NCBI RefSeq assembly: GCF_013423955.1
Contig: NZ_JACCKX010000001.1
Coordinates: 3,782,001-3,846,000, forward strand
Reading direction: 5' to 3'
DNA: 64,000 nt
Origin: Ottowia beijingensis
GTDB lineage: Bacteria; Pseudomonadota; Gammaproteobacteria; Burkholderiales; Burkholderiaceae_C
The position numbers and the translations under genes were made by a program. Below are positions 1 to 64,000 of the stretch, in pieces (position 1 is the first letter of the stretch; each line of letters begins with the position of its first letter). The notes below the pieces were generated by a model, which did no database searches, had not been told where the DNA came from, and saw only the letters and a list, made by a program, of their open reading frames with translations.

Positions 1-694
1 TGGCCACCACCACGCCGCGCGCGCGGCCGTTGGTCACCGTGGTGCCCTTGAAGCCGAGGTTGACGCGATCACCCAGCGCCAGGTTGTCGCCAACCAAGGC
101 CTCGGTGCGCTTCTCGATGGTGACCGATTCGCCCGTCAGCGTAGATTCATCGACCTTGAGCTGCGCCGCCTCCAGCAGGCGCAGGTCGGCCGGTATCTGG
201 TTGCCCGCCTCCAGCAGCACGATGTCGCCGGGCACCAGCTTGCTGGCCGGCACAGGTTGCGGCTGGCCGCCCCGCAGCACCTGCGCCTGGGCCGCCGCCA
301 GCTGGCGCAGCGCGGCAATCGCCTGGTCGGCGCGGCGCGCCTGGGTGAAGCCGATCACCGCGTTGAGCACCAGGATGACGACGATGACCAGCGTGTCGAC
401 CCATTCGCCCAGCACGCCCGACACCACGGCTGCCGCCAGCAGCACGCCGATCATGAAATCCTTGAACTGATCGAGCAGCAGCGCCGGCCAGGGGCGCGCC
501 TGCTGCGTGGCCAGTTCGTTGGCGCCGTGCGCGGTCAGCCGGCGCGCGGCTTCTTCGGGGGTCAGCCCGCTGGCGGGGTCGGTGCGCTGCGCCTGCAGCA
601 CCTGGGTGCCGGTGCGCAGGTGCCAATCGGATGGGGGAGGGGGCGGATGGTTCAGTCGCTTCAGCCATCGGTGTTCATGCGGGTGAAGGCCCAT
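1..694 (-). CDS. Cation-transporting P-type ATPase, N-terminal part (partial)
   Basis: Membrane pump of the P2 (Ca2+/Mg2+-type) ATPase family; only the first ~231 residues are in the window and the gene continues past base 1. The start ATG is at 692-694 and opens with a His-rich stretch (MGLHPHEHRW). The N-terminal cation-ATPase domain follows, then a membrane pair around residues 70-115 (FMIGVLLAAAVV and TLVIVVILVLNAVIG). The actuator-domain motif DESTLTGES lies at about residues 180-188. The phosphorylation (DKTGT) and nucleotide-binding domains would lie outside the window. The transported ion cannot be assigned from this part. The uspA-like gene follows upstream on the same strand. Confidence 0.88.
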   Translation of the reverse strand, partial: MGLHPHEHRWLKRLNHPPPPPSDWHLRTGTQVLQAQRTDPASGLTPEEAARRLTAHGANELATQQARPWPALLLDQFKDFMIGVLLAAAVVSGVLGEWVDTLVIVVILVLNAVIGFTQARRADQAIAALRQLAAAQAQVLRGGQPQPVPASKLVPGDIVLLEAGNQIPADLRLLEAAQLKVDESTLTGESVTIEKRTEALVGDNLALGDRVNLGFKGTTVTNGRARGVVVA

Positions 695-769
695 TGTGCA
701 GAGCGCCCATGACAGGCTGTCTGACCTAGCCCAAGGTGCCGCCGGCCCTGTGCGGGCCAGCGCCGCGCG

Positions 770-1210
770 TCAGCGGTCCTGCGGCGGCTTCACCAGCAGC
801 ACCGGCACGGGCGACTCGTCGATCAGCTTGCGCGAGGTCGACGCGCCCTCGATCAGCCGGCGCCAGGGACCCAGCGCGCGCGAGCCCATCAGCACCATGT
901 CGCAGTGGTGCAGCTCGATCAGTTCCAGCAGCGAATTCACCGGCTCGCCGCTGGCCACGGCGGTCTCGAAGGGGACGCCGGCCTCGGTCAGCAGGCGGGC
1001 CGAGGGCGCGATCAGGTCTTCACCGGCCTCGTAGGCGGCGTTCTCGATCAGCGCCGGATCCTGCGCGGTGACGATCTCGTAGAACGTGGCCTGCTCCTGC
1101 ACGTTCACCAGCACGAAGCTGGCCTTCAGGCCTTCGCGCACCAGTTGCAACGCAAAGCGGGTTTCGTGCAGGGACAGGTCGGTACCGTCGACGGGGAGCA
1201 GGATTTTCAT
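770..1210 (-). CDS. Universal stress protein (UspA family)
   Basis: Single-domain 146-residue Usp protein starting MKILLPVDGTDLS, the standard N-terminal beta strand and Asp of the fold. The C-terminal nucleotide-loop region reads MGSRALGPWRRLIEGAST, so it keeps the G-rich signature in a slightly degenerate form; the strand VPVLLVKPP ends the fold. The start at 1208-1210 was chosen because upstream in-frame residues have no Usp character. Usp proteins are cytosolic stress-response factors that bind ATP or act as dimers. Position next to the P-type ATPase suggests, but does not prove, a joint stress role. Confidence 0.9.
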   Translation of the reverse strand: MKILLPVDGTDLSLHETRFALQLVREGLKASFVLVNVQEQATFYEIVTAQDPALIENAAYEAGEDLIAPSARLLTEAGVPFETAVASGEPVNSLLELIELHHCDMVLMGSRALGPWRRLIEGASTSRKLIDESPVPVLLVKPPQDR

Positions 1211-1277
1211 CAAATCGATCCGTTTACTATGGAAACAATAGCTGGTTGCGCAGTATATACGGCGCCAAAGCCCGTTT

Positions 1278-3276
1278 TCAGTCGGAAAATGCCGCGGGCG
1301 CCGGCCTGGTGCGGTAGAAGCGCAGCGCATGCTCGGCCGCCTCGCGTGCGCCTTGCTGCATCACGCCGCGCTTGATCTTGCCGACCACGTGCATCTCGCA
1401 CGGCTTGCAGTCGAAGCGCAGGGTGAGTTTTCCTTGCCGTTCACCAGCTGCAGCGGCTCGGCCTTCACCGTGCCCTTCACGCCGATCACGCCCTTGGCCT
1501 GCTTGGGGCACAGGCTTAAAGAGAAACGCACGCAGTGCTTGGTGATCATCAGGCTGACTTCGCCTTCTTCCTCGTGGCTTTCGTAGGCGGCGTCGATCAC
1601 CTTCACGCCGTGCTGCGCATAGAAGTCGCGCGCGGCGTGGTTGAAGACGTTGGCGAGGTACGTGAGCGAATCCTCGGGGTAGGGCGCGGGCGGCTGCACC
1701 GGCTCGGCACGCGGCAGGCGCTGCCAGGCGGCCGCGCGGGCGGCTTCGAGCGCGGCGATGGCATCGCGCCGCAGCGCGTTGGCCACGCTGGCGGGCACGA
1801 ACCAGGGGCGGGGCACATCGAGCACGATGTCGATGGGCGTGAAGATGGTTTCGCCCAGCTTGGCGAGCGATTCGCGCAGCTTGGCGTCGTTGTTTGCTTC
1901 ATCTTTGGGAGCGGCGTGCGCAAGCTGGGTCTGCGCCGAGGCCGCATTTCCATCTTCATCGGTGACGCACAGCTGCAGGCCATCGGCGGTTTCCGACAGC
2001 TTCAGCCACACGCCGATGCGCCGGTCGGCGGACTTCTTTTCCAGCGTGCGCGCCCAGTCCATGCTGCGGTTGCGGTTGATCACCGTGCCCTGGCGCAGGT
2101 CGTGCAGTTGCGCCATCGGGTCTTTGGGGAACACGCGCCAAGCGCCATCACCCAGGTCTTCCACGCGGTTGCTCTGCGCGCCGACCAGTTCCTTCTGCGC
2201 GTCCCAGTAGCACAGGCCGTCGCCGTTCGACAGCTGCAGCGCTGCATCGTCGGCCATCAGCTCGAAGAGGTCGCTGCCCACGCGGGTGACGAAGCCGATG
2301 GGCTGGCCCGGGTTCTTGGGCGTGTCGAAGGCGCCGATGTCGTCCTTCCTGCCATTGACGAAGTAGTCGGTGAACTCGCGGTTGAAGTTCTGGTTCGGGT
2401 CGGGTGTGAAGGTGAAGGTGCAGCGGCCCGAAGATGCGCGCGTCAGTTCCGGTCGCTCGTCCAGGATCTCGTCGAACAGCCGGCGGTAATGGGCGGTGAT
2501 GTTCTTCACGTAGCCCATGTCCTTGTAGCGGCCCTCGATCTTGAAGCTGCGCACGCCGGCGTCGATCAACGGCCTTAAGTTGAAGGACTGGTTGTTGTCC
2601 TTCATGCTCAGCACGTGCGCGTCGTGCGCCACGAAGCGGCCTTGCGCGTCCAGCACCTGATACGGCAGGCGGCAGGCCTGCGAGCAGTCGCCGCGGTTGG
2701 CGCTGCGGCCGGTGTGCGCATGGCTGATGTAGCACTGGCCGCTGTAGGCCACGCACAGCGCGCCGTGGATGAAGAATTCGAGCGTGCAGCGCGCCGGGTC
2801 GGTGGCGGCGCCCAATGCGTCACGGATGGCGGCGATCTCTTGCAGATCCAGTTCGCGCGCCAGCACGATCTGCGACAGGCCCGCGTCCTGCAGAAAACGC
2901 GCCTTCTCGGGCGTGCGGATGTCGGTCTGCGTGCTGGCGTGCAACTGGATGGGGGCAGGTCGAGTTGCAGCAGCCCCATGTCCTGGATGATCAGCGCGTC
3001 GGCGCCGGCTTCGTACAGCTGCCAGGCCAGTTGGCGCGCGGGCTCCAGCTCGTCGTCGCGCAGGATGGTGTTGAGCGTGACGAAGATGCGCGCGTCGAAG
3101 CGGTGCGCGTGGCGGCACAGGCGCTCGATGTCGGCCAGCGCGTTGCCCGCGCTGGCGCGCGCGCCGAAGCCGGGGCCGCCGATGTAGACGGCATCGGCAC
3201 CGTGGTTGACGGCCTCGATGCCGATGTCGGCGTCGCGCGCGGGGCTGAGCAGTTCAAGCTGGTGGGGCAGGGGCAT
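1278..3276 (-). CDS. rlhA: Peptidase U32-family 23S rRNA hydroxylation protein RlhA (two apparent frameshifts)
   Basis: About 666 residues once two indels are repaired, matching E. coli RlhA (YdcP) in length and in running similarity: LELLSPARDADIGIEA at the N-terminus, AVYIGGPGFGARA, IELHAST-like segment, RSANRGDCSQACRLPY with the conserved cysteines, and CKPCEMHVVGKIK near the C-terminus. RlhA is required for C2501 hydroxylation of 23S rRNA; the U32 family also includes the tRNA enzyme TrhP, which is shorter. The reading frame slips near 2957 (C run one base short) and near 1427 (A run one base short). Both lie inside conserved sequence, so I read them as sequencing errors rather than decay. 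Confidence 0.87.
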
Positions 3277-3310
3277 GGTGCCGATTATCGGTCAAATCGG
3301 GCTTGGGCGC

Positions 3311-3355
3311 TTGTATGGCAAGCGCGGGCTGCTATTTAATAAATAGCAATCTGGC
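3311..3355. repeat. Palindromic intergenic repeat, partial copy
   Basis: Contains the recognisable elements of the family-wide repeat (CAAGCGC near a GCTGCTATTT block), here in a shortened, diverged form upstream of rlhA. Confidence 0.5.
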
Positions 3356-3363
3356 CCGGTGCT

Positions 3364-3441
3364 CTGTGGGAGCGGGCTTGCCCGCGATGGCGGCCTCGGG
3401 TGTGGCGCAGCGCCCCATCGCGGGCAAGCCCGCTCCCACAG
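3364..3441. repeat. REP-type inverted pair (first copy)
   Basis: Two 25-27-base arms, each with CTGTGGGAGCGGGCTTGCCC, face each other around a ~24-base spacer. The arm sequence is the one I associate with Pseudomonas REP elements. A second pair lies at 48601-48677. It sits between two same-strand genes, rlhA and the AsmA-like gene. Confidence 0.85.
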
Positions 3442-3454
3442 GATGGGGCCAGAT

Positions 3455-5593
3455 TCAGCGCTGCGGGTTGCCGCCCGAGAATTCACCAGCGGCGGGCATC
3501 TGCGTGGGTGCCGCGCGCGGCGCCTCGGCCGCCGGGCTGGCGGAGGCGGGTACGTCGGGCCGGCCAGCCTGCGGCTCGCGCGTGGCCTTGGCCAGCAGCG
3601 GCGCGCAGTTTTCATCATCCTCGGCACCGGGCACGGTGATGGGCACCAGCACCAGCGCCCCCGGCGCGGCGGCCAGCGCGGCCACGGCGGCGGCGGCGCG
3701 CACGATCAGCGGGCCGGGCTTGACGCCCACGTGCGGCTTGGCGAACGGCCCGCGCACTTCCAGCGGCGTGCGCAGCGAGAAGAACTTCAGCTCGTACGCC
3801 TTCGGATCGATGTCGATGTCGAACTGCTCGCGCCGCATGTCGGCGCTGCCGGTGACCTCGATCAGCGCCTCTTCGGTGTTGACCTTCACGTTCTGCATGT
3901 AGGCCACGCCGTCGCGGATGGGCACGTCGGCGATGGCGCAGCGCAGGCGAACTTCCTTGTCCTGGCCGAACAGCTTGGTGACGATGACGCTGCCCAGGTT
4001 CAGGCCCGCCATGTCGAGCAGCAGCGAACTCATCACGCCTTCGCGCACGTACAGCCTGGCCTCGCCATTGGCGGTGGCCAGGATCTGCGCCACCGACTGG
4101 CCGCGCCCGTCGAGCGCGATGCCGCCATCCACGCTGCCCAGGCTTTTCTTCATCAGCTCGATCTTGGGGAACAGCGCCGACAGGTGCAGGCCCTGCACGT
4201 CGCCGCGCAGCGACACCTGCATGGGCTTGGCGCGCGAATTCAGCAGCACCTGCGTGGTGAAGCGGCCCTTGGCGACGCCGAAGTCGAGCGGCGCCAGCTT
4301 GAGCTGGCCATTGTCCAGCACGGCATGCACCTTCAGACTGTCCAGCGGCACGGCCTCGGGGCGCTCGATGCGCTGGCCGGCGTATTCGAGGTCCAGGTCC
4401 ATCCTGGCCCAGCGCGAAGTGTCGAAGGGGTCGTCGGGCAGCACCTTGCCGGGGCGCGGCTTCTTGTCGGGTTTGTTCGATTGGGCGCCGACCACCGGGC
4501 CCAGATCAGCCAGGCGAAGTAGTTTCGACTGCATCTTGCCCTTGAGCTGCGGGCGCGGCTGGCCCGAGGTGTAGGTCACGCTGCCGGCCAAGTCGCTCTT
4601 GCCGACCGTGCCGCTGAAGTCGTTGTAGGCCCACACGGCGCGCTCGGGCTCCAGCGTGCCGATCAGGTGCCCCTGGGTCTGGAACGGCGGCGTATCGGGC
4701 AGCACGATGCCGGTGAGGTCGAACAGGTCCGCCAGGCTGCCGCCCTTGAGCGTGACCTGGAAGTCCACGCCCGACAGATCGCGCGGGTTGGCGATGCTGC
4801 CCTCGGCCGTGGCGCCCAGGCGGCCGGCGCGGGCGTCGAGCTTGAGCGGGTAGTCGAGCTGTTCCTCGCGCAGCGACAGCAGCCCGCCCGCCTTGCCGCT
4901 GCCGCGCACTTCGGCCTTGTCGTGCCAGCCCGAGAACTCGAAGCCGATGCGGTAGCGGCCGTCCTCGGTCTGGTCGGCGGGCAGGGTGTCGACGGTGCTG
5001 GCGATGCTGAGCTTGCGCACCGTGTCGTCGTAGCCGAGCTGGCCCTTGGCCAGGAACAGGCGGCCCAGGCTGACGCGCCAGCGCTTGGCCGGGTCGGCGT
5101 TGGGGTCGCGGTGGAAGTCGATGGTCCAGTTGTTGTCGCCCTGGGCTTCGGAGGCGCGCTCCATCCGCACGTCGGGCTCGGTCAGGGCCACGCTGCGGAT
5201 GTCGATGCGGCGCGCCAGCAGCGGCAGCAGGGCGATGTCGGCCGAGGCGCGGGCGATCTGCGCGAAGTGCGGGCCCTTGGCGGCAAAGCCGGGCGGGTTG
5301 CCGATGAGCACATCGTCGGCGTGCACGATCGGCGTGGGGATCCAGCGGCGCCAGCCGCTCTCCATCTGCTGCGGCCATTGCCAGTCGATGTCGAGCGGGC
5401 CGCGGATGGCGAACTCGCGGCCGATGGCCTGGCTGACCTTTTCCGACACCCAGTCGCGCGAGCGGTTCCAGTCGTTCCAGGTCAGCCACGCCAGCCCGGC
5501 GGCCAGCACCAGCAGCAGCGCGGCCAGCCCGCCCAGCACCCAGCGCAGGGCCGAAGGGCGGGCGGTGGCGGCTTGCGTGGGCGAGGAGGTCAT
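3455..5593 (-). CDS. AsmA family protein
   Basis: A 712-residue envelope protein. One N-terminal membrane segment (about residues 17-38, WVLGGLAALLLVLAAGLAWL) is followed by the AsmA N-terminal motif region (IGREFAIRGPLDIDW) and a long beta-rich body. The C-terminal AsmA_2-like region includes SLRGDVQGLHLSALFP and DGRGQSVAQILATANG. AsmA-like proteins are thought to form bridge-like structures that move phospholipid between the membranes; the specific cargo here is unknown. The C-terminal tail is Ala/Pro-rich and low complexity. The stop lies just beyond the REP pair. The DUF1624 gene upstream is divergent, with 171 bases between them. Confidence 0.85.
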   Translation of the reverse strand: MTSSPTQAATARPSALRWVLGGLAALLLVLAAGLAWLTWNDWNRSRDWVSEKVSQAIGREFAIRGPLDIDWQWPQQMESGWRRWIPTPIVHADDVLIGNPPGFAAKGPHFAQIARASADIALLPLLARRIDIRSVALTEPDVRMERASEAQGDNNWTIDFHRDPNADPAKRWRVSLGRLFLAKGQLGYDDTVRKLSIASTVDTLPADQTEDGRYRIGFEFSGWHDKAEVRGSGKAGGLLSLREEQLDYPLKLDARAGRLGATAEGSIANPRDLSGVDFQVTLKGGSLADLFDLTGIVLPDTPPFQTQGHLIGTLEPERAVWAYNDFSGTVGKSDLAGSVTYTSGQPRPQLKGKMQSKLLRLADLGPVVGAQSNKPDKKPRPGKVLPDDPFDTSRWARMDLDLEYAGQRIERPEAVPLDSLKVHAVLDNGQLKLAPLDFGVAKGRFTTQVLLNSRAKPMQVSLRGDVQGLHLSALFPKIELMKKSLGSVDGGIALDGRGQSVAQILATANGEARLYVREGVMSSLLLDMAGLNLGSVIVTKLFGQDKEVRLRCAIADVPIRDGVAYMQNVKVNTEEALIEVTGSADMRREQFDIDIDPKAYELKFFSLRTPLEVRGPFAKPHVGVKPGPLIVRAAAAVAALAAAPGALVLVPITVPGAEDDENCAPLLAKATREPQAGRPDVPASASPAAEAPRAAPTQMPAAGEFSGGNPQR

Positions 5594-5764
5594 CGGATGT
5601 CTGCGAAGTCGGCCGGGCCGACGGGTGGGCGGCCCCGCTTTCGGGCCGCGTTCGCATTCATGCTAGCCACGCCGGCGGCGCCTGTGTGGCTAAGATCGCC
5701 GCTTTCGCCATCCTCCTACACCGCCTTGCGCCGGCGCCCGGCGCGGCGCGAATGCTTGTCCGAC

Positions 5765-6520
5765 ATGGCCGCCACCCAGCCCCGCTTCGACGCCATCGAC
5801 GCCCTGCGCGGCGCGGCCATGCTGTGGATGACGGCCTACCACTTCGCGTTCGACCTCAACCACTTCGGTCACATCCGGCAGAACTTCTACGAAGACCCGG
5901 TGTGGACCTGGCAGCGCACCGGCATCGTCAGCCTGTTTCTGCTGTGTGCCGGCATGGGGCAGGTGGTGGCGGTGCAGCGGGGCCAGAGCTGGCCGCGCTT
6001 TGCGCGTCGCTGGGTGCAGGTGGCGGGGTGCGCGGCGCTGGTGTCGCTGGGGTCGCTGTGGATGTTTCCGCGCAGCTGGATCAGCTTTGGCGTGCTGCAC
6101 GGCATGGCGGTGATGCTGGTCGTCACGCGCTGGGCGCTGGTGCGCGGCTGGCTGCGCGGCGCCGTGCCCTGGCTGGCGGGCGCGGCGCTGATCGCGGCGG
6201 CGCCGCTGCTGGGAGCAGCGCTGCGCACGCAGGCGCCAGCGGCAATGGCGGCGGCCTTCGACAGCCGCTGGCTCAACTGGCTGGGCGTGGTCACCCTGAA
6301 GCCGCCCACCGAGGACTGGGTGCCGCTGCTGCCCTGGCTGGGCGTGATGTGGCTGGGCGTGGGCCTGATGCAATGGCCCACGGGACGCGGCTGGCTGGCG
6401 CGCCCGCCCGGCGCCGTAGGCCGCGCGCTGGCGCCGCTGGGGCGCTGGAGCCTGAGCTACTACATGCTGCACCAGCCGGTGCTGATCGGCGCGCTGATGG
6501 CCTGGGCGGCGCTGCGTTGA
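5765..6520 (+). CDS. DUF1624 heparan-alpha-glucosaminide N-acetyltransferase-like membrane protein
   Basis: A 251-residue multi-pass protein. The N-terminus RFDAIDALRGAAMLWM plus TAYHFAFDLNHFG is the DUF1624 signature, followed by about seven hydrophobic helices and the terminal SLSYYMLHQPVLIGALM helix. The family is related to heparan-alpha-glucosaminide acetyltransferase and other membrane acyltransferases; the substrate in bacteria is not known. The start at 5765 is the first ATG in the frame that gives the family N-terminus. The 171 bases shared with the divergent AsmA gene hold no motif I can name. Confidence 0.8.
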   Translation: MAATQPRFDAIDALRGAAMLWMTAYHFAFDLNHFGHIRQNFYEDPVWTWQRTGIVSLFLLCAGMGQVVAVQRGQSWPRFARRWVQVAGCAALVSLGSLWMFPRSWISFGVLHGMAVMLVVTRWALVRGWLRGAVPWLAGAALIAAAPLLGAALRTQAPAAMAAAFDSRWLNWLGVVTLKPPTEDWVPLLPWLGVMWLGVGLMQWPTGRGWLARPPGAVGRALAPLGRWSLSYYMLHQPVLIGALMAWAALR

Positions 6521-6522
6521 GT

Positions 6523-6640
6523 TTGGCAAGCCCCAAATCAGGCGATAGCCATTTGGTGCGGGATAGCGGTTAAGAAAAAGGAGCTGCTGGCGCCCAGTGG
6601 ATGGGCGCTGAATCCTTGTTTGATAGACCAAAAAATTTGA
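6523..6640. repeat. Palindromic intergenic repeat, diverged/double copy
   Basis: A run of diverged pieces of the family repeat: GCGATAGCCATTTGG, then GGAGCTGCTGGCGCCC and a facing GGGCGCTGAAT, then TTTGATAGACC. It fills the first part of the 345-base gap between the DUF1624 gene and the convergent ppiC gene. Confidence 0.6.
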
Positions 6641-6692
6641 AAGGTCCCTCCCCCGGTTGGCCTGCGGACTGATGCGGTGGGCTTTCAAGGCC

Positions 6693-6782
6693 ATGACAAA
6701 TGACCGCGGCTGGCGCCGCATGACAAATGACAAAGGCGCCATCTGTCATTGAAGCGCAGCGAAGTCATTGGTCATTTGTCAT
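6693..6782. repeat. Cluster of ATGACAAATGAC direct and inverted repeats
   Basis: The 12-mer ATGACAAATGAC occurs at about 6693 and 6720, and its complement GTCATTTGTCAT at about 6770, with a further GTCATTGGTCATT. The arms could fold into a long hairpin downstream of the DUF1624 gene. Its role is unknown. Confidence 0.7.
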
Positions 6783-6807
6783 TCTTGAACCCGACCGCGC
6801 GCCCATG

Positions 6808-6842
6808 AAAAAGCGGGCAGCCCCGTGAGAGGGACTGCCCGC
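6808..6842 (-). terminator. Rho-independent terminator of ppiC-like gene
   Basis: On the minus strand an 8-base GCGGGCAG arm pairs with CTGCCCGC. Three further C-G pairs and a T-G wobble extend the stem to 12 bases around a short loop, followed directly by TTTTT. It lies 24 bases after the ppiC-like stop codon. Confidence 0.85.
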
Positions 6843-6865
6843 CGAGGCGGTGGCGCCGGCCTGGC

Positions 6866-7684
6866 TTATTCGACCTTGGCCTTGGCGCGCAGGTCTTCCT
6901 GGAACTTCACCAGCTTCTGCTGCTGCAGCTGCTGCACGATCTGCGGCTTGACCTGCTCGAAGCTGGGCAGCTCGGGCGCCTTGGCGTCGCGCACGTCGTC
7001 GACGCGGATGATGTGGTAGCCGAACTGCGACTTCACCGGCGCGTCGCTCAGCTGGCCCTTGTTCAGCTTCTTCAGTGCGTCAGCGAACTCGGGCACGTAG
7101 CCGGAGGGGTTGGCCCAGCCCAGGTCGCCGCCCTGGGCGCCGGAGCCGGGATCCTTCGACTGCTTCTTGGCGATGTCCTCGAACTTGCCGCCCTTCTTGA
7201 GCTGGGCAATGATGGCCTTGGCCTCGTCTTCCTTCTCGACCAGGATGTGGCGGGCCTTGTACTCCTTGGCGCCGGCGGCCGGCGCCTGGCTGCCGACCAC
7301 GCGGTCGTACTCGGCCTTGGCTTCCTCGTCGGTGACCTTGTTCTTGGCCTGGTAGTCGGCGAACAGCTCGTTGATCAGCACGCTCTGGCGCGCCAGTTCC
7401 ATCTTGGCGCGGAAGTCGGGCGAGGCCTCCAGGCCGCGGCGCTGTGCCTCCTGCATGAAGATTTCGCGCGCGATCACTTCCTCGCGCAGCTGCTTGTCCA
7501 CCTCGGGCGGCACGGGCTGGCCGGTGCGGGCGGCCTGGGCCTTGATCTGCTCGGCCAGCGCGTCCAGGCGCGCCTTGGGCACCGGTTTGCCGTTGACGAT
7601 GGCGATGTTCTGCGCCATGGCGGGCAGCGCCAGGGTGCCGGCCAACATTGCCGCGGCGGTGGCGGCCAGAAGCTGTTTTTTCAT
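6866..7684 (-). CDS. PpiC-type periplasmic peptidyl-prolyl isomerase / foldase
   Basis: A 272-residue exported protein with a cleavable signal peptide (MKKQLLAATAAAMLAGTLAL, cleavage likely after PAMA). An N-terminal SurA-like helical region precedes the parvulin domain: ARHILVEKEDEAKAIIAQL, SKDPGSGAQGGDLGW, and SQFGYHIIRVDD. Parvulin-type PPIases isomerise X-Pro bonds in envelope proteins. The start at 7684 is set by the signal peptide; the frame is open further upstream only because the bolA gene shifts into it. A strong terminator follows. The gene ends a minus-strand run with bolA, yciB, msrB and selO. Confidence 0.92.
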   Translation of the reverse strand: MKKQLLAATAAAMLAGTLALPAMAQNIAIVNGKPVPKARLDALAEQIKAQAARTGQPVPPEVDKQLREEVIAREIFMQEAQRRGLEASPDFRAKMELARQSVLINELFADYQAKNKVTDEEAKAEYDRVVGSQAPAAGAKEYKARHILVEKEDEAKAIIAQLKKGGKFEDIAKKQSKDPGSGAQGGDLGWANPSGYVPEFADALKKLNKGQLSDAPVKSQFGYHIIRVDDVRDAKAPELPSFEQVKPQIVQQLQQQKLVKFQEDLRAKAKVE

Positions 7685-7772
7685 GATGTCTGACAAAGGA
7701 AAAGCCCGTGAAAGGGCCGGGATGAAAAGCGCGTGAAGGCGGTTTGGAGCCGGGCAGGGCCGGCCAGGTTCA

Positions 7773-8038
7773 TCAGCGGGTTTCGATGGCGAGGGCGTGC
7801 ACGCCGTCATCGTCGATGAATTTTGCAGCGCATCATATACGAGGCGGTGCCGCGCCACGCGGGGTTGGCCTTCGAACAATGGTGACGAAATGCGCACCCG
7901 GAAATGGGTGCCGAAGCCGGTGCCGTTGGCACCGGCGTGGCCGGCGTGCTGCCAGCTTTCGTCCAGCACTTCGAGCTCGGTGGGTTGCAGCTGCTGGCGC
8001 AGGTGTTCGGCCATGCGGTCGGCCAGGGCGGTGCTCAT
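7773..8038 (-). CDS. bolA: BolA family protein (apparent frameshift)
   Basis: About 88 residues after repair. It starts [17 protein letters not shown] and carries the BolA core ([20 protein letters not shown], then HRLVYDAL). The expected C-terminus ([16 protein letters not shown]) appears in the next frame because an A run near 7815 is one base short. BolA proteins partner monothiol glutaredoxins in iron-sulfur handling and affect envelope morphology. Its ATG overlaps the yciB stop (ATGA), indicating translational coupling. The break is in conserved sequence and probably a read error. Confidence 0.83.
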
Positions 8039-8594
8039 GTGGAACCTCCGGGGGCAGTTCGGCGCCGGGTTCGTCCTTCAGGTGGCGCGCCACGTACAGG
8101 CCCTGGCCGATGATGAAGGCGACCGGGAACACGTAGCCCCACAGCTTGAAGTTGGCCCAGGCGTCGGTGCTGAAGTAGGCCGCCACGTAACCGTTGATGG
8201 CGGCCATGAACAGGCAGTAACCGATCCAGGCGATGGTGAGCCGGTGCCACACGCCGTCGGGCAGGCTGAGCTGGCTGCCCAGCATCATCTTCAGGAAGTT
8301 CCTGTGGAACACCCACAGCGCCACGGCCAGCGCGACAGCCATGGCCACGTAGAGCACGGTGGGCTTCCACTTGATGAAGCGCTCGTCCTGCAGGAACAGG
8401 GTGAGTGCGCCAAACACCAGGATCAGGGCCAGCGTGGCCTTGTGCATGGTGGTCAGCTTCTTGTCGATGACATAGATGATGCCCATCTGCACCACGGTGG
8501 CGGCCATCAGCACGGCGGTGCCGACGTAGATGCCGTACAGCTTGTAGGCACCGAAGAACAGCAGGATGGGCAGGAAGTCGAGCAATAGCTTCAT
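8035..8594 (-). CDS. yciB: Inner-membrane-spanning septation protein YciB (apparent frameshift at C-terminus)
   Basis: Starts [20 protein letters not shown], the standard YciB/IspZ N-terminus, with about five membrane segments including [19 protein letters not shown]. The uncorrected frame runs on into bolA. If the C run near 8055 is one base short, the protein ends ELPPGGST at a TGA overlapping the bolA ATG, giving ~186 residues, the normal family size. YciB acts in cell-envelope integrity and septation. Its own ATG overlaps the msrB stop (ATGA). Confidence 0.85.
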
Positions 8595-9118
8595 GGCGGG
8601 GAGTGTATGCGGGGTCGAATGGCCGCGAAGCAGGCCACGCGGGAACGCCGTCGCTGGGGTTTCCCGGCCACCAGCGTTGTCCCCTCAGGGGGAAGGCGCC
8701 GAAGGCGACTCAGGGGAGCCTGGAACTCCAGCGAAGCGGAGTTCATGCAGTAGCGCAGGCCGGTGGGCGCGGGGCCGTCGGGGAACACGTGGCCCAGGTG
8801 TGCGCCGCAGTTGGCGCACACGGTCTCGACGCGCACCATGCCGTGGCTCAAGTCGCGCCGCTCCTCGATGGCACCAGGAATCGCCAGCGAGAAGCTCGGC
8901 CAGCCGCAGCCGGCGTCGAACTTGGTGCCGGATTCGAACAGCTTGCTGCCGCAGCAGATGCAGTGGTAGCTGCCGTCGGCCCAGTGCTGTTCGTACTTGC
9001 CGGTGTAGGGGCGCTCGGTGGCGGCCTGGCGGGTGACCTGGTAGGCCACCGGCTCGGCCCCTTTTTCAGCCAGCAGGGCGCGCCATTCGTCGTCGGTTTT
9101 CTGGATCGGGTGGGTCAT
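8591..9118 (-). CDS. msrB: Peptide-methionine (R)-S-oxide reductase MsrB with repeat-derived tail
   Basis: Reduces methionine-R-sulfoxide in proteins. The zinc site cysteines (CICCGSK and [12 protein letters not shown]), substrate residues (GCGWPSF) and catalytic motif ([13 protein letters not shown]) are intact. The start [12 protein letters not shown] at 9118 overlaps the selO stop (ATGA after frame repair). After LEF the family normally ends, but here ~40 Arg/Pro-rich residues follow, encoded in part by the palindromic element at 8681-8716. The final TGA overlaps the yciB ATG. The tail looks acquired and is unlikely to be needed for catalysis. Confidence 0.9.
8681..8716. repeat. CCCCTCAGGGGG-type palindrome inside msrB 3' end
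   Basis: CCCCTCAGGGGG, a short GC spacer with GGCGCC, then CTCAGGGG: imperfect palindromes typical of intergenic repeats. Here they lie in the coding frame and supply residues of the unusual MsrB tail. Confidence 0.6.
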
Positions 9119-10595
9119 GAGGAGCAACTGATCTGGATGTGGGATGCCCAGTCGGGCGGGAAGCCGGCCCATTCGGGGTGGGCGGCGGGTTCGTCGAAGG
9201 GCGCTTCAAGTGCCGCGAGCAGACCTTCGACCATGGAAAAGTCTTTTGTTTCGCCAGCGCGATGGCCTGCTCGGCCAGGTGGTTGCGCAGCACGATGGCG
9301 GGGTTGGATTTCAGCATCAAATCGGCATCTGGCGCCCGTCCATCCAGCGCTGATAGCTCTTTATATTGTAGCAAAATGTGATCGATGGCGGCGCGGTCGT
9401 GGAACAGGTCGCGCACCGTGTCGGCCGGCGCGCCGGCGGCGTGCTCGGCCAGGCGGCGCCAGAAGATGGTCCAGTCGGTGCGCTCGCGCGTCATCAGCTT
9501 GAGCAGTTCGCCCACCAGTGCGCGCGTGCCGTCGCTGGCTTGCGCAAAGCCCAGCTTGGCGGCCATGCGCCGGTCCAGCTCGGCCGGGAAGAGCTGCTTG
9601 TACGGCTCCAGCGCGGCCATGGCATCGTCGGGCTCGCCGATCAGCGGCAGCAGGGCCTGGCCCAGGGCGAACAGGTTCCAGTGCGCGATCTGCGGCTGGC
9701 GCTGGTAGCTGTAGCGACCGGCGTGGTCGCTGTGGTTGCAGATGTGGGCCGGGTCGAACCCGTCCATGAACTGGAACGGGCCGTAGTCGATGGTCAGGCC
9801 CAGGATGCTCATGTTGTCGGTGTTCATCACGCCGTGCATGAAGCCCACGGCCTGCCACTGCGCGACCAGCGCGGCCGTGCGCTGCGTGACGGCGGCCAGC
9901 AGTGCCGCATACGGGTTGGCGGCCTCGAGGCAATCGGGATAGAAGTGCTCGATCACGAAGTCGGCCAGGGTCTTCAGCGCCTCGGGCTGCCCATGGTGGC
10001 TGAAGTGCTCGAAATGCCCGAAGCGGATGAAGCTGGGCGATGCGCGGGTGACGACGGCGGCGGTTTCGGTCTCCTCGCGCCGCACCGGCTGGTCGGAGCC
10101 GGTGATGCACAGCGCCCGCGTGGTGGGAATGCCCAGGCCGTGCATGGCCTCGCTGCACAGGAATTCGCGGATCGACGAACGCAGCACGGCGCGGCCGTCG
10201 CCCATGCGGGAATAGGGCGTCAGGCCGCTGCCCTTGAGCTGCAGTTCCCACCACTGGCCATCGGGCGCCTGCACCTCGCCCAGCAGGTGCGCGCGGCCGT
10301 CGCCCAGCTGCCCGGCCCAGACGCCGAACTGGTGACCGCTGTACACGCTGGCCAGCGGATCGCTGCCGGCCAGCGGCCGGTTGCCCGAGAACGCCTCCAG
10401 CACCGCCTGCGCGCGCCACCAGCCCTCGTCCAGGCCCAGCGCGCGCGCCATCGACTGGCTGCGCGCCACCCAGTACGGCTTGCGCAGCGCCATCGGCGCC
10501 AGCCGGGTGTGGAAGGCCGGCCCCAGGCCGGCAAAGCGGTGGCGCCATGGAACGCCCAGTTCGGCCGGGGCGGCGGTCGGCTTCAAATCCTGCAT
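9115..10595 (-). CDS. selO: SelO/YdiU protein adenylyltransferase (apparent frameshift; repeat inside frame)
   Basis: A pseudokinase-fold AMPylase that adenylylates protein Ser/Thr/Tyr residues in redox response. Family motifs are clear: [68 protein letters not shown] and [13 protein letters not shown]. The start [10 protein letters not shown] at 10595 gives the family length, 493 residues after repair. Near 9245 a GG is reduced to G; restoring it recovers the usual C-terminus ([16 protein letters not shown]) and a stop overlapping the msrB ATG. A palindromic repeat at 9325-9378 encodes a linker in the C-terminal third. Confidence 0.9.
9325..9378. repeat. Palindromic repeat inside selO coding frame
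   Basis: On the minus strand the sequence carries GAGCTATCAGCGCTGGATGG followed by GCGCC and CCGATTTGATGCTGAAA, the hallmark pieces of the intergenic repeat. It is open in the selO frame and encodes [18 protein letters not shown] between two conserved blocks. Confidence 0.75.
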
Positions 10596-10746
10596 GGCGC
10601 CATTGTGTAAGCCCCGCGCGCGACGCGCTGGCGCGGGGGTGGATGGGCCTGCCTGCGAAAGGGTGTGGCGGTCGCGCCCGCGGCAGGCCGGGGTGGGGCG
10701 ATGAATTAGTATTTCGCCGAGCATCCATCAACCAAGAGGAGAACCT

Positions 10747-12374
10747 ATGCTGGGCCTGATGCAGAACCACCCGCTGCTGATTTCGTCGCTGATCGACTTT
10801 GCCGCCAGGCACCACCAGGACGGGCAGGTGGTCTCGCGCCGCGTGGAGGGCGACATCCACCGCTACACCTGGGCCGATGTGCAGAAGCGCGCCAAGCAGG
10901 TGGCCAACGGGCTGGACGCGCTGGGCCTGAAGGCGGGCGAGCGCGTCGGCACGCTGGCCTGGAACGGCTATCGGCACCTGGAGCTGTACTTCGGCGTCAG
11001 CGGCTCGCAGCGCGTGCTGCACACCATCAACCCGCGCCTGCTGCCCGAGCAGATCGCCTGGATCGTCAACCACGCGGAAGACCAGATCCTGTGCTTCGAG
11101 ACCAGCTTCCTGCCCATCGTGCAGGGCATCCACGCGCACTGCAAGACCGTCAAGCACTGGATCGCGCTGTGCGACGAGGACAAGCTGCCGAAGGACACCG
11201 GCATCCCCAACCTGATGAGCTACGAGGCCTGGATCGGCAAGCAATCCACCGACTACACCTGGCCGGTGTTCGACGAGAACACGGCCTCCAGCATGTGCTA
11301 CACCAGCGGCACCACGGGCCACCCCAAGGCGGCGCTGTACAGCCACCGCTCGACGGTGCTGCACGCCTACGCCGCCGCGCTGCCCGACGTGATGGGCCTG
11401 TCGGCGCGCGATTCGGCGCTGCCGGTGGTGCCGATGTTCCACGTCAACGCCTGGGGCCTGCCGTATTCGGCGGCCATGGTGGGCTGCAAGCTGGTGTTCC
11501 CGGCCCGGCGCTCGACGGCAAATCGGTCTACGAACTGATGGAAGGCGAGAAGGTCACCTTCGCCGCCGGCGTGCCGACGGTGTGGCAGATGCTGCTGGGC
11601 CACGTGGCGCAGAACAAGCTGAAGTTCTCCACCCTCAAGCGCACCGTCATCGGCGGCTCGGCCTGCCCGCCGGCGATGATCGACACCTTCCGCAACGACT
11701 ACGGCGTGGACGTGCTGCACGCCTGGGGCATGACCGAGATGAGCCCGCTGGGCACGCTGTGCACGCTGAAGGAAAAGCACCGCGAGCTGCCGGAAGACCA
11801 GCAGATGGCGCTGCGCCTCAAGCAGGGCCGCGCGATCTTCGGCGTCGACATGAAGATCGTCGGCGCCAACGGCGAGGAGCTGCCGTGGGACGGCAGGACC
11901 TATGGCGACCTGTACGTGAAGGGCTCGTGGATTCTCGACAAGTACTTCAAGGGCGAGGGCGGCGACCCGCTGCGCGACGGCTGGTTCCCCACCGGCGACG
12001 TGGCCACCATCGATGCCGATGGCTTCATGCAGATCACCGACCGCAGCAAGGACGTGATCAAGTCGGGCGGCGAATGGATCAGCTCGATCGACATCGAGAA
12101 CACCGCCATGGCGCACCCGGCCGTGGCCATGGCCGCCTGCGTCGGCATGCCGCACCCCAAGTGGGACGAGCGCCCCATCGTGGTGGTCACGCTCAAGCCC
12201 GGCGCCGAGGTGACGCGCGACGAACTGCTGGCCTTCTACGAAGGCAAGGTGGCGAAATGGCAGGTGCCGGACGACGTGGTCTTCGTCGACTCGATCCCCA
12301 TCGGCGCCACCGGCAAGATGCTCAAGACCAAGCTGCGCGAGCAGCTCAAGGACTACAAGCTGCCGACGGCTTGA
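10747..12374 (+). CDS. AMP-dependent acyl-CoA ligase (apparent frameshift)
   Basis: ANL-family synthetase, 542 residues after repair, activating a carboxylic acid to its CoA thioester. Motifs: P-loop [10 protein letters not shown] at about residue 183, the A5 region [24 protein letters not shown], and the hinge/lysine end [12 protein letters not shown] and [10 protein letters not shown]. Similarity in phrasing is closest to the long-chain / 3-(methylthio)propionyl-CoA (DmdB-like) ligases; substrate is not settled. The frame slips near 11507, where one C is missing in VFPG-P. RBS AGAGGAG sits 8 bases before the ATG. It heads the acyl-CoA gene block. Confidence 0.88.
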
Positions 12375-12510
12375 CCTTCGTCAAGCGGCTGTCGCGCGGC
12401 CGGAGGCACCTGCGCGACAGCCCATCCGGAGAAACCCGGCTGCAAGAAATGGAGCGGGCGGATACGCTGCGGCACGTCGCTTTAGCCACATCCAACCAGG
12501 AGACCAGACG

Positions 12511-13743
12511 ATGAAGTTCGCAGTCAAGATGCTCGCCGGTGCCGCCATGGCCACCCTGCTGTTCAGTGCCCACGCGCAGAAAGGCGAGACCGTCAAGATC
12601 GCCCTGATCGACCCGCAGACCGGCCTGATGGGCCCGCTGGGCACCAACCAGATGCGCAGCTGGCAGTACATGGCCGAGGAGTTCAGCAAGAACAACCCGG
12701 CCGGCGTCAAGTTCGAGATCGTCGCCTTCGACAACAAGCTCAGCCCGGCCGAAAGCGCTACCGCGCTCAAGGCCGCCATCGACCAGGGCATCCGCTACGT
12801 GGCACAGGGCAATGGCTCGGCGGTGCTGGCGGCGTTGGTGGACGGCATCTCCAAGCACAACGACCGCAACCCGGGCAAGGAGGTCATGCTGCTGAACTAC
12901 GCCGCGGTCGACCCCGACTTCACCAACAGCAAGTGCAACTACTGGCACTTCCGCTTCGACGCCGACACGACAATGAAGATGGAAGCGCTGACGACTTTCA
13001 TGAAGGACCAGAAGGACGTTCACAAGGTCTTTCTGCTGAACCAGAACTATTCGCACGGCCACCAGGTCGCCAAGTTCGCCAAGGAAGGCCTGGCGCGCAA
13101 GCGTCCCGACGTGCAGATCGTGGGCGAAGACCTGCACCCGCTGGGCCAGGTGCGCGACTTCGCGCCCTACGTGGCCAAGATCAAGGCGTCGGGTGCCGAC
13201 ACGGTGATCACCGGCAACTGGGGGTCCGACCTGGCGCTGCTGATCAAGGCTGCCAAGGAAGGTGGCTATGACGGCAAGTTCTTCACCTATTACACCGGCG
13301 TCACCGGCACGCCCACCGCACTGGGCAACACCGGCGAGGGCAAGGTCTATCAGGTGGCCTACTCGCACTACCACATGCCCGGTGAGATGGCCAAGTGGAT
13401 GCAGGGCTTCAAGGCCAAGTTCAAGGACGACTTCTTCACCGGCGCCGTGGCGCACGCGTTCAGCGGCCTGAGCCAGGCCATGGCCAACGCCAAGTCGACC
13501 GACCCGGTCAAGGTGGCCAAGGCCTTCGAGGGCCTGAAGTACAAGAGCTTCAGTGGCGAGGTCGAGATGCGCAAGGCCGACCACCAGCTGCAGCAGCCGC
13601 TGTACATCACCCGCTGGCAGAAGGCCGATGCCAAGCACGCCTACAGCCCGGAGAACACCGGCATGACCCTGGTGCCGGTGGCCGAGTATCCGAACTACGT
13701 CTCCAGCACGCCCACCTCGTGCGCCATGAAGCGCCCGTCCTGA
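12511..13743 (+). CDS. ABC transporter substrate-binding protein, branched-chain amino-acid type
   Basis: A 410-residue periplasmic binding protein (peripla_BP_6 / LivK-like). The signal peptide is MKFAVKMLAGAAMATLLFSA with HAQ at the cleavage site, then ETVKIALIDPQTGLMGPLG, the family N-terminus. Conserved middle pieces include RYVAQGNGSAVLAAL and KVFLLNQNYSHGHQVAKF. It precedes the permease and ATPase genes on the same strand. In this genomic setting such importers often serve aromatic or fatty/short-chain acids rather than amino acids, so the ligand is uncertain. RBS AGGAGA precedes the ATG. Confidence 0.92.
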   Translation: MKFAVKMLAGAAMATLLFSAHAQKGETVKIALIDPQTGLMGPLGTNQMRSWQYMAEEFSKNNPAGVKFEIVAFDNKLSPAESATALKAAIDQGIRYVAQGNGSAVLAALVDGISKHNDRNPGKEVMLLNYAAVDPDFTNSKCNYWHFRFDADTTMKMEALTTFMKDQKDVHKVFLLNQNYSHGHQVAKFAKEGLARKRPDVQIVGEDLHPLGQVRDFAPYVAKIKASGADTVITGNWGSDLALLIKAAKEGGYDGKFFTYYTGVTGTPTALGNTGEGKVYQVAYSHYHMPGEMAKWMQGFKAKFKDDFFTGAVAHAFSGLSQAMANAKSTDPVKVAKAFEGLKYKSFSGEVEMRKADHQLQQPLYITRWQKADAKHAYSPENTGMTLVPVAEYPNYVSSTPTSCAMKRPS

Positions 13744-13879
13744 GCGGGGACGGTCCCGGCGCATGAGGCGCTTCGCGCGGGGGCTGCGTGCCCTGCCCAC
13801 CGGCCGGCGCCATGCCGGCCGTGCGCGAGCCCGCGCGCACCGTGCCCGCCGCCGGGCTCGAAGCGTCAGCAGGGACAGC

Positions 13880-13941
13880 CTTTACGGGCTTATAGGGGTA
13901 TCTGCCTCCAGCGCTTGATTGACGGGCGCTGGCGGGCAGGC
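13880..13941. repeat. Palindromic intergenic repeat
   Basis: GCCTCCAGCGCTTGATTGAC followed by GGGCGCTGGCGGGCAG, in the 298-base gap before livH. Nothing else was recognised in that gap. Confidence 0.6.
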
Positions 13942-14041
13942 ACAAGGGGAGTATGCAATCACGCCGCACCCGCAACGGGTTTCGGCGCTGACGGCCTGTC
14001 CAGCAGGCTGGTTTCGGGATCATCAACCAAGGGTTCGATCG

Positions 14042-15076
14042 ATGGAGTTCTTCATCATCTCCATGCTCAACGGCCTGAGCTATGGGTTGTTGCTGTTCAT
14101 GCTCAGCTCGGGTCTGACGCTGATCTTCAGCATGATGGGCGTGCTGAATTTCGCGCACGCCAGCTTCTACATGGTGGGCGCCTACATCGGCTACACGCTG
14201 GCGGGCGTCATCGGCTTCTGGCCGGCGCTGGTGCTGTCGCCCATCCTGGTCGCCATCCTGGGCGCGCTGTTCGAGAAGTACAGCCTGCGCAAGGTGCACA
14301 AGTTCGGGCATGTGCCGGAGCTGCTGGTCACCTTCGGCCTGTCGTACATCCTTCTCGAGGTGGTGCAGCTCATCTGGGGCCGCCCGGCGGTCGACTTCCG
14401 GCCGCCCGAGGTGCTGCGCGGCCCGGCCTTCACGCTGATCAACCATTCGGTCGAAGGCATGCGCTTCGTCTGGGGCGCGGCGCCCGACGGCGCCTGCCGC
14501 GCGGCCGACGCCGCGGTGCGCGTGGTGTGCTCGCCGTTCCCGGCCACGCGGGCGCTGATGATGGTGGTGGCCGTGCTCATGCTGGTCGGCATCTGGCTGC
14601 TGCTCACGCGCACGCGCATCGGCTACATCATCCAGGCCGCGCTGACGCACCCCGAGATGGTGGAAGCACTGGGGCACAACGTGCCACGGGTGTTCATGCT
14701 GGTGTTCGGCGCCGGCACCGGGCTGGCGGCGCTGGCCGGCGTCATCGGCGGCAGCACCTTCGTCACCGAGCCGGCCATGGCGGCCACCGTAGGCGCCATC
14801 ATCTTCGTGGTGGTGGTGGTCGGCGGCATGGGCTCGCTGGCCGGCGCCTTCGTGGCCTCGATCCTGATCGGCGTGATCCAGACCTTCGCCGTGGCCTTCG
14901 ACTATTCGCTCATCACCCTGGCGGGGCAACTGGGCATCCAGCTCAGCGATGCGGCGCGCGAGAACTCGCTCGTCAAGCTCACGGTGTCGCAGGTGGCGCC
15001 GATCCTGCCGTACCTGTTCCTGGTGCTGATCCTGATCTTCCGCCCGCGCGGACTGCTGGGCGCACGGGAGACCTGA
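14042..15076 (+). CDS. livH: Branched-chain amino-acid-type ABC permease LivH
   Basis: A 344-residue inner-membrane permease with about eight hydrophobic helices. It opens MEFFIISMLNGLSYGLLLFM, with the LivH signatures GVLNFAHASFYMVGAY, GRPAVDFRPPEVLRG, and the GGMGSLAGAFVASILIG loop that contacts the ATPase. The start at 14042 is preceded by a weak RBS. It is separated from livM by 3 bases and forms a heteromeric pore with it. Confidence 0.92.
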   Translation: MEFFIISMLNGLSYGLLLFMLSSGLTLIFSMMGVLNFAHASFYMVGAYIGYTLAGVIGFWPALVLSPILVAILGALFEKYSLRKVHKFGHVPELLVTFGLSYILLEVVQLIWGRPAVDFRPPEVLRGPAFTLINHSVEGMRFVWGAAPDGACRAADAAVRVVCSPFPATRALMMVVAVLMLVGIWLLLTRTRIGYIIQAALTHPEMVEALGHNVPRVFMLVFGAGTGLAALAGVIGGSTFVTEPAMAATVGAIIFVVVVVGGMGSLAGAFVASILIGVIQTFAVAFDYSLITLAGQLGIQLSDAARENSLVKLTVSQVAPILPYLFLVLILIFRPRGLLGARET

Positions 15077-15079
15077 ACC

Positions 15080-16378
15080 ATGAACACCTCCACATTGCCT
15101 GCCGTGCCCGCGCGGCTCAGCACCGCCCGCCTGCTGATCTGGGGCGGCTTCGCGCTCGTGCTGATCGTGGCGCCGCTGCTGTTCACCAGCAACCTGTCCA
15201 TCACCATGCTGGCGCAGATGGGCATCGCCATCATCGCCTGCCTGTCCTACAACATCCTGCTGGGGCAGGGCGGCATGCTCAGCTTCGGGCACGCCGTGTA
15301 CACCGGCCTGGGCTCGTTCGTGGTCATCCACGTGCTCAATGCCGTTGCCGCCGGGCGCTGGCACATCCCGGTCAGCCTGCTGCCGCTGGTGGGGGCTGGC
15401 CGGCCTGTTCTTCGCCATCCTGCTGGGTTACGTGACGACCAAGAAGTCCGGCACCACCTTCGCCATGATCACGCTCGGCATCGGCGAACTGGTGTTCGCC
15501 ATGTCGCTGATGATCCCGGAGTTCTTCGGCGGCGAGGCCGGCGTGTCGGGCGACCGCGTGGTGGGCGAGCCTGTCATGGGCATCACCTACGGCCCGGCGC
15601 GGCAGCTGTACTACCTGATCGCCATCTACACCTTCGTGTGCGTGCTGCTCATGTACGCGTTCACGCAGACGCCGCTGGGCCGCATGCTGAACGCGGTGCG
15701 CGACAACCCCGAGCGGGTGGAGTTCATCGGCTACAGCAGCCAGAACGTGCGCTACCTGGCGTTCATCATCGCCGGCTTCTTCGCCGGCATCTCGGGCGGC
15801 CTGGCGGCGCTGCACTTCGAGCTGGTCACGGCCGAGGTGGTGGGCGCCAACCGCTCGGGCGCCTACCTTCTGTTCACCTTCCTGGGGGCGCCACCGTCTT
15901 TTTCGGCCCCATCATCGGCGCCGTGCTGATGGTGATCGCCTTCGTGCTGCTGTCGGAGCTGACCAAGGCCTGGCTGCTGTACCTGGGCCTGATCTTCGTG
16001 TTCATGGTGATGTATGCCCCCGGCGGCATTGCCAGCCTGATCATGATGAACGTGCAGGTGGCGGCGCGCGGCAAGTTCGGCCGCATTGCGCCCAGCCTGG
16101 CGCTGATGCTGTTCGCCGGCGTGGTGACGCTGGCCGGCGCCGGCGCGCTGATCGAGATGATCTACAACCTGCAGCTGGGCTCGATGAGCGACGAAGTGCA
16201 CTTCTTCGGCATGACGCTGCACGCCAAGGACATGGCGCACTGGCTGATCTCCGGCATCCTGTTCGTGGCCGGCGCCCTGGCGCTGGAATGGGCGCGCCGC
16301 CGCTACGCCCGCGAGTGGAGCGTGGTGCAGACCGAGATCGAGGAAGAAAACAAGCGCGCGCAGGAGGCGGCCGCATGA
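15080..16378 (+). CDS. livM: Branched-chain amino-acid-type ABC permease LivM (two compensating indels)
   Basis: Partner permease, ~432 residues. The LivM core MGIAIIACLSYNILLGQGGM and LSFGHAVYTGLGSFV starts in one frame. The middle part (FAILLGYVTTKKSGTTFAMI through LAALHFELVTAEV) is in a second frame, and the end (GGATVFFGPIIGAVLM onward) returns to the first. The two slips are at G runs near 15393 (one G too many) and 15884 (one G too few), so the pair cancels. This is what homopolymer miscalls would produce. The stop overlaps the livG ATG (ATGA). Confidence 0.88.
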   Translation: MNTSTLPAVPARLSTARLLIWGGFALVLIVAPLLFTSNLSITMLAQMGIAIIACLSYNILLGQGGMLSFGHAVYTGLGSFVVIHVLNAVAAGRWHIPVSLLPLVGAGRPVLRHPAGLRDDQEVRHHLRHDHARHRRTGVRHVADDPGVLRRRGRRVGRPRGGRACHGHHLRPGAAAVLPDRHLHLRVRAAHVRVHADAAGPHAERGARQPRAGGVHRLQQPERALPGVHHRRLLRRHLGRPGGAALRAGHGRGGGRQPLGRLPSVHLPGGATVFFGPIIGAVLMVIAFVLLSELTKAWLLYLGLIFVFMVMYAPGGIASLIMMNVQVAARGKFGRIAPSLALMLFAGVVTLAGAGALIEMIYNLQLGSMSDEVHFFGMTLHAKDMAHWLISGILFVAGALALEWARRRYAREWSVVQTEIEEENKRAQEAAA

Positions 16379-17166
16379 ACGCCGTGACATCTGCATCCGA
16401 CTACGCGATCGAACTGCGCGACCTGCGCAAGAGCTTCGGCAAGACCGAGATCATCCGCGGCGCCAACCTGGCGGTGCGCCCGGGCGAGCGCGTGGCCATC
16501 ATCGGCCCCAACGGCGCCGGCAAGTCCACGCTGTTCAACCTGATCAGCGGGCGCCTCACGCCCTCCAGCGGCGAGGTGCTGCTGAACGGCCAGCGCATCG
16601 ACGGCAAGAAGCCGTACGAGATCAACCGCATGGGCCTGGCGCGCAGCTTCCAGATCACCAACGTGTTCCCCAAGCTCAGCGTGTTCGAGAACCTGCGCTG
16701 CGCGCTGCTGTGGACGATGGGCTACCGCTACACGTTCATGCGCTTCCTGTCGCGGCTGCACGATGCCAACGCGCGCGCCGAGGAACTGCTGCGCATGATC
16801 CAGCTGCAGGGCAAGCGCGACGTGCTGGCCGTGAACCTGCCGTATGCCGAGCAGCGCGCACTGGAGATCGGCGTGACCATTGCCGGCGGTGCCGACGTGA
16901 TCCTGCTGGACGAGCCCACGGCCGGCATGAGCCGTGCCGAAACCAAGCACTTCATCGAGATGATCCGCCAGGTGACCGAAGGCAAGACGCTGCTGACCGT
17001 GGAGCACGACATGGGCGTGGTGTTCGGCCTGGCCGACAAGATCGCCGTGGTGGTGTATGGCGAGGTGATCGCCTTCGACACGCCCGAGGCCGTGCGCGCC
17101 AACCAGCGCGTGCAGGAGGCGTATCTGGGTTCGTCCGTGGCGGACGCGCAGGCGGCGGGACACTGA
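16375..17166 (+). CDS. livG: ABC transporter ATP-binding protein LivG
   Basis: A 263-residue ATPase. Walker A is GPNGAGKST (about residue 40) and the Q-loop region is GLARSFQITNVFPKLSVFEN. The signature helix is replaced by the LivG-type LPYAEQRALEIGVTIA. Walker B is VILLDEPTAGMS, and the switch His is in LLTVEHDMG. It energises import through LivH/LivM. The start at 16375 overlaps the livM stop, indicating coupled translation. Confidence 0.94.
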   Translation: MNAVTSASDYAIELRDLRKSFGKTEIIRGANLAVRPGERVAIIGPNGAGKSTLFNLISGRLTPSSGEVLLNGQRIDGKKPYEINRMGLARSFQITNVFPKLSVFENLRCALLWTMGYRYTFMRFLSRLHDANARAEELLRMIQLQGKRDVLAVNLPYAEQRALEIGVTIAGGADVILLDEPTAGMSRAETKHFIEMIRQVTEGKTLLTVEHDMGVVFGLADKIAVVVYGEVIAFDTPEAVRANQRVQEAYLGSSVADAQAAGH

Positions 17167-17167
17167 G

Positions 17168-17875
17168 ATGAGCGACAACATGCTTCACGTGCACAACCTG
17201 CACGCCTACTACGGCAAGAGCCATGTGCTGCACGGCGTCAACTTCGACGTCCGGCCGGGCGAGATCGTGGCCCTGCTGGGGCGCAACGGCTCGGGCCGTT
17301 CCACCACCGCCAAGGCCATCATGGGCATGGTGCACTGCGAGGGTTCGATCGAATGGAAGGGCCGCAGCATCCGCGGCCGCAAGACCTACGAGATCGCGCA
17401 CATGGGCCTGGGCTACGTGCCCGAGGCGCGCGAGGTGTTTCCCAAGCTCACGGTGCACCAGAACCTGCTGCTGGGGCAGAAGGGCGCGGGCAAGAACAGC
17501 CGCTGGAGCTTCGACGACATGTACGCCATGTTCCCGCGCCTGAAGGAGCGCGAGCACACCGAGGCGGGCGTGATGTCGGGCGGCGAGCAGCAGATGCTGA
17601 CGCTGTGCCGCACGCTGATGGGCGACCCCGACCTCATCATCATCGACGAGCCGACCGAGGGCCTGGCGCCCAAGATCGTCGAGCTGGTGGGCGAATACCT
17701 CCAGAAACTGAAGGCGCGCGGCATCTCGGTGCTGCTGATCGAGCAGAAGCTGACCATCGCCATGCAGATCTCCGACCGCGCGCTGGTGATGGGCCACGGC
17801 AGCATCGTGTTCGACGGCACGCCCGATCAGCTGCGCGCCGACGCGGCCACGCGCAAGGAGTGGCTGGAGGTGTGA
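17168..17875 (+). CDS. livF: ABC transporter ATP-binding protein LivF with Arg in Walker A
   Basis: A 235-residue second ATPase. Walker A reads GRNGSGRST, so the usual lysine before Ser/Thr is an arginine. The rest is standard: YVPEAREVFPKLTVHQNL, signature MSGGEQQML, Walker B LIIIDEPTEGLAP and the switch region LLIEQKL. I believe Lys-to-Arg here is seen in related Burkholderiales LivF proteins, so it may be a lineage trait rather than a broken site. One base separates it from livG. It ends the transporter operon. Confidence 0.93.
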   Translation: MSDNMLHVHNLHAYYGKSHVLHGVNFDVRPGEIVALLGRNGSGRSTTAKAIMGMVHCEGSIEWKGRSIRGRKTYEIAHMGLGYVPEAREVFPKLTVHQNLLLGQKGAGKNSRWSFDDMYAMFPRLKEREHTEAGVMSGGEQQMLTLCRTLMGDPDLIIIDEPTEGLAPKIVELVGEYLQKLKARGISVLLIEQKLTIAMQISDRALVMGHGSIVFDGTPDQLRADAATRKEWLEV

Positions 17876-17897
17876 GGCGGTTGGCCTGGCACCTGCT

Positions 17898-17965
17898 TGC
17901 TTGATTATTGATAGCTGCCGGCGCTTGCCACATAAGCGCTGCGGCCTGTTTTTGCTTGAAATGCA
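17898..17965. repeat. Palindromic intergenic repeat
   Basis: TTATTGATAGCTGCCGGCGC then TAAGCGCTGCGGCCTG and TTGCTTGAAA, a full-length copy. The rest of the 308-base gap up to 18183 is GC-rich and shows no gene or motif I can name. Confidence 0.85.
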
Positions 17966-18183
17966 CTGCCTCGGCTTCGGCCCGCATCGGTCGCGCCGTC
18001 ACGCCCGGTCGCAGCGCCGGGCGCGCCAGCGCAGCGGTCGTTGCGGCCCGCCGCGTTACCCTTTGTCCCTGCGGCGACAAGACTGTTTGCAGCAACGCCC
18101 CGTCATCTTCCAAAATGCACGGGTTATCCCCGCGCGCGGATCAGGCCTGATCCGCGCCTCACAACAAGCAGGAGCCATTGCCC

Positions 18184-20285
<2,102 letters not shown>

Positions 20286-20337
20286 ATACGGCTTCAGCCA
20301 TTGATACACAAGCGCAAGCAGCTATAAATACAGGAGT
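20286..20337. repeat. Palindromic intergenic repeat, diverged
   Basis: TACGGCTTCAGCCATTGATA and CACAAGCGCAAGCAGCTATAA lie between the fadJ-like and thiolase genes. Confidence 0.6.
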
Positions 20338-20343
20338 ATTGCA

Positions 20344-21519
<1,176 letters not shown>

Positions 21520-21530
21520 TCTAACCACCC

Positions 21531-21678
21531 AACAGCCGGACGCAGAGGGCGCAAAACTCGCAGAGGACGCAGAGAAAACCGAAGAGTCCTACGAACGCCT
21601 TTGGTTTCCCACACCCCATCTGGAAGTGGTTTTTCTGCGTTCTCTGCGAAACCTTGGCGTCCTCTGCGTCCGGCTGTT
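21531..21678. repeat. Large inverted repeat of CGCAGAGGACGCAGAG type
   Basis: Left arm 21531-21580 (starts AACAGCCGGACGCAGAGG) and right arm 21627-21678 (ends CCTCTGCGTCCGGCTGTT) are near-perfect complements over ~50 bases around a 46-base loop. They are built from CGCAGAGG/ACGCAGAG units. It could also act as a terminator for the thiolase transcript. Confidence 0.85.
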
Positions 21679-21714
21679 TGGCTGTTCGGCTGTTGTTCTC
21701 AAAACCGGTAGACG

Positions 21715-23542
21715 ATGAACCTGCGCCAGACCCTCGACTTTCTGCTTTACGACTGGCTCGACGCGCCGACGCTCACGCAGCGCCCGCGCTTTGCCGAACA
21801 TTCGCGCGAGACCTTCGACGCGGTGATGGAAACCTGCGAGCGCATCGCGCGCGAGAAGTACGCGCCGTTCAACCGCCTGGTCGATACCGAAGAGCCGCGC
21901 ACGGTGACCGAGCCCGATGGCAGCCTGCGCGTGGTGCTGCCGCAGGCCACGCACGACGCTCGCGCCGCCTATGCCGAATCCGGCATGCTGGCCGCCGCGC
22001 AGGATTACGAGCACGGCGGCATGCAATTGCCGTACGTCATCGAAGCGGCCGCCAACGCCTTCTTCGGCAAGGCGTCGATCAGCATCGGCTCCAACCTGCT
22101 CACGGTGGGCAACGCCAACCTGCTGATGGTGCACGGCACCGAGTTGCAGAAGCAGGTGTTCGCCGCCAACGAATTCAACGGCCGCTGGGCCGGCACCATG
22201 TGTTTGAGCGAGCCGCAGGCCGGCTCGTCCTTGAGCGACATCACCACGCGCGCCACGCTGGAAGATCAGGACGATCCGCTCGGCCCGCGCTACCGCCTGC
22301 GCGGCAACAAGATGTGGATCTCCTCGGGCGAGCACGAGCTGACCGAGAACATCGTGCACCTCGTGCTGGCCAAGATCCCGGGGCCGGACGGCAAGCTGAT
22401 TCCGGGCGTGAAGGGCATCTCGCTGTTCATCGTGCCGAAGAAGCTGGTCGACACCGAGGGCAACTTGACCGGCGTGCGCAACGATGTGGCGCTGGCCGGC
22501 CTGAACCACAAGCTGGGCTGGCGTGGCACCACCAACACGCTGCTGAACTTCGGCGAAGGCCAGTTCAAGGTCGATGGCGAAGCGGGAGCCGTGGGCTACC
22601 TCGTCGGCCAGCCGCACCAGGGCCTGCGCTGCATGTTCCACATGATGAACGAGGCGCGCATCGCCATCGGCATGGCGGCGACCATGCTGGGCCTGGCGGG
22701 CTACGAGGCCTCGCTGGACTACGCCAAGACGCGCACCCAGGGCCGCCCCGTGGGCCTGCCGGCAAGGACCCGAGCCAGCCACCGGTGCGCCTGATCGAGC
22801 ATGCCGACATCAAGCGCATGCTGCTGATCCAGAAGAGCTATTGCGAAGGCGCGCTGGCGCTGCTGCTGTACTGCGCCAAGCTGGTCGACGAGCAGCACAC
22901 CGGCGATGCCGCCCAGGCCGACGAGGCCCGCCTGCTGCTGGAAGTGTTGACCCCCATCGCCAAGAGCTGGCCGAGCGAGAACTGTCTGGAGGCCAACTCG
23001 CTCGCCATTCAGATCCACGGCGGCTACGGCTACACGCGCGACTTCTCCGTCGAGCAGTACTGGCGCGACAACCGCCTGAACATGATCCACGAAGGCACGC
23101 ACGGCATCCAGGGCATGGACCTGCTGGGCCGCAAGGTGCTGATGGAGGAGGGCAAGGGCCTGCAACTGCTGGCCGCGCGCATCCAGGCCACCATCGCCAG
23201 GGCCAGGCCGCAGCCCGCGCTGTCGGCGCACGCCGACGCCCTGGCGCAGGCCCTGGCGCGCGTGGGCGCGGCGACGAAAGCCGCCTGGGCTACCGGCGAA
23301 CCCACCGAGGCGCTGGCCAACGCCGTGCCCTACATGCAGGCCTTCGGTCACGTCGTGCTGGCGTGGATCTGGCTGGAGCTGTCGCTGGCCGCAGGCGCTT
23401 CAAAGACGAAGCGCACCGCGCAGGCGTGGCGGGCGCAACGACCTATTTCTATCATTACGAATTGCCCAAGATTGACGCCTGGCTGCGCGTGGTGGAAAGC
23501 CGCGACATGACCTGTGCCAGCATGCCCGAGGCAGCGTTCTGA
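21715..23542 (+). CDS. Acyl-CoA dehydrogenase, ~600-residue type (two apparent frameshifts)
   Basis: Flavoenzyme of the long ACAD subfamily with C-terminal extension, about 609 residues after repair. FAD/substrate motifs: GRWAGTMCLSEPQAGSSLSD, YRLRGNKMWISSGEHEL, and the later IHGGYGYTRDFSVEQYWRD and RLNMIHEGTHGIQGMDLLGR. The subfamily includes DmdC-like methylthiopropionyl-CoA dehydrogenases and medium/long-chain enzymes; substrate is open. Frame slips occur near 22761 (GGGG reduced to GGG) and 23396 (GGG to GG), after which conserved sequence continues. It follows the inverted repeat and precedes the SDR by 22 bases. Confidence 0.88.
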
Positions 23543-23564
23543 ACACCGATACCCGAGGAAGCCC

Positions 23565-24356
23565 ATGACCCGCACCATCCAGCAACTCTTCGATCTCAAG
23601 GGCAAGACCGCCCTCGTCACCGGCGGCTCGCGCGGCCTGGGCCTGCAGATGGCGCATGCGCTGGGCGAGGCGGGCGCGCGCATCATGCTCAGCTCGCGCA
23701 AGGCGAGTGATCTGGAAGAAGCCGTGGCCGATCTGCAAGCCGCCGGCATCGACGCGCGCTGGATCGCCGCCGACTGCGCCATCGAGGCCGACATCCACCG
23801 CCTGGCCGACGAGACGCTGGAGCGCATGGGCGACATCGACATTCTGGTGAACAACGCGGGCGCCGCCTGGGGCGCGCCGGCCGAAGACCACCCGCTGGAA
23901 GCCTGGGACAAGGTGATGAACCTCAACGTGCGCGGCTACTTCATCCTGAGCCAGCGCATCGCGAAGAAATCGATGATCGGCCGCAAGTCCGGTCGCATCA
24001 TCAACCTGGCCAGCATCGCCGGCCTGGGCGGCAACCCGCCCGAGATGCAGACCATCGCCTACAACACCTCGAAGGGCGCGGTCGTCAACTTCACGCGCGC
24101 GCTGGCCTGCGAGTGGGGCAAGTACGGCATCACCGTCAATGCCATCTGCCCCGGCTTCTTCCCCAGCAAGATGACGCGCGGCACGCTGGAGAACCTGGGC
24201 GTCGACAAGCTGATTGCCAACGCGCCACTGCGCCGCCTGGGCGACGACGAGGACCTGAAGGGCATCACGCTGCTGTACGCCAGCGACGCCGGCAAGCACA
24301 TCACCGGCCAGTGGCTGGCGGTAGATGGCGGGGTGAGCGTGGTGACCGGGGGATGA
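23565..24356 (+). CDS. Short-chain dehydrogenase/reductase
   Basis: A 263-residue classical SDR. NAD(P) motif TGGSRGLG at about residues 19-26, NNAGAAWG, catalytic Ser in INLASIAGLGG and the YNTSKGAV tyrosine-lysine pair, and the C-terminal WLAVDGGVSV. An Arg after the first glycines and SSRKASDLEEA after beta-2 favour NADP(H). Context suggests reduction or oxidation of a hydroxyacyl-CoA or alcohol in the same pathway. RBS GAGGAAG precedes the ATG. Confidence 0.92.
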   Translation: MTRTIQQLFDLKGKTALVTGGSRGLGLQMAHALGEAGARIMLSSRKASDLEEAVADLQAAGIDARWIAADCAIEADIHRLADETLERMGDIDILVNNAGAAWGAPAEDHPLEAWDKVMNLNVRGYFILSQRIAKKSMIGRKSGRIINLASIAGLGGNPPEMQTIAYNTSKGAVVNFTRALACEWGKYGITVNAICPGFFPSKMTRGTLENLGVDKLIANAPLRRLGDDEDLKGITLLYASDAGKHITGQWLAVDGGVSVVTGG

Positions 24357-24380
24357 GGTTGATGTGGGTGCGCCGGTATA

Positions 24381-24502
24381 TCTCCCTCTCCCTCGGGGAG
24401 AGGGCAGGGGTGAGGGGCAGCAGTCCCTTCCCGATCAATGGCCTGTGTGCCATGGACCTGTCTGACCCTCACCCCAACCCTCTCCCGCCAGCGGGAGAGG
24501 GG
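24381..24502. repeat. CTCACCCCAACCCTCTCCC-type inverted repeat (intergenic copy)
   Basis: Two self-complementary hairpins, CCCTCTCCCTCGGGGAGAGGG and CCCTCTCCCGCCAGCGGGAG, flank ~48 bases and are themselves inverted (AGGGGTGAGGGG against CCCTCACCCC). A related copy is inside tex at 40230-40331. Confidence 0.85.
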
Positions 24503-24525
24503 CAACGACCTCACCGCCAAACACC

Positions 24526-24965
24526 ATGAGCCTCGACTTCGGCGCCGTCATCCCCTTCGTCATCGAACTCGGCTTCACGCTGGAGAAGTTCGAGGGCGGT
24601 GAATCCGTCATGCACTACGCCCCCGGCCCGAGCATTGCAACTCGTTCGGCGTCACGCATGGCGGGGCGGTGATGACCTTTCTCGACGTCATCATGGCCAC
24701 GGCGGCGCGCAGCGTGCAGCCGGGCATGGGCGTGGTCACCATCGAGATGAAAACCAGCTTCATGCGGCCGGCGCCGGCGTCGAAGAACGGCGAACCGCTG
24801 GTCGGCCAGGGCCGGCTGATGCACCGCACGCGCAGCATGGCCTTTGTCGAAGGCTCGGTGTTCGACGCCAGCGGCCAGCTGTGCGCGCACGCCACCGGCA
24901 CCTTCAAATACGTGCCGCCGGCCGAGCGGCCCGACCACACCAAGGGGCCGTTGCCCACCGACTGA
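24526..24965 (+). CDS. PaaI-family hotdog thioesterase (apparent frameshift)
   Basis: About 146 residues after repair. It starts MSLDFGAVIPFVIELGFTLE and carries the hotdog core HCNSFGVTHGGAVMTFLDV, in which the conserved THGG(A)-x-D segment forms the active site, then GQGRLMHRTRSMAFVEG. It would hydrolyse acyl-CoA to free acid and CoA. The frame slips near 24633 (GG reduced to G), just before HCNSFG. The gene follows the SDR and lies directly after the intergenic repeat. Confidence 0.85.
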
Positions 24966-24966
24966 T

Positions 24967-25034
24967 TTTTCAAGCCAAATCGGCCTGCAGCGCTTATGCA
25001 GCAAGCGCTGGCAGCTATCAAACTGAAAGCAAAG
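24967..25034. repeat. Palindromic intergenic repeat, full-length
   Basis: CAAGCCAAATCGGCCTGCAG, CGCTTATGCAGCAAGCGC and TGGCAGCTATCAAACTG show the whole structure: two AGCGCT/GCGCTT half-sites facing each other and AT-rich ends. Confidence 0.9.
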
Positions 25035-25042
25035 GAGATTCC

Positions 25043-26059
25043 ATGCCCAGCAACCGCCAGATCCTGCTCGACAACCGCCCCGAGGGCGAAGCCGTCGCCG
25101 GCAACTTCAAGCTCGTCACCACCGACACGCCCGCGCTGAAAGAGGGCGAAGTGCTGGTGCGCCACCACTACCTGAGCCTTGACCCCTACATGCGCGGCCG
25201 CATGAACGAGAGCAAGAGCTACGCCCAGCCGCAGCCGTTGGGCGAAGTGATGATCGGCGGCACGGTGGGCGAGGTCGTCGAATCGAAGCACCCGAAGTTC
25301 AAGACCGGCGATCAGGTCGTCGGCATGGGCGGCTGGCAAGAATACAGCGTGGTCGACGGCAACGCGCCGGGCATGCTGCGCAAGGTCGATACCACGCACG
25401 TGCCGCTGTCGTACTACCTGGGCGCCGTGGGCATGCCAGGCGTGACCGCCTGGTACGGCCTGACGCAGATCATCGCGCCCAAGGAAGGCGAGACCGTGGT
25501 GGTCAGCGCCGCCTCAGGTGCCGTGGGCAGTGCCTACGCCGCGCTGGCCAAGGCGCGCGGCTGCCGCGTGGTCGGCATCGCGGGCGGGCCGGAGAAGTGC
25601 GCCTACGCGGTCGATGAACTCGGCTTCGACGCCTGCATCGACTACCGCCAGCACCCCGACGTCAAAACCATGGCCAAGGCACTGAAGGAAGCCTGCCCGA
25701 ACGGCATCGACGGCTACTTCGAGAACGTGGGCGGCTACATCCTCGACGCCGTGCTGCTGCGCACCAACGCCTTCGCGCGCGTGGCCGTGTGCGGCATGAT
25801 CGCCGGCTACGATGGCGCACCGCTGCCGCTGCAGAACCCGGCGCTGATCCTGGTCAACCGCCTGAAGATCGAGGGCTTCATCGTCAGCGAGCACATGGAG
25901 CTGTGGCCGCAGGCGCTGCAGGAACTCGGCACGCTGGTCGCGCAGGGCAAGCTGAAGCCGCGCGAAACCGTGGCGCAGGGCATCGAGAGCGCGCCCGAGG
26001 CTTTCCTTGGCCTGCTCAAGGGCAAGAACTTCGGCAAGCAACTGGTCAAGCTGATCTGA
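25043..26059 (+). CDS. NADP-dependent MDR oxidoreductase (CurA / prostaglandin reductase-like)
   Basis: A 338-residue zinc-independent medium-chain reductase. The N-terminal GroES-like part carries the family signature LVRHHYLSLDPYMRGRM; the Rossmann part has VVVSAASGAVGSAYAALAKA and the NADPH-selective GIAGGPEKCAY. ENVGGYILDAVL and NRLKIEGFIVSEHM complete the pattern. Such enzymes reduce alpha,beta-unsaturated carbonyls and could remove reactive enoyl products of the preceding pathway. RBS AAAGGAG precedes the ATG at 25043. Confidence 0.93.
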   Translation: MPSNRQILLDNRPEGEAVAGNFKLVTTDTPALKEGEVLVRHHYLSLDPYMRGRMNESKSYAQPQPLGEVMIGGTVGEVVESKHPKFKTGDQVVGMGGWQEYSVVDGNAPGMLRKVDTTHVPLSYYLGAVGMPGVTAWYGLTQIIAPKEGETVVVSAASGAVGSAYAALAKARGCRVVGIAGGPEKCAYAVDELGFDACIDYRQHPDVKTMAKALKEACPNGIDGYFENVGGYILDAVLLRTNAFARVAVCGMIAGYDGAPLPLQNPALILVNRLKIEGFIVSEHMELWPQALQELGTLVAQGKLKPRETVAQGIESAPEAFLGLLKGKNFGKQLVKLI

Positions 26060-26186
26060 CCTCATGGGCGCTGGGCGTGCCGGCCGGCGCGCCCTGTGGT
26101 ATCGCCACACGCTCCCGGGCACACGTGCACACCGCTCCCGCAGCACCTCGCGGCCACAATCCGCGCGTCTGTACCGAGGAGATGGC

Positions 26187-27163
26187 ATGCACGCCCTGAT
26201 TCACCAACTGGCCCGGCGCTTCGCGCTGGATGACGGCCGCACGCAGCGGCTGTGGGCGCTTTCCGGCCTGCACCGGCGACCCGATGCGCTGGCAACGCAC
26301 CTACACCGCGGCCTGGCCGTGCTGGCAGCGATGCTGCTGGGGGCGGGCCTGATCTTCTGGGTGGCGGCCAACTGGCAGGAACAGACGCGCGCCTTCAAGC
26401 TGCACCTGCTGGAAGGCGCCGTGCTGGCCAGCGCGGGGCTGCGCTGCTGTGGCCGCGCGGGCGCACGGCGCTGTTGCTGCTGGCCACGCTGGCGCTGGGT
26501 GGCTTGCTGGCCTTCGTGGGCCAGACCTACCAGACAGGCGCCGATGCCTGGCAGCTGTTCGCCACCTGGGCCGCGCTGGCGCTGGTGTGGGCGCTGGCCG
26601 TGCGGCGCGATGCGTTCTGGGCTGTGTGGCTGCTGATCACCGGCCTGGCGCTGGCGCTGTGGTCGGGCGATGCGCTGTTCAGCCCCTTGCAGACGCTGCT
26701 GGGCGGCCGTTCGTCGCGCAGTCTGCTCACGCCCGTGCTGTGGGTGGCGGTGTTCCTGCTGCCGCTGGCCTTGCCGCGCTTGCGTCTGCTGCGCGAAGGC
26801 GCTGCCACGGCGCCACTCAGCTGGCGGCTGGCGGCGTTGATGGCGCTGGGCGCCTGGTGTGCCTATGCCGTCTTCGGCCTGCTCATGCGCGACCAGCTCT
26901 GGCAGTACTTCTTCAACGGTCTGCTGGTGCTGGGTGCAGCGGCGCTGGCGTGGGCGCTGCGGCCGCGCGACTTCGTGGTGCTGGGTCTGTCGGTTCTGGC
27001 GCTGAACGTGGTGGTGGTGGGCGGCTTCGCGCGCCTGCTGCTGGACGGCGCGCGCGGCGACAGCGCTGGCGTGACGCTGCTGCTGACGCTGATCGCCGCC
27101 GTGTGCGTGGGCACCAGCGGCACCTGGCTGTACCGCCTGCAGCGCGAGGAGGGCCAGGCATGA
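26187..27163 (+). CDS. DUF2157 membrane protein (apparent frameshift)
   Basis: About 325 residues after repair. The short cytosolic N-terminal domain with LARRFALDDGRTQRLWALSG is the DUF2157 family opening. It is followed by about eight hydrophobic helices, including AMLLGAGLIFWVAANWQEQT and LGGLLAFVGQTYQTGADAWQ. Near 26438 a G run is one short. Function is unknown. The stop overlaps the DUF4401 start (ATGA), and the three-gene set DUF2157-DUF4401-GDYXXLXY is a recurring neighbourhood, suggesting a membrane complex. Confidence 0.82.
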
Positions 27164-28289
27164 GCGCCGCCGCAATGACCGAGCGCCGTCTTATCGAACG
27201 CGCGCAGGCTGAGGGTCTGCTGCCACCTGAAGCCCGTGCGGCCTGGCAGGACGAGGCCGGGCCTTCATGGATCATCACCGTGCTCAGCTTCATCGGTGCG
27301 CAACTGGTGGTGCTGCCGTTCATGGGCTTCCTGGGTCTGCTGGCCAGCCGCTTCTTCTTTCAGCCGCCGGGCGCGTTCGTCATGGCAGCGGTGCTGATCG
27401 GCGGCGCCGCGCTGCTGCTGCGCGCGCGGCCTGCGATGTTCGTCACGCAACTGGCGTTCAGTGCCTTGCTGGCGGGGCTGGCCCTGCTGGCGATCGGCTT
27501 CGAGGGCGCGCTGCACAACCCGCAGTTGCTGACCATCCTGCTGGTGCTGCTGGGGACGGCGCTGTCGACCCGCGTCGCCTGGGTGCAGCGCGTGCTGGGC
27601 TTTCTGGTTGCCGGCGTGGCGCTGGCGGTGGTGCTGTGGCCGCTGGGCGCGGGCCACGCCGCCAACGACTGGGCGCGGTGGGAGTGGCGCTTCAGCGCCT
27701 TCCCGATGGTCATCAACGCCGCGCTGCTGGCGCTGGGCTGGGCGCTGTGGGTGGCGCGCGAACCGCGCGTGTCGGGCCGCCCATGGGCCGGTGCGCTGCA
27801 TGCGCTGGCCGATGGCGCCGGCGTGGCGCTGCTGCTCGCGGTGGCGTATGGCGCCACGCGCCACTTCTGGTTGCTGGGCATGCTGCGCGGCGGGCCGGCG
27901 GGCTCGGCTGACGTGCCCACGGCCGGGCTGGCACGCATCTTCGATCCGGGCTGGCCGCAGCTGCTGCAGATCGCGTTGGTGCTAGGCGCGGCGATCTGGC
28001 TGCTGCGCCACTGGCACCTGCGCGAACGCTTGCCGGCGCGCGAGCTGGTGCTGCTGGCGCTGTTGTATTCGGTGCTGTTGGTGGGCTGCCTGGTGGTGCC
28101 GCACATCGGCGTGGTGGCGCTGGTCGGTACGCTGGCGCTGGGCACCGGGCGGCGGCTGATGCTGGGGCTGGCACTGGCGGCCCTGCTGGCGCAGCTGTCG
28201 GGCTTTATTACGCGCTCGACTGGCCGCTGGCCCACAAGGCGGCGCTGCTGGCCGGCCTGGGCGCGGCGCTGGGGCTGGCGCTGTGGGCC
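27160..28289 (+). CDS. DUF4401 membrane protein (apparent frameshift; possibly fused downstream)
   Basis: A polytopic membrane protein opening MSAAAMTERRLIERAQAEGL, with GPSWIITVLSFIGAQLVVLP at the first helix and about nine more helices. The frame slips near 28207, where TTTT is read as TTT; after repair it continues YALDWPLAHKAALLAGLGAA. In the corrected frame no stop separates it from the GDYXXLXY region, so either the two proteins are fused here or a further small indel hides the stop. The end given (28289) is the base before the next candidate ATG. Function is unknown. Confidence 0.72.
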
Positions 28290-28868
28290 ATGCGCGCGCC
28301 GCCGGCGGCCACGTCGCAGCAGGTCGAGCCGCCACGTCCGCATTGGTCTGCTCTTGTGTTGATAGCTGCTGGCGCGCTGCTGTCCTTGGGTTTGGTGCAT
28401 TTCGATGTGCAGAAGAAGGAGCAGGTGATCGCCCAGGGCCAGAAGATCTACGTGCCGCTGGCGCCGCGCGATCCGCGCTCGCTGATGCAGGGCGACTACA
28501 TGGCGCTGAACTTCGCTTTTCCTGAAGGCGTGCGCAAGGCGCTGAACGAGGACGACCGGCTGGGTCTGAATCGCCACGCCCAGGTGGTGGCGACGCTGGA
28601 CGCGCGCGGTGTTGCCACGGTGCGGCGTCTGGCGCAGGATGGCGCACCGCTGGCCGCGGGTGAGCGCTTGTTGCCCGTCAAGCGACTCCAAGGTGACTGG
28701 GTTCTGGTCACGGATGCGTTCTACTTCCCCGAAGGGCAGGGCGAGCCATTCGCGCAGGCGCGCTTTGGCGAGTTCCGCGCCTTGCCCGATGGCCGCGCGC
28801 TGCTGGTGGGCCTGGCCGATGAACATCTGCAGCCGATCGCACCCGCGCCGCGCAAGCCACGACCTTGA
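28290..28868 (+). CDS. GDYXXLXY domain protein
   Basis: About 192 residues. One N-terminal membrane helix (HWSALVLIAAGALLSLGLVH) leads to the domain that names the family, DPRSLMQGDYMALNF. VQKKEQVIAQGQKIYVPLAP precedes it and a beta-rich tail follows. Its role is unknown; the family is usually encoded beside DUF4401 proteins, as here. ATG 28290 is the likely start if the gene is separate, but the reading frame is open upstream into the repaired DUF4401 frame. Confidence 0.75.
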   Translation: MRAPPAATSQQVEPPRPHWSALVLIAAGALLSLGLVHFDVQKKEQVIAQGQKIYVPLAPRDPRSLMQGDYMALNFAFPEGVRKALNEDDRLGLNRHAQVVATLDARGVATVRRLAQDGAPLAAGERLLPVKRLQGDWVLVTDAFYFPEGQGEPFAQARFGEFRALPDGRALLVGLADEHLQPIAPAPRKPRP

Positions 28869-28878
28869 GGAGAACCAC

Positions 28879-30536
<1,658 letters not shown>

Positions 30537-30547
30537 CCACAAACAAT

Positions 30548-30622
30548 GGGAGTATATGGTTTTAGCGCCCTACTGGCGGGCTCTAGAGCATGACTACCTT
30601 GGGAGTATATTTTTCAAACCTT
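30548..30622. repeat. Diverged repeat with duplicated GGGAGTATAT
   Basis: GGGAGTATAT occurs twice, around TTTTAGCGCCCTACTGGCGG. It looks like a strongly diverged copy of the palindromic repeat between aidB and the SDR. Confidence 0.45.
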
Positions 30623-30644
30623 ACCACTGAATGGAGACCGATTG

Positions 30645-31556
30645 ATGATCAGCGACTTCAAAGGCAAGACCGCCGTGTTGACCGGCGCCGGCTCGGGCTT
30701 CGGCCTGGAGTGCGCGCGCATCGCCGCGCAGCGCGGCATGAACGTGGTGCTGGTCGACATCCAGCCCGATGCGCTGGCCGCGGCCGAGGCCGAGATCAAG
30801 GCCCTGGGCGTCAAAACCCTGGCGCGCCGCGTCGACGTCAGCAAGGCGCCGGAGATGGACCAGCTGGCCCGGCAGGTGCAGGAAACATTCGGCGCGCCGC
30901 ACTTCGTCTTCAACAACGCCGGCGTGGCGGTGGGCGGCCTGGTCTGGGAGAACACCGTCAAGGACTGGGAATGGGTGCTGGGCGTCAACTTGTGGGGCGT
31001 CGTCCACGGCGTGCGCGGCTTCACGCCGATGATGCTGGAGGCGGCCAAGGCCGACCCGGCGTACCAGGGCCACATCGTCAACACCGCCAGCATGGCCGGG
31101 CTGCTGACGCCGCCCAACATGGGCGTCTACAACGTCAGCAAGCACGCCGTGGTGGCGCTGACCGAGACGCTGTACCAGGACCTGAAGCTGGTGACCGACC
31201 AGATCAGCGCCAGCGTGCTGTGCCCGTACTTCGTCGCCACCGGCATCAGCCACAGCGAGCGCAACCGCCCCGGCGACATGCCCGCGGCCGAGATGACCGC
31301 CTCGCAGCGCATCAGCCAGGCGCAGACCGACAAGGCCGTGAGCAGCGGCAAGGTCACCGCCGCCGAGGTGGCGTACAAGGTGTTCGACGCCATCGCGCAC
31401 GACCAGTTCTACGTCTTCAGCCACCCCAGGGCGCTGGGCAACGTCAAGTCGCGCACCGATGCGATCGTCGCCATCCATAACCCACCCGACCCGTTTGCCG
31501 AACGGCCGGAGATCGGCGTCGGCCTGCGCGCGGCGCTGCGTGGTCAAGCGGCTTGA
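30645..31556 (+). CDS. Short-chain dehydrogenase/reductase
   Basis: A 303-residue SDR. Cofactor motif TGAGSGFGLE near residue 14, Asp at the end of beta-2 in VLVDIQPDALAA (suggesting NAD preference), FNNAGVAVGG, catalytic Ser in VNTASMAGLLTPP and the YNVSKHAVVAL Tyr/Lys pair. The extended C-terminus is typical of this subfamily, often annotated only as an SDR oxidoreductase. ATG 30645 is preceded by a GGAGA site; the TTG one codon earlier is less likely. Substrate unknown. Confidence 0.9.
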   Translation: MISDFKGKTAVLTGAGSGFGLECARIAAQRGMNVVLVDIQPDALAAAEAEIKALGVKTLARRVDVSKAPEMDQLARQVQETFGAPHFVFNNAGVAVGGLVWENTVKDWEWVLGVNLWGVVHGVRGFTPMMLEAAKADPAYQGHIVNTASMAGLLTPPNMGVYNVSKHAVVALTETLYQDLKLVTDQISASVLCPYFVATGISHSERNRPGDMPAAEMTASQRISQAQTDKAVSSGKVTAAEVAYKVFDAIAHDQFYVFSHPRALGNVKSRTDAIVAIHNPPDPFAERPEIGVGLRAALRGQAA

Positions 31557-31575
31557 GGTCGCGGCCCAGGGTGCG

Positions 31576-31642
31576 TTAACTATGGTTTGGATAGCTGCTT
31601 GCGCTCGCCCGCTTGCGCTGCAGCCCGATTAGACCAATTTCT
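31576..31642. repeat. Palindromic intergenic repeat
   Basis: TTTGGATAGCTGCTTGCGCT followed by GCTTGCGCTGCAGCCCGATT, between the SDR and lipid-kinase genes. Confidence 0.75.
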
Positions 31643-31712
31643 TCTGATGGGCCGATAGGCATTCGCGCCATCGGCCGACAGCCGCCGACGCACGCGGCGC
31701 CTACAGTGCCCC

Positions 31713-32654
31713 ATGCCGTCGGCACCAGCCCCTTTGTTCCTCGTCTTCAACGCGGCGTCCGGGCGCGGCGACACGCCCGATGTCAGCCGGCACGTGGCCG
31801 AGCGCCTGCGCGCCGCCGGCCGGCGGGCTGAATGCTTCGTCGCCCGCCAGCCGGGTGAACTGGGCGCCGTCATCGGTCGCGCCGTCAACGCCGCCCGCGA
31901 TGCGCGCGGCATCGTGGTGGCGGCGGGCGGCGACAGCACGCTGAACGCTGTCGCGCAGGCGGTGTGGAACGCCGGCCTGCCGATGGGCGTGCTGCCGCAG
32001 GGCAGCCTCAACTACTTCGGCCGCACGCACGGCATGTCGACCGATCTGGATGCCGCGGTGGACGCCTTGCTGGGCGCGCGCGTGCAGCCGGTGCCGGTGG
32101 GCATGGTGGGCGAGCGACTGTTTCTGGTCAACGCCAGCGTCGGCCTGTACCCGCGCCTGCTGGAAGCGGGCGGGCAGCGCCATGGCCGCAGCCGGCTGGT
32201 GGCCTGGATCGCCGGGCTGGGCACGCTGCTGCGCGGCCGCAGCCTGATGACGCTGGAGCTGCACGACGGCACCGAAACCCGCGTGGTGCGCACGCGCACG
32301 CTGTTCGTCGGCCACAACGATCTGCAGCTGCGCGCCCTGGGCCTGCGCGAACCGCTGGCCGCCGAAGCAGGGCGCCTGCTCGCCATCACCCTGCCGCCGG
32401 CGCCGCCGCTCGCCACGCTGTGGCGAATGCTGCGCGGCAGCATCGGCCGGCTGGACGGTGCCGCGCGCGTGGACAGTTTCTCCGTCGATCGGCTGGTGGT
32501 GCAGCCAGGCCGGGGCAGTGGCGGCATGCAGCTCGCCATCGACGGCGAGCTTGCGCACTTGCCGGCGCCGCTGGTGTTTCAGCTCGCGCCCCGGCCGCTG
32601 CGTCTGCTGGTGCCCACGGCCGCGCGCGGACTGCCCGGTCTGGCCGCGCAGTAG
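31713..32654 (+). CDS. Diacylglycerol/sphingosine-kinase-like lipid kinase
   Basis: A 313-residue protein of the DAGK catalytic family. The nucleotide loop reads VVAAGGDSTLNAVAQAVW, where the usual GGDGT has Ser in place of the second Gly. LGVLPxGxxN appears as MGVLPQGSLNYFGRTHG. The C-terminal beta-sandwich ends with MQLAIDGELAHLPAPL, the family D-G-E segment. Such enzymes phosphorylate lipid hydroxyls at the membrane. No transmembrane segment is seen. Convergent with the next gene; only 11 bases separate the stops. Confidence 0.82.
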   Translation: MPSAPAPLFLVFNAASGRGDTPDVSRHVAERLRAAGRRAECFVARQPGELGAVIGRAVNAARDARGIVVAAGGDSTLNAVAQAVWNAGLPMGVLPQGSLNYFGRTHGMSTDLDAAVDALLGARVQPVPVGMVGERLFLVNASVGLYPRLLEAGGQRHGRSRLVAWIAGLGTLLRGRSLMTLELHDGTETRVVRTRTLFVGHNDLQLRALGLREPLAAEAGRLLAITLPPAPPLATLWRMLRGSIGRLDGAARVDSFSVDRLVVQPGRGSGGMQLAIDGELAHLPAPLVFQLAPRPLRLLVPTAARGLPGLAAQ

Positions 32655-32665
32655 CACCCGCGGCT

Positions 32666-33925
32666 TCAGCGCGGTACCGTGTTGAGCCGGCGCTGCCATT
32701 CGTCGGGCAGCAGGTCGAACAACGGCGTTGGGTCGCGGTACATCATGGTGGAGAGCGAGCGCGTGTCCAGCTGCGGCAGGTTGTTGGCCGTGTCCAGCCA
32801 GGCCAGCTGCGACATCCAGGCGATGTTGATCGTGCCATCGGGCTGCGGGCGGGATGTGATCAGCGCCAGCATGCGCTTGGCCGCGGCACTGCCCTGGGCG
32901 GCAGCGGCCTGGTACAGCCGCATGGCTTCCGCGTAGTTGGCAGGCACCACGACGCCACGGTGCGCGCGCTGGGCTCTTTCCAGCAATCGATCGGCCTCCG
33001 TCGCGGCGGCCGACGCCGGCCGCGCATCCTTCAGATCGAGCAGTTTCAGATTGGCCGCGGCCGCGCGGGAGTGCGGCGCCGCGGCCTGCAGATGTTGGCG
33101 CGCGCTGCGCAGATCGCCGTTGACGATGGCCTCCAGCCCCAGCTCTATATGCGCCTGCGTATCGCCCTCGGCTGCGGCGCGTTCCAGCATCTGGCGCAGG
33201 GGCAAGCGCAGGCTGGTCACGCCCTGGGGGTCACTGGAGCGCACGGCAAGGGGTTGTGCGCGGCTCTCCAGCACCCATTCCAGATAGAGCGCCCGGGCAC
33301 GGTGGTGCGCACGCAGTTTGTTGATGGCCTGCCGCGCGGCCGACGTGTCGGGCGGCCCCGCGCAGCCATCAAGTGCGCACCAGGCCAGGCCGGCGTTGGC
33401 CAGCGGCTGGCGTCCGAAACGCGTTGCGCGCTCGAACCACATCTGCGCCGAGGCCGTCGAGCGCGGCCCTGCGCCGCCGTGCAGGTCGATCAGCCCCAGC
33501 GTCCAGGCGGCATTGGCCGCCGCATTGGTGCTGCCGAAGCCCGACCGGGGTTGTGCCTGGCGGCGCAGCAGGTCCAGATCCCTGCGCACGGCAGGATCGG
33601 CCAGAAGGTTGCTCGTCTGACGCGCCTCCGGCAGCGCGGGCGATGCCGGCGCACGCACAGGCCCCAGTTGAGGGTCGGCAGCTCGCTGAGAAGGATTGGC
33701 CACCGGATCGGCTGGCGGCAACGGGTTGCGCGGCAAGCTGACGGCCGGCGCCTGACCGCTGGGCGCCTGGACATCCGGCACCCTTGCGGTCGGCGCCTGG
33801 ATCTCAGGCAGCGTTGCCGCCCGCGCTGCTGCCTGTACCGATACGCAGGCGATCAGCAGGCTCGTGGCGACCATGCCCATGCGCCAGTCCGCGCCGCGCG
33901 GGTGGCGCATCCGGCGGGCCCGCAT
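32666..33925 (-). CDS. Exported Sel1/TPR-like repeat protein
   Basis: About 419 residues. It has a signal-peptide-like N-terminus (MGMVATSLLIACVSVQAAAR after a basic lead), then a Pro/Ala-rich linker (residues ~40-95). Helical repeats follow in the Sel1 style, e.g. AAWTLGLIDLHGGAGPRSTA, QMLERAAAEGDTQAHIELG and EAMRLYQAAAAQGSAAAKRM. Sel1/TPR solenoids are scaffolds for protein contacts. It is the last gene of the minus-strand secretion-like operon, 35 bases after the CsgG-like gene, so it may assist that system. The start at 33925 is inferred; an internal Met (MGMVA) is a possible alternative. Confidence 0.7.
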   Translation of the reverse strand: MRARRMRHPRGADWRMGMVATSLLIACVSVQAAARAATLPEIQAPTARVPDVQAPSGQAPAVSLPRNPLPPADPVANPSQRAADPQLGPVRAPASPALPEARQTSNLLADPAVRRDLDLLRRQAQPRSGFGSTNAAANAAWTLGLIDLHGGAGPRSTASAQMWFERATRFGRQPLANAGLAWCALDGCAGPPDTSAARQAINKLRAHHRARALYLEWVLESRAQPLAVRSSDPQGVTSLRLPLRQMLERAAAEGDTQAHIELGLEAIVNGDLRSARQHLQAAAPHSRAAAANLKLLDLKDARPASAAATEADRLLERAQRAHRGVVVPANYAEAMRLYQAAAAQGSAAAKRMLALITSRPQPDGTINIAWMSQLAWLDTANNLPQLDTRSLSTMMYRDPTPLFDLLPDEWQRRLNTVPR

Positions 33926-33960
33926 GTTGACGCTGCGGTGCTCATGGCCCGTGCGTCGCC

Positions 33961-35625
33961 TTACTGGGCGGCGCCGTTCTTGCCCGCTGCGGCTGCGGCA
34001 GCGGGGCGCGCCGGCAGGATGCGCCATTCCAGGGTCTGCGCGGCCATGTTGCCGGCACCCACCGCGGCCTCGAATTGCTCACGCAAGGCTTGCAGCGACG
34101 CGACGCCCTGCATGCGGGTCAGCGCGGGCACGTTCAGCTCAGGCGGCATCTTCAGCATCGGGTCTTCGTTGGTGGCCACGCACATCAGCGCTTCCGAGCC
34201 CTTGGCGCCTGCGGTCAACACGAACGCCGGATAAGGCACCATCCAGTCGGGCAGCCGGATGGCCTGATTGGCCGACACCAGCGATTCGGGACTCAGCATG
34301 TTGGGCTGGATCTTGACGATGTTGCCATTGGCGTCGTTGATGTAGCAGAACAGGTGTGCGGCACGCGAAATCGTCGCCGACGCAAAGATGTGCGTCCCCG
34401 CCTCGAAAGCCGTGCGGTCCCGGCTGGTGTTCTCGATCTGCAGATCGATCGTGAAGGGTTCGATCTTCGTCTGGCCAGCACTCAACTCGGCCCATCCGAC
34501 GCGCGCCAGCTGCCCGTCTTCGCCCACGGCCACGAAATCGCGCAAAGCGCGCTCATAGACGGGGAAGTCGATCTCGCCCGTGACCACCGCACCCACATCG
34601 GCCTGGAAGCGGCCGACCGCTTCGCGCAGCAGGGCGTGGCCCGGTGGCAGTGCCGTTTCGGACGCTGCGAGGTAGCCTCGGCTCGCCAGATAGCGCTGCA
34701 CCATGCGCGAGCGCGTGGTGCGGTCGCCCTCGTCGTACCACACGCGCAGCTGGCGCTGGAATTCGGGGTGGGTGTTGTCCAGCGTCAGGCAGCGCCAATA
34801 GGGCAGGTGGGTCCACTTGCCCGCCAGCTCGATCGCGGCCAGCTCCACCAGGGTGCGCATCGCCGCGCCCGAGCCCTGCACGAGGTCGCGGCCGACGTTG
34901 AACTGCACACCGTAGGTACCAATGCGGCCGGCCAGATCCAGCCCCTGGCCCGAGGTGCCCATGATGACCTCGTTGGCCGAGTCCAGCCCTGGGATCAGCG
35001 TGCGCGTGCGAAAGTCGCCCAGGTGCATCTCCAGCCCGATGATGGTGGCGGCGCGGCTGCGGTCGTAGCCGGCTTCGATGCGCGCGCCCGAAAGCCCTGC
35101 ACTGTGCCGGTTGCTCAGCACGTTCTGATCGACGAAGGAAATGGCACCGGACACATACAGCGCCGGACGCTGCAACTCCATCTGGTTGTTGTTGAGCAGG
35201 ATGGTGGTCAGGTTCTGCACCGTGTCCTGGCGCGCGATGTCGACCTCGAAATCGACGTAGCGGAACGCATTCGACTGGCGCGACATCTGCGACAGCGCGG
35301 TGATCACCATTTCCTTGGCCGCCACCGGCACGCGCCCCGAGAAATCGGGGATGTACTTGCTGGTGATCAGCGTGGTCGGCACCTCGGCGTCGCGCATCAT
35401 CCGGTCCATGCAGACCAGCGAGTCGCTGAAGCTGGACATCGAGCGGACCGGCCGCGTGGCGGGCCGGTCGGTGGCACTGGCGTAGGACTGGAAGAGGGCA
35501 TCCTCCTTGGGCGACAGCGGGGTGGCGCAGCCCGAGAGGACGGCGACCGCGGCCAGAGCGCAGAACAGCAATGTCCGCGCTTTCCCTCCGCGTTCGGCAG
35601 CGCCCGAGAAGTTGCCGTGTCCCAT
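33961..35625 (-). CDS. CsgG-like outer-membrane secretion lipoprotein with PG-binding and DUF4384 domains
   Basis: A 554-residue lipoprotein: hydrophobic signal LFCALAAVAVLSGC with lipidated Cys at about residue 33. Residues ~60-280 read like a CsgG/HfaB channel protein, including DVARQD-like strands, FVDQNVLSNRHSAGLSGARI and AMRTLVELAAIELAGKWTHL. Residues ~300-365 resemble a peptidoglycan-binding module (AVGRFQADVGAVVTGEIDFP). Residues ~390-500 resemble DUF4384 (THIFASATISRAAHLFCYIN). CsgG proteins form the outer-membrane pore for curli export. Start by strong RBS GGAGGGAGGA. Assignment rests on remembered family patterns; no search was run. Confidence 0.68.
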   Translation of the reverse strand: MGHGNFSGAAERGGKARTLLFCALAAVAVLSGCATPLSPKEDALFQSYASATDRPATRPVRSMSSFSDSLVCMDRMMRDAEVPTTLITSKYIPDFSGRVPVAAKEMVITALSQMSRQSNAFRYVDFEVDIARQDTVQNLTTILLNNNQMELQRPALYVSGAISFVDQNVLSNRHSAGLSGARIEAGYDRSRAATIIGLEMHLGDFRTRTLIPGLDSANEVIMGTSGQGLDLAGRIGTYGVQFNVGRDLVQGSGAAMRTLVELAAIELAGKWTHLPYWRCLTLDNTHPEFQRQLRVWYDEGDRTTRSRMVQRYLASRGYLAASETALPPGHALLREAVGRFQADVGAVVTGEIDFPVYERALRDFVAVGEDGQLARVGWAELSAGQTKIEPFTIDLQIENTSRDRTAFEAGTHIFASATISRAAHLFCYINDANGNIVKIQPNMLSPESLVSANQAIRLPDWMVPYPAFVLTAGAKGSEALMCVATNEDPMLKMPPELNVPALTRMQGVASLQALREQFEAAVGAGNMAAQTLEWRILPARPAAAAAAGKNGAAQ

Positions 35626-35690
35626 GATGTCCTCCCTCCGCTCTGGCGAGCCTCTCAGTTGCTGGTGCTGGCGGCGTGCCGCGCAGCTTC

Positions 35691-36128
35691 TTATTTGCAG
35701 ATGGTGACCACGTCGCCGCGCAGCACCGCGATCTGGTCTCCACCACTCATGCCGTAGCGGCCTGAAGGGCCGGCTGCGGTAGGGGCGATGGTGTTGCTCG
35801 CCACTTCCGTGGTGCAGGTGCGCTGCAGGGCGTTGCCGGTCTGCCGGCTGACGACATCGCGCTCGGTTTGGACAGTTCCGCTGCCGCCTTCGAGCGCGGA
35901 AAAAGCCTTGGCTTCATAGCGCGATACCTTGGCCTGCAGCCAGGACGGAATATCCGTTTCGTTTTCGATTTGCCCCGAGGGCTGAAACGGCGGAGCGGGC
36001 AGGGCCAGGTAGCTGACCTGACCGTTCAGCATGATCGGGTCCGAGCCGGGGGCGAACTGCGCCCAGCCGCTCTGCGCAGCGCAAAGCAGAACCAGGCCAG
36101 GGGCGATGGACAGGAGCTTGAGCTTCAT
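35691..36128 (-). CDS. Small exported protein of unknown function in CsgG-like operon
   Basis: A 145-residue protein with a clear signal peptide (MKLKLLSIAPGLVLLCAAQS, cleavage likely after GWA). The mature part has two cysteines, in RTCTTEVASNTIAP and at the C-terminal VVTICK, which could form a disulfide, and a Gly-rich strand GRYGMSGGDQIAVLRGDVV. I do not recognise the family. It lies between the repeat protein and the CsgG-like gene, so it could be a minor fibre subunit, nucleator or chaperone, analogous to CsgB/CsgF or HfaA; this is inference from position only. Confidence 0.72.
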   Translation of the reverse strand: MKLKLLSIAPGLVLLCAAQSGWAQFAPGSDPIMLNGQVSYLALPAPPFQPSGQIENETDIPSWLQAKVSRYEAKAFSALEGGSGTVQTERDVVSRQTGNALQRTCTTEVASNTIAPTAAGPSGRYGMSGGDQIAVLRGDVVTICK

Positions 36129-36151
36129 GGCAATCCCCTTTCGACAAGAAT

Positions 36152-36191
36152 AAAAACGGCGGAACCGGGACGGGGGCCACCGGTTCCGCCG
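36152..36191 (-). terminator. Intra-operon terminator after the repeat-protein gene
   Basis: Perfect 12-base arms CGGCGGAACCGG and CCGGTTCCGCCG (36157-36168 and 36180-36191) with an 11-base loop, then TTTTTA on the minus strand. It lies between the repeat protein and the next gene of the same operon. Confidence 0.9.
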
Positions 36192-36214
36192 TGCGCTTCA
36201 GGCCCTTTGATCGC

Positions 36215-36727
36215 TCATTCGCAGGTCAGGCAGGCGTTGTTGCTGGAGAAGTTCTGCACCGCCCTGGATCCGGTGCCAGTGGCCTTGGCAGCCAGGAAGG
36301 CGCCCTTGCCGAGGACGATCTGCAGTTGGTCGGCGCCGACGCCGACCGAGCCCACGTTGCTGGCCAGGTTGTTGTTCGCATACGAGTCGCTGGCACTTGC
36401 GTAAGCCAGCACGCCACTGTTCTTGAGCGCAGTGATTTGGGTCGACTCGACGCCCTGGTCGATCAGCACGCCGCTGGTGTTGCTGGACATGTTGTTGACG
36501 GCCTTGGAGTCGGCGCCACTGGCCCAGGCGATGGAAGCGGTGTTTTTCAGCGCGGTCACCTGGATGGTCGGGCCCTTCAGGACGATGTCGTGGGCGCACA
36601 GGTCGCAGGCCTCAGGCGTCGGCGAAGGAGACGGAGCCGGTGGATCCTTCGGCTTAAAACTTGCGTCTTGGGCCATCGCAGACGTGGCGACAAACGCAGC
36701 GGTCAGGAAAAGCAGTTTCGCGTTCAT
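36215..36727 (-). CDS. Secreted three-repeat protein flanked by CxxC motifs (candidate fibre subunit)
   Basis: A 170-residue exported protein, signal MNAKLLFLTAAFVATSAMAQ, then a Pro/Ser linker and CDLC. Three imperfect repeats of ~37-41 residues follow: QVTALKNTASIAWASGADSK, QITALKNSGVLAYASASDSY and QIVLGKGAFLAAKATGTGSR. Each is followed by an Ala-Asn/Ser-rich end such as AVNNMSSNTS, ANNNLASNVG or AVQNFSSNNA. The protein ends CLTCE, so a CxxC pair caps each end. Gln/Asn/Ser spacing recalls curli-type beta-solenoid repeats, though the family is not recognised. RBS GGAGG precedes ATG 36727. The first and probably most transcribed gene of the operon, given the terminator after it. Confidence 0.78.
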   Translation of the reverse strand: MNAKLLFLTAAFVATSAMAQDASFKPKDPPAPSPSPTPEACDLCAHDIVLKGPTIQVTALKNTASIAWASGADSKAVNNMSSNTSGVLIDQGVESTQITALKNSGVLAYASASDSYANNNLASNVGSVGVGADQLQIVLGKGAFLAAKATGTGSRAVQNFSSNNACLTCE

Positions 36728-37224
36728 GATGAGATCCTCCAAAGGTGTGGTGAGACACGGATCCGGAGCGGCGGGCGAATTCCAGCAGTTCCGGGGGTGA
36801 CTCCGCCGCATCCGGCCTCCTGTTTTTCGGTGCTCGTCATGCGGTGTCGTCGGGGTGCAGTGTCCTGCGCATTCAGCCCGACACCAATCGCTACAAATGG
36901 ATACGTCGTATGGTGGACATGTGGCATGTGTTTGGGGGCTCCAACCTCGCGGATCATGGCTCACTACAACAGCGCGCAGCTCCTGCTTGGATAGCATTCA
37001 ACGGATTTCGATGGGGTAGTAACAAAAAGTGTTTATTGCAAATATTGGAAAAGAAGCGCAGGATATCCCTCTTCGATGTTGTGACAAAGCCTAAGTTTTT
37101 GTGCAAAGTTCACAACTTGTGCGCAGGAGATGTTTACAAACTCCGCGTTCAGCTCCCGAGTCGCAGGCGTCGCAGGCTTGGAGGGGTTACAGATGTTTCG
37201 AAACGCAGGCGCCGGGGGATCGAC
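36728..37224. promoter_or_regulatory. Divergent regulatory region between fibre-like operon and response regulator
   Basis: 497 bases without a convincing gene, lying between divergent genes. About 37010-37140 is clearly AT-richer than its surroundings (AACAAAAAGTGTTTATTGC, TTGTGACAAAGCCTAAG). It contains a GTTCACAACTTGTGC imperfect inverted repeat near 37108 that could be an operator. Promoters were not assigned precisely. Confidence 0.5.
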
Positions 37225-38017
37225 ATGAGCACAACCAACATGGACTGGAGGGACCCGGCGTCACCGGGCCGTGGGGGCAAGGCAGTTGACAAGCCTGCAG
37301 CACCGATGACTTTCGGATCGAGCTGGCCCGACTTCCTCATCGGCCAGCCCGATCAGCCGGTGCAGGTGCTGCTGGTGGACGACGACCCCACATGCGCCGC
37401 GTGGTGTCGCAGGAGTTGCTGACCGACCCCGCATCCACCTGGTGGGCCAAGGGGCGTCGCTGCGCGAGGGCAAGCGCCTGATTGCGCTGCACGAGTTCGA
37501 TGTCATGCTGGTCGACCTGAACCTGGGCGACGGCACCGGGTTCCAGCTGATCGAATACATGAAAAGCATGCGGCCGGTGGCCGAGGCGGTGGTGGTGTCG
37601 GCCATGGAAGACGAAGAGCACGCCATTCACGCGTTCGAATTGGGCGCCACGGGTTATCTGATCAAGAACTCCTGGTTCGGCAGCTTCCCGCAAGCGGTGC
37701 TGCAGGTGGTCAACGGCGGGGCGTCGATCACACCCAACCTGGCGCGCCGGCTGATGAAGCGGCTGGATGGCAGCCCACGGGCTGCCGGCGTGCCCGCGCA
37801 TGCCAGCCGCGGCGCGGCCTCGGGCGAGAAGCTGTCGGATCGCGAGCGCGAGATCCTGCGGCTGGTGGCCACGGGCCACACCAGTTGCGAGATCGGCAAG
37901 CGCCTGGGCATCAGCGACCAGACGGTGAACACGCACATCAAGAACATGTACCGCAAGCTGCAGGTTCGAACGCGAGCGCAGGCCGTGAACCTGGCGTCGA
38001 TGCGTGGCCTGCTGTAG
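37225..38017 (+). CDS. NarL/LuxR-family response regulator (two apparent frameshifts)
   Basis: About 264 residues after repair. The receiver domain has the acidic pair VLLVDDDP, the phospho-acceptor Asp in FDVMLVDLNLGDGTGF, the switch Ser in VVVSAMEDEE and Lys in YLIKNSWFG. The C-terminal LuxR HTH reads LSDREREILRLVATGHTSCE and GISDQTVNTHIKNMYRKLQV. Two C runs (near 37394 and 37427) are one base short each and split the gene. ATG 37225 is the likely start. Paired with the histidine kinase 74 bases downstream and divergent from the fibre-like operon, its likely target. Confidence 0.87.
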
Positions 38018-38091
38018 TGAGCGCTGTCGACGCGCAGGCCGTTTGACGTCGCGGCAGTGCCGGCCATGACCGGCAGGAGGGCCGGATAGCC

Positions 38092-39375
38092 ATGTCCATC
38101 ATGTGGCCGGTGCTGTTGCTGAGCCTCGGCCTGGCGGGCTACGCCCTGCTGGGCTGGCGCCAGCGTGGCGATACGCGCGATCTGCGCTATGGCCTGGCGC
38201 TGCTGGCCTGGTCCGCCCTGCTGGCGGCCGGCGAACTGGGGCGTCTGGGTGCCCCGGATGAAGTGGTGCGGGCCGCCACACGGGGCAGCTATCAACTCAC
38301 GATCCTGGCCGTGTCGGCCTTCCTGATGGCCTGGGTGCGGGGCCTGGGCTGGGGCGACAAGGTGCTGATGGCCAGTCAGGCCGCGCTCGGCCTGTTTCTG
38401 GCGCCGCTGCAGGCGGCCGCGCTGCCGGCCGGATGGGGCCAGGCGTGGTTCTGGGTCAATGCGCTGGGCATCACCGCCCTGGTGCTGCGCCTGGCGCACG
38501 CCATCTGGCGCCGCACCGATGCCGAGAGCTGGATGGTGCTGCTGGTGGCCGTGCTGGGCCTGGGCGTGGTGCTGACCGACCTGCGGCAGGCCGCTGATGG
38601 GCCGGCACTGGTGTCGGTCTCGCACTACTTCTTTGCGGTGGCGCTGTTCGTACTGTGGCTGGCGCTGACGCAGCGCGTCGGCAACTCGCGCAGATCGATC
38701 GGCGAGGGCGGCTCGTCTGCGCACCAGGTGCAACGCCAGCTGGCCCAGGACCTGCACGATGGCGTGGGCTCGCAGCTGACCACCCTCATCTCGGCGCTCG
38801 ATGCCGGCTCGCCCGAGCAGCGCGCCACCGCCGCCACGCTGCAGCAATGCCTGCTGGAGCTGAAGCTCCTGGTGGATGGCATCAACGAGGAGGGCTCGGT
38901 CGTCAGTCACCTGGCCAGCCTGCGCTATCGCATGCAGCCGTTGCTGGCTGCGGCTGGCATGGATCTGCAATGGCGCCTGGTCGATGAGGAGCAGCTCGAG
39001 CGCGCGCAAGGGCCCGCCGCGCGCCAGGTGCTGCGCGTGGCGCAGGAGGCGCTGGCCAACGCCGTGCGGCATTCCGGCGCCGACACCGTGGTGCTGAGCT
39101 GCTGCCACATGAACAGCGCCGACGCGCTGCTGCTGGAAATCGCCGACAACGGCAAGGGCATGGCGTACGAGCGCTATGCGCGCACCGCGTCGTCGGGCGA
39201 ACCGCACCGTGCGTCGCACGGGAAAGGCCTTTCGGGCATGGTGCTGCGCGCCAGCCAGATGCACGGCCAGCTGAGCGTGGAAAGCGCGCCGGGCGAGGGC
39301 ACGCGCGTGCGCCTGCAGGTGCCCATGGCGGCGCTGATCCAGCCGACGGCGGAACGGCGCCGCGCCCCGGCCTGA
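38092..39375 (+). CDS. Membrane sensor histidine kinase (HisKA_3 / NarX type)
   Basis: A 427-residue kinase. About six or seven hydrophobic helices fill residues 1-195 without a large periplasmic domain, so the signal is probably sensed within the membrane. The phospho-acceptor is in [17 protein letters not shown] (His about 222). The HATPase domain has the N box [13 protein letters not shown], the G1 box IADNGKGM and the G2 region [12 protein letters not shown]. It should phosphorylate the adjacent NarL-type regulator. Start 38092 follows a CAGGAGG site 12 bases upstream. Confidence 0.9.
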
Positions 39376-39475
39376 TCCTGCCCGTGCCGCCTGCGGCGCG
39401 CGGCATCTGCTGTGGCAAACTTCCCCGCTTTTTCGACTCGCCGGGCGGCGCCATGCCGCCGCGCGGCACGCACGC

Positions 39476-41980
<2,505 letters not shown>

Positions 41981-41982
41981 GC

Positions 41983-42035
41983 CTGCATCGCTTGTCTGGT
42001 CAGCGCCAGCAGCTATTGAAACGAGAGCGAAAAAC
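41983..42035. repeat. Palindromic intergenic repeat
   Basis: CCTGCATCGCTTGTCTGGTC, AGCGCCAGCAGCTATTGAAAC: a full copy immediately after the tex stop codon. Confidence 0.85.
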
Positions 42036-42085
42036 AGATTCGGTCCAGCATCCGGCACCGTGGGGCGCCGAATGCGCGGTGGTCA

Positions 42086-42292
42086 TCAGGCCGGCTTGGG
42101 CCAGGTGGCCAAAGGTACCGAGGGCACAGCCACGGTCGGCAAAGGCACCGTGGGCAGTTCGCGCGGCACTTCATCGTCGGGGTCGCTCTCGGGTGCGTGG
42201 CGCGTCATCGCGCGAAGCGCCGTGGTGGCATGGGCCGCGCCGGTCATCAGCGACAACCAGCGGACGGTGAATTGGGTCAAGAGCTGGTGCAT
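42086..42292 (-). CDS. Small hypothetical protein
   Basis: A possible 68-residue protein starting MHQLLTQFTVRWLSLMTGAA with a GGAGA site about 9-13 bases before its ATG. The N-terminal half is amphipathic/hydrophobic (possibly membrane-associated) and the C-terminal half is Pro/Val-rich (PTVPLPTVAVPSVPLATWPK). No family recognised. It is divergent from the glutathione-transferase gene. Support is the ribosome site and the protein-like composition only. Confidence 0.45.
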   Translation of the reverse strand: MHQLLTQFTVRWLSLMTGAAHATTALRAMTRHAPESDPDDEVPRELPTVPLPTVAVPSVPLATWPKPA

Positions 42293-42476
42293 GGTTTGTC
42301 TTCTCCATACATCGGCAGAAAGGGCGGTAGTCGGAACCTGTTCCGCCCCGCGTGGTGGGGCATGGTGCGCCACGTCCCCACTATAGGTGCGAGGCCGCAC
42401 GAAGGCCAGAGTTCCCGCCCCGCCGGTGGGGGCGTGTTGTGACCAGCTGTGTCGCGCGCTTTGCCAGAATGCCCGC

Positions 42477-43169
42477 ATGACGCCACGCCCCGTGCTCTAC
42501 ACCTTTCGCCGCTGCCCCTACGCCATGCGCGCCCGCTGGGCGGTGCAGGTGTCGGCGCTCGACGTGGAACTGCGCGAGATCACGCTGCGCGCCAAGCCCG
42601 CCGCCATGCTGGTCGCGTCGCCCAAGGGCACGGTGCCCGTGCTGGTGCTGCCGGGTGGCCAGGTCATCGACGAAAGCTTGGACGTGATGCGCTGGGCGCT
42701 GGCGCAGCACGATCCCGAGGGCTGGCTGACGCCCGCGCAGGGCACGCTGGCCGAGATGCTGGCCCTGATCGAGGCCTGCGAGCGCGACTTCAAGCCGCAC
42801 CTCGACCGCTACAAGTACCCCGCGCGCTACCGCGCCGAGTGGGGCGGGGCGCCTGACGCGGGTGACAGCGATCCGTTGGCGCGCGCCTTTGCGGCGCAGC
42901 ATTTCGATGTTGCCCAGGGCTTTCTGTCGCTGCTGGCGGTGCGGCTGGAGGGTGGTGCGGCACCGCGTTACCTGTTCGGTACCCGCCCCGCGCTGGCCGA
43001 CTTCGCCATCGCGCCCTTCGTGCGCCAGTTCGCCCGCCACGACGCGGCACGCTTTGCACAGCAGACGGCGCCCGCGCTGTCGCAGTGGCTGGGCGCCTTG
43101 CTCGCGCGGCCCGATTTTGAGGCCGTGATGGCGCGGCAAGCAGTGTGGGCCGACACCGGCGCGCGCTAA
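42477..43169 (+). CDS. Glutathione S-transferase / glutaredoxin-2-like protein
   Basis: A 230-residue GST-fold protein. The N-terminal thioredoxin-like domain opens PVLYTFRRCPYAMRARWAV with a CPYA active-site motif, followed by SPKGTVPVLVLPGGQVIDES, where the cis-Pro and the glutathione gamma-Glu site (ES) sit. The C-terminal all-alpha domain ends RPDFEAVMARQAVW. The single-Cys CPYA motif suggests monothiol chemistry such as deglutathionylation. ATG 42477 was chosen because the family N-terminus begins there. Confidence 0.87.
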   Translation: MTPRPVLYTFRRCPYAMRARWAVQVSALDVELREITLRAKPAAMLVASPKGTVPVLVLPGGQVIDESLDVMRWALAQHDPEGWLTPAQGTLAEMLALIEACERDFKPHLDRYKYPARYRAEWGGAPDAGDSDPLARAFAAQHFDVAQGFLSLLAVRLEGGAAPRYLFGTRPALADFAIAPFVRQFARHDAARFAQQTAPALSQWLGALLARPDFEAVMARQAVWADTGAR

Positions 43170-43204
43170 CATCAGTCGGTCCTGATATCCCACCCTGAAA
43201 GACC

Positions 43205-43560
43205 ATGCAAAAATCCTGCTCATCATCCATGCCGCGCCCTATGGCAGCGAGCGTTGCCTGTCCGCCCTGCGCCTGGCCCTGGCGCTGATGGGGCGCGAGG
43301 GCGAGAAGCCGCAGCTCGACGTGTTCCTGATGTCCGACGCCACCGTGCTCGGCCTGCCTAACCAGCAGGACGCCTCGGGCAACACCCTGCAGCAGATGGT
43401 GGAGCAGCTGGTGGCCCAGCAGGTGCCGGTGAAGGTGTGCAAGACTTGCGCCGGCAACCGCGGCCTGCTTTCGCTGCAGCTGATCGGCGGCGTCACCGTC
43501 GGCACGCTGGCCGAACTGGCCGACGCCACCATGGCGGCCGACAAGGTCATCACCTTCTGA
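43205..43560 (+). CDS. DsrE/DsrF-family sulfur-relay-like protein (apparent frameshift)
   Basis: About 118 residues after repair: MQKILLIIHAAPYGSERCL, then LDVFLMSDATVLGLPNQQDA and the cysteine pair VKVCKTCAGNRG, ending LADATMAADKVITF. The A run just after the start codon (43209-43213) is one base short, hence the broken N-terminus. The DsrE fold occurs in sulfur-transfer proteins (TusD, DsrE) and in the YchN group; the CxxC suggests a thiol role. The GST gene lies 35 bases upstream, and decayed patatin sequence follows directly. Confidence 0.82.
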
Positions 43561-44014
43561 CGCCGCGCTTGCGGGCGCTGCGGCTGTACGCCGGCCCGGC
43601 CGCGTACCGCCACACGCGCTGCAGGCCAGCGGCTCGATCCCCTTCGTGCTGAAGGTGGTGCACGACATTCCGGGGCGCCACGCGGCGCCTACTGGGACGG
43701 CGGCATCACCGACTACCACCTGCACCTGGCCTATGTCGCTTCATCTTCGATAGCTGTCAGCGCCCGCCCAGCAAGCGCTGAAGGCCGATTTGATGCTGAA
43801 TTTGCCACCACCGGCGCGCTGGTGCTGTACCCGCACTTCCAGCAGGCGGTGGTGCCCAGCTGGCTGGGCGAGAGCCTCAAGTGGCGCCACCGCGCCACAC
43901 CACCCCGAGCGCGTGCAGGCCTGGAGCAGTGCCGTGCAGGCGGCGCGGCAACTGGCGGACGAGTTCGAGGCCTGGCCGGCGCGGCCCGATCCGGCGCAGG
44001 TGCAGCCGCTCTGA
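43561..44014 (+). pseudogene. Remnant of a patatin-like phospholipase gene
   Basis: Pieces of the C-terminal half of a patatin-like protein can be read in several frames. These are LYAGPAAYRHT, QASGSIPFVLKVVHDIPG, GAYWDGGITDYHLHLAYV, LVLYPHFQQAVVPSWLGESL and a terminal PERVQAWSSAVQAARQLADE. The N-terminal half, with the nucleophile GxSxG, is absent. About 50 residues seem deleted between KWRHRAT and PERVQAW, and a palindromic repeat is inserted at 43738-43803. Some frame steps may be read errors, but the missing parts cannot be, so the gene is judged dead. Confidence 0.7.
43738..43803. repeat. Palindromic repeat inside the patatin remnant
   Basis: TTCGATAGCTGTCAGCGCCC, then CAAGCGCTGAAGGCCGATTT: a full copy that is open in the local frame, between AYVAS and the LVLYPHFQQ block. 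Confidence 0.85.
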
Positions 44015-44050
44015 GCGCCACGCGGGCGCCGCGCCGCGGCGGCTTATAAC

Positions 44051-44181
44051 GTCATCCCGGCGTAGGCCGGGATCCATGTTTCTCCGCACACGCTGTCTGG
44101 ATTCCGGCCCCGTAGCGCGGTACGGGGCAGGCTTTGCGCCGGAATGACGAGATAGGGCAGCTTTGATCTGGAATTGGAATT
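44051..44181. repeat. 131-base dispersed repeat, copy 1 (MITE-like)
   Basis: Nearly identical, in inverted orientation, to 50862-50992. Its ends carry short complementary pieces (GTCATCCCGGCGTAGGCCGG and CGTCATTCCGGCGC on the other strand), and it stops in TCTGGAATTGGAATTA, where the TAA of the iron alcohol dehydrogenase is located. Confidence 0.85.
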
Positions 44182-45315
44182 ACATCGACTCGGCCAGCAT
44201 CTGCCGGTAGTCGTCGGCGCTGGCGATGCGCGGGTTGGTCTTGTGGCAGTGGTCAAGCTGGGCGTGCTCGATCACGCCAGCCCACAGGTCTTCGGTCACG
44301 CCCATGGCGGCCAGGCCGGTGGACAGGCCCAGGCGCGCGGTCATGTCGTGCACGGCGTCGGCCACGTCGCTGCCGGCGGGCAGGCCCATGGCCTGGGCCA
44401 TGCGCGCCAGGCGGTCTTCCTTCTGGATGCTTTCGGCCCCAGCGTTGAAGCGGATCACGGCGGGCAGGAACACCGCATTCAGCGTGCCGTGGTGCAGGCG
44501 TGGGTTGGCGCCGCCCAGGCTGTGGCTCAGCGAATGCACCGCGCCCAGGCCTTTCTGAAAGCCCAGCGCGCCGTGCATGCTGGCGGCCATCATGTTCAGG
44601 CGCGCTTCGCGGTCGCTGCCGTCCTTCGTCGCGCGCTCGATGTGGGCCCAGCCGCGGCGCAGGCCCTCCAGCGCAATGCCGTCGGCCACCGGGTTGAAGG
44701 CGGGGGCCATGAACACCTCCATGCAGTGCGCGATGGCGTCCATGCCGGTGGCGGCGGTCAGCATGGGCGGCAGGCCCAGGGTGAGCGCCGGGTCGCAGAT
44801 GGCGGCCCGGGGCATCAGGCCCAGCTGTGAAAACCCAGCTTGCGACCATCGTCGACGATGACGATGGCGCCGCGCGCCACCTCGCTCCCGGTGCCGGCGG
44901 TGGTGGGCACGGCGATCAGCGGCGCGGCCGCCTCGGTGATCTTGGGGCTGCCGCCTTCGATGGTGGCGTAGGTCTTCAGCGGGCCGGGGTGCGTGGCGGC
45001 AATGGCCACGCCCTTGGCGCAGTCGATGGCGCTGCCGCCGCCCACGGCGATCAGGCCGTCGCAACGCTCGCGCTGGTAGATCTCGGTGGCGGCGCGCACG
45101 GCGGCCTCGGTGGGGTTGGGCGGCGTGCCGTCGAACACGGCATGCGGCAGGCCCTGCAGGGCGTCGATCACCGGCTGCAGCACGCCGGCGGCACGCACGC
45201 CCGCGTCGGTCACGATCAGCGGCCGCGTGATGCCCACGCGCTGGCACTGCGCCGGCAGTTGCTGCACGGCGCCGTAGTCGAACTCGATCTGGGTGAGGTA
45301 TTGGATGAGGGCCAT
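44180..45315 (-). CDS. Iron-containing alcohol dehydrogenase (apparent frameshift)
   Basis: About 378 residues after repair, the family norm. Rossmann part: LIVTDAGVRAAG, VGGGSAIDCAKGVA and PTTAGTGSEVARGAI. Metal and helical part: ICDPALTLGLPP, GMDAIAHCMEVFM, AVHSLSHSLGGANPRLHHG and LDHCHKTNPR. It supplies the Asp/His ligands for Fe2+. It should interconvert an alcohol and aldehyde with NAD(P). The frame slips near 44833 (GGGG to GGG). The TAA stop is contributed by the edge of the 131-base repeat. Confidence 0.9.
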
Positions 45316-45380
45316 GGGTGGATTTCCAAAGTACGATGTTCAGGTTTCATTATTCAGTCAAACCCACAGGAGATCGCTAC

Positions 45381-46286
45381 ATGAAGTCCCGCACACTACA
45401 AGCCCTGGCCCTGGGGGCCGCCGTGTCGGTGCTGGCCGGCTGCGCCAGCACCTCGGCCCCGGTGGTGGCCAACACGCCCGGCTGCCTGGACGACGTCGCC
45501 GTCAACCGCCTGCTGGGCGACTACAACGCCCGCCGCCCGGCCGCCAACCTGCCGGAGAACCTGACCATGGTCGACGCCAACTGCACCCGCAGCAAGCTGC
45601 AGCAGCGCCTGGCTGGCCAGGCCGGCCGCCTGGCGGGCTACAAGGCGGGCCTGACCAACCCGGCAGTGCAAAAGCGCTTCAACACCACCGAGCCGGTGTG
45701 GGGCGCGCTGTACACCAACATGCTGCTGAACAGCGGCGCCACCGTGGACGCCGCCTTCGGCGCCCGCCCGCTGTACGAGGCCGACCTGTTGGTGCGCGTG
45801 AAGAGCGCCGCCATCAACAACGCCAAGACCCCGGCCGAGGTGCTGGCGCAGGTGGACCAGATCATTCCCTTCATCGAACTGCCCGACCTGGTGGTGGAGA
45901 CCCCCGCCAAGGTCAACGGCGCCGCGTTGAGCGCGCTGAACGTGGGTGCGCGCCTGGGCGTGCGCGGCGCGCCGCTGATGGTGCCGCAGGACGCCGTGGG
46001 CCAGGCCCGCGTGCTGAACGAGCTGCGCGACATGAACGTGCACCTGGTCGATGCCGCCGATGCGCCGCTGGGCGGCGGCAAGGGCAGCGACGTTCTGGGC
46101 CACCCACTGAACGCGGTGGTGTGGCTGGCGCAGGCGCTGAAGGCCGAAGGCCTGTCGCTGCGGCCGGGGCAGGTGGTCAGCCTGGGTTCGTTCTCGGCCC
46201 TGCTGCCGCCCAAGGCCGGCCAGAAGGTGACCGCGCATTACGACGGCGTGACCGGCCTGCAGCCGGTGACGGTGAGCTTCCGCTGA
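45381..46286 (+). CDS. Lipoprotein with 2-keto-4-pentenoate hydratase (MhpD)-like fold
   Basis: A 301-residue protein with a lipoprotein signal (ALGAAVSVLAGCAST, lipidated Cys near residue 21). The mature part resembles the 2-oxopent-4-enoate hydratase / FAH fold: RLAGYKAGLTNPAVQKRFNT, PVWGALYTNMLLNSGA, ADLLVRVKSAAINNAKTPAE, FIELPDLVVETP and LGSFSALLPPKAGQKVTAHY. The usual family members are cytosolic enzymes of aromatic-ring cleavage, so an envelope-anchored version is odd. RBS CAGGAGA precedes ATG 45381. An upstream in-frame Met would destroy the signal and was rejected. The role is unknown. Confidence 0.82.
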   Translation: MKSRTLQALALGAAVSVLAGCASTSAPVVANTPGCLDDVAVNRLLGDYNARRPAANLPENLTMVDANCTRSKLQQRLAGQAGRLAGYKAGLTNPAVQKRFNTTEPVWGALYTNMLLNSGATVDAAFGARPLYEADLLVRVKSAAINNAKTPAEVLAQVDQIIPFIELPDLVVETPAKVNGAALSALNVGARLGVRGAPLMVPQDAVGQARVLNELRDMNVHLVDAADAPLGGGKGSDVLGHPLNAVVWLAQALKAEGLSLRPGQVVSLGSFSALLPPKAGQKVTAHYDGVTGLQPVTVSFR

Positions 46287-46304
46287 TCGCCCAGGCATGC
46301 GCTG

Positions 46305-46372
46305 GAGCTATACCAATGATAGCTGCCAGCGCTTGCTGCATCAGCGCTGCAGGCCGATTTGGCTTGAAACCT
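46305..46372. repeat. Palindromic intergenic repeat, full-length
   Basis: CAATGATAGCTGCCAGCGCT, TGCTGCATCAGCGCTGCAG and GCCGATTTGGCTTGAAACC: probably the best-preserved copy in the window. Confidence 0.92.
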
Positions 46373-46491
46373 GTGCCGGGCACGGTGCGCCGCCGTGGTG
46401 CGCCCTGAAGCTGGCGCGACAACCGCCCGGCCGGCCACCGCGCTGAGCAGTGGATTGCCCCTTCGGGCGCCACCCACAGGAGATCGTTCGC

Positions 46492-47500
46492 ATGACCCGC
46501 ATTCCGTCCCTCGCGGCCCTGGCACTGGCCGCCGTTGCGTTCTCGCCGCTGGCGCAGGCGCAGTACGACCAGCCCATCGGCCAGCCGCTGGGCCAGCCCT
46601 GGGGCACCGTGCCCTTCGGCAACCCGACCTATGGCAGTCCGGGGTACGACCCTACGGCGGCCCCGGCATCACCTGCGAAAGCCGTGACGGCGGCTTTCAG
46701 GAGTGCGGCACGCCCTTCCGCGGCCGGCCGGTGATTGCGGAAACCCTCTCGTCCGCGGCCTGCATCGAAGGCCAGACCTGGGGCACGCGCGGCGTCGGCT
46801 CCGTCTGGGTGATGAATGGCTGCCGCGCCCGCTTTGCCGACACCTACGGCGGCCAGGCCGGCGTGGGTGGCTATGGCGACACGCGCTACACCGTGCGCTG
46901 CGAGAGCGACCAGGGCCGGCGGCGCGACTGCCAGGCGCCGGTGGCGGCACGCCTGACCCTGCTGCGCCAGATCTCCGACGCGCCCTGCATCGAGGGGCAG
47001 ACCTGGGGCAGCCATTTCAACGGCCAGGTGTGGGTCAGCGGTGGCTGCCGTGGCGACTTCGGGCCCGCGCAGGGTTGGGTCAATCCGGACTACGGCACCG
47101 CCGCCAATGCCTACCGCTGCGAAAGCGAACAAGGCCGCCACCAGGAATGCCGCGCGCCGGCGCCGGGCGCCAGATGCTGGTGCGCCAGTTGTCCGAAACC
47201 GCCTGCGTCGAAGGCCAGACCTGGGGCAGCCGCGACGGCGGCGTCTGGGTGCGCGGTGGCTGCCGGGGCGAGTTTGCTGCCGCCGACTGGGGCGGACGCA
47301 GCCCCGGCTACGGCCGCACCGTGGTCTGCGAAAGCGTGGAGCAACGTCTGAACCGCTGCAACTGGGACCCGCGCTGGGGCCGGCCGGCGCTGATCGACCA
47401 GCTCTCGCAAGACAGCTGCCGCGAAGGCCGCAGCTGGGGCTACGACGGCCGCGAGATCTGGGTCGACCGGGGCTGCCGCGGACGCTTCGGGGCACGCTGA
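46492..47500 (+). CDS. Exported DUF3011 tandem-repeat protein (two apparent frameshifts)
   Basis: About 336 residues after repair. Signal peptide MTRIPSLAALALAAVAF with cleavage near QAQ, a Gly/Pro/Gln-rich linker, then four DUF3011 repeats. Each has an ITCES/YRCES-type cysteine, then CIEGQTWG and a WV..GCR..F end (e.g. ACVEGQTWGSRDGGVWVRGG, SCREGRSWGYDGREIWVDRG). The spaced cysteines probably form disulfides in the periplasm or outside. The C run near 46650 and the G run near 47170 are each a base short. Function of DUF3011 is unknown. Confidence 0.83.
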
Positions 47501-47502
47501 CG

Positions 47503-47537
47503 GCGCCGCGCCGCGCCGCGCCGCGCCGCGCCGCGGC
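47503..47537. repeat. CGCGC/GCCGC microsatellite
   Basis: About seven tandem copies of the 5-mer GCCGC directly after the DUF3011 stop. Such runs may slip in replication or miscall in sequencing. Confidence 0.9.
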
Positions 47538-47567
47538 GTGCAGCGGTGCGGCGCACCCTTTCCGTCA

Positions 47568-47622
47568 CTACGTTATCAATAGCTGCCAGCTCCCGCCAGC
47601 AGGGCGCTGGCAGCTTATTTCA
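47568..47622. repeat. Palindromic intergenic repeat
   Basis: TACGTTATCAATAGCTGCCA, GCTCCCGCCAGCAGGGCGCT and GGCAGCTTATTTCATC; it ends 3 bases before the hydrolase ATG, so it may form that gene's leader. Confidence 0.85.
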
Positions 47623-47624
47623 TC

Positions 47625-48593
47625 ATGAATCACTCGCCCGACATCCACGCCCGCCTGACCCCCGCCATGCGCCTGCTGGTCGAGCGCATGGCGCAGGCGC
47701 CTTACCCGCCCATGCACACGCTGACGGCGCAGCAGGCCAAGGCCGCCTACGCCAAGTCCATCGGCGTGCTCGACGTGCCCAAGCCCGAACTGGCGCGCGT
47801 GGAGGAGGTGCGCATCCCGGCGCGCGACGGCCACGCCTTGCCCGCGCGCCTGGTCGCGCCCAGTACTGACACCGGCCTCCCCGTGCTGCTGTACACCCAC
47901 GGCGGCGGCTTCACCATCGGCAGCATAGAATCGCACGACACCTTTTGCCGCGTGCTCAGCGCAACCAGCGGCGCCGCCGTGCTGTCGCTCGACTACCGCC
48001 TGGCGCCCGAATGGCGCTTTCCCACCGCGGTGCACGACGCCTGGGATGCGCTGCACTGGCTGGCGGGCGAGGGCGGTCGCGCCCTGGGCCTCGATACCAC
48101 GCGCATCGCCGTCGGCGGCGATTCGGCCGGCGGCACGCTGGCGGCCGTCAGCGCCGTGCACGCGCGCGACGCGGGGCTGAAGCTGGCGCTGCAACTGCTC
48201 ATCTACCCCGGCACCACCGACCACCAGGACACCGACTCGCACGCGCTGTTCGCGCACGGTCCGGTGCTCGACAAGGCGCTGATCGACTGGTTCTTCCACC
48301 ACTACATCGACAGCGTGGACCGCAGCGACTGGCGCTTTGCGCCGCTGAAAAGCGCCGACGTCGATAGCGTGGCCCCCGCCTGGGTGGGCCTGGCCGAATG
48401 CGACCCGCTGGTGGACGAGGGCGTGGCCTACGCCGACAAGCTGCGCGCCGCCGGCGTGCCGGTCGATCTGGAGATCTACCGCGGCGTGGTGCACGGCTTC
48501 ATCACCATGGGCCGCGCCATTGCCGAGGCGCGGCAGCTGCACCAGGATGCGGCGGCGGCGCTGCGGCAGGCCTTTGGACTGCCAGCACCATGA
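47625..48593 (+). CDS. Alpha/beta hydrolase of the hormone-sensitive-lipase family
   Basis: A 322-residue esterase. The oxyanion motif HGGG lies in LLYTHGGGFTIGS, the nucleophile in VGGDSAGGTLAAVSA, the acid in LAECDPLVDEG and the His in RGVVHGFITMG, a complete family IV esterase triad. It should hydrolyse short/medium-chain esters. The N-terminal cap helices precede residue 70. The start MNHSPDIHARL at 47625 follows the palindromic repeat without an obvious Shine-Dalgarno site. Confidence 0.9.
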   Translation: MNHSPDIHARLTPAMRLLVERMAQAPYPPMHTLTAQQAKAAYAKSIGVLDVPKPELARVEEVRIPARDGHALPARLVAPSTDTGLPVLLYTHGGGFTIGSIESHDTFCRVLSATSGAAVLSLDYRLAPEWRFPTAVHDAWDALHWLAGEGGRALGLDTTRIAVGGDSAGGTLAAVSAVHARDAGLKLALQLLIYPGTTDHQDTDSHALFAHGPVLDKALIDWFFHHYIDSVDRSDWRFAPLKSADVDSVAPAWVGLAECDPLVDEGVAYADKLRAAGVPVDLEIYRGVVHGFITMGRAIAEARQLHQDAAAALRQAFGLPAP

Positions 48594-48600
48594 TCCCGGG

Positions 48601-48677
48601 CTGTGGGAGCGGGCTTGCCCGCGATAGGGCGCTGCCGTAAGGCCGAGGCCCTATCGCGGGCAAGCCCGCTCCCACAG
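48601..48677. repeat. REP-type inverted pair (second copy)
   Basis: CTGTGGGAGCGGGCTTGCCC and its complement 77 bases apart, end to end. Same arms as 3364-3441 with a different spacer. Confidence 0.87.
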
Positions 48678-48683
48678 AACTTT

Positions 48684-48742
48684 AAGATCCATAGCTGCCA
48701 GCGCCCGCCGCCAAAGCGCTGGCCGCTGATTTGACTGAGAAC
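48684..48742. repeat. Palindromic intergenic repeat
   Basis: AGATCCATAGCTGCCAGCGC, CCAAAGCGCTGGCCGCTGAT and TTGACTGAGAAC, directly after the REP pair. Confidence 0.85.
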
Positions 48743-48754
48743 AGGCAAACCGCC

Positions 48755-49619
48755 ATGAAACCCACCGACTTCCGTCACCACCACCGCCTGCGCGTGCGCT
48801 GGGCCGAGGTGGACATGCAAAAATCGTCTTCAACCCGCACTACCTGGCCTATTTCGACTGCGCCATCAGCGACTACTGGCGCGCGCTGGCCATGCCTTAT
48901 GCCGCGGCCATGCAGCGGCTGGGCGGCGACATCTTTCTGCGCAAGACGGCGGTGGAGTTCAACGCCTCGGCCGAGATGGACGACCGGCTCGACATCGGCT
49001 TGCGCTGCGACCGCATCGGCGCCTCGTCGATGACCTTCGTGGGCGGCATCTTCCGTGGCGATCGATTGCTGACGGCAGGCGAGCTGGTCTACGTGTTCGC
49101 CGACCCGGCCACGCAGACCTCGCGGCCGGTGCCGGCGCCGCTGCGCGCGCTGATCGAGGCCTACGAAGCCGGCCAGCCCGTGACCCATGTGCAGACCGGC
49201 GACTGGGCCGCGCTGGGCGACGCGGCGCGGGCTCTGCGCACGGCGGTGTTCATCGAGGAGCAGGGCATCGCCCGCGCGGACGAGTGGGACGAGGCCGATG
49301 CCACGGCCGTGCACGCCGTCGTCACCAACCTGCTGGGCATGCCCGTGGCCACCGGGCGCCTGCTGCAGCAAGCGCCGGGCGAGGGCCGCATCGGCCGCAT
49401 GGCGGTGGACCGCGCGCTGCGCGGCAGCGGGTGGGGCGGCAGCTGATCCAGGCGCTGCAGCAGGCCGCCTTCGAGCGCGGCGACCGCCGCATCGTGCTCA
49501 GCGCGCAGCGCAGTGCCGAAGGCTTCTACCAGCGGCTGGGTTATGTGCCCGAGGGCGCGCCGTACGACGAGGTGGGCATTGCACACATCGGCATGGCGCG
49601 GTCGTTTGAAAACCTTTGA
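48755..49619 (+). CDS. YbgC/FadM-type thioesterase fused to GNAT acetyltransferase (two apparent frameshifts)
   Basis: About 288 residues after repair. Residues 1-135: a 4-hydroxybenzoyl-CoA-thioesterase-type hotdog (RLRVRWAEVDMQKIVFNPHY, with the Asp/His region of YbgC). Residues 145-288: a GNAT fold (FIEEQGIARADEWDEADATA, GRIGRMAVDRALRG, GDRRIVLSAQRSAEGFYQRL and GYVPEGAPYDEVGI), where R-x-x-G acetyl-CoA binding spans one slip. Frames break near 48818 (A run) and 49427 (G run). A single protein could couple acyl-CoA hydrolysis to acyl transfer. Confidence 0.83.
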
Positions 49620-49683
49620 ACGCAGAAGATCGGCACATCTTCAAGGGCATGGCTTTCCCACCACACCGCTGGAGGGCGGAAAC

Positions 49684-49765
49684 AAGCGATAGCCATTTGG
49701 CGCCATGTTGAAGTATCAATAACGTAGCTGCTTGCGCCCGTTATCTGGGCGCAAAAGCCTTTATC
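49684..49765. repeat. Palindromic intergenic repeat, diverged double copy
   Basis: AGCGATAGCCATTTGGCGCC followed by TATCAATAACGTAGCTGCTT and GCGCCCGTTATCTGGGCGCA. The rest of this 243-base gap holds only a GGCGGGCC-rich stretch. Confidence 0.65.
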
Positions 49766-49862
49766 AACCATGCAAAAATCTGGGAAGTCCCCCTTGCGGG
49801 AACCTCCTCAGCATCGCGCCGCGCCCAAGGCCGGCGGGCCGGCGGGCCGGCGTCGCCGCGCG

Positions 49863-50753
49863 TCAGAACCCCGCGCCCGGCACGTCCACGCGCGTGGTCC
49901 AGATCTGCGCCTCGCGCGCGGCCGCGCGGTGGTGCTCCATGAAGTCGGGCGCCACGCACAGGAACAGCGTGCGCCCGTCCGGCCCGCCCAGCGTGCAGGC
50001 AAAGGTGCCCTGCGCGCCGGTCGACACCTCCTGCAGCACGCGCCCGCCCTCGGCCACGCGCAGGGCGCGGTTGCCGATGGCGTCGGCCACCCACACGGCG
50101 CCTTCGGCGTCCAGCGCGCCGCCATCGGCGGCCACCTTGCCGCCGGCGATGTAGTCGTCCAGCTTGTCGCTTTGCACCAGCGGGCCGAACACCGCCCAGT
50201 CGCGGCGCGGGCCCAGGCTGCCGTCGGCGGCGATGTCGAAGGCCGACAGGCGGTTGCCCAGCGTTTCGTTGACGATCAGCGTGCGGCCGTCGGGCGTGGG
50301 CAGGATGGCGTTGGGAAAGTAGAGGTCGCGCGCCGCCTCGTGCACGCTGCCGTCGGGGTCGACGCGCGCCAGGCTGGCCGTCTGCACCCCGCCGCCGCCC
50401 ATCAGATCGAAGCCGAAGTTGCCCACCCAGGCGCGGCCCTGGGCATCCACGGCCATGTCGTTGCAGTGGCCGGTGGCGATGTTCGACAGGTCGGCGTGCG
50501 TCACCAGCTGGCCATCGGCCTCGCGCCGCAGCACGCGGCGGTCGCGCATGGAGACGATCAGCAGCCGCCCATCCGGCAGCCAGCCCAGGCCCGAGGGCTG
50601 GCCCGGCACGTCGGCGATTTTTTCGACGCGGCCCTGCAGATCGCAGGCGATGACCTGGTGCGTGTAGAAGTCCGACAGCCACAGCCGGCCGTCGTGCCAG
50701 CGCGGGCCCTCGAAGAAGCTGTAGCCGGAGAGCAGGGTGTCGAAAGCGGGCAT
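49863..50753 (-). CDS. SMP-30 / gluconolactonase / LRE family lactonase
   Basis: A 296-residue six-bladed beta-propeller. Metal-site Glu in GYSFFEGPRWHDGRLWLSD; ligands Asn/Asp in GHCNDMAVDAQGRAWVGN, and PNAILPTPDGRTLIVNETLG and DAEGAVWVADAIGNR in later blades. Such enzymes hydrolyse sugar or other lactones. The start at 50753 matches the family; an earlier Met 12 codons upstream is less likely. Convergent with the thioesterase-GNAT gene. Substrate unknown. Confidence 0.9.
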   Translation of the reverse strand: MPAFDTLLSGYSFFEGPRWHDGRLWLSDFYTHQVIACDLQGRVEKIADVPGQPSGLGWLPDGRLLIVSMRDRRVLRREADGQLVTHADLSNIATGHCNDMAVDAQGRAWVGNFGFDLMGGGGVQTASLARVDPDGSVHEAARDLYFPNAILPTPDGRTLIVNETLGNRLSAFDIAADGSLGPRRDWAVFGPLVQSDKLDDYIAGGKVAADGGALDAEGAVWVADAIGNRALRVAEGGRVLQEVSTGAQGTFACTLGGPDGRTLFLCVAPDFMEHHRAAAREAQIWTTRVDVPGAGF

Positions 50754-50861
50754 GGCGGTGTCTCCTCGTGGTGGTGTTGTGCCGGGCATGATAGGCCGGT
50801 CACGGCGATACCGCCTTCCACCGGCGTCCTGGCGGGCCGGCGGGCCTGCACGCGACGCTCT

Positions 50862-50992
50862 TATTCCAATTCCAGATCAAAGCTGCCATATCTCGTCATT
50901 CCGGCGCAAAGCCTGCCCCGTACCGCGATACGGGGCCAGAATCCAGACGGCGTGTGCGGAGAAACATGGATCCCGGCCTTCGCCGGGATGAC
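50862..50992. repeat. 131-base dispersed repeat, copy 2 (MITE-like)
   Basis: Inverted copy of 44051-44181, differing at only a few positions. It begins TATTCCAATTCCAGATCAAA and ends CTTCGCCGGGATGAC. About 30 bases later comes TGCAGATGGAATTA, again placing a TAA at the stop of the neighbouring minus-strand gene. Confidence 0.87.
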
Positions 50993-51022
50993 GGCGATTG
51001 ACGCGTTGAATTGCAGATGGAA

Positions 51023-53319
51023 TTACTTGCGCCCTGCCCAGGCACGGCGGCCCAGCCATGCCACCGCGCCAACCAGCAACCACCGGGCCAAGGGGTGGTT
51101 CACGGGCACGGCGGTCACGCCCTGGGGCGCCGCCCGGGTGCTGACGCTGGCCGTGCCTGTGGCCGGCGGCACGGCCACCAGGCCGTTGACCGGGTCGGCG
51201 GTTGCGGTGGCGGTGTTGCTGACCTGTCCGGCTGTGACGTCCGCGGCGTTGAGCGTGTAGGTGGCGGTGGCCGTGGCCTGCGCGCCCACGGGCAGGGTGC
51301 CGGGGTTGGCCGCATCGGGCCAGGTGATGGTGAGGGTCGAAAGGCCGGCCAGCGGGTCGGTCAGCACCACACCGCTCAGCGGCACGTTGCCGGCGTTGGT
51401 GGCGGTGAGGGTGTAGGTCACCACGTCGCCCGCATCGCCCTGCGTGCCGTTGCCATTGGTGTCGGCCACGGCGGCGGTCTTGGCCAGGGTGAGCTGCGGC
51501 GCCGGCGTGGGCAGCACGGGCTGGCTGGCCGTGGCCGTGGCGGGCGGCACGGCCACCTTGCCGTTGACCGGATCGGCGGTCACGCTGGCGGTGTTGCTGA
51601 CCTGCCCGGCCGTCGCGTCCGTGACACTGAGCGTGTAGGTGGCGGTGGCGGTGGCCTGCGCGCCCACGGGCAGGGTGCCGGGATTGGCCGCATCGGGCCA
51701 GGTGATGGTGAGGGTCGAAAGGCCGGCCAGCGGGTCGGTGAGCACCACGCCGCTCAGCGGCACGTTGCCGGCGTTGGTGGCGGTGAGGGTATAGGTCACC
51801 ACGTCGCCCGCGTCGCCTTGCGAGCCGTTGCCATTGGTGTCGGCCACGGCAGCGGTCTTGGCCAGGGTGAGCTGCGGCGCAGGCGTGGGCAGCACGGGCT
51901 GGGTGATGCTGTCGCTGCCCCGCGGCGTGACGCCGCCCACGGGGTTGGCCGTGGCGGTGACGGTGTTGCTCATCTGGCCCGATGCCGCGTCCGCGGGGGT
52001 CAAGGTGTAGGTGGCCGTGGCGGTGGCCTCGGTGTTGACGGGCAGGGTGCCGGGGTTGGCCGGGTCGGGCCAGGTGATGGCGAGGGCCGAGAGGCCGGCC
52101 AGCGGGTCGGTCAGGCTCACGCCGGTGAGGGCGACGTTGCCGTTGTTGCGCACCGTGAAGGCGTAGGTCACCAGGTCGCCGGCATCGCCGGTGACGCCGT
52201 TGTCGTTGGTGTCGGCCACGCCGGCGATGTCTTTGCCCACCACCAGGCTGGGCTGTGCGCTCAGGCTGTTGCTGAAGGTGCAGACGATGGGCGCGGCGCC
52301 GGCGCCCAGCGCGCCCACGGTGAGGGTGAAGCCGCTCAGGCCGACGTCGCCCGTGCATTGCAGGCCGGCGTGGTAGGTGGCCGTGGCGGGCGTGAAGGTT
52401 TCGGCCAACTCGATCACGTCGCCGGCGAAAACGGTGGTGGGCGTGGCGTCGGTGGTGGTCTGGCCGCCCGGCGCGTTGGCGGCGGCCGTGGCGGTGGAGC
52501 TGAGCGAGTCGATCTGCGTGCGCACGGCGGGCGTGCCGGCCACACGGGTGGCGGTCAGCGTCGCGGTGTTGCCCACGGTGGCGCCGGCCCAGTGCTTTTT
52601 CAGCGTGAGCGTGGTGGCGGGGCAGTCGAGATCGTCGACGGTGATCGATGCGTTGTCGAAATTGGTGGGGTTCGACATGTAGATGGCGTAGGTGATCTTG
52701 TCGCCAGGCACCACGGTGGCGGTGCCGGATACCTGCGTCCAGCGATTCCACGGCAATGCGGGGGTGAACTCACGGACGCGAGCAACACGCCCTCTCCGTC
52801 CACGGGCTGCACCCGACTGCCGGCCACCTGAACGTTGCCGCGCAGCAGGCGTACCGTGCCGCTGCCGCCGGTGCCGGTGTCGCGGCTGGAGAAATAGCCG
52901 GAGAACCGGAGCGTGCGCGGTCGGGTGTCACCGCTGCCGCAGCTGGGCACGACGAGGGTCTGGTACAGCTCGTTGACGCCGTCGATGTCCAGGTAATGCC
53001 GGCGAGTGCCGTTGGGGTTGGCCACCTCGGCATCGAAGTTGACGTTGATGCCGTAGTTGCAGGTGCCGCCGCCGGTTCGACCCAGGGCCGGGTCCACCGT
53101 CGTGCCACCGTCGACGGCGATGACGTTGGTGCGGCCACCGCCCGCCAACTGCCAGGGCGTGACCGACGCCCCCAGGTTATTGGCGCAAAGGGAGGGCGGC
53201 GGATTGTTCTCGAAGCCGCCGTTGACGAGAAGGTTGGCCGAAGGGGTCTGGGCCAGCGCCGGGGTGACCAGCGCCGCCAGCAGGCAGGCCCCGAACCAGG
53301 CGCCGCGCAGTTGCGCCAC
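51023..53319 (-). CDS. Surface protein with DUF11-type repeats and C-terminal sorting anchor (apparent frameshift)
   Basis: About 765 residues. A GTG start at 53319 gives a good signal peptide (AQLRGAWFGACLLAALVTPA), though ATG at 53493 is possible. An N-terminal jelly-roll-like region (NLLVNGGFENNPP, YLDIDGVNELYQTLVVP) is followed, after a slip near 52765, by three DUF11-like beta domains (VADTNGNGTQGDAGDVVTYT and relatives). It ends VPVNHPLARWLLVGAVAW plus GRRAWAGRK, a motif-helix-basic tail like IPTL/PEP-CTERM signals. Probably exported and anchored or released by a sorting protease; no such protease is in the window. Confidence 0.75.
51160..51915. repeat. 378-base in-gene tandem duplication
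   Basis: The same sequence recurs at a 378-base (126-codon) spacing, e.g. GTCGGCCACG at 51461 and 51839, with only scattered differences. A third, older copy (about 51950-52260) has diverged. Recent domain duplication within the surface-protein gene. Confidence 0.85.
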
Positions 53320-53645
53320 GGCGCGGTTGCGGGCAATGTCCGGGACACATGCCGGGTGATAGTGCGATGCCAGAGGGGTGAGATGCGCACGGTGCGTTCC
53401 TGTCGTGTTGGAGGGCGCCGGCTGCCCATGCCGCTTGCGGGCACGGCAGCCGGCTTGGTGGTTCGCCCTTGGCGCCTGAGCGTAACGCGCCACATGGGGC
53501 GCGCCTATCGCAACAGGCGGCGGTGTGATTTTATCACGCCGGCGAGCGGCCGCGCTTGTGGGTGGCGACGCTTGGAAAGTGCGCCGTTGCAGCGCTTCCA
53601 GGTCGCGGGCCAGAGCCCTCTCGCGCCGGGGTTTTCAGCAAATGC

Positions 53646-54599
53646 TCAGATGTCTTCCGCGAGCGGGTACGGAATCGCCAGCCCCGTCAGCGCCGGGCCG
53701 ATGGCGCTGCCGACGTGCAGTGCGGCGCCAGCCGCCACCTCGGCCACCTGCAGCACGGCGATCACCGCTGCAGCGTCGTCTGCCGCGGCGGCTTGCGCAA
53801 TCTGGCCCACGGGCTGATCGGGGTCGGCCGCCGAGAACACCTCCTGCCCTGCCTGCGCCGCACCCGCCACGTGGCCGACGTAGGCACGCCGCTTGATGGC
53901 GCCGCGGAACTGGCTGCGCGCCACCACTTCCTGGCCGGGGTAGCAGCCTTTCTTGAAGTTCACGCCGCCCACGCTTTCGTAGTTCAGCATCTGCGGCACG
54001 AAGGCCTCGACCACCGGCGGCGTGATGCGCGCCACGCCGGCCAGCACCTCGGCCAGCAGCCAGTCGGCTTCGGTCAGGGCGCCACGCCGGCGGGCAGGGC
54101 GCTGCCGGCGGGCGCCAACCACAGCGTGCGTGCCACGCCGCCTGCGGCGGGCAGGGCGATGCGGTGCGCTGGTTTTTCGGCATCGTTTTGGGCCTCAGCG
54201 CCCGCCCCATCGGCGCTGGCAGCTATCAAATCAGGAGTTTCGCCGAGTTGCCCCCAGACCGCGTAATCCCCGGTCGCGTCGCTCAGCTTGAGCTGGCGCG
54301 CAGCACGAACATCGACAGGCGCTTGAGCGTGGCGGGCAGGGTGTCGGCGCTGGTCACCAGCAGCAGTTCGTCGGGCGCGGTCTTCAGCACCTGAAAGCTG
54401 GCCAGCATGCGGCCCTTGGCGCTGCAGAAGGCGGCCAGGCGCGCCTCGCCCTGCTTCATCAGCACCACGTCCTGCGTCAGTTGGCCCTGCAGGAAGGTGG
54501 CGGCGTCTTCGCCCCGGGCGCGGATGACGCCCAGGTGGGACAGGGGGCGATGCCGTTCGATGCGGCGACGGCGGGAAAGGCAGATACGGACTCGGACAT
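53646..54599 (-). CDS. ygfZ: Folate-binding YgfZ / iron-sulfur maintenance protein (three apparent frameshifts, repeat in frame)
   Basis: About 318 residues after repair. Starts MSESVSAFPAVAASNG, then LGVIRARGEDAATFLQGQLT, FCSAKGRMLASFQVL and the diagnostic KKGCYPGQEVVARSQFRGAI. YgfZ binds tetrahydrofolate and supports Fe-S enzymes such as MiaB. C or A runs near 54555, 54293 and 54087 are each one base short. A palindromic repeat (54195-54245) codes PDLIAASADGAGAEAQND in the variable middle. Divergent from mltG with 47 bases between. Confidence 0.86.
54195..54245. repeat. Palindromic repeat inside ygfZ
   Basis: On the minus strand: CTGATTTGATAGCTGCCAGC, then GGGCGGGCGCTGAGGCCCAA. A recognisable copy, open in the ygfZ frame. 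Confidence 0.8.
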
Positions 54600-54646
54600 G
54601 GGCTGAATTATCATGGCCGGCTCGTTTTCAGGACGTTCATAGCCCC

Positions 54647-55675
54647 GTGCGAACCCTATTCAAATTGCTGGCATTGCTGCTGGCGCTGGCCCTGGCGGCC
54701 GGCGGCTGGGCCTGGTGGTGGACGCAGCAGCCGCTGCCGCTGGCGGCCGAGAAGGTCGAGATCAGCGTGCCGCAGGGCGCCTCGCTGCGCACCGCCGCCG
54801 CCAAGGCGGTGGAAGGCGGCGTGCGCACCAACGCCGATCTGCTGCACGCGTTCTTCCGCTTCGCGGTGGGCGAGCAGACCATCAAGCCCGGCGACTACGC
54901 CGTCACGCGCGGCATGACGCCGGGCGACCTGCTGGGCAAGCTGGTGCGCGGCGACCGCATCGTGCTGACGGTGACGCTGGTGGAAGGCTGGACGTTCAAG
55001 CAGTTCCGAGACGCGCTCTCCAAAGCCGAGCATCTGCGGCACGACACGCAAGGCATGGCGCCGGCCGAGATCATGAAGGCGCTGGGCAAGCCGGGCGTGG
55101 CACCCGAGGGGCGCTTCTTCCCCGACACCTTCCACTACTTCAAGAACGCCAGCGATGTGGACGTGCTGCGCCAGTCGCTGCAGTTGATGGACCGGCGCCT
55201 GCAGGCCGCCTGGGACGCGCGCGCGCCCGGCCTGCCGCTGAAGTCGCCCGACGAGGCGCTGATCCTGGCCAGCATCGTCGAGAAGGAAACCGGCCAGGCC
55301 GGCGACCGGCCCGAGATCGCCGGTGTGTTCATCAACCGCCTGCGCATCGGCATGCGGCTGCAGACCGACCCGACCGTGATCTACGGCCTGGGCGATGCGT
55401 TCGACGGCAACCTGCGCCGCAGCCACCTGACCGCCGACACGCCCTTCAACACCTACACCCGCGCCGGCCTGCCGCCTACGCCGATTGCCATGCCCGGCAA
55501 GGCCTCGCTGATGGCGGCGGTGCAGCCGGCGCAGACCAAGTCGCTGTACTTCGTGGCGCGCGGCGACGGCAGCAGCAAGTTCAGCGAATCGCTGCAGGAC
55601 CACAACCGTGCGGTCAACAAGTACCAGCGCGGCGGCGGCGCGCCCGCCCCGGCTCCGGCCGCCAGCGGCAACTGA
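54647..55675 (+). CDS. mltG: Endolytic murein transglycosylase MltG
   Basis: A 342-residue inner-membrane lytic transglycosylase (YceG) that cleaves nascent peptidoglycan and sets strand length. One N-terminal helix ([17 protein letters not shown]), a LysM-like region ([20 protein letters not shown]), then the catalytic domain with the active Glu in [11 protein letters not shown] and [31 protein letters not shown]. No ATG fits; a GTG at 54647 is the likely start. The stop overlaps the tmk ATG by one base (TGATG), so it heads the operon. Confidence 0.92.
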
Positions 55676-56348
55676 TGGCGGCGATGGCGACGATGGCGCA
55701 GACGGGCCTGTTCATCAGCTTCGAGGGCATCGACGGTGCCGGCAAGTCGACCCACATCGACGCGCTGGCCGACGCCCTGCGCGCTACCGGCCGCACCGTG
55801 GTGCTGACGCGCGAGCCCGGCGGCACGCCGCTGGCCGAGCAGATCCGCGCGCTGGCGCTGCACCAGCCCATGGACGCGCTGACCGAGGCGCTGCTGATGT
55901 TCGCCGCCCGGCGCGACCACATCCGCCAGGTCATCGCCCCGGCGCTGACACGCGGCGACGCGGTGCTGTGCGACCGCTTCACCGACGCGACCTTTGCCTA
56001 CCAGGGCGGCGGGCGCGGGCTCGACTGGCAGTCGCTATCAAAATTGGAGCTTCTGGTGCAGGATACACGGGAGCTGGAGGCCGATTTGACCCATAAACCG
56101 CTGCTGCAGCCCGATCTGACCATCTGGTTCGATCTGCCACCCGCCGTGGCCGCCGAGCGCCTGGTGGGCGCGCGTGTGCCCGACAAGTTCGAGGCGCAAC
56201 CGGCCGCCTTCTTCGACGCCGTGCGCGCCGGCTACGCCCGCCGCGCCGGCGAGGCCCCGCGCGCTTCGCCCGCATCGACGCCGATCAGCCGCGCGACGCC
56301 GTGTGGCGCGACGTGCAGGCGGCGGTGCAGGGCAGGGGATGGCTGTGA
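55675..56348 (+). CDS. tmk: Thymidylate kinase (apparent frameshift; repeat in frame)
   Basis: Phosphorylates dTMP to dTDP. P-loop [11 protein letters not shown] near residue 14, [17 protein letters not shown], and the DR motif in [20 protein letters not shown]. Near 56257 one C is missing; after repair the end reads [20 protein letters not shown]. About 19 extra residues ([19 protein letters not shown]) sit where Tmk normally runs from WLxxLE to PDLT; they come from a palindromic repeat at 56033-56090. About 224 residues in total. Overlaps both neighbours. Confidence 0.9.
56033..56090. repeat. Palindromic repeat inside tmk
   Basis: TCGCTATCAAAATTGGAGCT, ACACGGGAGCTGGAGGCCGA and TTTGACCC: a diverged but clear copy, open in the tmk frame. 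Confidence 0.75.
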
Positions 56349-57341
56349 GCGCGCCGGCCCCTGGATTGCGCGCCAGCTGGAAAGCCTGCTGGCCCAGCGC
56401 GGCCACGCCTGGCTGCTGCAGGGCCCGTCGGGTCTGGGCCAGTTCGAACTGGCTGAAGCCCTGGTGCGCGCCTGGCTGTGCGATGCCCCCACGCCCCAGG
56501 GCGCGTGCGGCAAGTGCGCCAGCTGCCACGGCATCGACGTGCACACGCACCCCGACCTGGTGGTGCTGATGCCCGAGACCGACATGATTGCGCGCGGCTG
56601 GCCGCTGCCCGAAAAGGCGCAATCCGACATTGACGACAAGAAGCGCAAGCCCAGCAAGGAGATCCGTGTCGATGCCATGCGCGACGCCATCGAATTCGCC
56701 CAGCGCACCAGCGGGCGCGGGCGCGGCAAGGCGGTGCTGGTGTACCCGGCCGAGCGCATGAACCAGGTCACCGCCAACGCCCTGCTCAAGACGCTGGAAG
56801 AGCCGCCGGGCGACGTGCGCTTCGTGCTGGCCACCGACGCGGCGCACCTGCTGCTGCCCACCATTCGCAGCCGCTGCCTGGGCCACACCCTGCTGTGGCC
56901 GGACGCGGACGAGGCGCTGCCGTGGCTGAGCGCGCAGGGCATCGCGGCCGGGAGGGCGCCGCCCTGCTGCGCGCCGGCGGCGGGCGGCCGGCCGAAGCCC
57001 TGGCGCTGGCGCAGGGCAAGGACAGCGCGCGCCGCTGGGCACTGCTGCCACGGGCACTGGCGCAGGGCGAGGCCAGCGCGCTGGCCGATCTGCCACTGCC
57101 CGAAGCCGTGGCACGGCTGCAGAAGCTGTGCCACGACCTGCTGGCGTTGCAGGTGGGTGCCGCGCCGCGCTTCTTCGACCGCGCCGATCTGCCCGAGCGG
57201 CCGCTGCCCGTGGGCGCGCTCACCAAGTGGTGGCAGCAGCTGGCGCAGTCGACACGCACCGCCGAACATCCCTTAAACCCCGGTTTGGCGACAGAATTCC
57301 TGGTCAGCAGTGCACGGCAGGCCCTAAACTCGCGTCGCTGA
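56339..57341 (+). CDS. holB: DNA polymerase III delta-prime subunit (two apparent frameshifts)
   Basis: Clamp-loader subunit, ~334 residues after repair. Starts [20 protein letters not shown] (slip just after the start, near 56352). The P-loop is degenerate ([15 protein letters not shown] lacks the Lys, as usual for delta-prime). The zinc module is [18 protein letters not shown] and the SRC motif is in [33 protein letters not shown] is the sensor region. The second slip is near 56954 (GGGG to GGG). The ATG lies within the last codons of tmk, so the two are coupled. Confidence 0.88.
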
Positions 57342-57358
57342 ACCCCTTTTGCACCGTC

Positions 57359-57736
57359 ATGTCCACCAGCCCGAGCCAGAACGCCGCCCTGTCCACGCCC
57401 CGACCCAGCGTCATCCAGCTGGCGATCAAGGAAAAGGCGGCGCTGTACGCAGCCTACATCCCGATGTTCGCGGAAGGGGGCATCTTCATTCCCTCGGCGC
57501 GCGATCACAAACTGGGCGACGACGTGTACGTGCTGATCACGCTGCCGGACGACCCGCAGCGCTACCCGGTGGCCGGCAAGGTGGCCTGGATCACCCCGGC
57601 GCGCGCGACCGGCAACCGCACGCAGGGCGTGGGCATCCGCTTTCCGAAAGACGAGAAGTCGGAGCAGCTCAAGGTCAAGATCGAGCAGATTCTCGGCTCC
57701 GCACTGAGCTCGGACCGACCGACGCAGACCATCTGA
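57359..57736 (+). CDS. PilZ-domain type IV pilus assembly protein
   Basis: A 125-residue PilZ-like protein. The core AAYIPMFAEGGIFIP and DDVYVLITLPDDPQRYPVAG plus VAWITPARATGNRTQGVGIR matches the PilZ protein found after holB in many Beta- and Gammaproteobacteria. The canonical c-di-GMP RxxxR and D/NxSxxG residues are not visible, as in PilZ of type IV pilus systems. It is needed for pilus assembly with FimX/PilB in those bacteria. 17 bases after holB. Confidence 0.87.
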   Translation: MSTSPSQNAALSTPRPSVIQLAIKEKAALYAAYIPMFAEGGIFIPSARDHKLGDDVYVLITLPDDPQRYPVAGKVAWITPARATGNRTQGVGIRFPKDEKSEQLKVKIEQILGSALSSDRPTQTI

Positions 57737-57860
57737 CGCGGGGGCTGCGGCCGGCCGGACGCGGCTCGCGCCGACAGCGCGCCTGCATGGGCGGTGCTAG
57801 CATCGAAATCAGTCATTTTTCTGCCAGCGCGCCGACGGGTTCGGCCGCTTGGCCTTGTGC

Positions 57861-58667
57861 ATGTTCACCGATTCCCACTGCCACCTGACATTCCCCGAAC
57901 TGGCGGGCGACATGGCCGGACTGCGCGCCGCCATGGCCGCTGCGCAAGTCACGCGCGCCTTGTGCATCAGCACCACGATGGAGGAGTTTCCGTCGGTGCA
58001 GGCGCTGGCCGCGCGCTACGACAACTTCTGGGCCACGGCCGGCGTGCACCCCGACAGCGAGGACGTGCACGAGCCGAGCGTCGATGAACTGGTGGCCGCC
58101 ACCCGCCTGCCGCGCGTGGTGGCGGTGGGCGAGACCGGCCTGGATTACTACCAGATGGAAGAGCGCAAGGGCGGCCGCAGCATTGCCGACCTGGCATGGC
58201 AGCGCGAGCGTTTCCGCACCCACATCCGCGCCGCACGGCAGGCCGGCGTGCCGCTGGTCATACACACGCGCGCGGCGTCCGAAGACACGCTCGGCATCCT
58301 GAAGGAAGAGGGCGAGGAGGGCGGCCCCGGCAGTGCCGGCGGCGTGTTTCATTGCTTCACCGAAACGCGCGAGGTGGCCCGCGCCGCGCTGGACCTGGGC
58401 TTCTACGTGTCGCTGTCGGGCATCGTCACCTTCAAGAACGCCCGCGAACTGCACGAGGTGGCCGCGCTGGTGCCCGATGATCGCCTGCTGATCGAAACCG
58501 ACGCACCCTACCTGGCGCCGGTGCCTTACCGCGGCAAGGTCAACACGCCGGCCTACGTGCCGCACGTGGCTGCGCGCCTGGCCGAGCTGCGCGGCACCAC
58601 GGTCGAACGCATCGGCGAGATCACCAGCGCCAATTTCACCCGCTTGTTTCCGAGGGTTTCATCATGA
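57861..58667 (+). CDS. TatD-family metal-dependent deoxyribonuclease
   Basis: A 268-residue TIM-barrel hydrolase (YcfH/TatD group). The metal pair is in MFTDSHCHLTFPEL, with the Glu in VAVGETGLDYY, His in LVIHTRAASEDT and GGVFHCFTETREV, and Asp in LIETDAPYLAPVP. The start at 57861 is the ATG beginning the family sequence; a TTG four codons upstream is unlikely. Its stop overlaps the ankyrin gene ATG (ATGA). Confidence 0.92.
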   Translation: MFTDSHCHLTFPELAGDMAGLRAAMAAAQVTRALCISTTMEEFPSVQALAARYDNFWATAGVHPDSEDVHEPSVDELVAATRLPRVVAVGETGLDYYQMEERKGGRSIADLAWQRERFRTHIRAARQAGVPLVIHTRAASEDTLGILKEEGEEGGPGSAGGVFHCFTETREVARAALDLGFYVSLSGIVTFKNARELHEVAALVPDDRLLIETDAPYLAPVPYRGKVNTPAYVPHVAARLAELRGTTVERIGEITSANFTRLFPRVSS

Positions 58668-59335
58668 TCCGCAACGTCCGCAAGAGCATCACTGCCGTCG
58701 CATTCGGCCTGTTCACCGTCGCCGCCCTGGCCGATTCCGGCGCCTTCTTCCGCGCCATCAAGCAGGACAACGACGTCGCCATGCGCAGCCTGCTGGCCAG
58801 CGGGGTCGACCCCAACACCAAGGACGAAAAGGGCGTGCCGGGCCTGTACATGGCGCTGCAGGAAGGCTCGCTGCGTGTGGCCAGGCTGCTGATCGATTCG
58901 CCGCGGCTGAAACCCGAAACCCGCAACGCCACGGACGAAAGCCCGCTGATGATGGCCGCGCTGAAGGGCCACCTCGATCTGGCGCGGCAGCTGATCGCCA
59001 GGGATGCCGACGTCAACAAACCCGGCTGGACACCGCTGCATTACGCCGCCACCGGCGGTCATCTGGACATCATGCGCCTGCTGCTCGAAGAGCACGCCTT
59101 CATCGACGCTCAATCGCCCAACGGCACCACGCCGCTGATGATGGCCGCGTCGTACGGCACGCCGGAAGCCGTCAAACTGCTCATCGAAGCCGGCGCCGAC
59201 ATCCACATGCGCAACCAGAAAGGCTTGAGCGCCCTCGACTTCGCCCGCCGCGCCGAGCGCCGCGATTCGGTGGAACTGATGGAAACGGCGCTGCGCTGGT
59301 CGCAGCAGAAGCAAGGGCCGCGCGGACAGTGGTGA
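58664..59335 (+). CDS. Exported ankyrin-repeat protein
   Basis: A 223-residue protein with a signal peptide (ITAVAFGLFTVAALADSG). About five ankyrin repeats follow, e.g. ALKGHLDLARQLIARDADVN, GWTPLHYAATGGHLDIMRLL and GTTPLMMAASYGTPEAVKLL. Translationally coupled to tatD. Ankyrin scaffolds mediate protein contacts, here presumably in the periplasm; the partner is not known. Confidence 0.9.
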   Translation: MIRNVRKSITAVAFGLFTVAALADSGAFFRAIKQDNDVAMRSLLASGVDPNTKDEKGVPGLYMALQEGSLRVARLLIDSPRLKPETRNATDESPLMMAALKGHLDLARQLIARDADVNKPGWTPLHYAATGGHLDIMRLLLEEHAFIDAQSPNGTTPLMMAASYGTPEAVKLLIEAGADIHMRNQKGLSALDFARRAERRDSVELMETALRWSQQKQGPRGQW

Positions 59336-59365
59336 TTGCCGGACGGCGCGCAGACCACTAAGCAC

Positions 59366-59572
59366 TAAGCTGATGCGCAGCAGCCGGAAGGCCGCGAACG
59401 GGATGGCGTGGCGACCAGCTTCCCGGTTACGTAAACACCGCTCGGTGACGTGAAGATGCTTCGCGCAGTCGGCCCGCGACCCGCCGAGTGATCGGTACAT
59501 GGCGCGCAGCTTGCGGCTTCGCTCGACGCGGCTTTGCACCACGTGGCCGGGTGGCCGACGCGGTGGCTTCAC
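59366..59572 (-). pseudogene. Remnant of a filamentous-phage-type (DUF3653-like) regulator
   Basis: Minus-strand reading gives VERSRKLRAMYRSLGGSRAD, then CAKHLHVTERCLRNREAGRH and AIPFAAFRLLRI. This is an HTH-like block I associate with a gene family common on filamentous prophages of Xanthomonadaceae. The usual following WEGW-type half is missing: the frame runs straight into sequence antisense to the ankyrin gene. A GTG at 59570-59572 or an ATG at 59500 could start it, but it is truncated and probably a relic. Confidence 0.5.
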
Positions 59573-59598
59573 TTCATACGATGTGCATTATGTTAATA
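59571..59598. other. dif-like XerC/XerD site (candidate phage attachment site)
   Basis: ACTTCATACGA, TGTGCA, TTATGTTAATA: arranged as an 11-6-11 XerC arm, spacer and XerD arm. The XerD arm matches the dif consensus TTATGTTAAAT at 9 of 11 positions; the XerC arm is weaker (about 7 of 11). It lies against the phage-regulator remnant. Confidence 0.5.
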
Positions 59599-59635
59599 AT
59601 AAACGAGGTGAAGCAGGATCAATCTGGGTCTCTAC

Positions 59636-60649
59636 CTAAATTGCTGCGCTCGCGTCATCGAACAGATACGGCCCCTGGCCTGCTGAATCGCCGGAGCTGA
59701 CGTTGAACGCCACCACTGGCGCGCTGAAGTCGCTGAAAGACGCACCCAGTGCGATCTCGCCGGTCGAGTGCAGAACGCAGTCGTTGCGCCGCAGCTGGAC
59801 TTCGGCGTCGGGGTTCTCGCTGAAACGCACCCAGGTGCCGAAGCTGCTCAGGTCGGTCAGCACGAAGGCACCGTTGATGAACTCCAGGCGCGCGTGGCTG
59901 CGCGACACCCGCTGGTCCTTCACGACAAAGCCGCTGTCCGGAATGCGCCCGATGAACACCGGCAGTTGTGCGGCCGTGAACACCCGGGTCGTGCCGAACC
60001 AGGCCAGTGCGATGCTGCCGCCACTGCCGGCACCCGCACGTTGCGCCTCGGGCAACATGCCGCGCACGGTCATCAAGTCTGTCGTGACATCCTCGCTCCA
60101 CTCGATCTGGAAGATCGACCGGGGCTCGGTCAATCCGCGCACGTTGATCATGCCCAGCGAGCGGTAACGCGCCGCGTCCATCACCCCGGGTTCGAGGTGG
60201 CCGGATTTGACGGCCGCTTCGCGATCCTGGCGCAGTTCGGCGATGACGCCCTCGTCTGCCCAGATGCCGTTGGCACCCGCCATGTCGGACAGGCGTGCCG
60301 CCAGGTTCACCGGGTCGCCATACACGTCGTCGTCGCGCTGCACCACGTCGCCGGAGGCCATGCCGATCTTCAGGCGCATGCGCAGCGGCTCGGGCCATTT
60401 TTCCAGGCGTTCGGTGTGGCTTTGCTGCAGGAAGATGGCCGATTCGACAGCCTTGGCACTGCGCGAGAACTGCGCCAGCACGCCATCGCCCAGAAACTTC
60501 ACGGTGCGCCCTTCATGGGCCTCGCACACACGGCCGATCCACTGTGTCACCTTGGAGATGACATCGGCCACCTGGGCGTTCCCGAGCGCTTCATACGCGG
60601 CAGTGCTGCCGGTGAGGTCGATGAAGACCATGGTGGCGCGAACGTTCAT
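59636..60649 (-). CDS. Class III adenylate/guanylate cyclase-domain protein with C-terminal FHA domain
   Basis: A 337-residue cytosolic protein. Cyclase domain (residues 1-~165): metal-site MVFIDLTGSTAAYEALG, VKFLGDGVLAQF and IGMASGDVVQRDDDVYGDPV with NLAARLSD. FHA domain (residues ~225-310): FIGRIPDSGFVVKDQRVSRS, HARLEF and TDLSSFGTWVRF, where the usual Asn of NGT is Phe. It could make cAMP or cGMP in response to phospho-threonine binding. Both metal-binding aspartates are present. No kinase or phosphatase gene is adjacent. Confidence 0.88.
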   Translation of the reverse strand: MNVRATMVFIDLTGSTAAYEALGNAQVADVISKVTQWIGRVCEAHEGRTVKFLGDGVLAQFSRSAKAVESAIFLQQSHTERLEKWPEPLRMRLKIGMASGDVVQRDDDVYGDPVNLAARLSDMAGANGIWADEGVIAELRQDREAAVKSGHLEPGVMDAARYRSLGMINVRGLTEPRSIFQIEWSEDVTTDLMTVRGMLPEAQRAGAGSGGSIALAWFGTTRVFTAAQLPVFIGRIPDSGFVVKDQRVSRSHARLEFINGAFVLTDLSSFGTWVRFSENPDAEVQLRRNDCVLHSTGEIALGASFSDFSAPVVAFNVSSGDSAGQGPYLFDDASAAI

Positions 60650-60894
60650 CTGGACTGGTTTCCGATGGGAGCGGTCATGTAAAGCCGTTGCATTGGCAGG
60701 AATTCCCTTGTCTCGCCGCGGGCAATTGGCCTCAAAAATGATAGCACCCGACAGCCCTTGGGGCCAAGCATGATGCTGCCCAGGGTGGCGAACGCGTTGT
60801 TTTTCACGGAATCCGTGGTTGGTCCGCCGCGTCAGGGTGGCGTCAGCACAAGCGCTTCGCTATGATCGTAACCGTTGGTTATTAACGAAACTTC

Positions 60895-61253
60895 ATGGTA
60901 ACAACACCGATGAGATGGTTCAAGCACGGGTGGGTGTCTGCCCTGTATGGCCGCTTGTCCAGGCCGCAGGAGCTGATGCGGAGCGCCTGGCGCACCGGAT
61001 GGAAGATATCCGCATGGCCATGCTGGACATGCTGGGCGATCCCGGCGCGCAGCAATACCCGCAGGTCGCCCGCCGCATTCGTGCCGGTGGCGATGCCCTG
61101 GCGCTGTGGTACGCCCGCGCCGACTTGATGGCCGCCCTCGCCGGCCTGCATGGCGAGCAGGTGGCGCGCACGCGCATGGTCAGCCTGTCGGCCATGTTCG
61201 AGGGCATGTTGCCCAGGGGCATGGTGTCGCGCCCCACCACGATCCGGGCCTGA
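60895..61253 (+). CDS. Hypothetical protein (apparent frameshift)
   Basis: About 119 residues if one indel near 60970 is repaired. N-terminus MVTTPMRWFKHGWVSALYGR, C-terminal part RMEDIRMAMLDMLGDPGAQQ, YPQVARRIRAGGDALALWYA and RTRMVSLSAMFEGMLPRG. Two long helices seem likely. The family is not recognised. AT-rich promoter-like sequence (TATGATCGTAACC, GGTTATTAACG) lies just upstream. Which frame carries the true N-terminus is uncertain. Confidence 0.5.
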
Positions 61254-61289
61254 TCGGCTGCGGCCGGCCGCGGCAGGCTGCGCTGCGGT

Positions 61290-62270
61290 TCAGTGCTGGT
61301 GCCCCCACAGCACCAGCGCTTCCCTGCCCTCCACCAGCACGTCCACCGGCAGTCCCACGGGCAGCAGCACCTTGGTGGGCACATGGCCGAAGGGCAGGCC
61401 CGTGAGCACGGGCACCTTCAGCCGGCTGCGCAGTTCCGCGACGACCTTGGCCAGCGAATAGCCCTTGTCATGGACGCTCAGGCTGTATTCGGTGAACTGG
61501 CCGAGCACGATCAGCTTCTGCCGCGCCAGCACGCCGGCGTGCAGCAATTGCAGCAGCATGCGTTCGATGCGGTAGGGGTGCTCACCCACGTCTTCCAGAA
61601 ACAGCACGCCGCCCTTCACCTCGGGCCACCACGGCGTGCCCAGCAGCGACAGCACCATCGCCAGGTTACCGCCCCACAGCGGCGCCTGGCGCGCCACCAG
61701 GCCGTCCTTGCCGTTCAGCGCGGCGATGTCCGCGGCGGGCAGGCGCCAGCCCGTGCCTTCGCTGCTGCCGCTGACCATGTCGTCGAAGCAGGCCAGCATG
61801 ATCTCGTCGGGGCCGCCCTGCCCGTTCGCACTGCCCAGCCCGCCATGGCCTTCGGCCGCGTCGCCGGCATCGGTGGCGCCGAAGCCCTCGCACACCGCCG
61901 GGCCGGCCCAGGTGACGGCGCCGGCCTTCTTCATCAGCGCCAGCTGCACCACCGTAAAGTCGCTGAAGCCGACAAAGCGCGTGCCGCGCTCGATGGCGCG
62001 GGCCATGGCCTTGTACGGAATCTGCTCCAGGATGCGCGTCAGCCCATAGCCGCCGCGCGAGATGAGCGCCACATCGGCCCCGCTGGCCGCGGCCCGCCCG
62101 ATGGCGGCCAGGCGCGTGTCGTCGTCGCCGGCAAAGCGCTGCCAGCTGGCCAGTGCCGAGGGATCGACCTCGACCTCATGCCCCAGCGCCTTGAGCCGCG
62201 CCACACCGCGCTTGAAAGCCGCGCGGTCGCGCACAGCGCCGGAAGGGGAATACACGTAGACATGGGCCAT
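61290..62270 (-). CDS. ldcA: LD-carboxypeptidase (S66, murein tetrapeptide carboxypeptidase)
   Basis: A 326-residue peptidase that removes terminal D-Ala from muropeptide tetrapeptides during cell-wall recycling. N-terminus VYVYSPSGAVRDRAAFKRG, the SRGGYGLTRIL loop, the nucleophile Ser in FVGFSDFTVVQLAL, and the Glu/His region in FLEDVGEHPYRIERMLLQL. PLWGGNLAMVLSLLGTPWWP is also typical. It has no signal peptide, as expected for a cytosolic enzyme. The small upstream gap holds a palindromic repeat. Confidence 0.92.
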   Translation of the reverse strand: MAHVYVYSPSGAVRDRAAFKRGVARLKALGHEVEVDPSALASWQRFAGDDDTRLAAIGRAAASGADVALISRGGYGLTRILEQIPYKAMARAIERGTRFVGFSDFTVVQLALMKKAGAVTWAGPAVCEGFGATDAGDAAEGHGGLGSANGQGGPDEIMLACFDDMVSGSSEGTGWRLPAADIAALNGKDGLVARQAPLWGGNLAMVLSLLGTPWWPEVKGGVLFLEDVGEHPYRIERMLLQLLHAGVLARQKLIVLGQFTEYSLSVHDKGYSLAKVVAELRSRLKVPVLTGLPFGHVPTKVLLPVGLPVDVLVEGREALVLWGHQH

Positions 62271-62280
62271 GGCACGGCTT

Positions 62281-64000
<1,720 letters not shown>

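Follow-up and report, generated by a model that had tools for sequence, protein, structure and literature searches.

A cassette of six genes in Ottowia beijingensis probably constitutes a self-contained surface-fiber system of the CsgG class, with local two-component control and a subunit of FapC-like design; we assign this reading a probability of roughly 0.6. The cassette occupies positions 32666–39375 of the window (the whole stretch of 64,000 nucleotides that was analyzed). Four genes for exported proteins lie on the minus strand and are transcribed in the order repeat protein, small Cys-containing protein, multidomain lipoprotein, and Sel1/TPR protein, and genes for a NarL-type response regulator and a histidine kinase lie divergently on the plus strand. 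These are the six genes named in the first-pass annotation (a three-repeat protein, a small exported protein, a lipoprotein, a Sel1/TPR protein, a regulator, and a kinase), and all are found near the places given there. The related but distinct fiber or surface-protein export system that it had proposed is supported: the lipoprotein matches CsgG structurally, the fold predicted for the repeat protein is solenoid-like, and the genes are linked in relatives, and the exported protein may well form a fiber.

Genomic Setting

The window corresponds to positions 3782001–3846000 of contig C1 in an assembly of 4.29 Mb in four contigs (completeness 89.25, contamination 5.2). Two other contigs carry 16-kb copies of the region that are 99.7 and 99.9% identical to it (3 mismatches each, 25 and 12 gaps), and 10 of the 25 gaps and 10 of the 12 gaps fall in homopolymer runs of three or more. 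This near-identity, together with the gaps in homopolymers, points to redundant contigs with base-level error. In the second and third copies, located on the small contigs C3 (93743) and C4 (55698), the lipoprotein gene is among those that show extra frame breaks.

The neighboring ORFs of the cassette appear housekeeping-like by eye. A gene named tex by eye (39476–42386) adjoins the cassette and is spread over different frames; it includes a GC-rich, repeat-like stretch near 40230–40420 that is either an insertion or a sequence error.

Conservation of the Cassette in Relatives

A lipoprotein-based scan of bacterial genomes identified 34 loci (identity 53–81%), mostly in named Burkholderiales and including the Comamonadaceae genera Acidovorax, Comamonas, Polaromonas, Simplicispira, and Xenophilus. 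The order and strand of the operon genes that are present are kept in all 34 loci, and all four genes occur together in 30; individually, the Sel1 gene is found in 33 loci, the small-protein gene in 32, and the repeat-protein gene in 31, with absences confined to loci that a contig end interrupts. The regulator gene is present in 28 of the 34 loci and is divergent and upstream in 27 of these (downstream in L031); in the six loci without it, the contig breaks off at most ~2 kb upstream of the lipoprotein gene. A profile search recovers the kinase in 26 loci, and two loci (L014 and L031) have a regulator with no kinase beside it. The kinase occurs in two forms in the eight relatives inspected, a long form (416–434 aa; four relatives) and a short two-helix form (268–282 aa; four relatives). 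All six genes are present in each of the three same-genus genomes that were fetched. The set of repeat-protein, CsgG-like, and NarL–kinase genes is thus linked in relatives, and the check for conserved linkage proposed in the first-pass annotation went in its favor. All of these counts start from relatives of the lipoprotein and hold for loci that contain it.

Flanking genes of the cassette in the window also occur at several of these loci, for example Tex (L008, L010, L012, L023, L026, L033, L039) and an SDR gene (L008, L009, L024, L027, L033), a pattern that suggests inheritance of an ancestral position. At many other loci, none of the six tested flank stretches is found.

The Lipoprotein and Its CsgG/HfaB-Like Domain

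The lipoprotein gene (33961..35625, minus strand) encodes 554 amino acids, comprising a CsgG/HfaB-like domain (residues ~30–282), a PG_binding_1 domain (307–354), and DUF4384 (407–487), and its product is the proposed outer-membrane export pore. The lipobox cysteine (C33) is invariant in a 33-row alignment, and the lipobox pattern is found in 31 of the 34 loci. DUF4384 and PG_binding_1 are each matched in all 33 family members (Pfam, E ≤ 0.1), PG_binding_1 of the window protein scoring 21.6 bits, just under the 23-bit cut-off.

The N-terminal domain is a relative of CsgG and HfaB, a relation supported by two routes, profile and fold. The NCBIfam HfaB model matches 28 of the 33 family members at E ≤ 0.1 (best 1.4e-7), the window protein reaching 17.6 bits, far from the curated cut-off of 300; the Pfam CsgG model (PF03783) matches none of the 33 at the same threshold. 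Profile–profile comparison of the N-terminal part with ten HfaB-like proteins yields a probability of 96.0% (P 4.1e-9, 219 columns), compared with 0.1–0.7% in nine control comparisons, and the alignment spans nearly the whole HfaB profile (4–253 of 259). When the lipoprotein model is searched against PDB folds, ranks 1–25 are all chains of CsgG or of curli complexes (probability 1.00, E 4.8e-8 to 5.3e-5, 210–260 columns), and these matches cover nearly whole CsgG chains in membrane-bound and pre-pore entries alike. FlgT, which has a non-pore role and shows that domains of the CsgG fold are not confined to pores, follows at rank 26 as the first non-CsgG match. A search of the lipoprotein sequence against solved structures gives no match at E ≤ 1. 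The first-pass description of this protein as CsgG-like is therefore borne out by fold for CsgG and by profile for HfaB.

Given this relation, the lipoprotein may form an outer-membrane pore. Its AlphaFold2 model is of moderate confidence (pLDDT 65.9, pTM 0.40) and is low in parts of the long hairpins expected to form the barrel, and a beta-moment scan of these hairpins for membrane strands is not decisive.

Excerpts of an earlier survey of curli describe CsgG as part of a larger family with paralogues (PMC3521004). The O. beijingensis genome itself encodes another protein matched by the CsgG model (C1:1983293; L109, L122), which is lipoprotein-like, scores 21.0 bits against a cut-off of 20.8, and extends over two frames. 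This second, borderline protein indicates that a CsgG-like domain alone does not name a fiber system. It was not taken as a curli locus, as it lies elsewhere in the genome and is split between frames, and no curlin repeat was found genome-wide.

The Repeat Protein

The first gene of the operon (36215..36727, minus strand) encodes an exported protein of 170 amino acids with three repeats of ~39–41 residues, the proposed fiber subunit. The motif A.[QNS][NS].[ASG][ST]N occurs three times in this protein and two to five times in each of 32 other copies, compared with a mean of 0.04 or less per protein in shuffled sequences (maximum of 2 in any shuffle). The spacing of the motif is exactly 39 residues in 50 of 75 intervals (full range 37–47), and the number of repeats in the 32 copies is three in 24, four in two, five in five, and two in one, the last being a paralogue. 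In a 23-row alignment of three-repeat members, each repeat has invariant Gln (Q56/Q97/Q136), Ala (A76/A117/A156), and Asn (N83/N124/N163) columns. A CxxC motif is found at residues 41 and 166 of the window protein, and 26 of the 32 copies have one close to the C terminus.

The structure model is all-beta, each repeat contributing four strands (block-mean pLDDT 89–98 over the repeats), and the protein is accordingly predicted to be a beta-solenoid with a 39-residue period, in agreement with the solenoid suggested at first pass; each repeat may form one cross-beta layer. The two top PDB fold matches of the model are the FapC fibril (E 0.005, probability 0.35) and the CsgA fibril (E 0.07, probability 0.04), with poor superposition (TM-scores 0.09–0.17, rmsd 15.4 and 14.5 Å) and with many weak matches to ice-binding or antifreeze proteins close behind; the likeness of the predicted fold to amyloids is therefore suggestive only. 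A profile search of PDB sequences finds no FapC at E ≤ 1 and no CsgA, the curlin repeat model (PF07012) matches none of the 23 aligned members, and the protein has no sequence match to HfaD. The resemblance to amyloid subunits is thus one of design, and is possibly convergent.

The Small Cys Protein and the Sel1/TPR Protein

The second gene (35691..36128, minus strand) encodes an exported protein of 145 amino acids with two invariant cysteines (C105 and C144) and a conserved C-terminal end, and no convincing family was found for it in Pfam or NCBIfam. From its position and residue pattern, we guess that it is a minor subunit, nucleator, or cap. Homology between this protein and the repeat protein is not claimed (hhalign 5.6%).

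The exported Sel1/TPR-repeat protein (32666..33925, minus strand) has an uncertain start codon, the longest ORF running from 34027. Sel1 is detected in it at E 3.4e-4, below the Pfam cut-off, and scores above that cut-off in 9 of 10 relatives tested; the protein is a putative periplasmic helper.

The Two-Component Pair and an Intergenic Box

The regulator gene (37225..38017, plus strand; start chosen by eye) is divergent from the operon, as noted at first pass, and is not one open frame: the receiver-coding part shifts frame at ~37390–37440, and the HTH part is intact. In the two near-identical copies on C3 and C4, the start of the receiver is also out of frame, in different ways, whereas the receiver start and the remainder are in a single open frame in all three same-genus genomes. 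Because the three assembly copies are broken differently and the same-genus genes are intact, a sequence error is the likely cause, and a real lesion is less likely. The adjacent gene (38092..39375, plus strand) encodes a membrane histidine kinase of 427 amino acids, as the first-pass annotation had it, with HATPase_c above the cut-off and a HisKA_3 match of 16.9 bits, under the 24-bit cut-off.

The divergent intergenic region contains a GGTAGTAAC box (37015..37023, plus strand), a tentative candidate for the regulator site. When up to 3 mismatches are allowed to a 13-base seed derived from the same data, 13 of 32 sequences (the window and relatives within L013–L041) have the box 201–324 bp upstream of the gene for the repeat protein, always oriented the same way; the seed is reached anywhere in 16 of the 32 sequences and by 6.5% of shuffles. 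A search for regulator sites by dyad counts gave nothing usable. At an HfaB-like locus (L120), a LuxR-type regulator-like ORF, recognized by eye, lies upstream of the HfaB-like and HfaD-like genes; the cassette may therefore not be the only CsgG-class set with a neighboring regulator.

Comparison with Curli, Hfa, and Fap Systems

The csg genes have a divergent layout. Like curli (CsgA–G of Escherichia coli), the cassette combines a CsgG-fold lipoprotein as pore candidate, an exported, repetitive, beta-rich subunit of variable repeat number, and a divergent LuxR/NarL-type DNA-binding regulator; excerpts of two papers report that curli subunits also differ in repeat number (PMC3521004, PMC10192328). 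The repeats of the cassette are 39 residues long, whereas curlin repeats are about 23 (23 ± 5 on average in the excerpt of PMC10192328), and most copies of the cassette subunit have a CxxC motif, unlike CsgA as described in the accessible part of PMC6173800. The cassette also differs from curli in the fusion of the pore candidate to PG_binding_1 and DUF4384, in the Sel1/TPR gene, and in a regulator of the receiver type that is served by its own kinase; in a comparison of the downstream portion of the regulator with the CsgD model, only the HTH part matches, at 51.1 of the 250 bits that define the CsgD type. CsgE, CsgF, and the curlin repeat have no match at E ≤ 1 in the O. beijingensis genome (assembly 89% complete), and ordinary curli are rejected on these searches.

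HfaABD of Caulobacter is alike in that HfaB is the nearest pore relative found and in that one pore gene is accompanied by two candidates for exported surface proteins. The two small proteins of the cassette, in contrast, have no detectable homology to HfaA or HfaD (hhalign 0.7–17.1% against four HfaA-like and four HfaD-like proteins; no match to the Hfa models in NCBIfam), the HfaB model (264 positions) lacks the C-terminal half of the lipoprotein, and the cassette has a two-component pair and a Sel1 gene and no adjacent holdfast genes that were recognized. Membership in a true Hfa system is rejected on the HfaA/HfaD comparisons and the HfaB cut-off. In the searches made, no CsgB/E/F-like or HfaD-like genes could be recognized here, in line with the first-pass annotation.

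The subunit of Fap fimbriae (FapC, Pseudomonas) resembles the repeat protein in design. Excerpts on FapC describe three imperfect repeats, each of which forms one cross-beta layer and has conserved Asn and Gln residues (PMC12392863), as well as a CxxC that lies outside the core, is conserved, and is absent from CsgA (PMC6173800). Three imperfect repeats per subunit, conserved Asn/Gln, and CxxC are also features of the cassette, and FapC ranks first, though weakly, among the PDB folds matched by the repeat protein. The two systems differ in that the repeat protein has no sequence match to FapC, in that Fap uses the FapF pore (PMC6173800, in part) whereas the cassette has a CsgG/HfaB relative, and in that FapC linkers are about 30–260 residues long (PMC12392863, in part) whereas the cassette repeats follow on at ~39.

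A Model for Export and Assembly

In the proposed mechanism, signal peptides would take the repeat protein and the small Cys protein to the periplasm, and the lipoprotein would form a CsgG/HfaB-like oligomeric pore in the outer membrane, anchored or gated from the periplasmic side by its fused peptidoglycan-binding and DUF4384 parts. A single lipoprotein would thereby do work that curli divide among separate accessory proteins. The Sel1/TPR protein may guide or hold the unfolded cargo, presumably the repeat protein. Outside the cell, the 39-residue repeats would stack as layers of a beta-solenoid with Asn/Gln ladders and polymerize, with the small Cys protein starting or capping the polymer, and the divergent kinase/regulator pair would turn the operon on.

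The lipoprotein and the two small proteins could instead form a short surface complex that holds polysaccharide to the cell, as HfaABD does in Caulobacter. We consider this unlikely: the CsgG-like domain is nearest to HfaB in NCBIfam, the combination of one pore with two small surface proteins resembles HfaA, HfaB, and HfaD (PMC6707917, in part), and CxxC also occurs in HfaD-like proteins of two Hfa loci (L111, L112), but the small proteins score poorly against HfaA and HfaD, the lipoprotein is far below the HfaB cut-off, and no polysaccharide genes were recognized by eye among the main ORFs at 30000–42500. FlgT and Lpo-type lipoproteins have scaffold-type roles. A comparable role for the CsgG-fold domain, tied to peptidoglycan, with the repeat protein as a periplasmic or surface coat exported by another route, is less probable still, since the matches run over nearly the entire CsgG chains and HfaB profile, even though FlgT is the first non-CsgG fold match and the peptidoglycan-binding part is matched throughout the family. 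The ice-binding and antifreeze proteins among the weak fold matches below rank 2 raise the question of whether the repeat protein is a soluble solenoid that binds, e.g., ice or sugar and does not polymerize. That appears very improbable for a protein whose two best fold matches are amyloid fibrils, whose repeat number varies from 2 to 5, and which accompanies a CsgG-class protein at the loci examined (all found via that protein). The reading of the cassette as a surface-fiber system with its own export pore is therefore preferred.

Distribution and Significance

The lipoprotein is encoded in 36 of 250 genomes of the family (E ≤ 1e-50) and in 20 of 398 genomes of the phylum (E ≤ 1e-8), O. beijingensis being counted in both, and its distribution is patchy even inside the family. 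Among eight loci with strong matches outside the family (L076–L083, one a 5-kb contig), small-protein-like neighbors are found in four and repeat-like neighbors in four (E ≤ 0.01), the regulator is matched in none, and a kinase-like frame is present in one (L081). In L077 and L078, a gene for an OmpA-family protein (Pfam OmpA, E 8e-19 and 4e-20) lies close to that of the lipoprotein; such a protein is also seen by eye at some other loci and is annotated near the lipoprotein in two Azospirillum plasmids. Elements of a simpler version of the cassette are distributed over various of the loci L076–L083, L123, and L124, namely short repeat proteins, a small Cys protein, a CsgG–DUF4384 lipoprotein, an OmpA-family protein, and a protein of ~100 amino acids with a conserved CW motif, seen by eye. 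The O. beijingensis genome has a paralogous set at C1:2145365 (L005, L069; 38% identity), in which the subunit has two repeats and another repeat-like frame follows downstream.

No description of this gene set was found in the openly accessible literature, as represented by titles, starts of abstracts, and excerpts. Likewise, no paper in the open literature was found to treat DUF4384 together with CsgG, and papers on DUF4384 alone concern other topics by title or start of abstract. The cassette is best regarded as belonging to a known kind of system, in which a repetitive surface protein is exported by a CsgG-class route, with its cargo family, its pore architecture, and its regulator setting it apart. 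More broadly, and at somewhat less than even odds, it may represent another class of functional amyloid that depends on CsgG-type export, in addition to curli and HfaA. In this class, a FapC-like subunit (an Asn/Gln ladder, a CxxC tail, and one cross-beta layer for each 39-residue repeat) would be served by a CsgG/HfaB-type pore with its own peptidoglycan anchor. The class would be spread through Burkholderiales of the Comamonadaceae type; other Pseudomonadota would have a simpler form of it, in which an OmpA-family protein is the partner and a response regulator is not linked.

If so, many environmental bacteria would make a surface fiber that is invisible to curli searches, as neither the Pfam CsgG model nor the curlin-repeat model detects the cassette. 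A connection would emerge between two amyloid designs that have until now been associated with separate pores, and CsgG-type pores would prove to tolerate quite different cargo. The lipoprotein would then be a CsgG-fold protein with a built-in wall anchor, useful for work on biofilms and for nanopore engineering.
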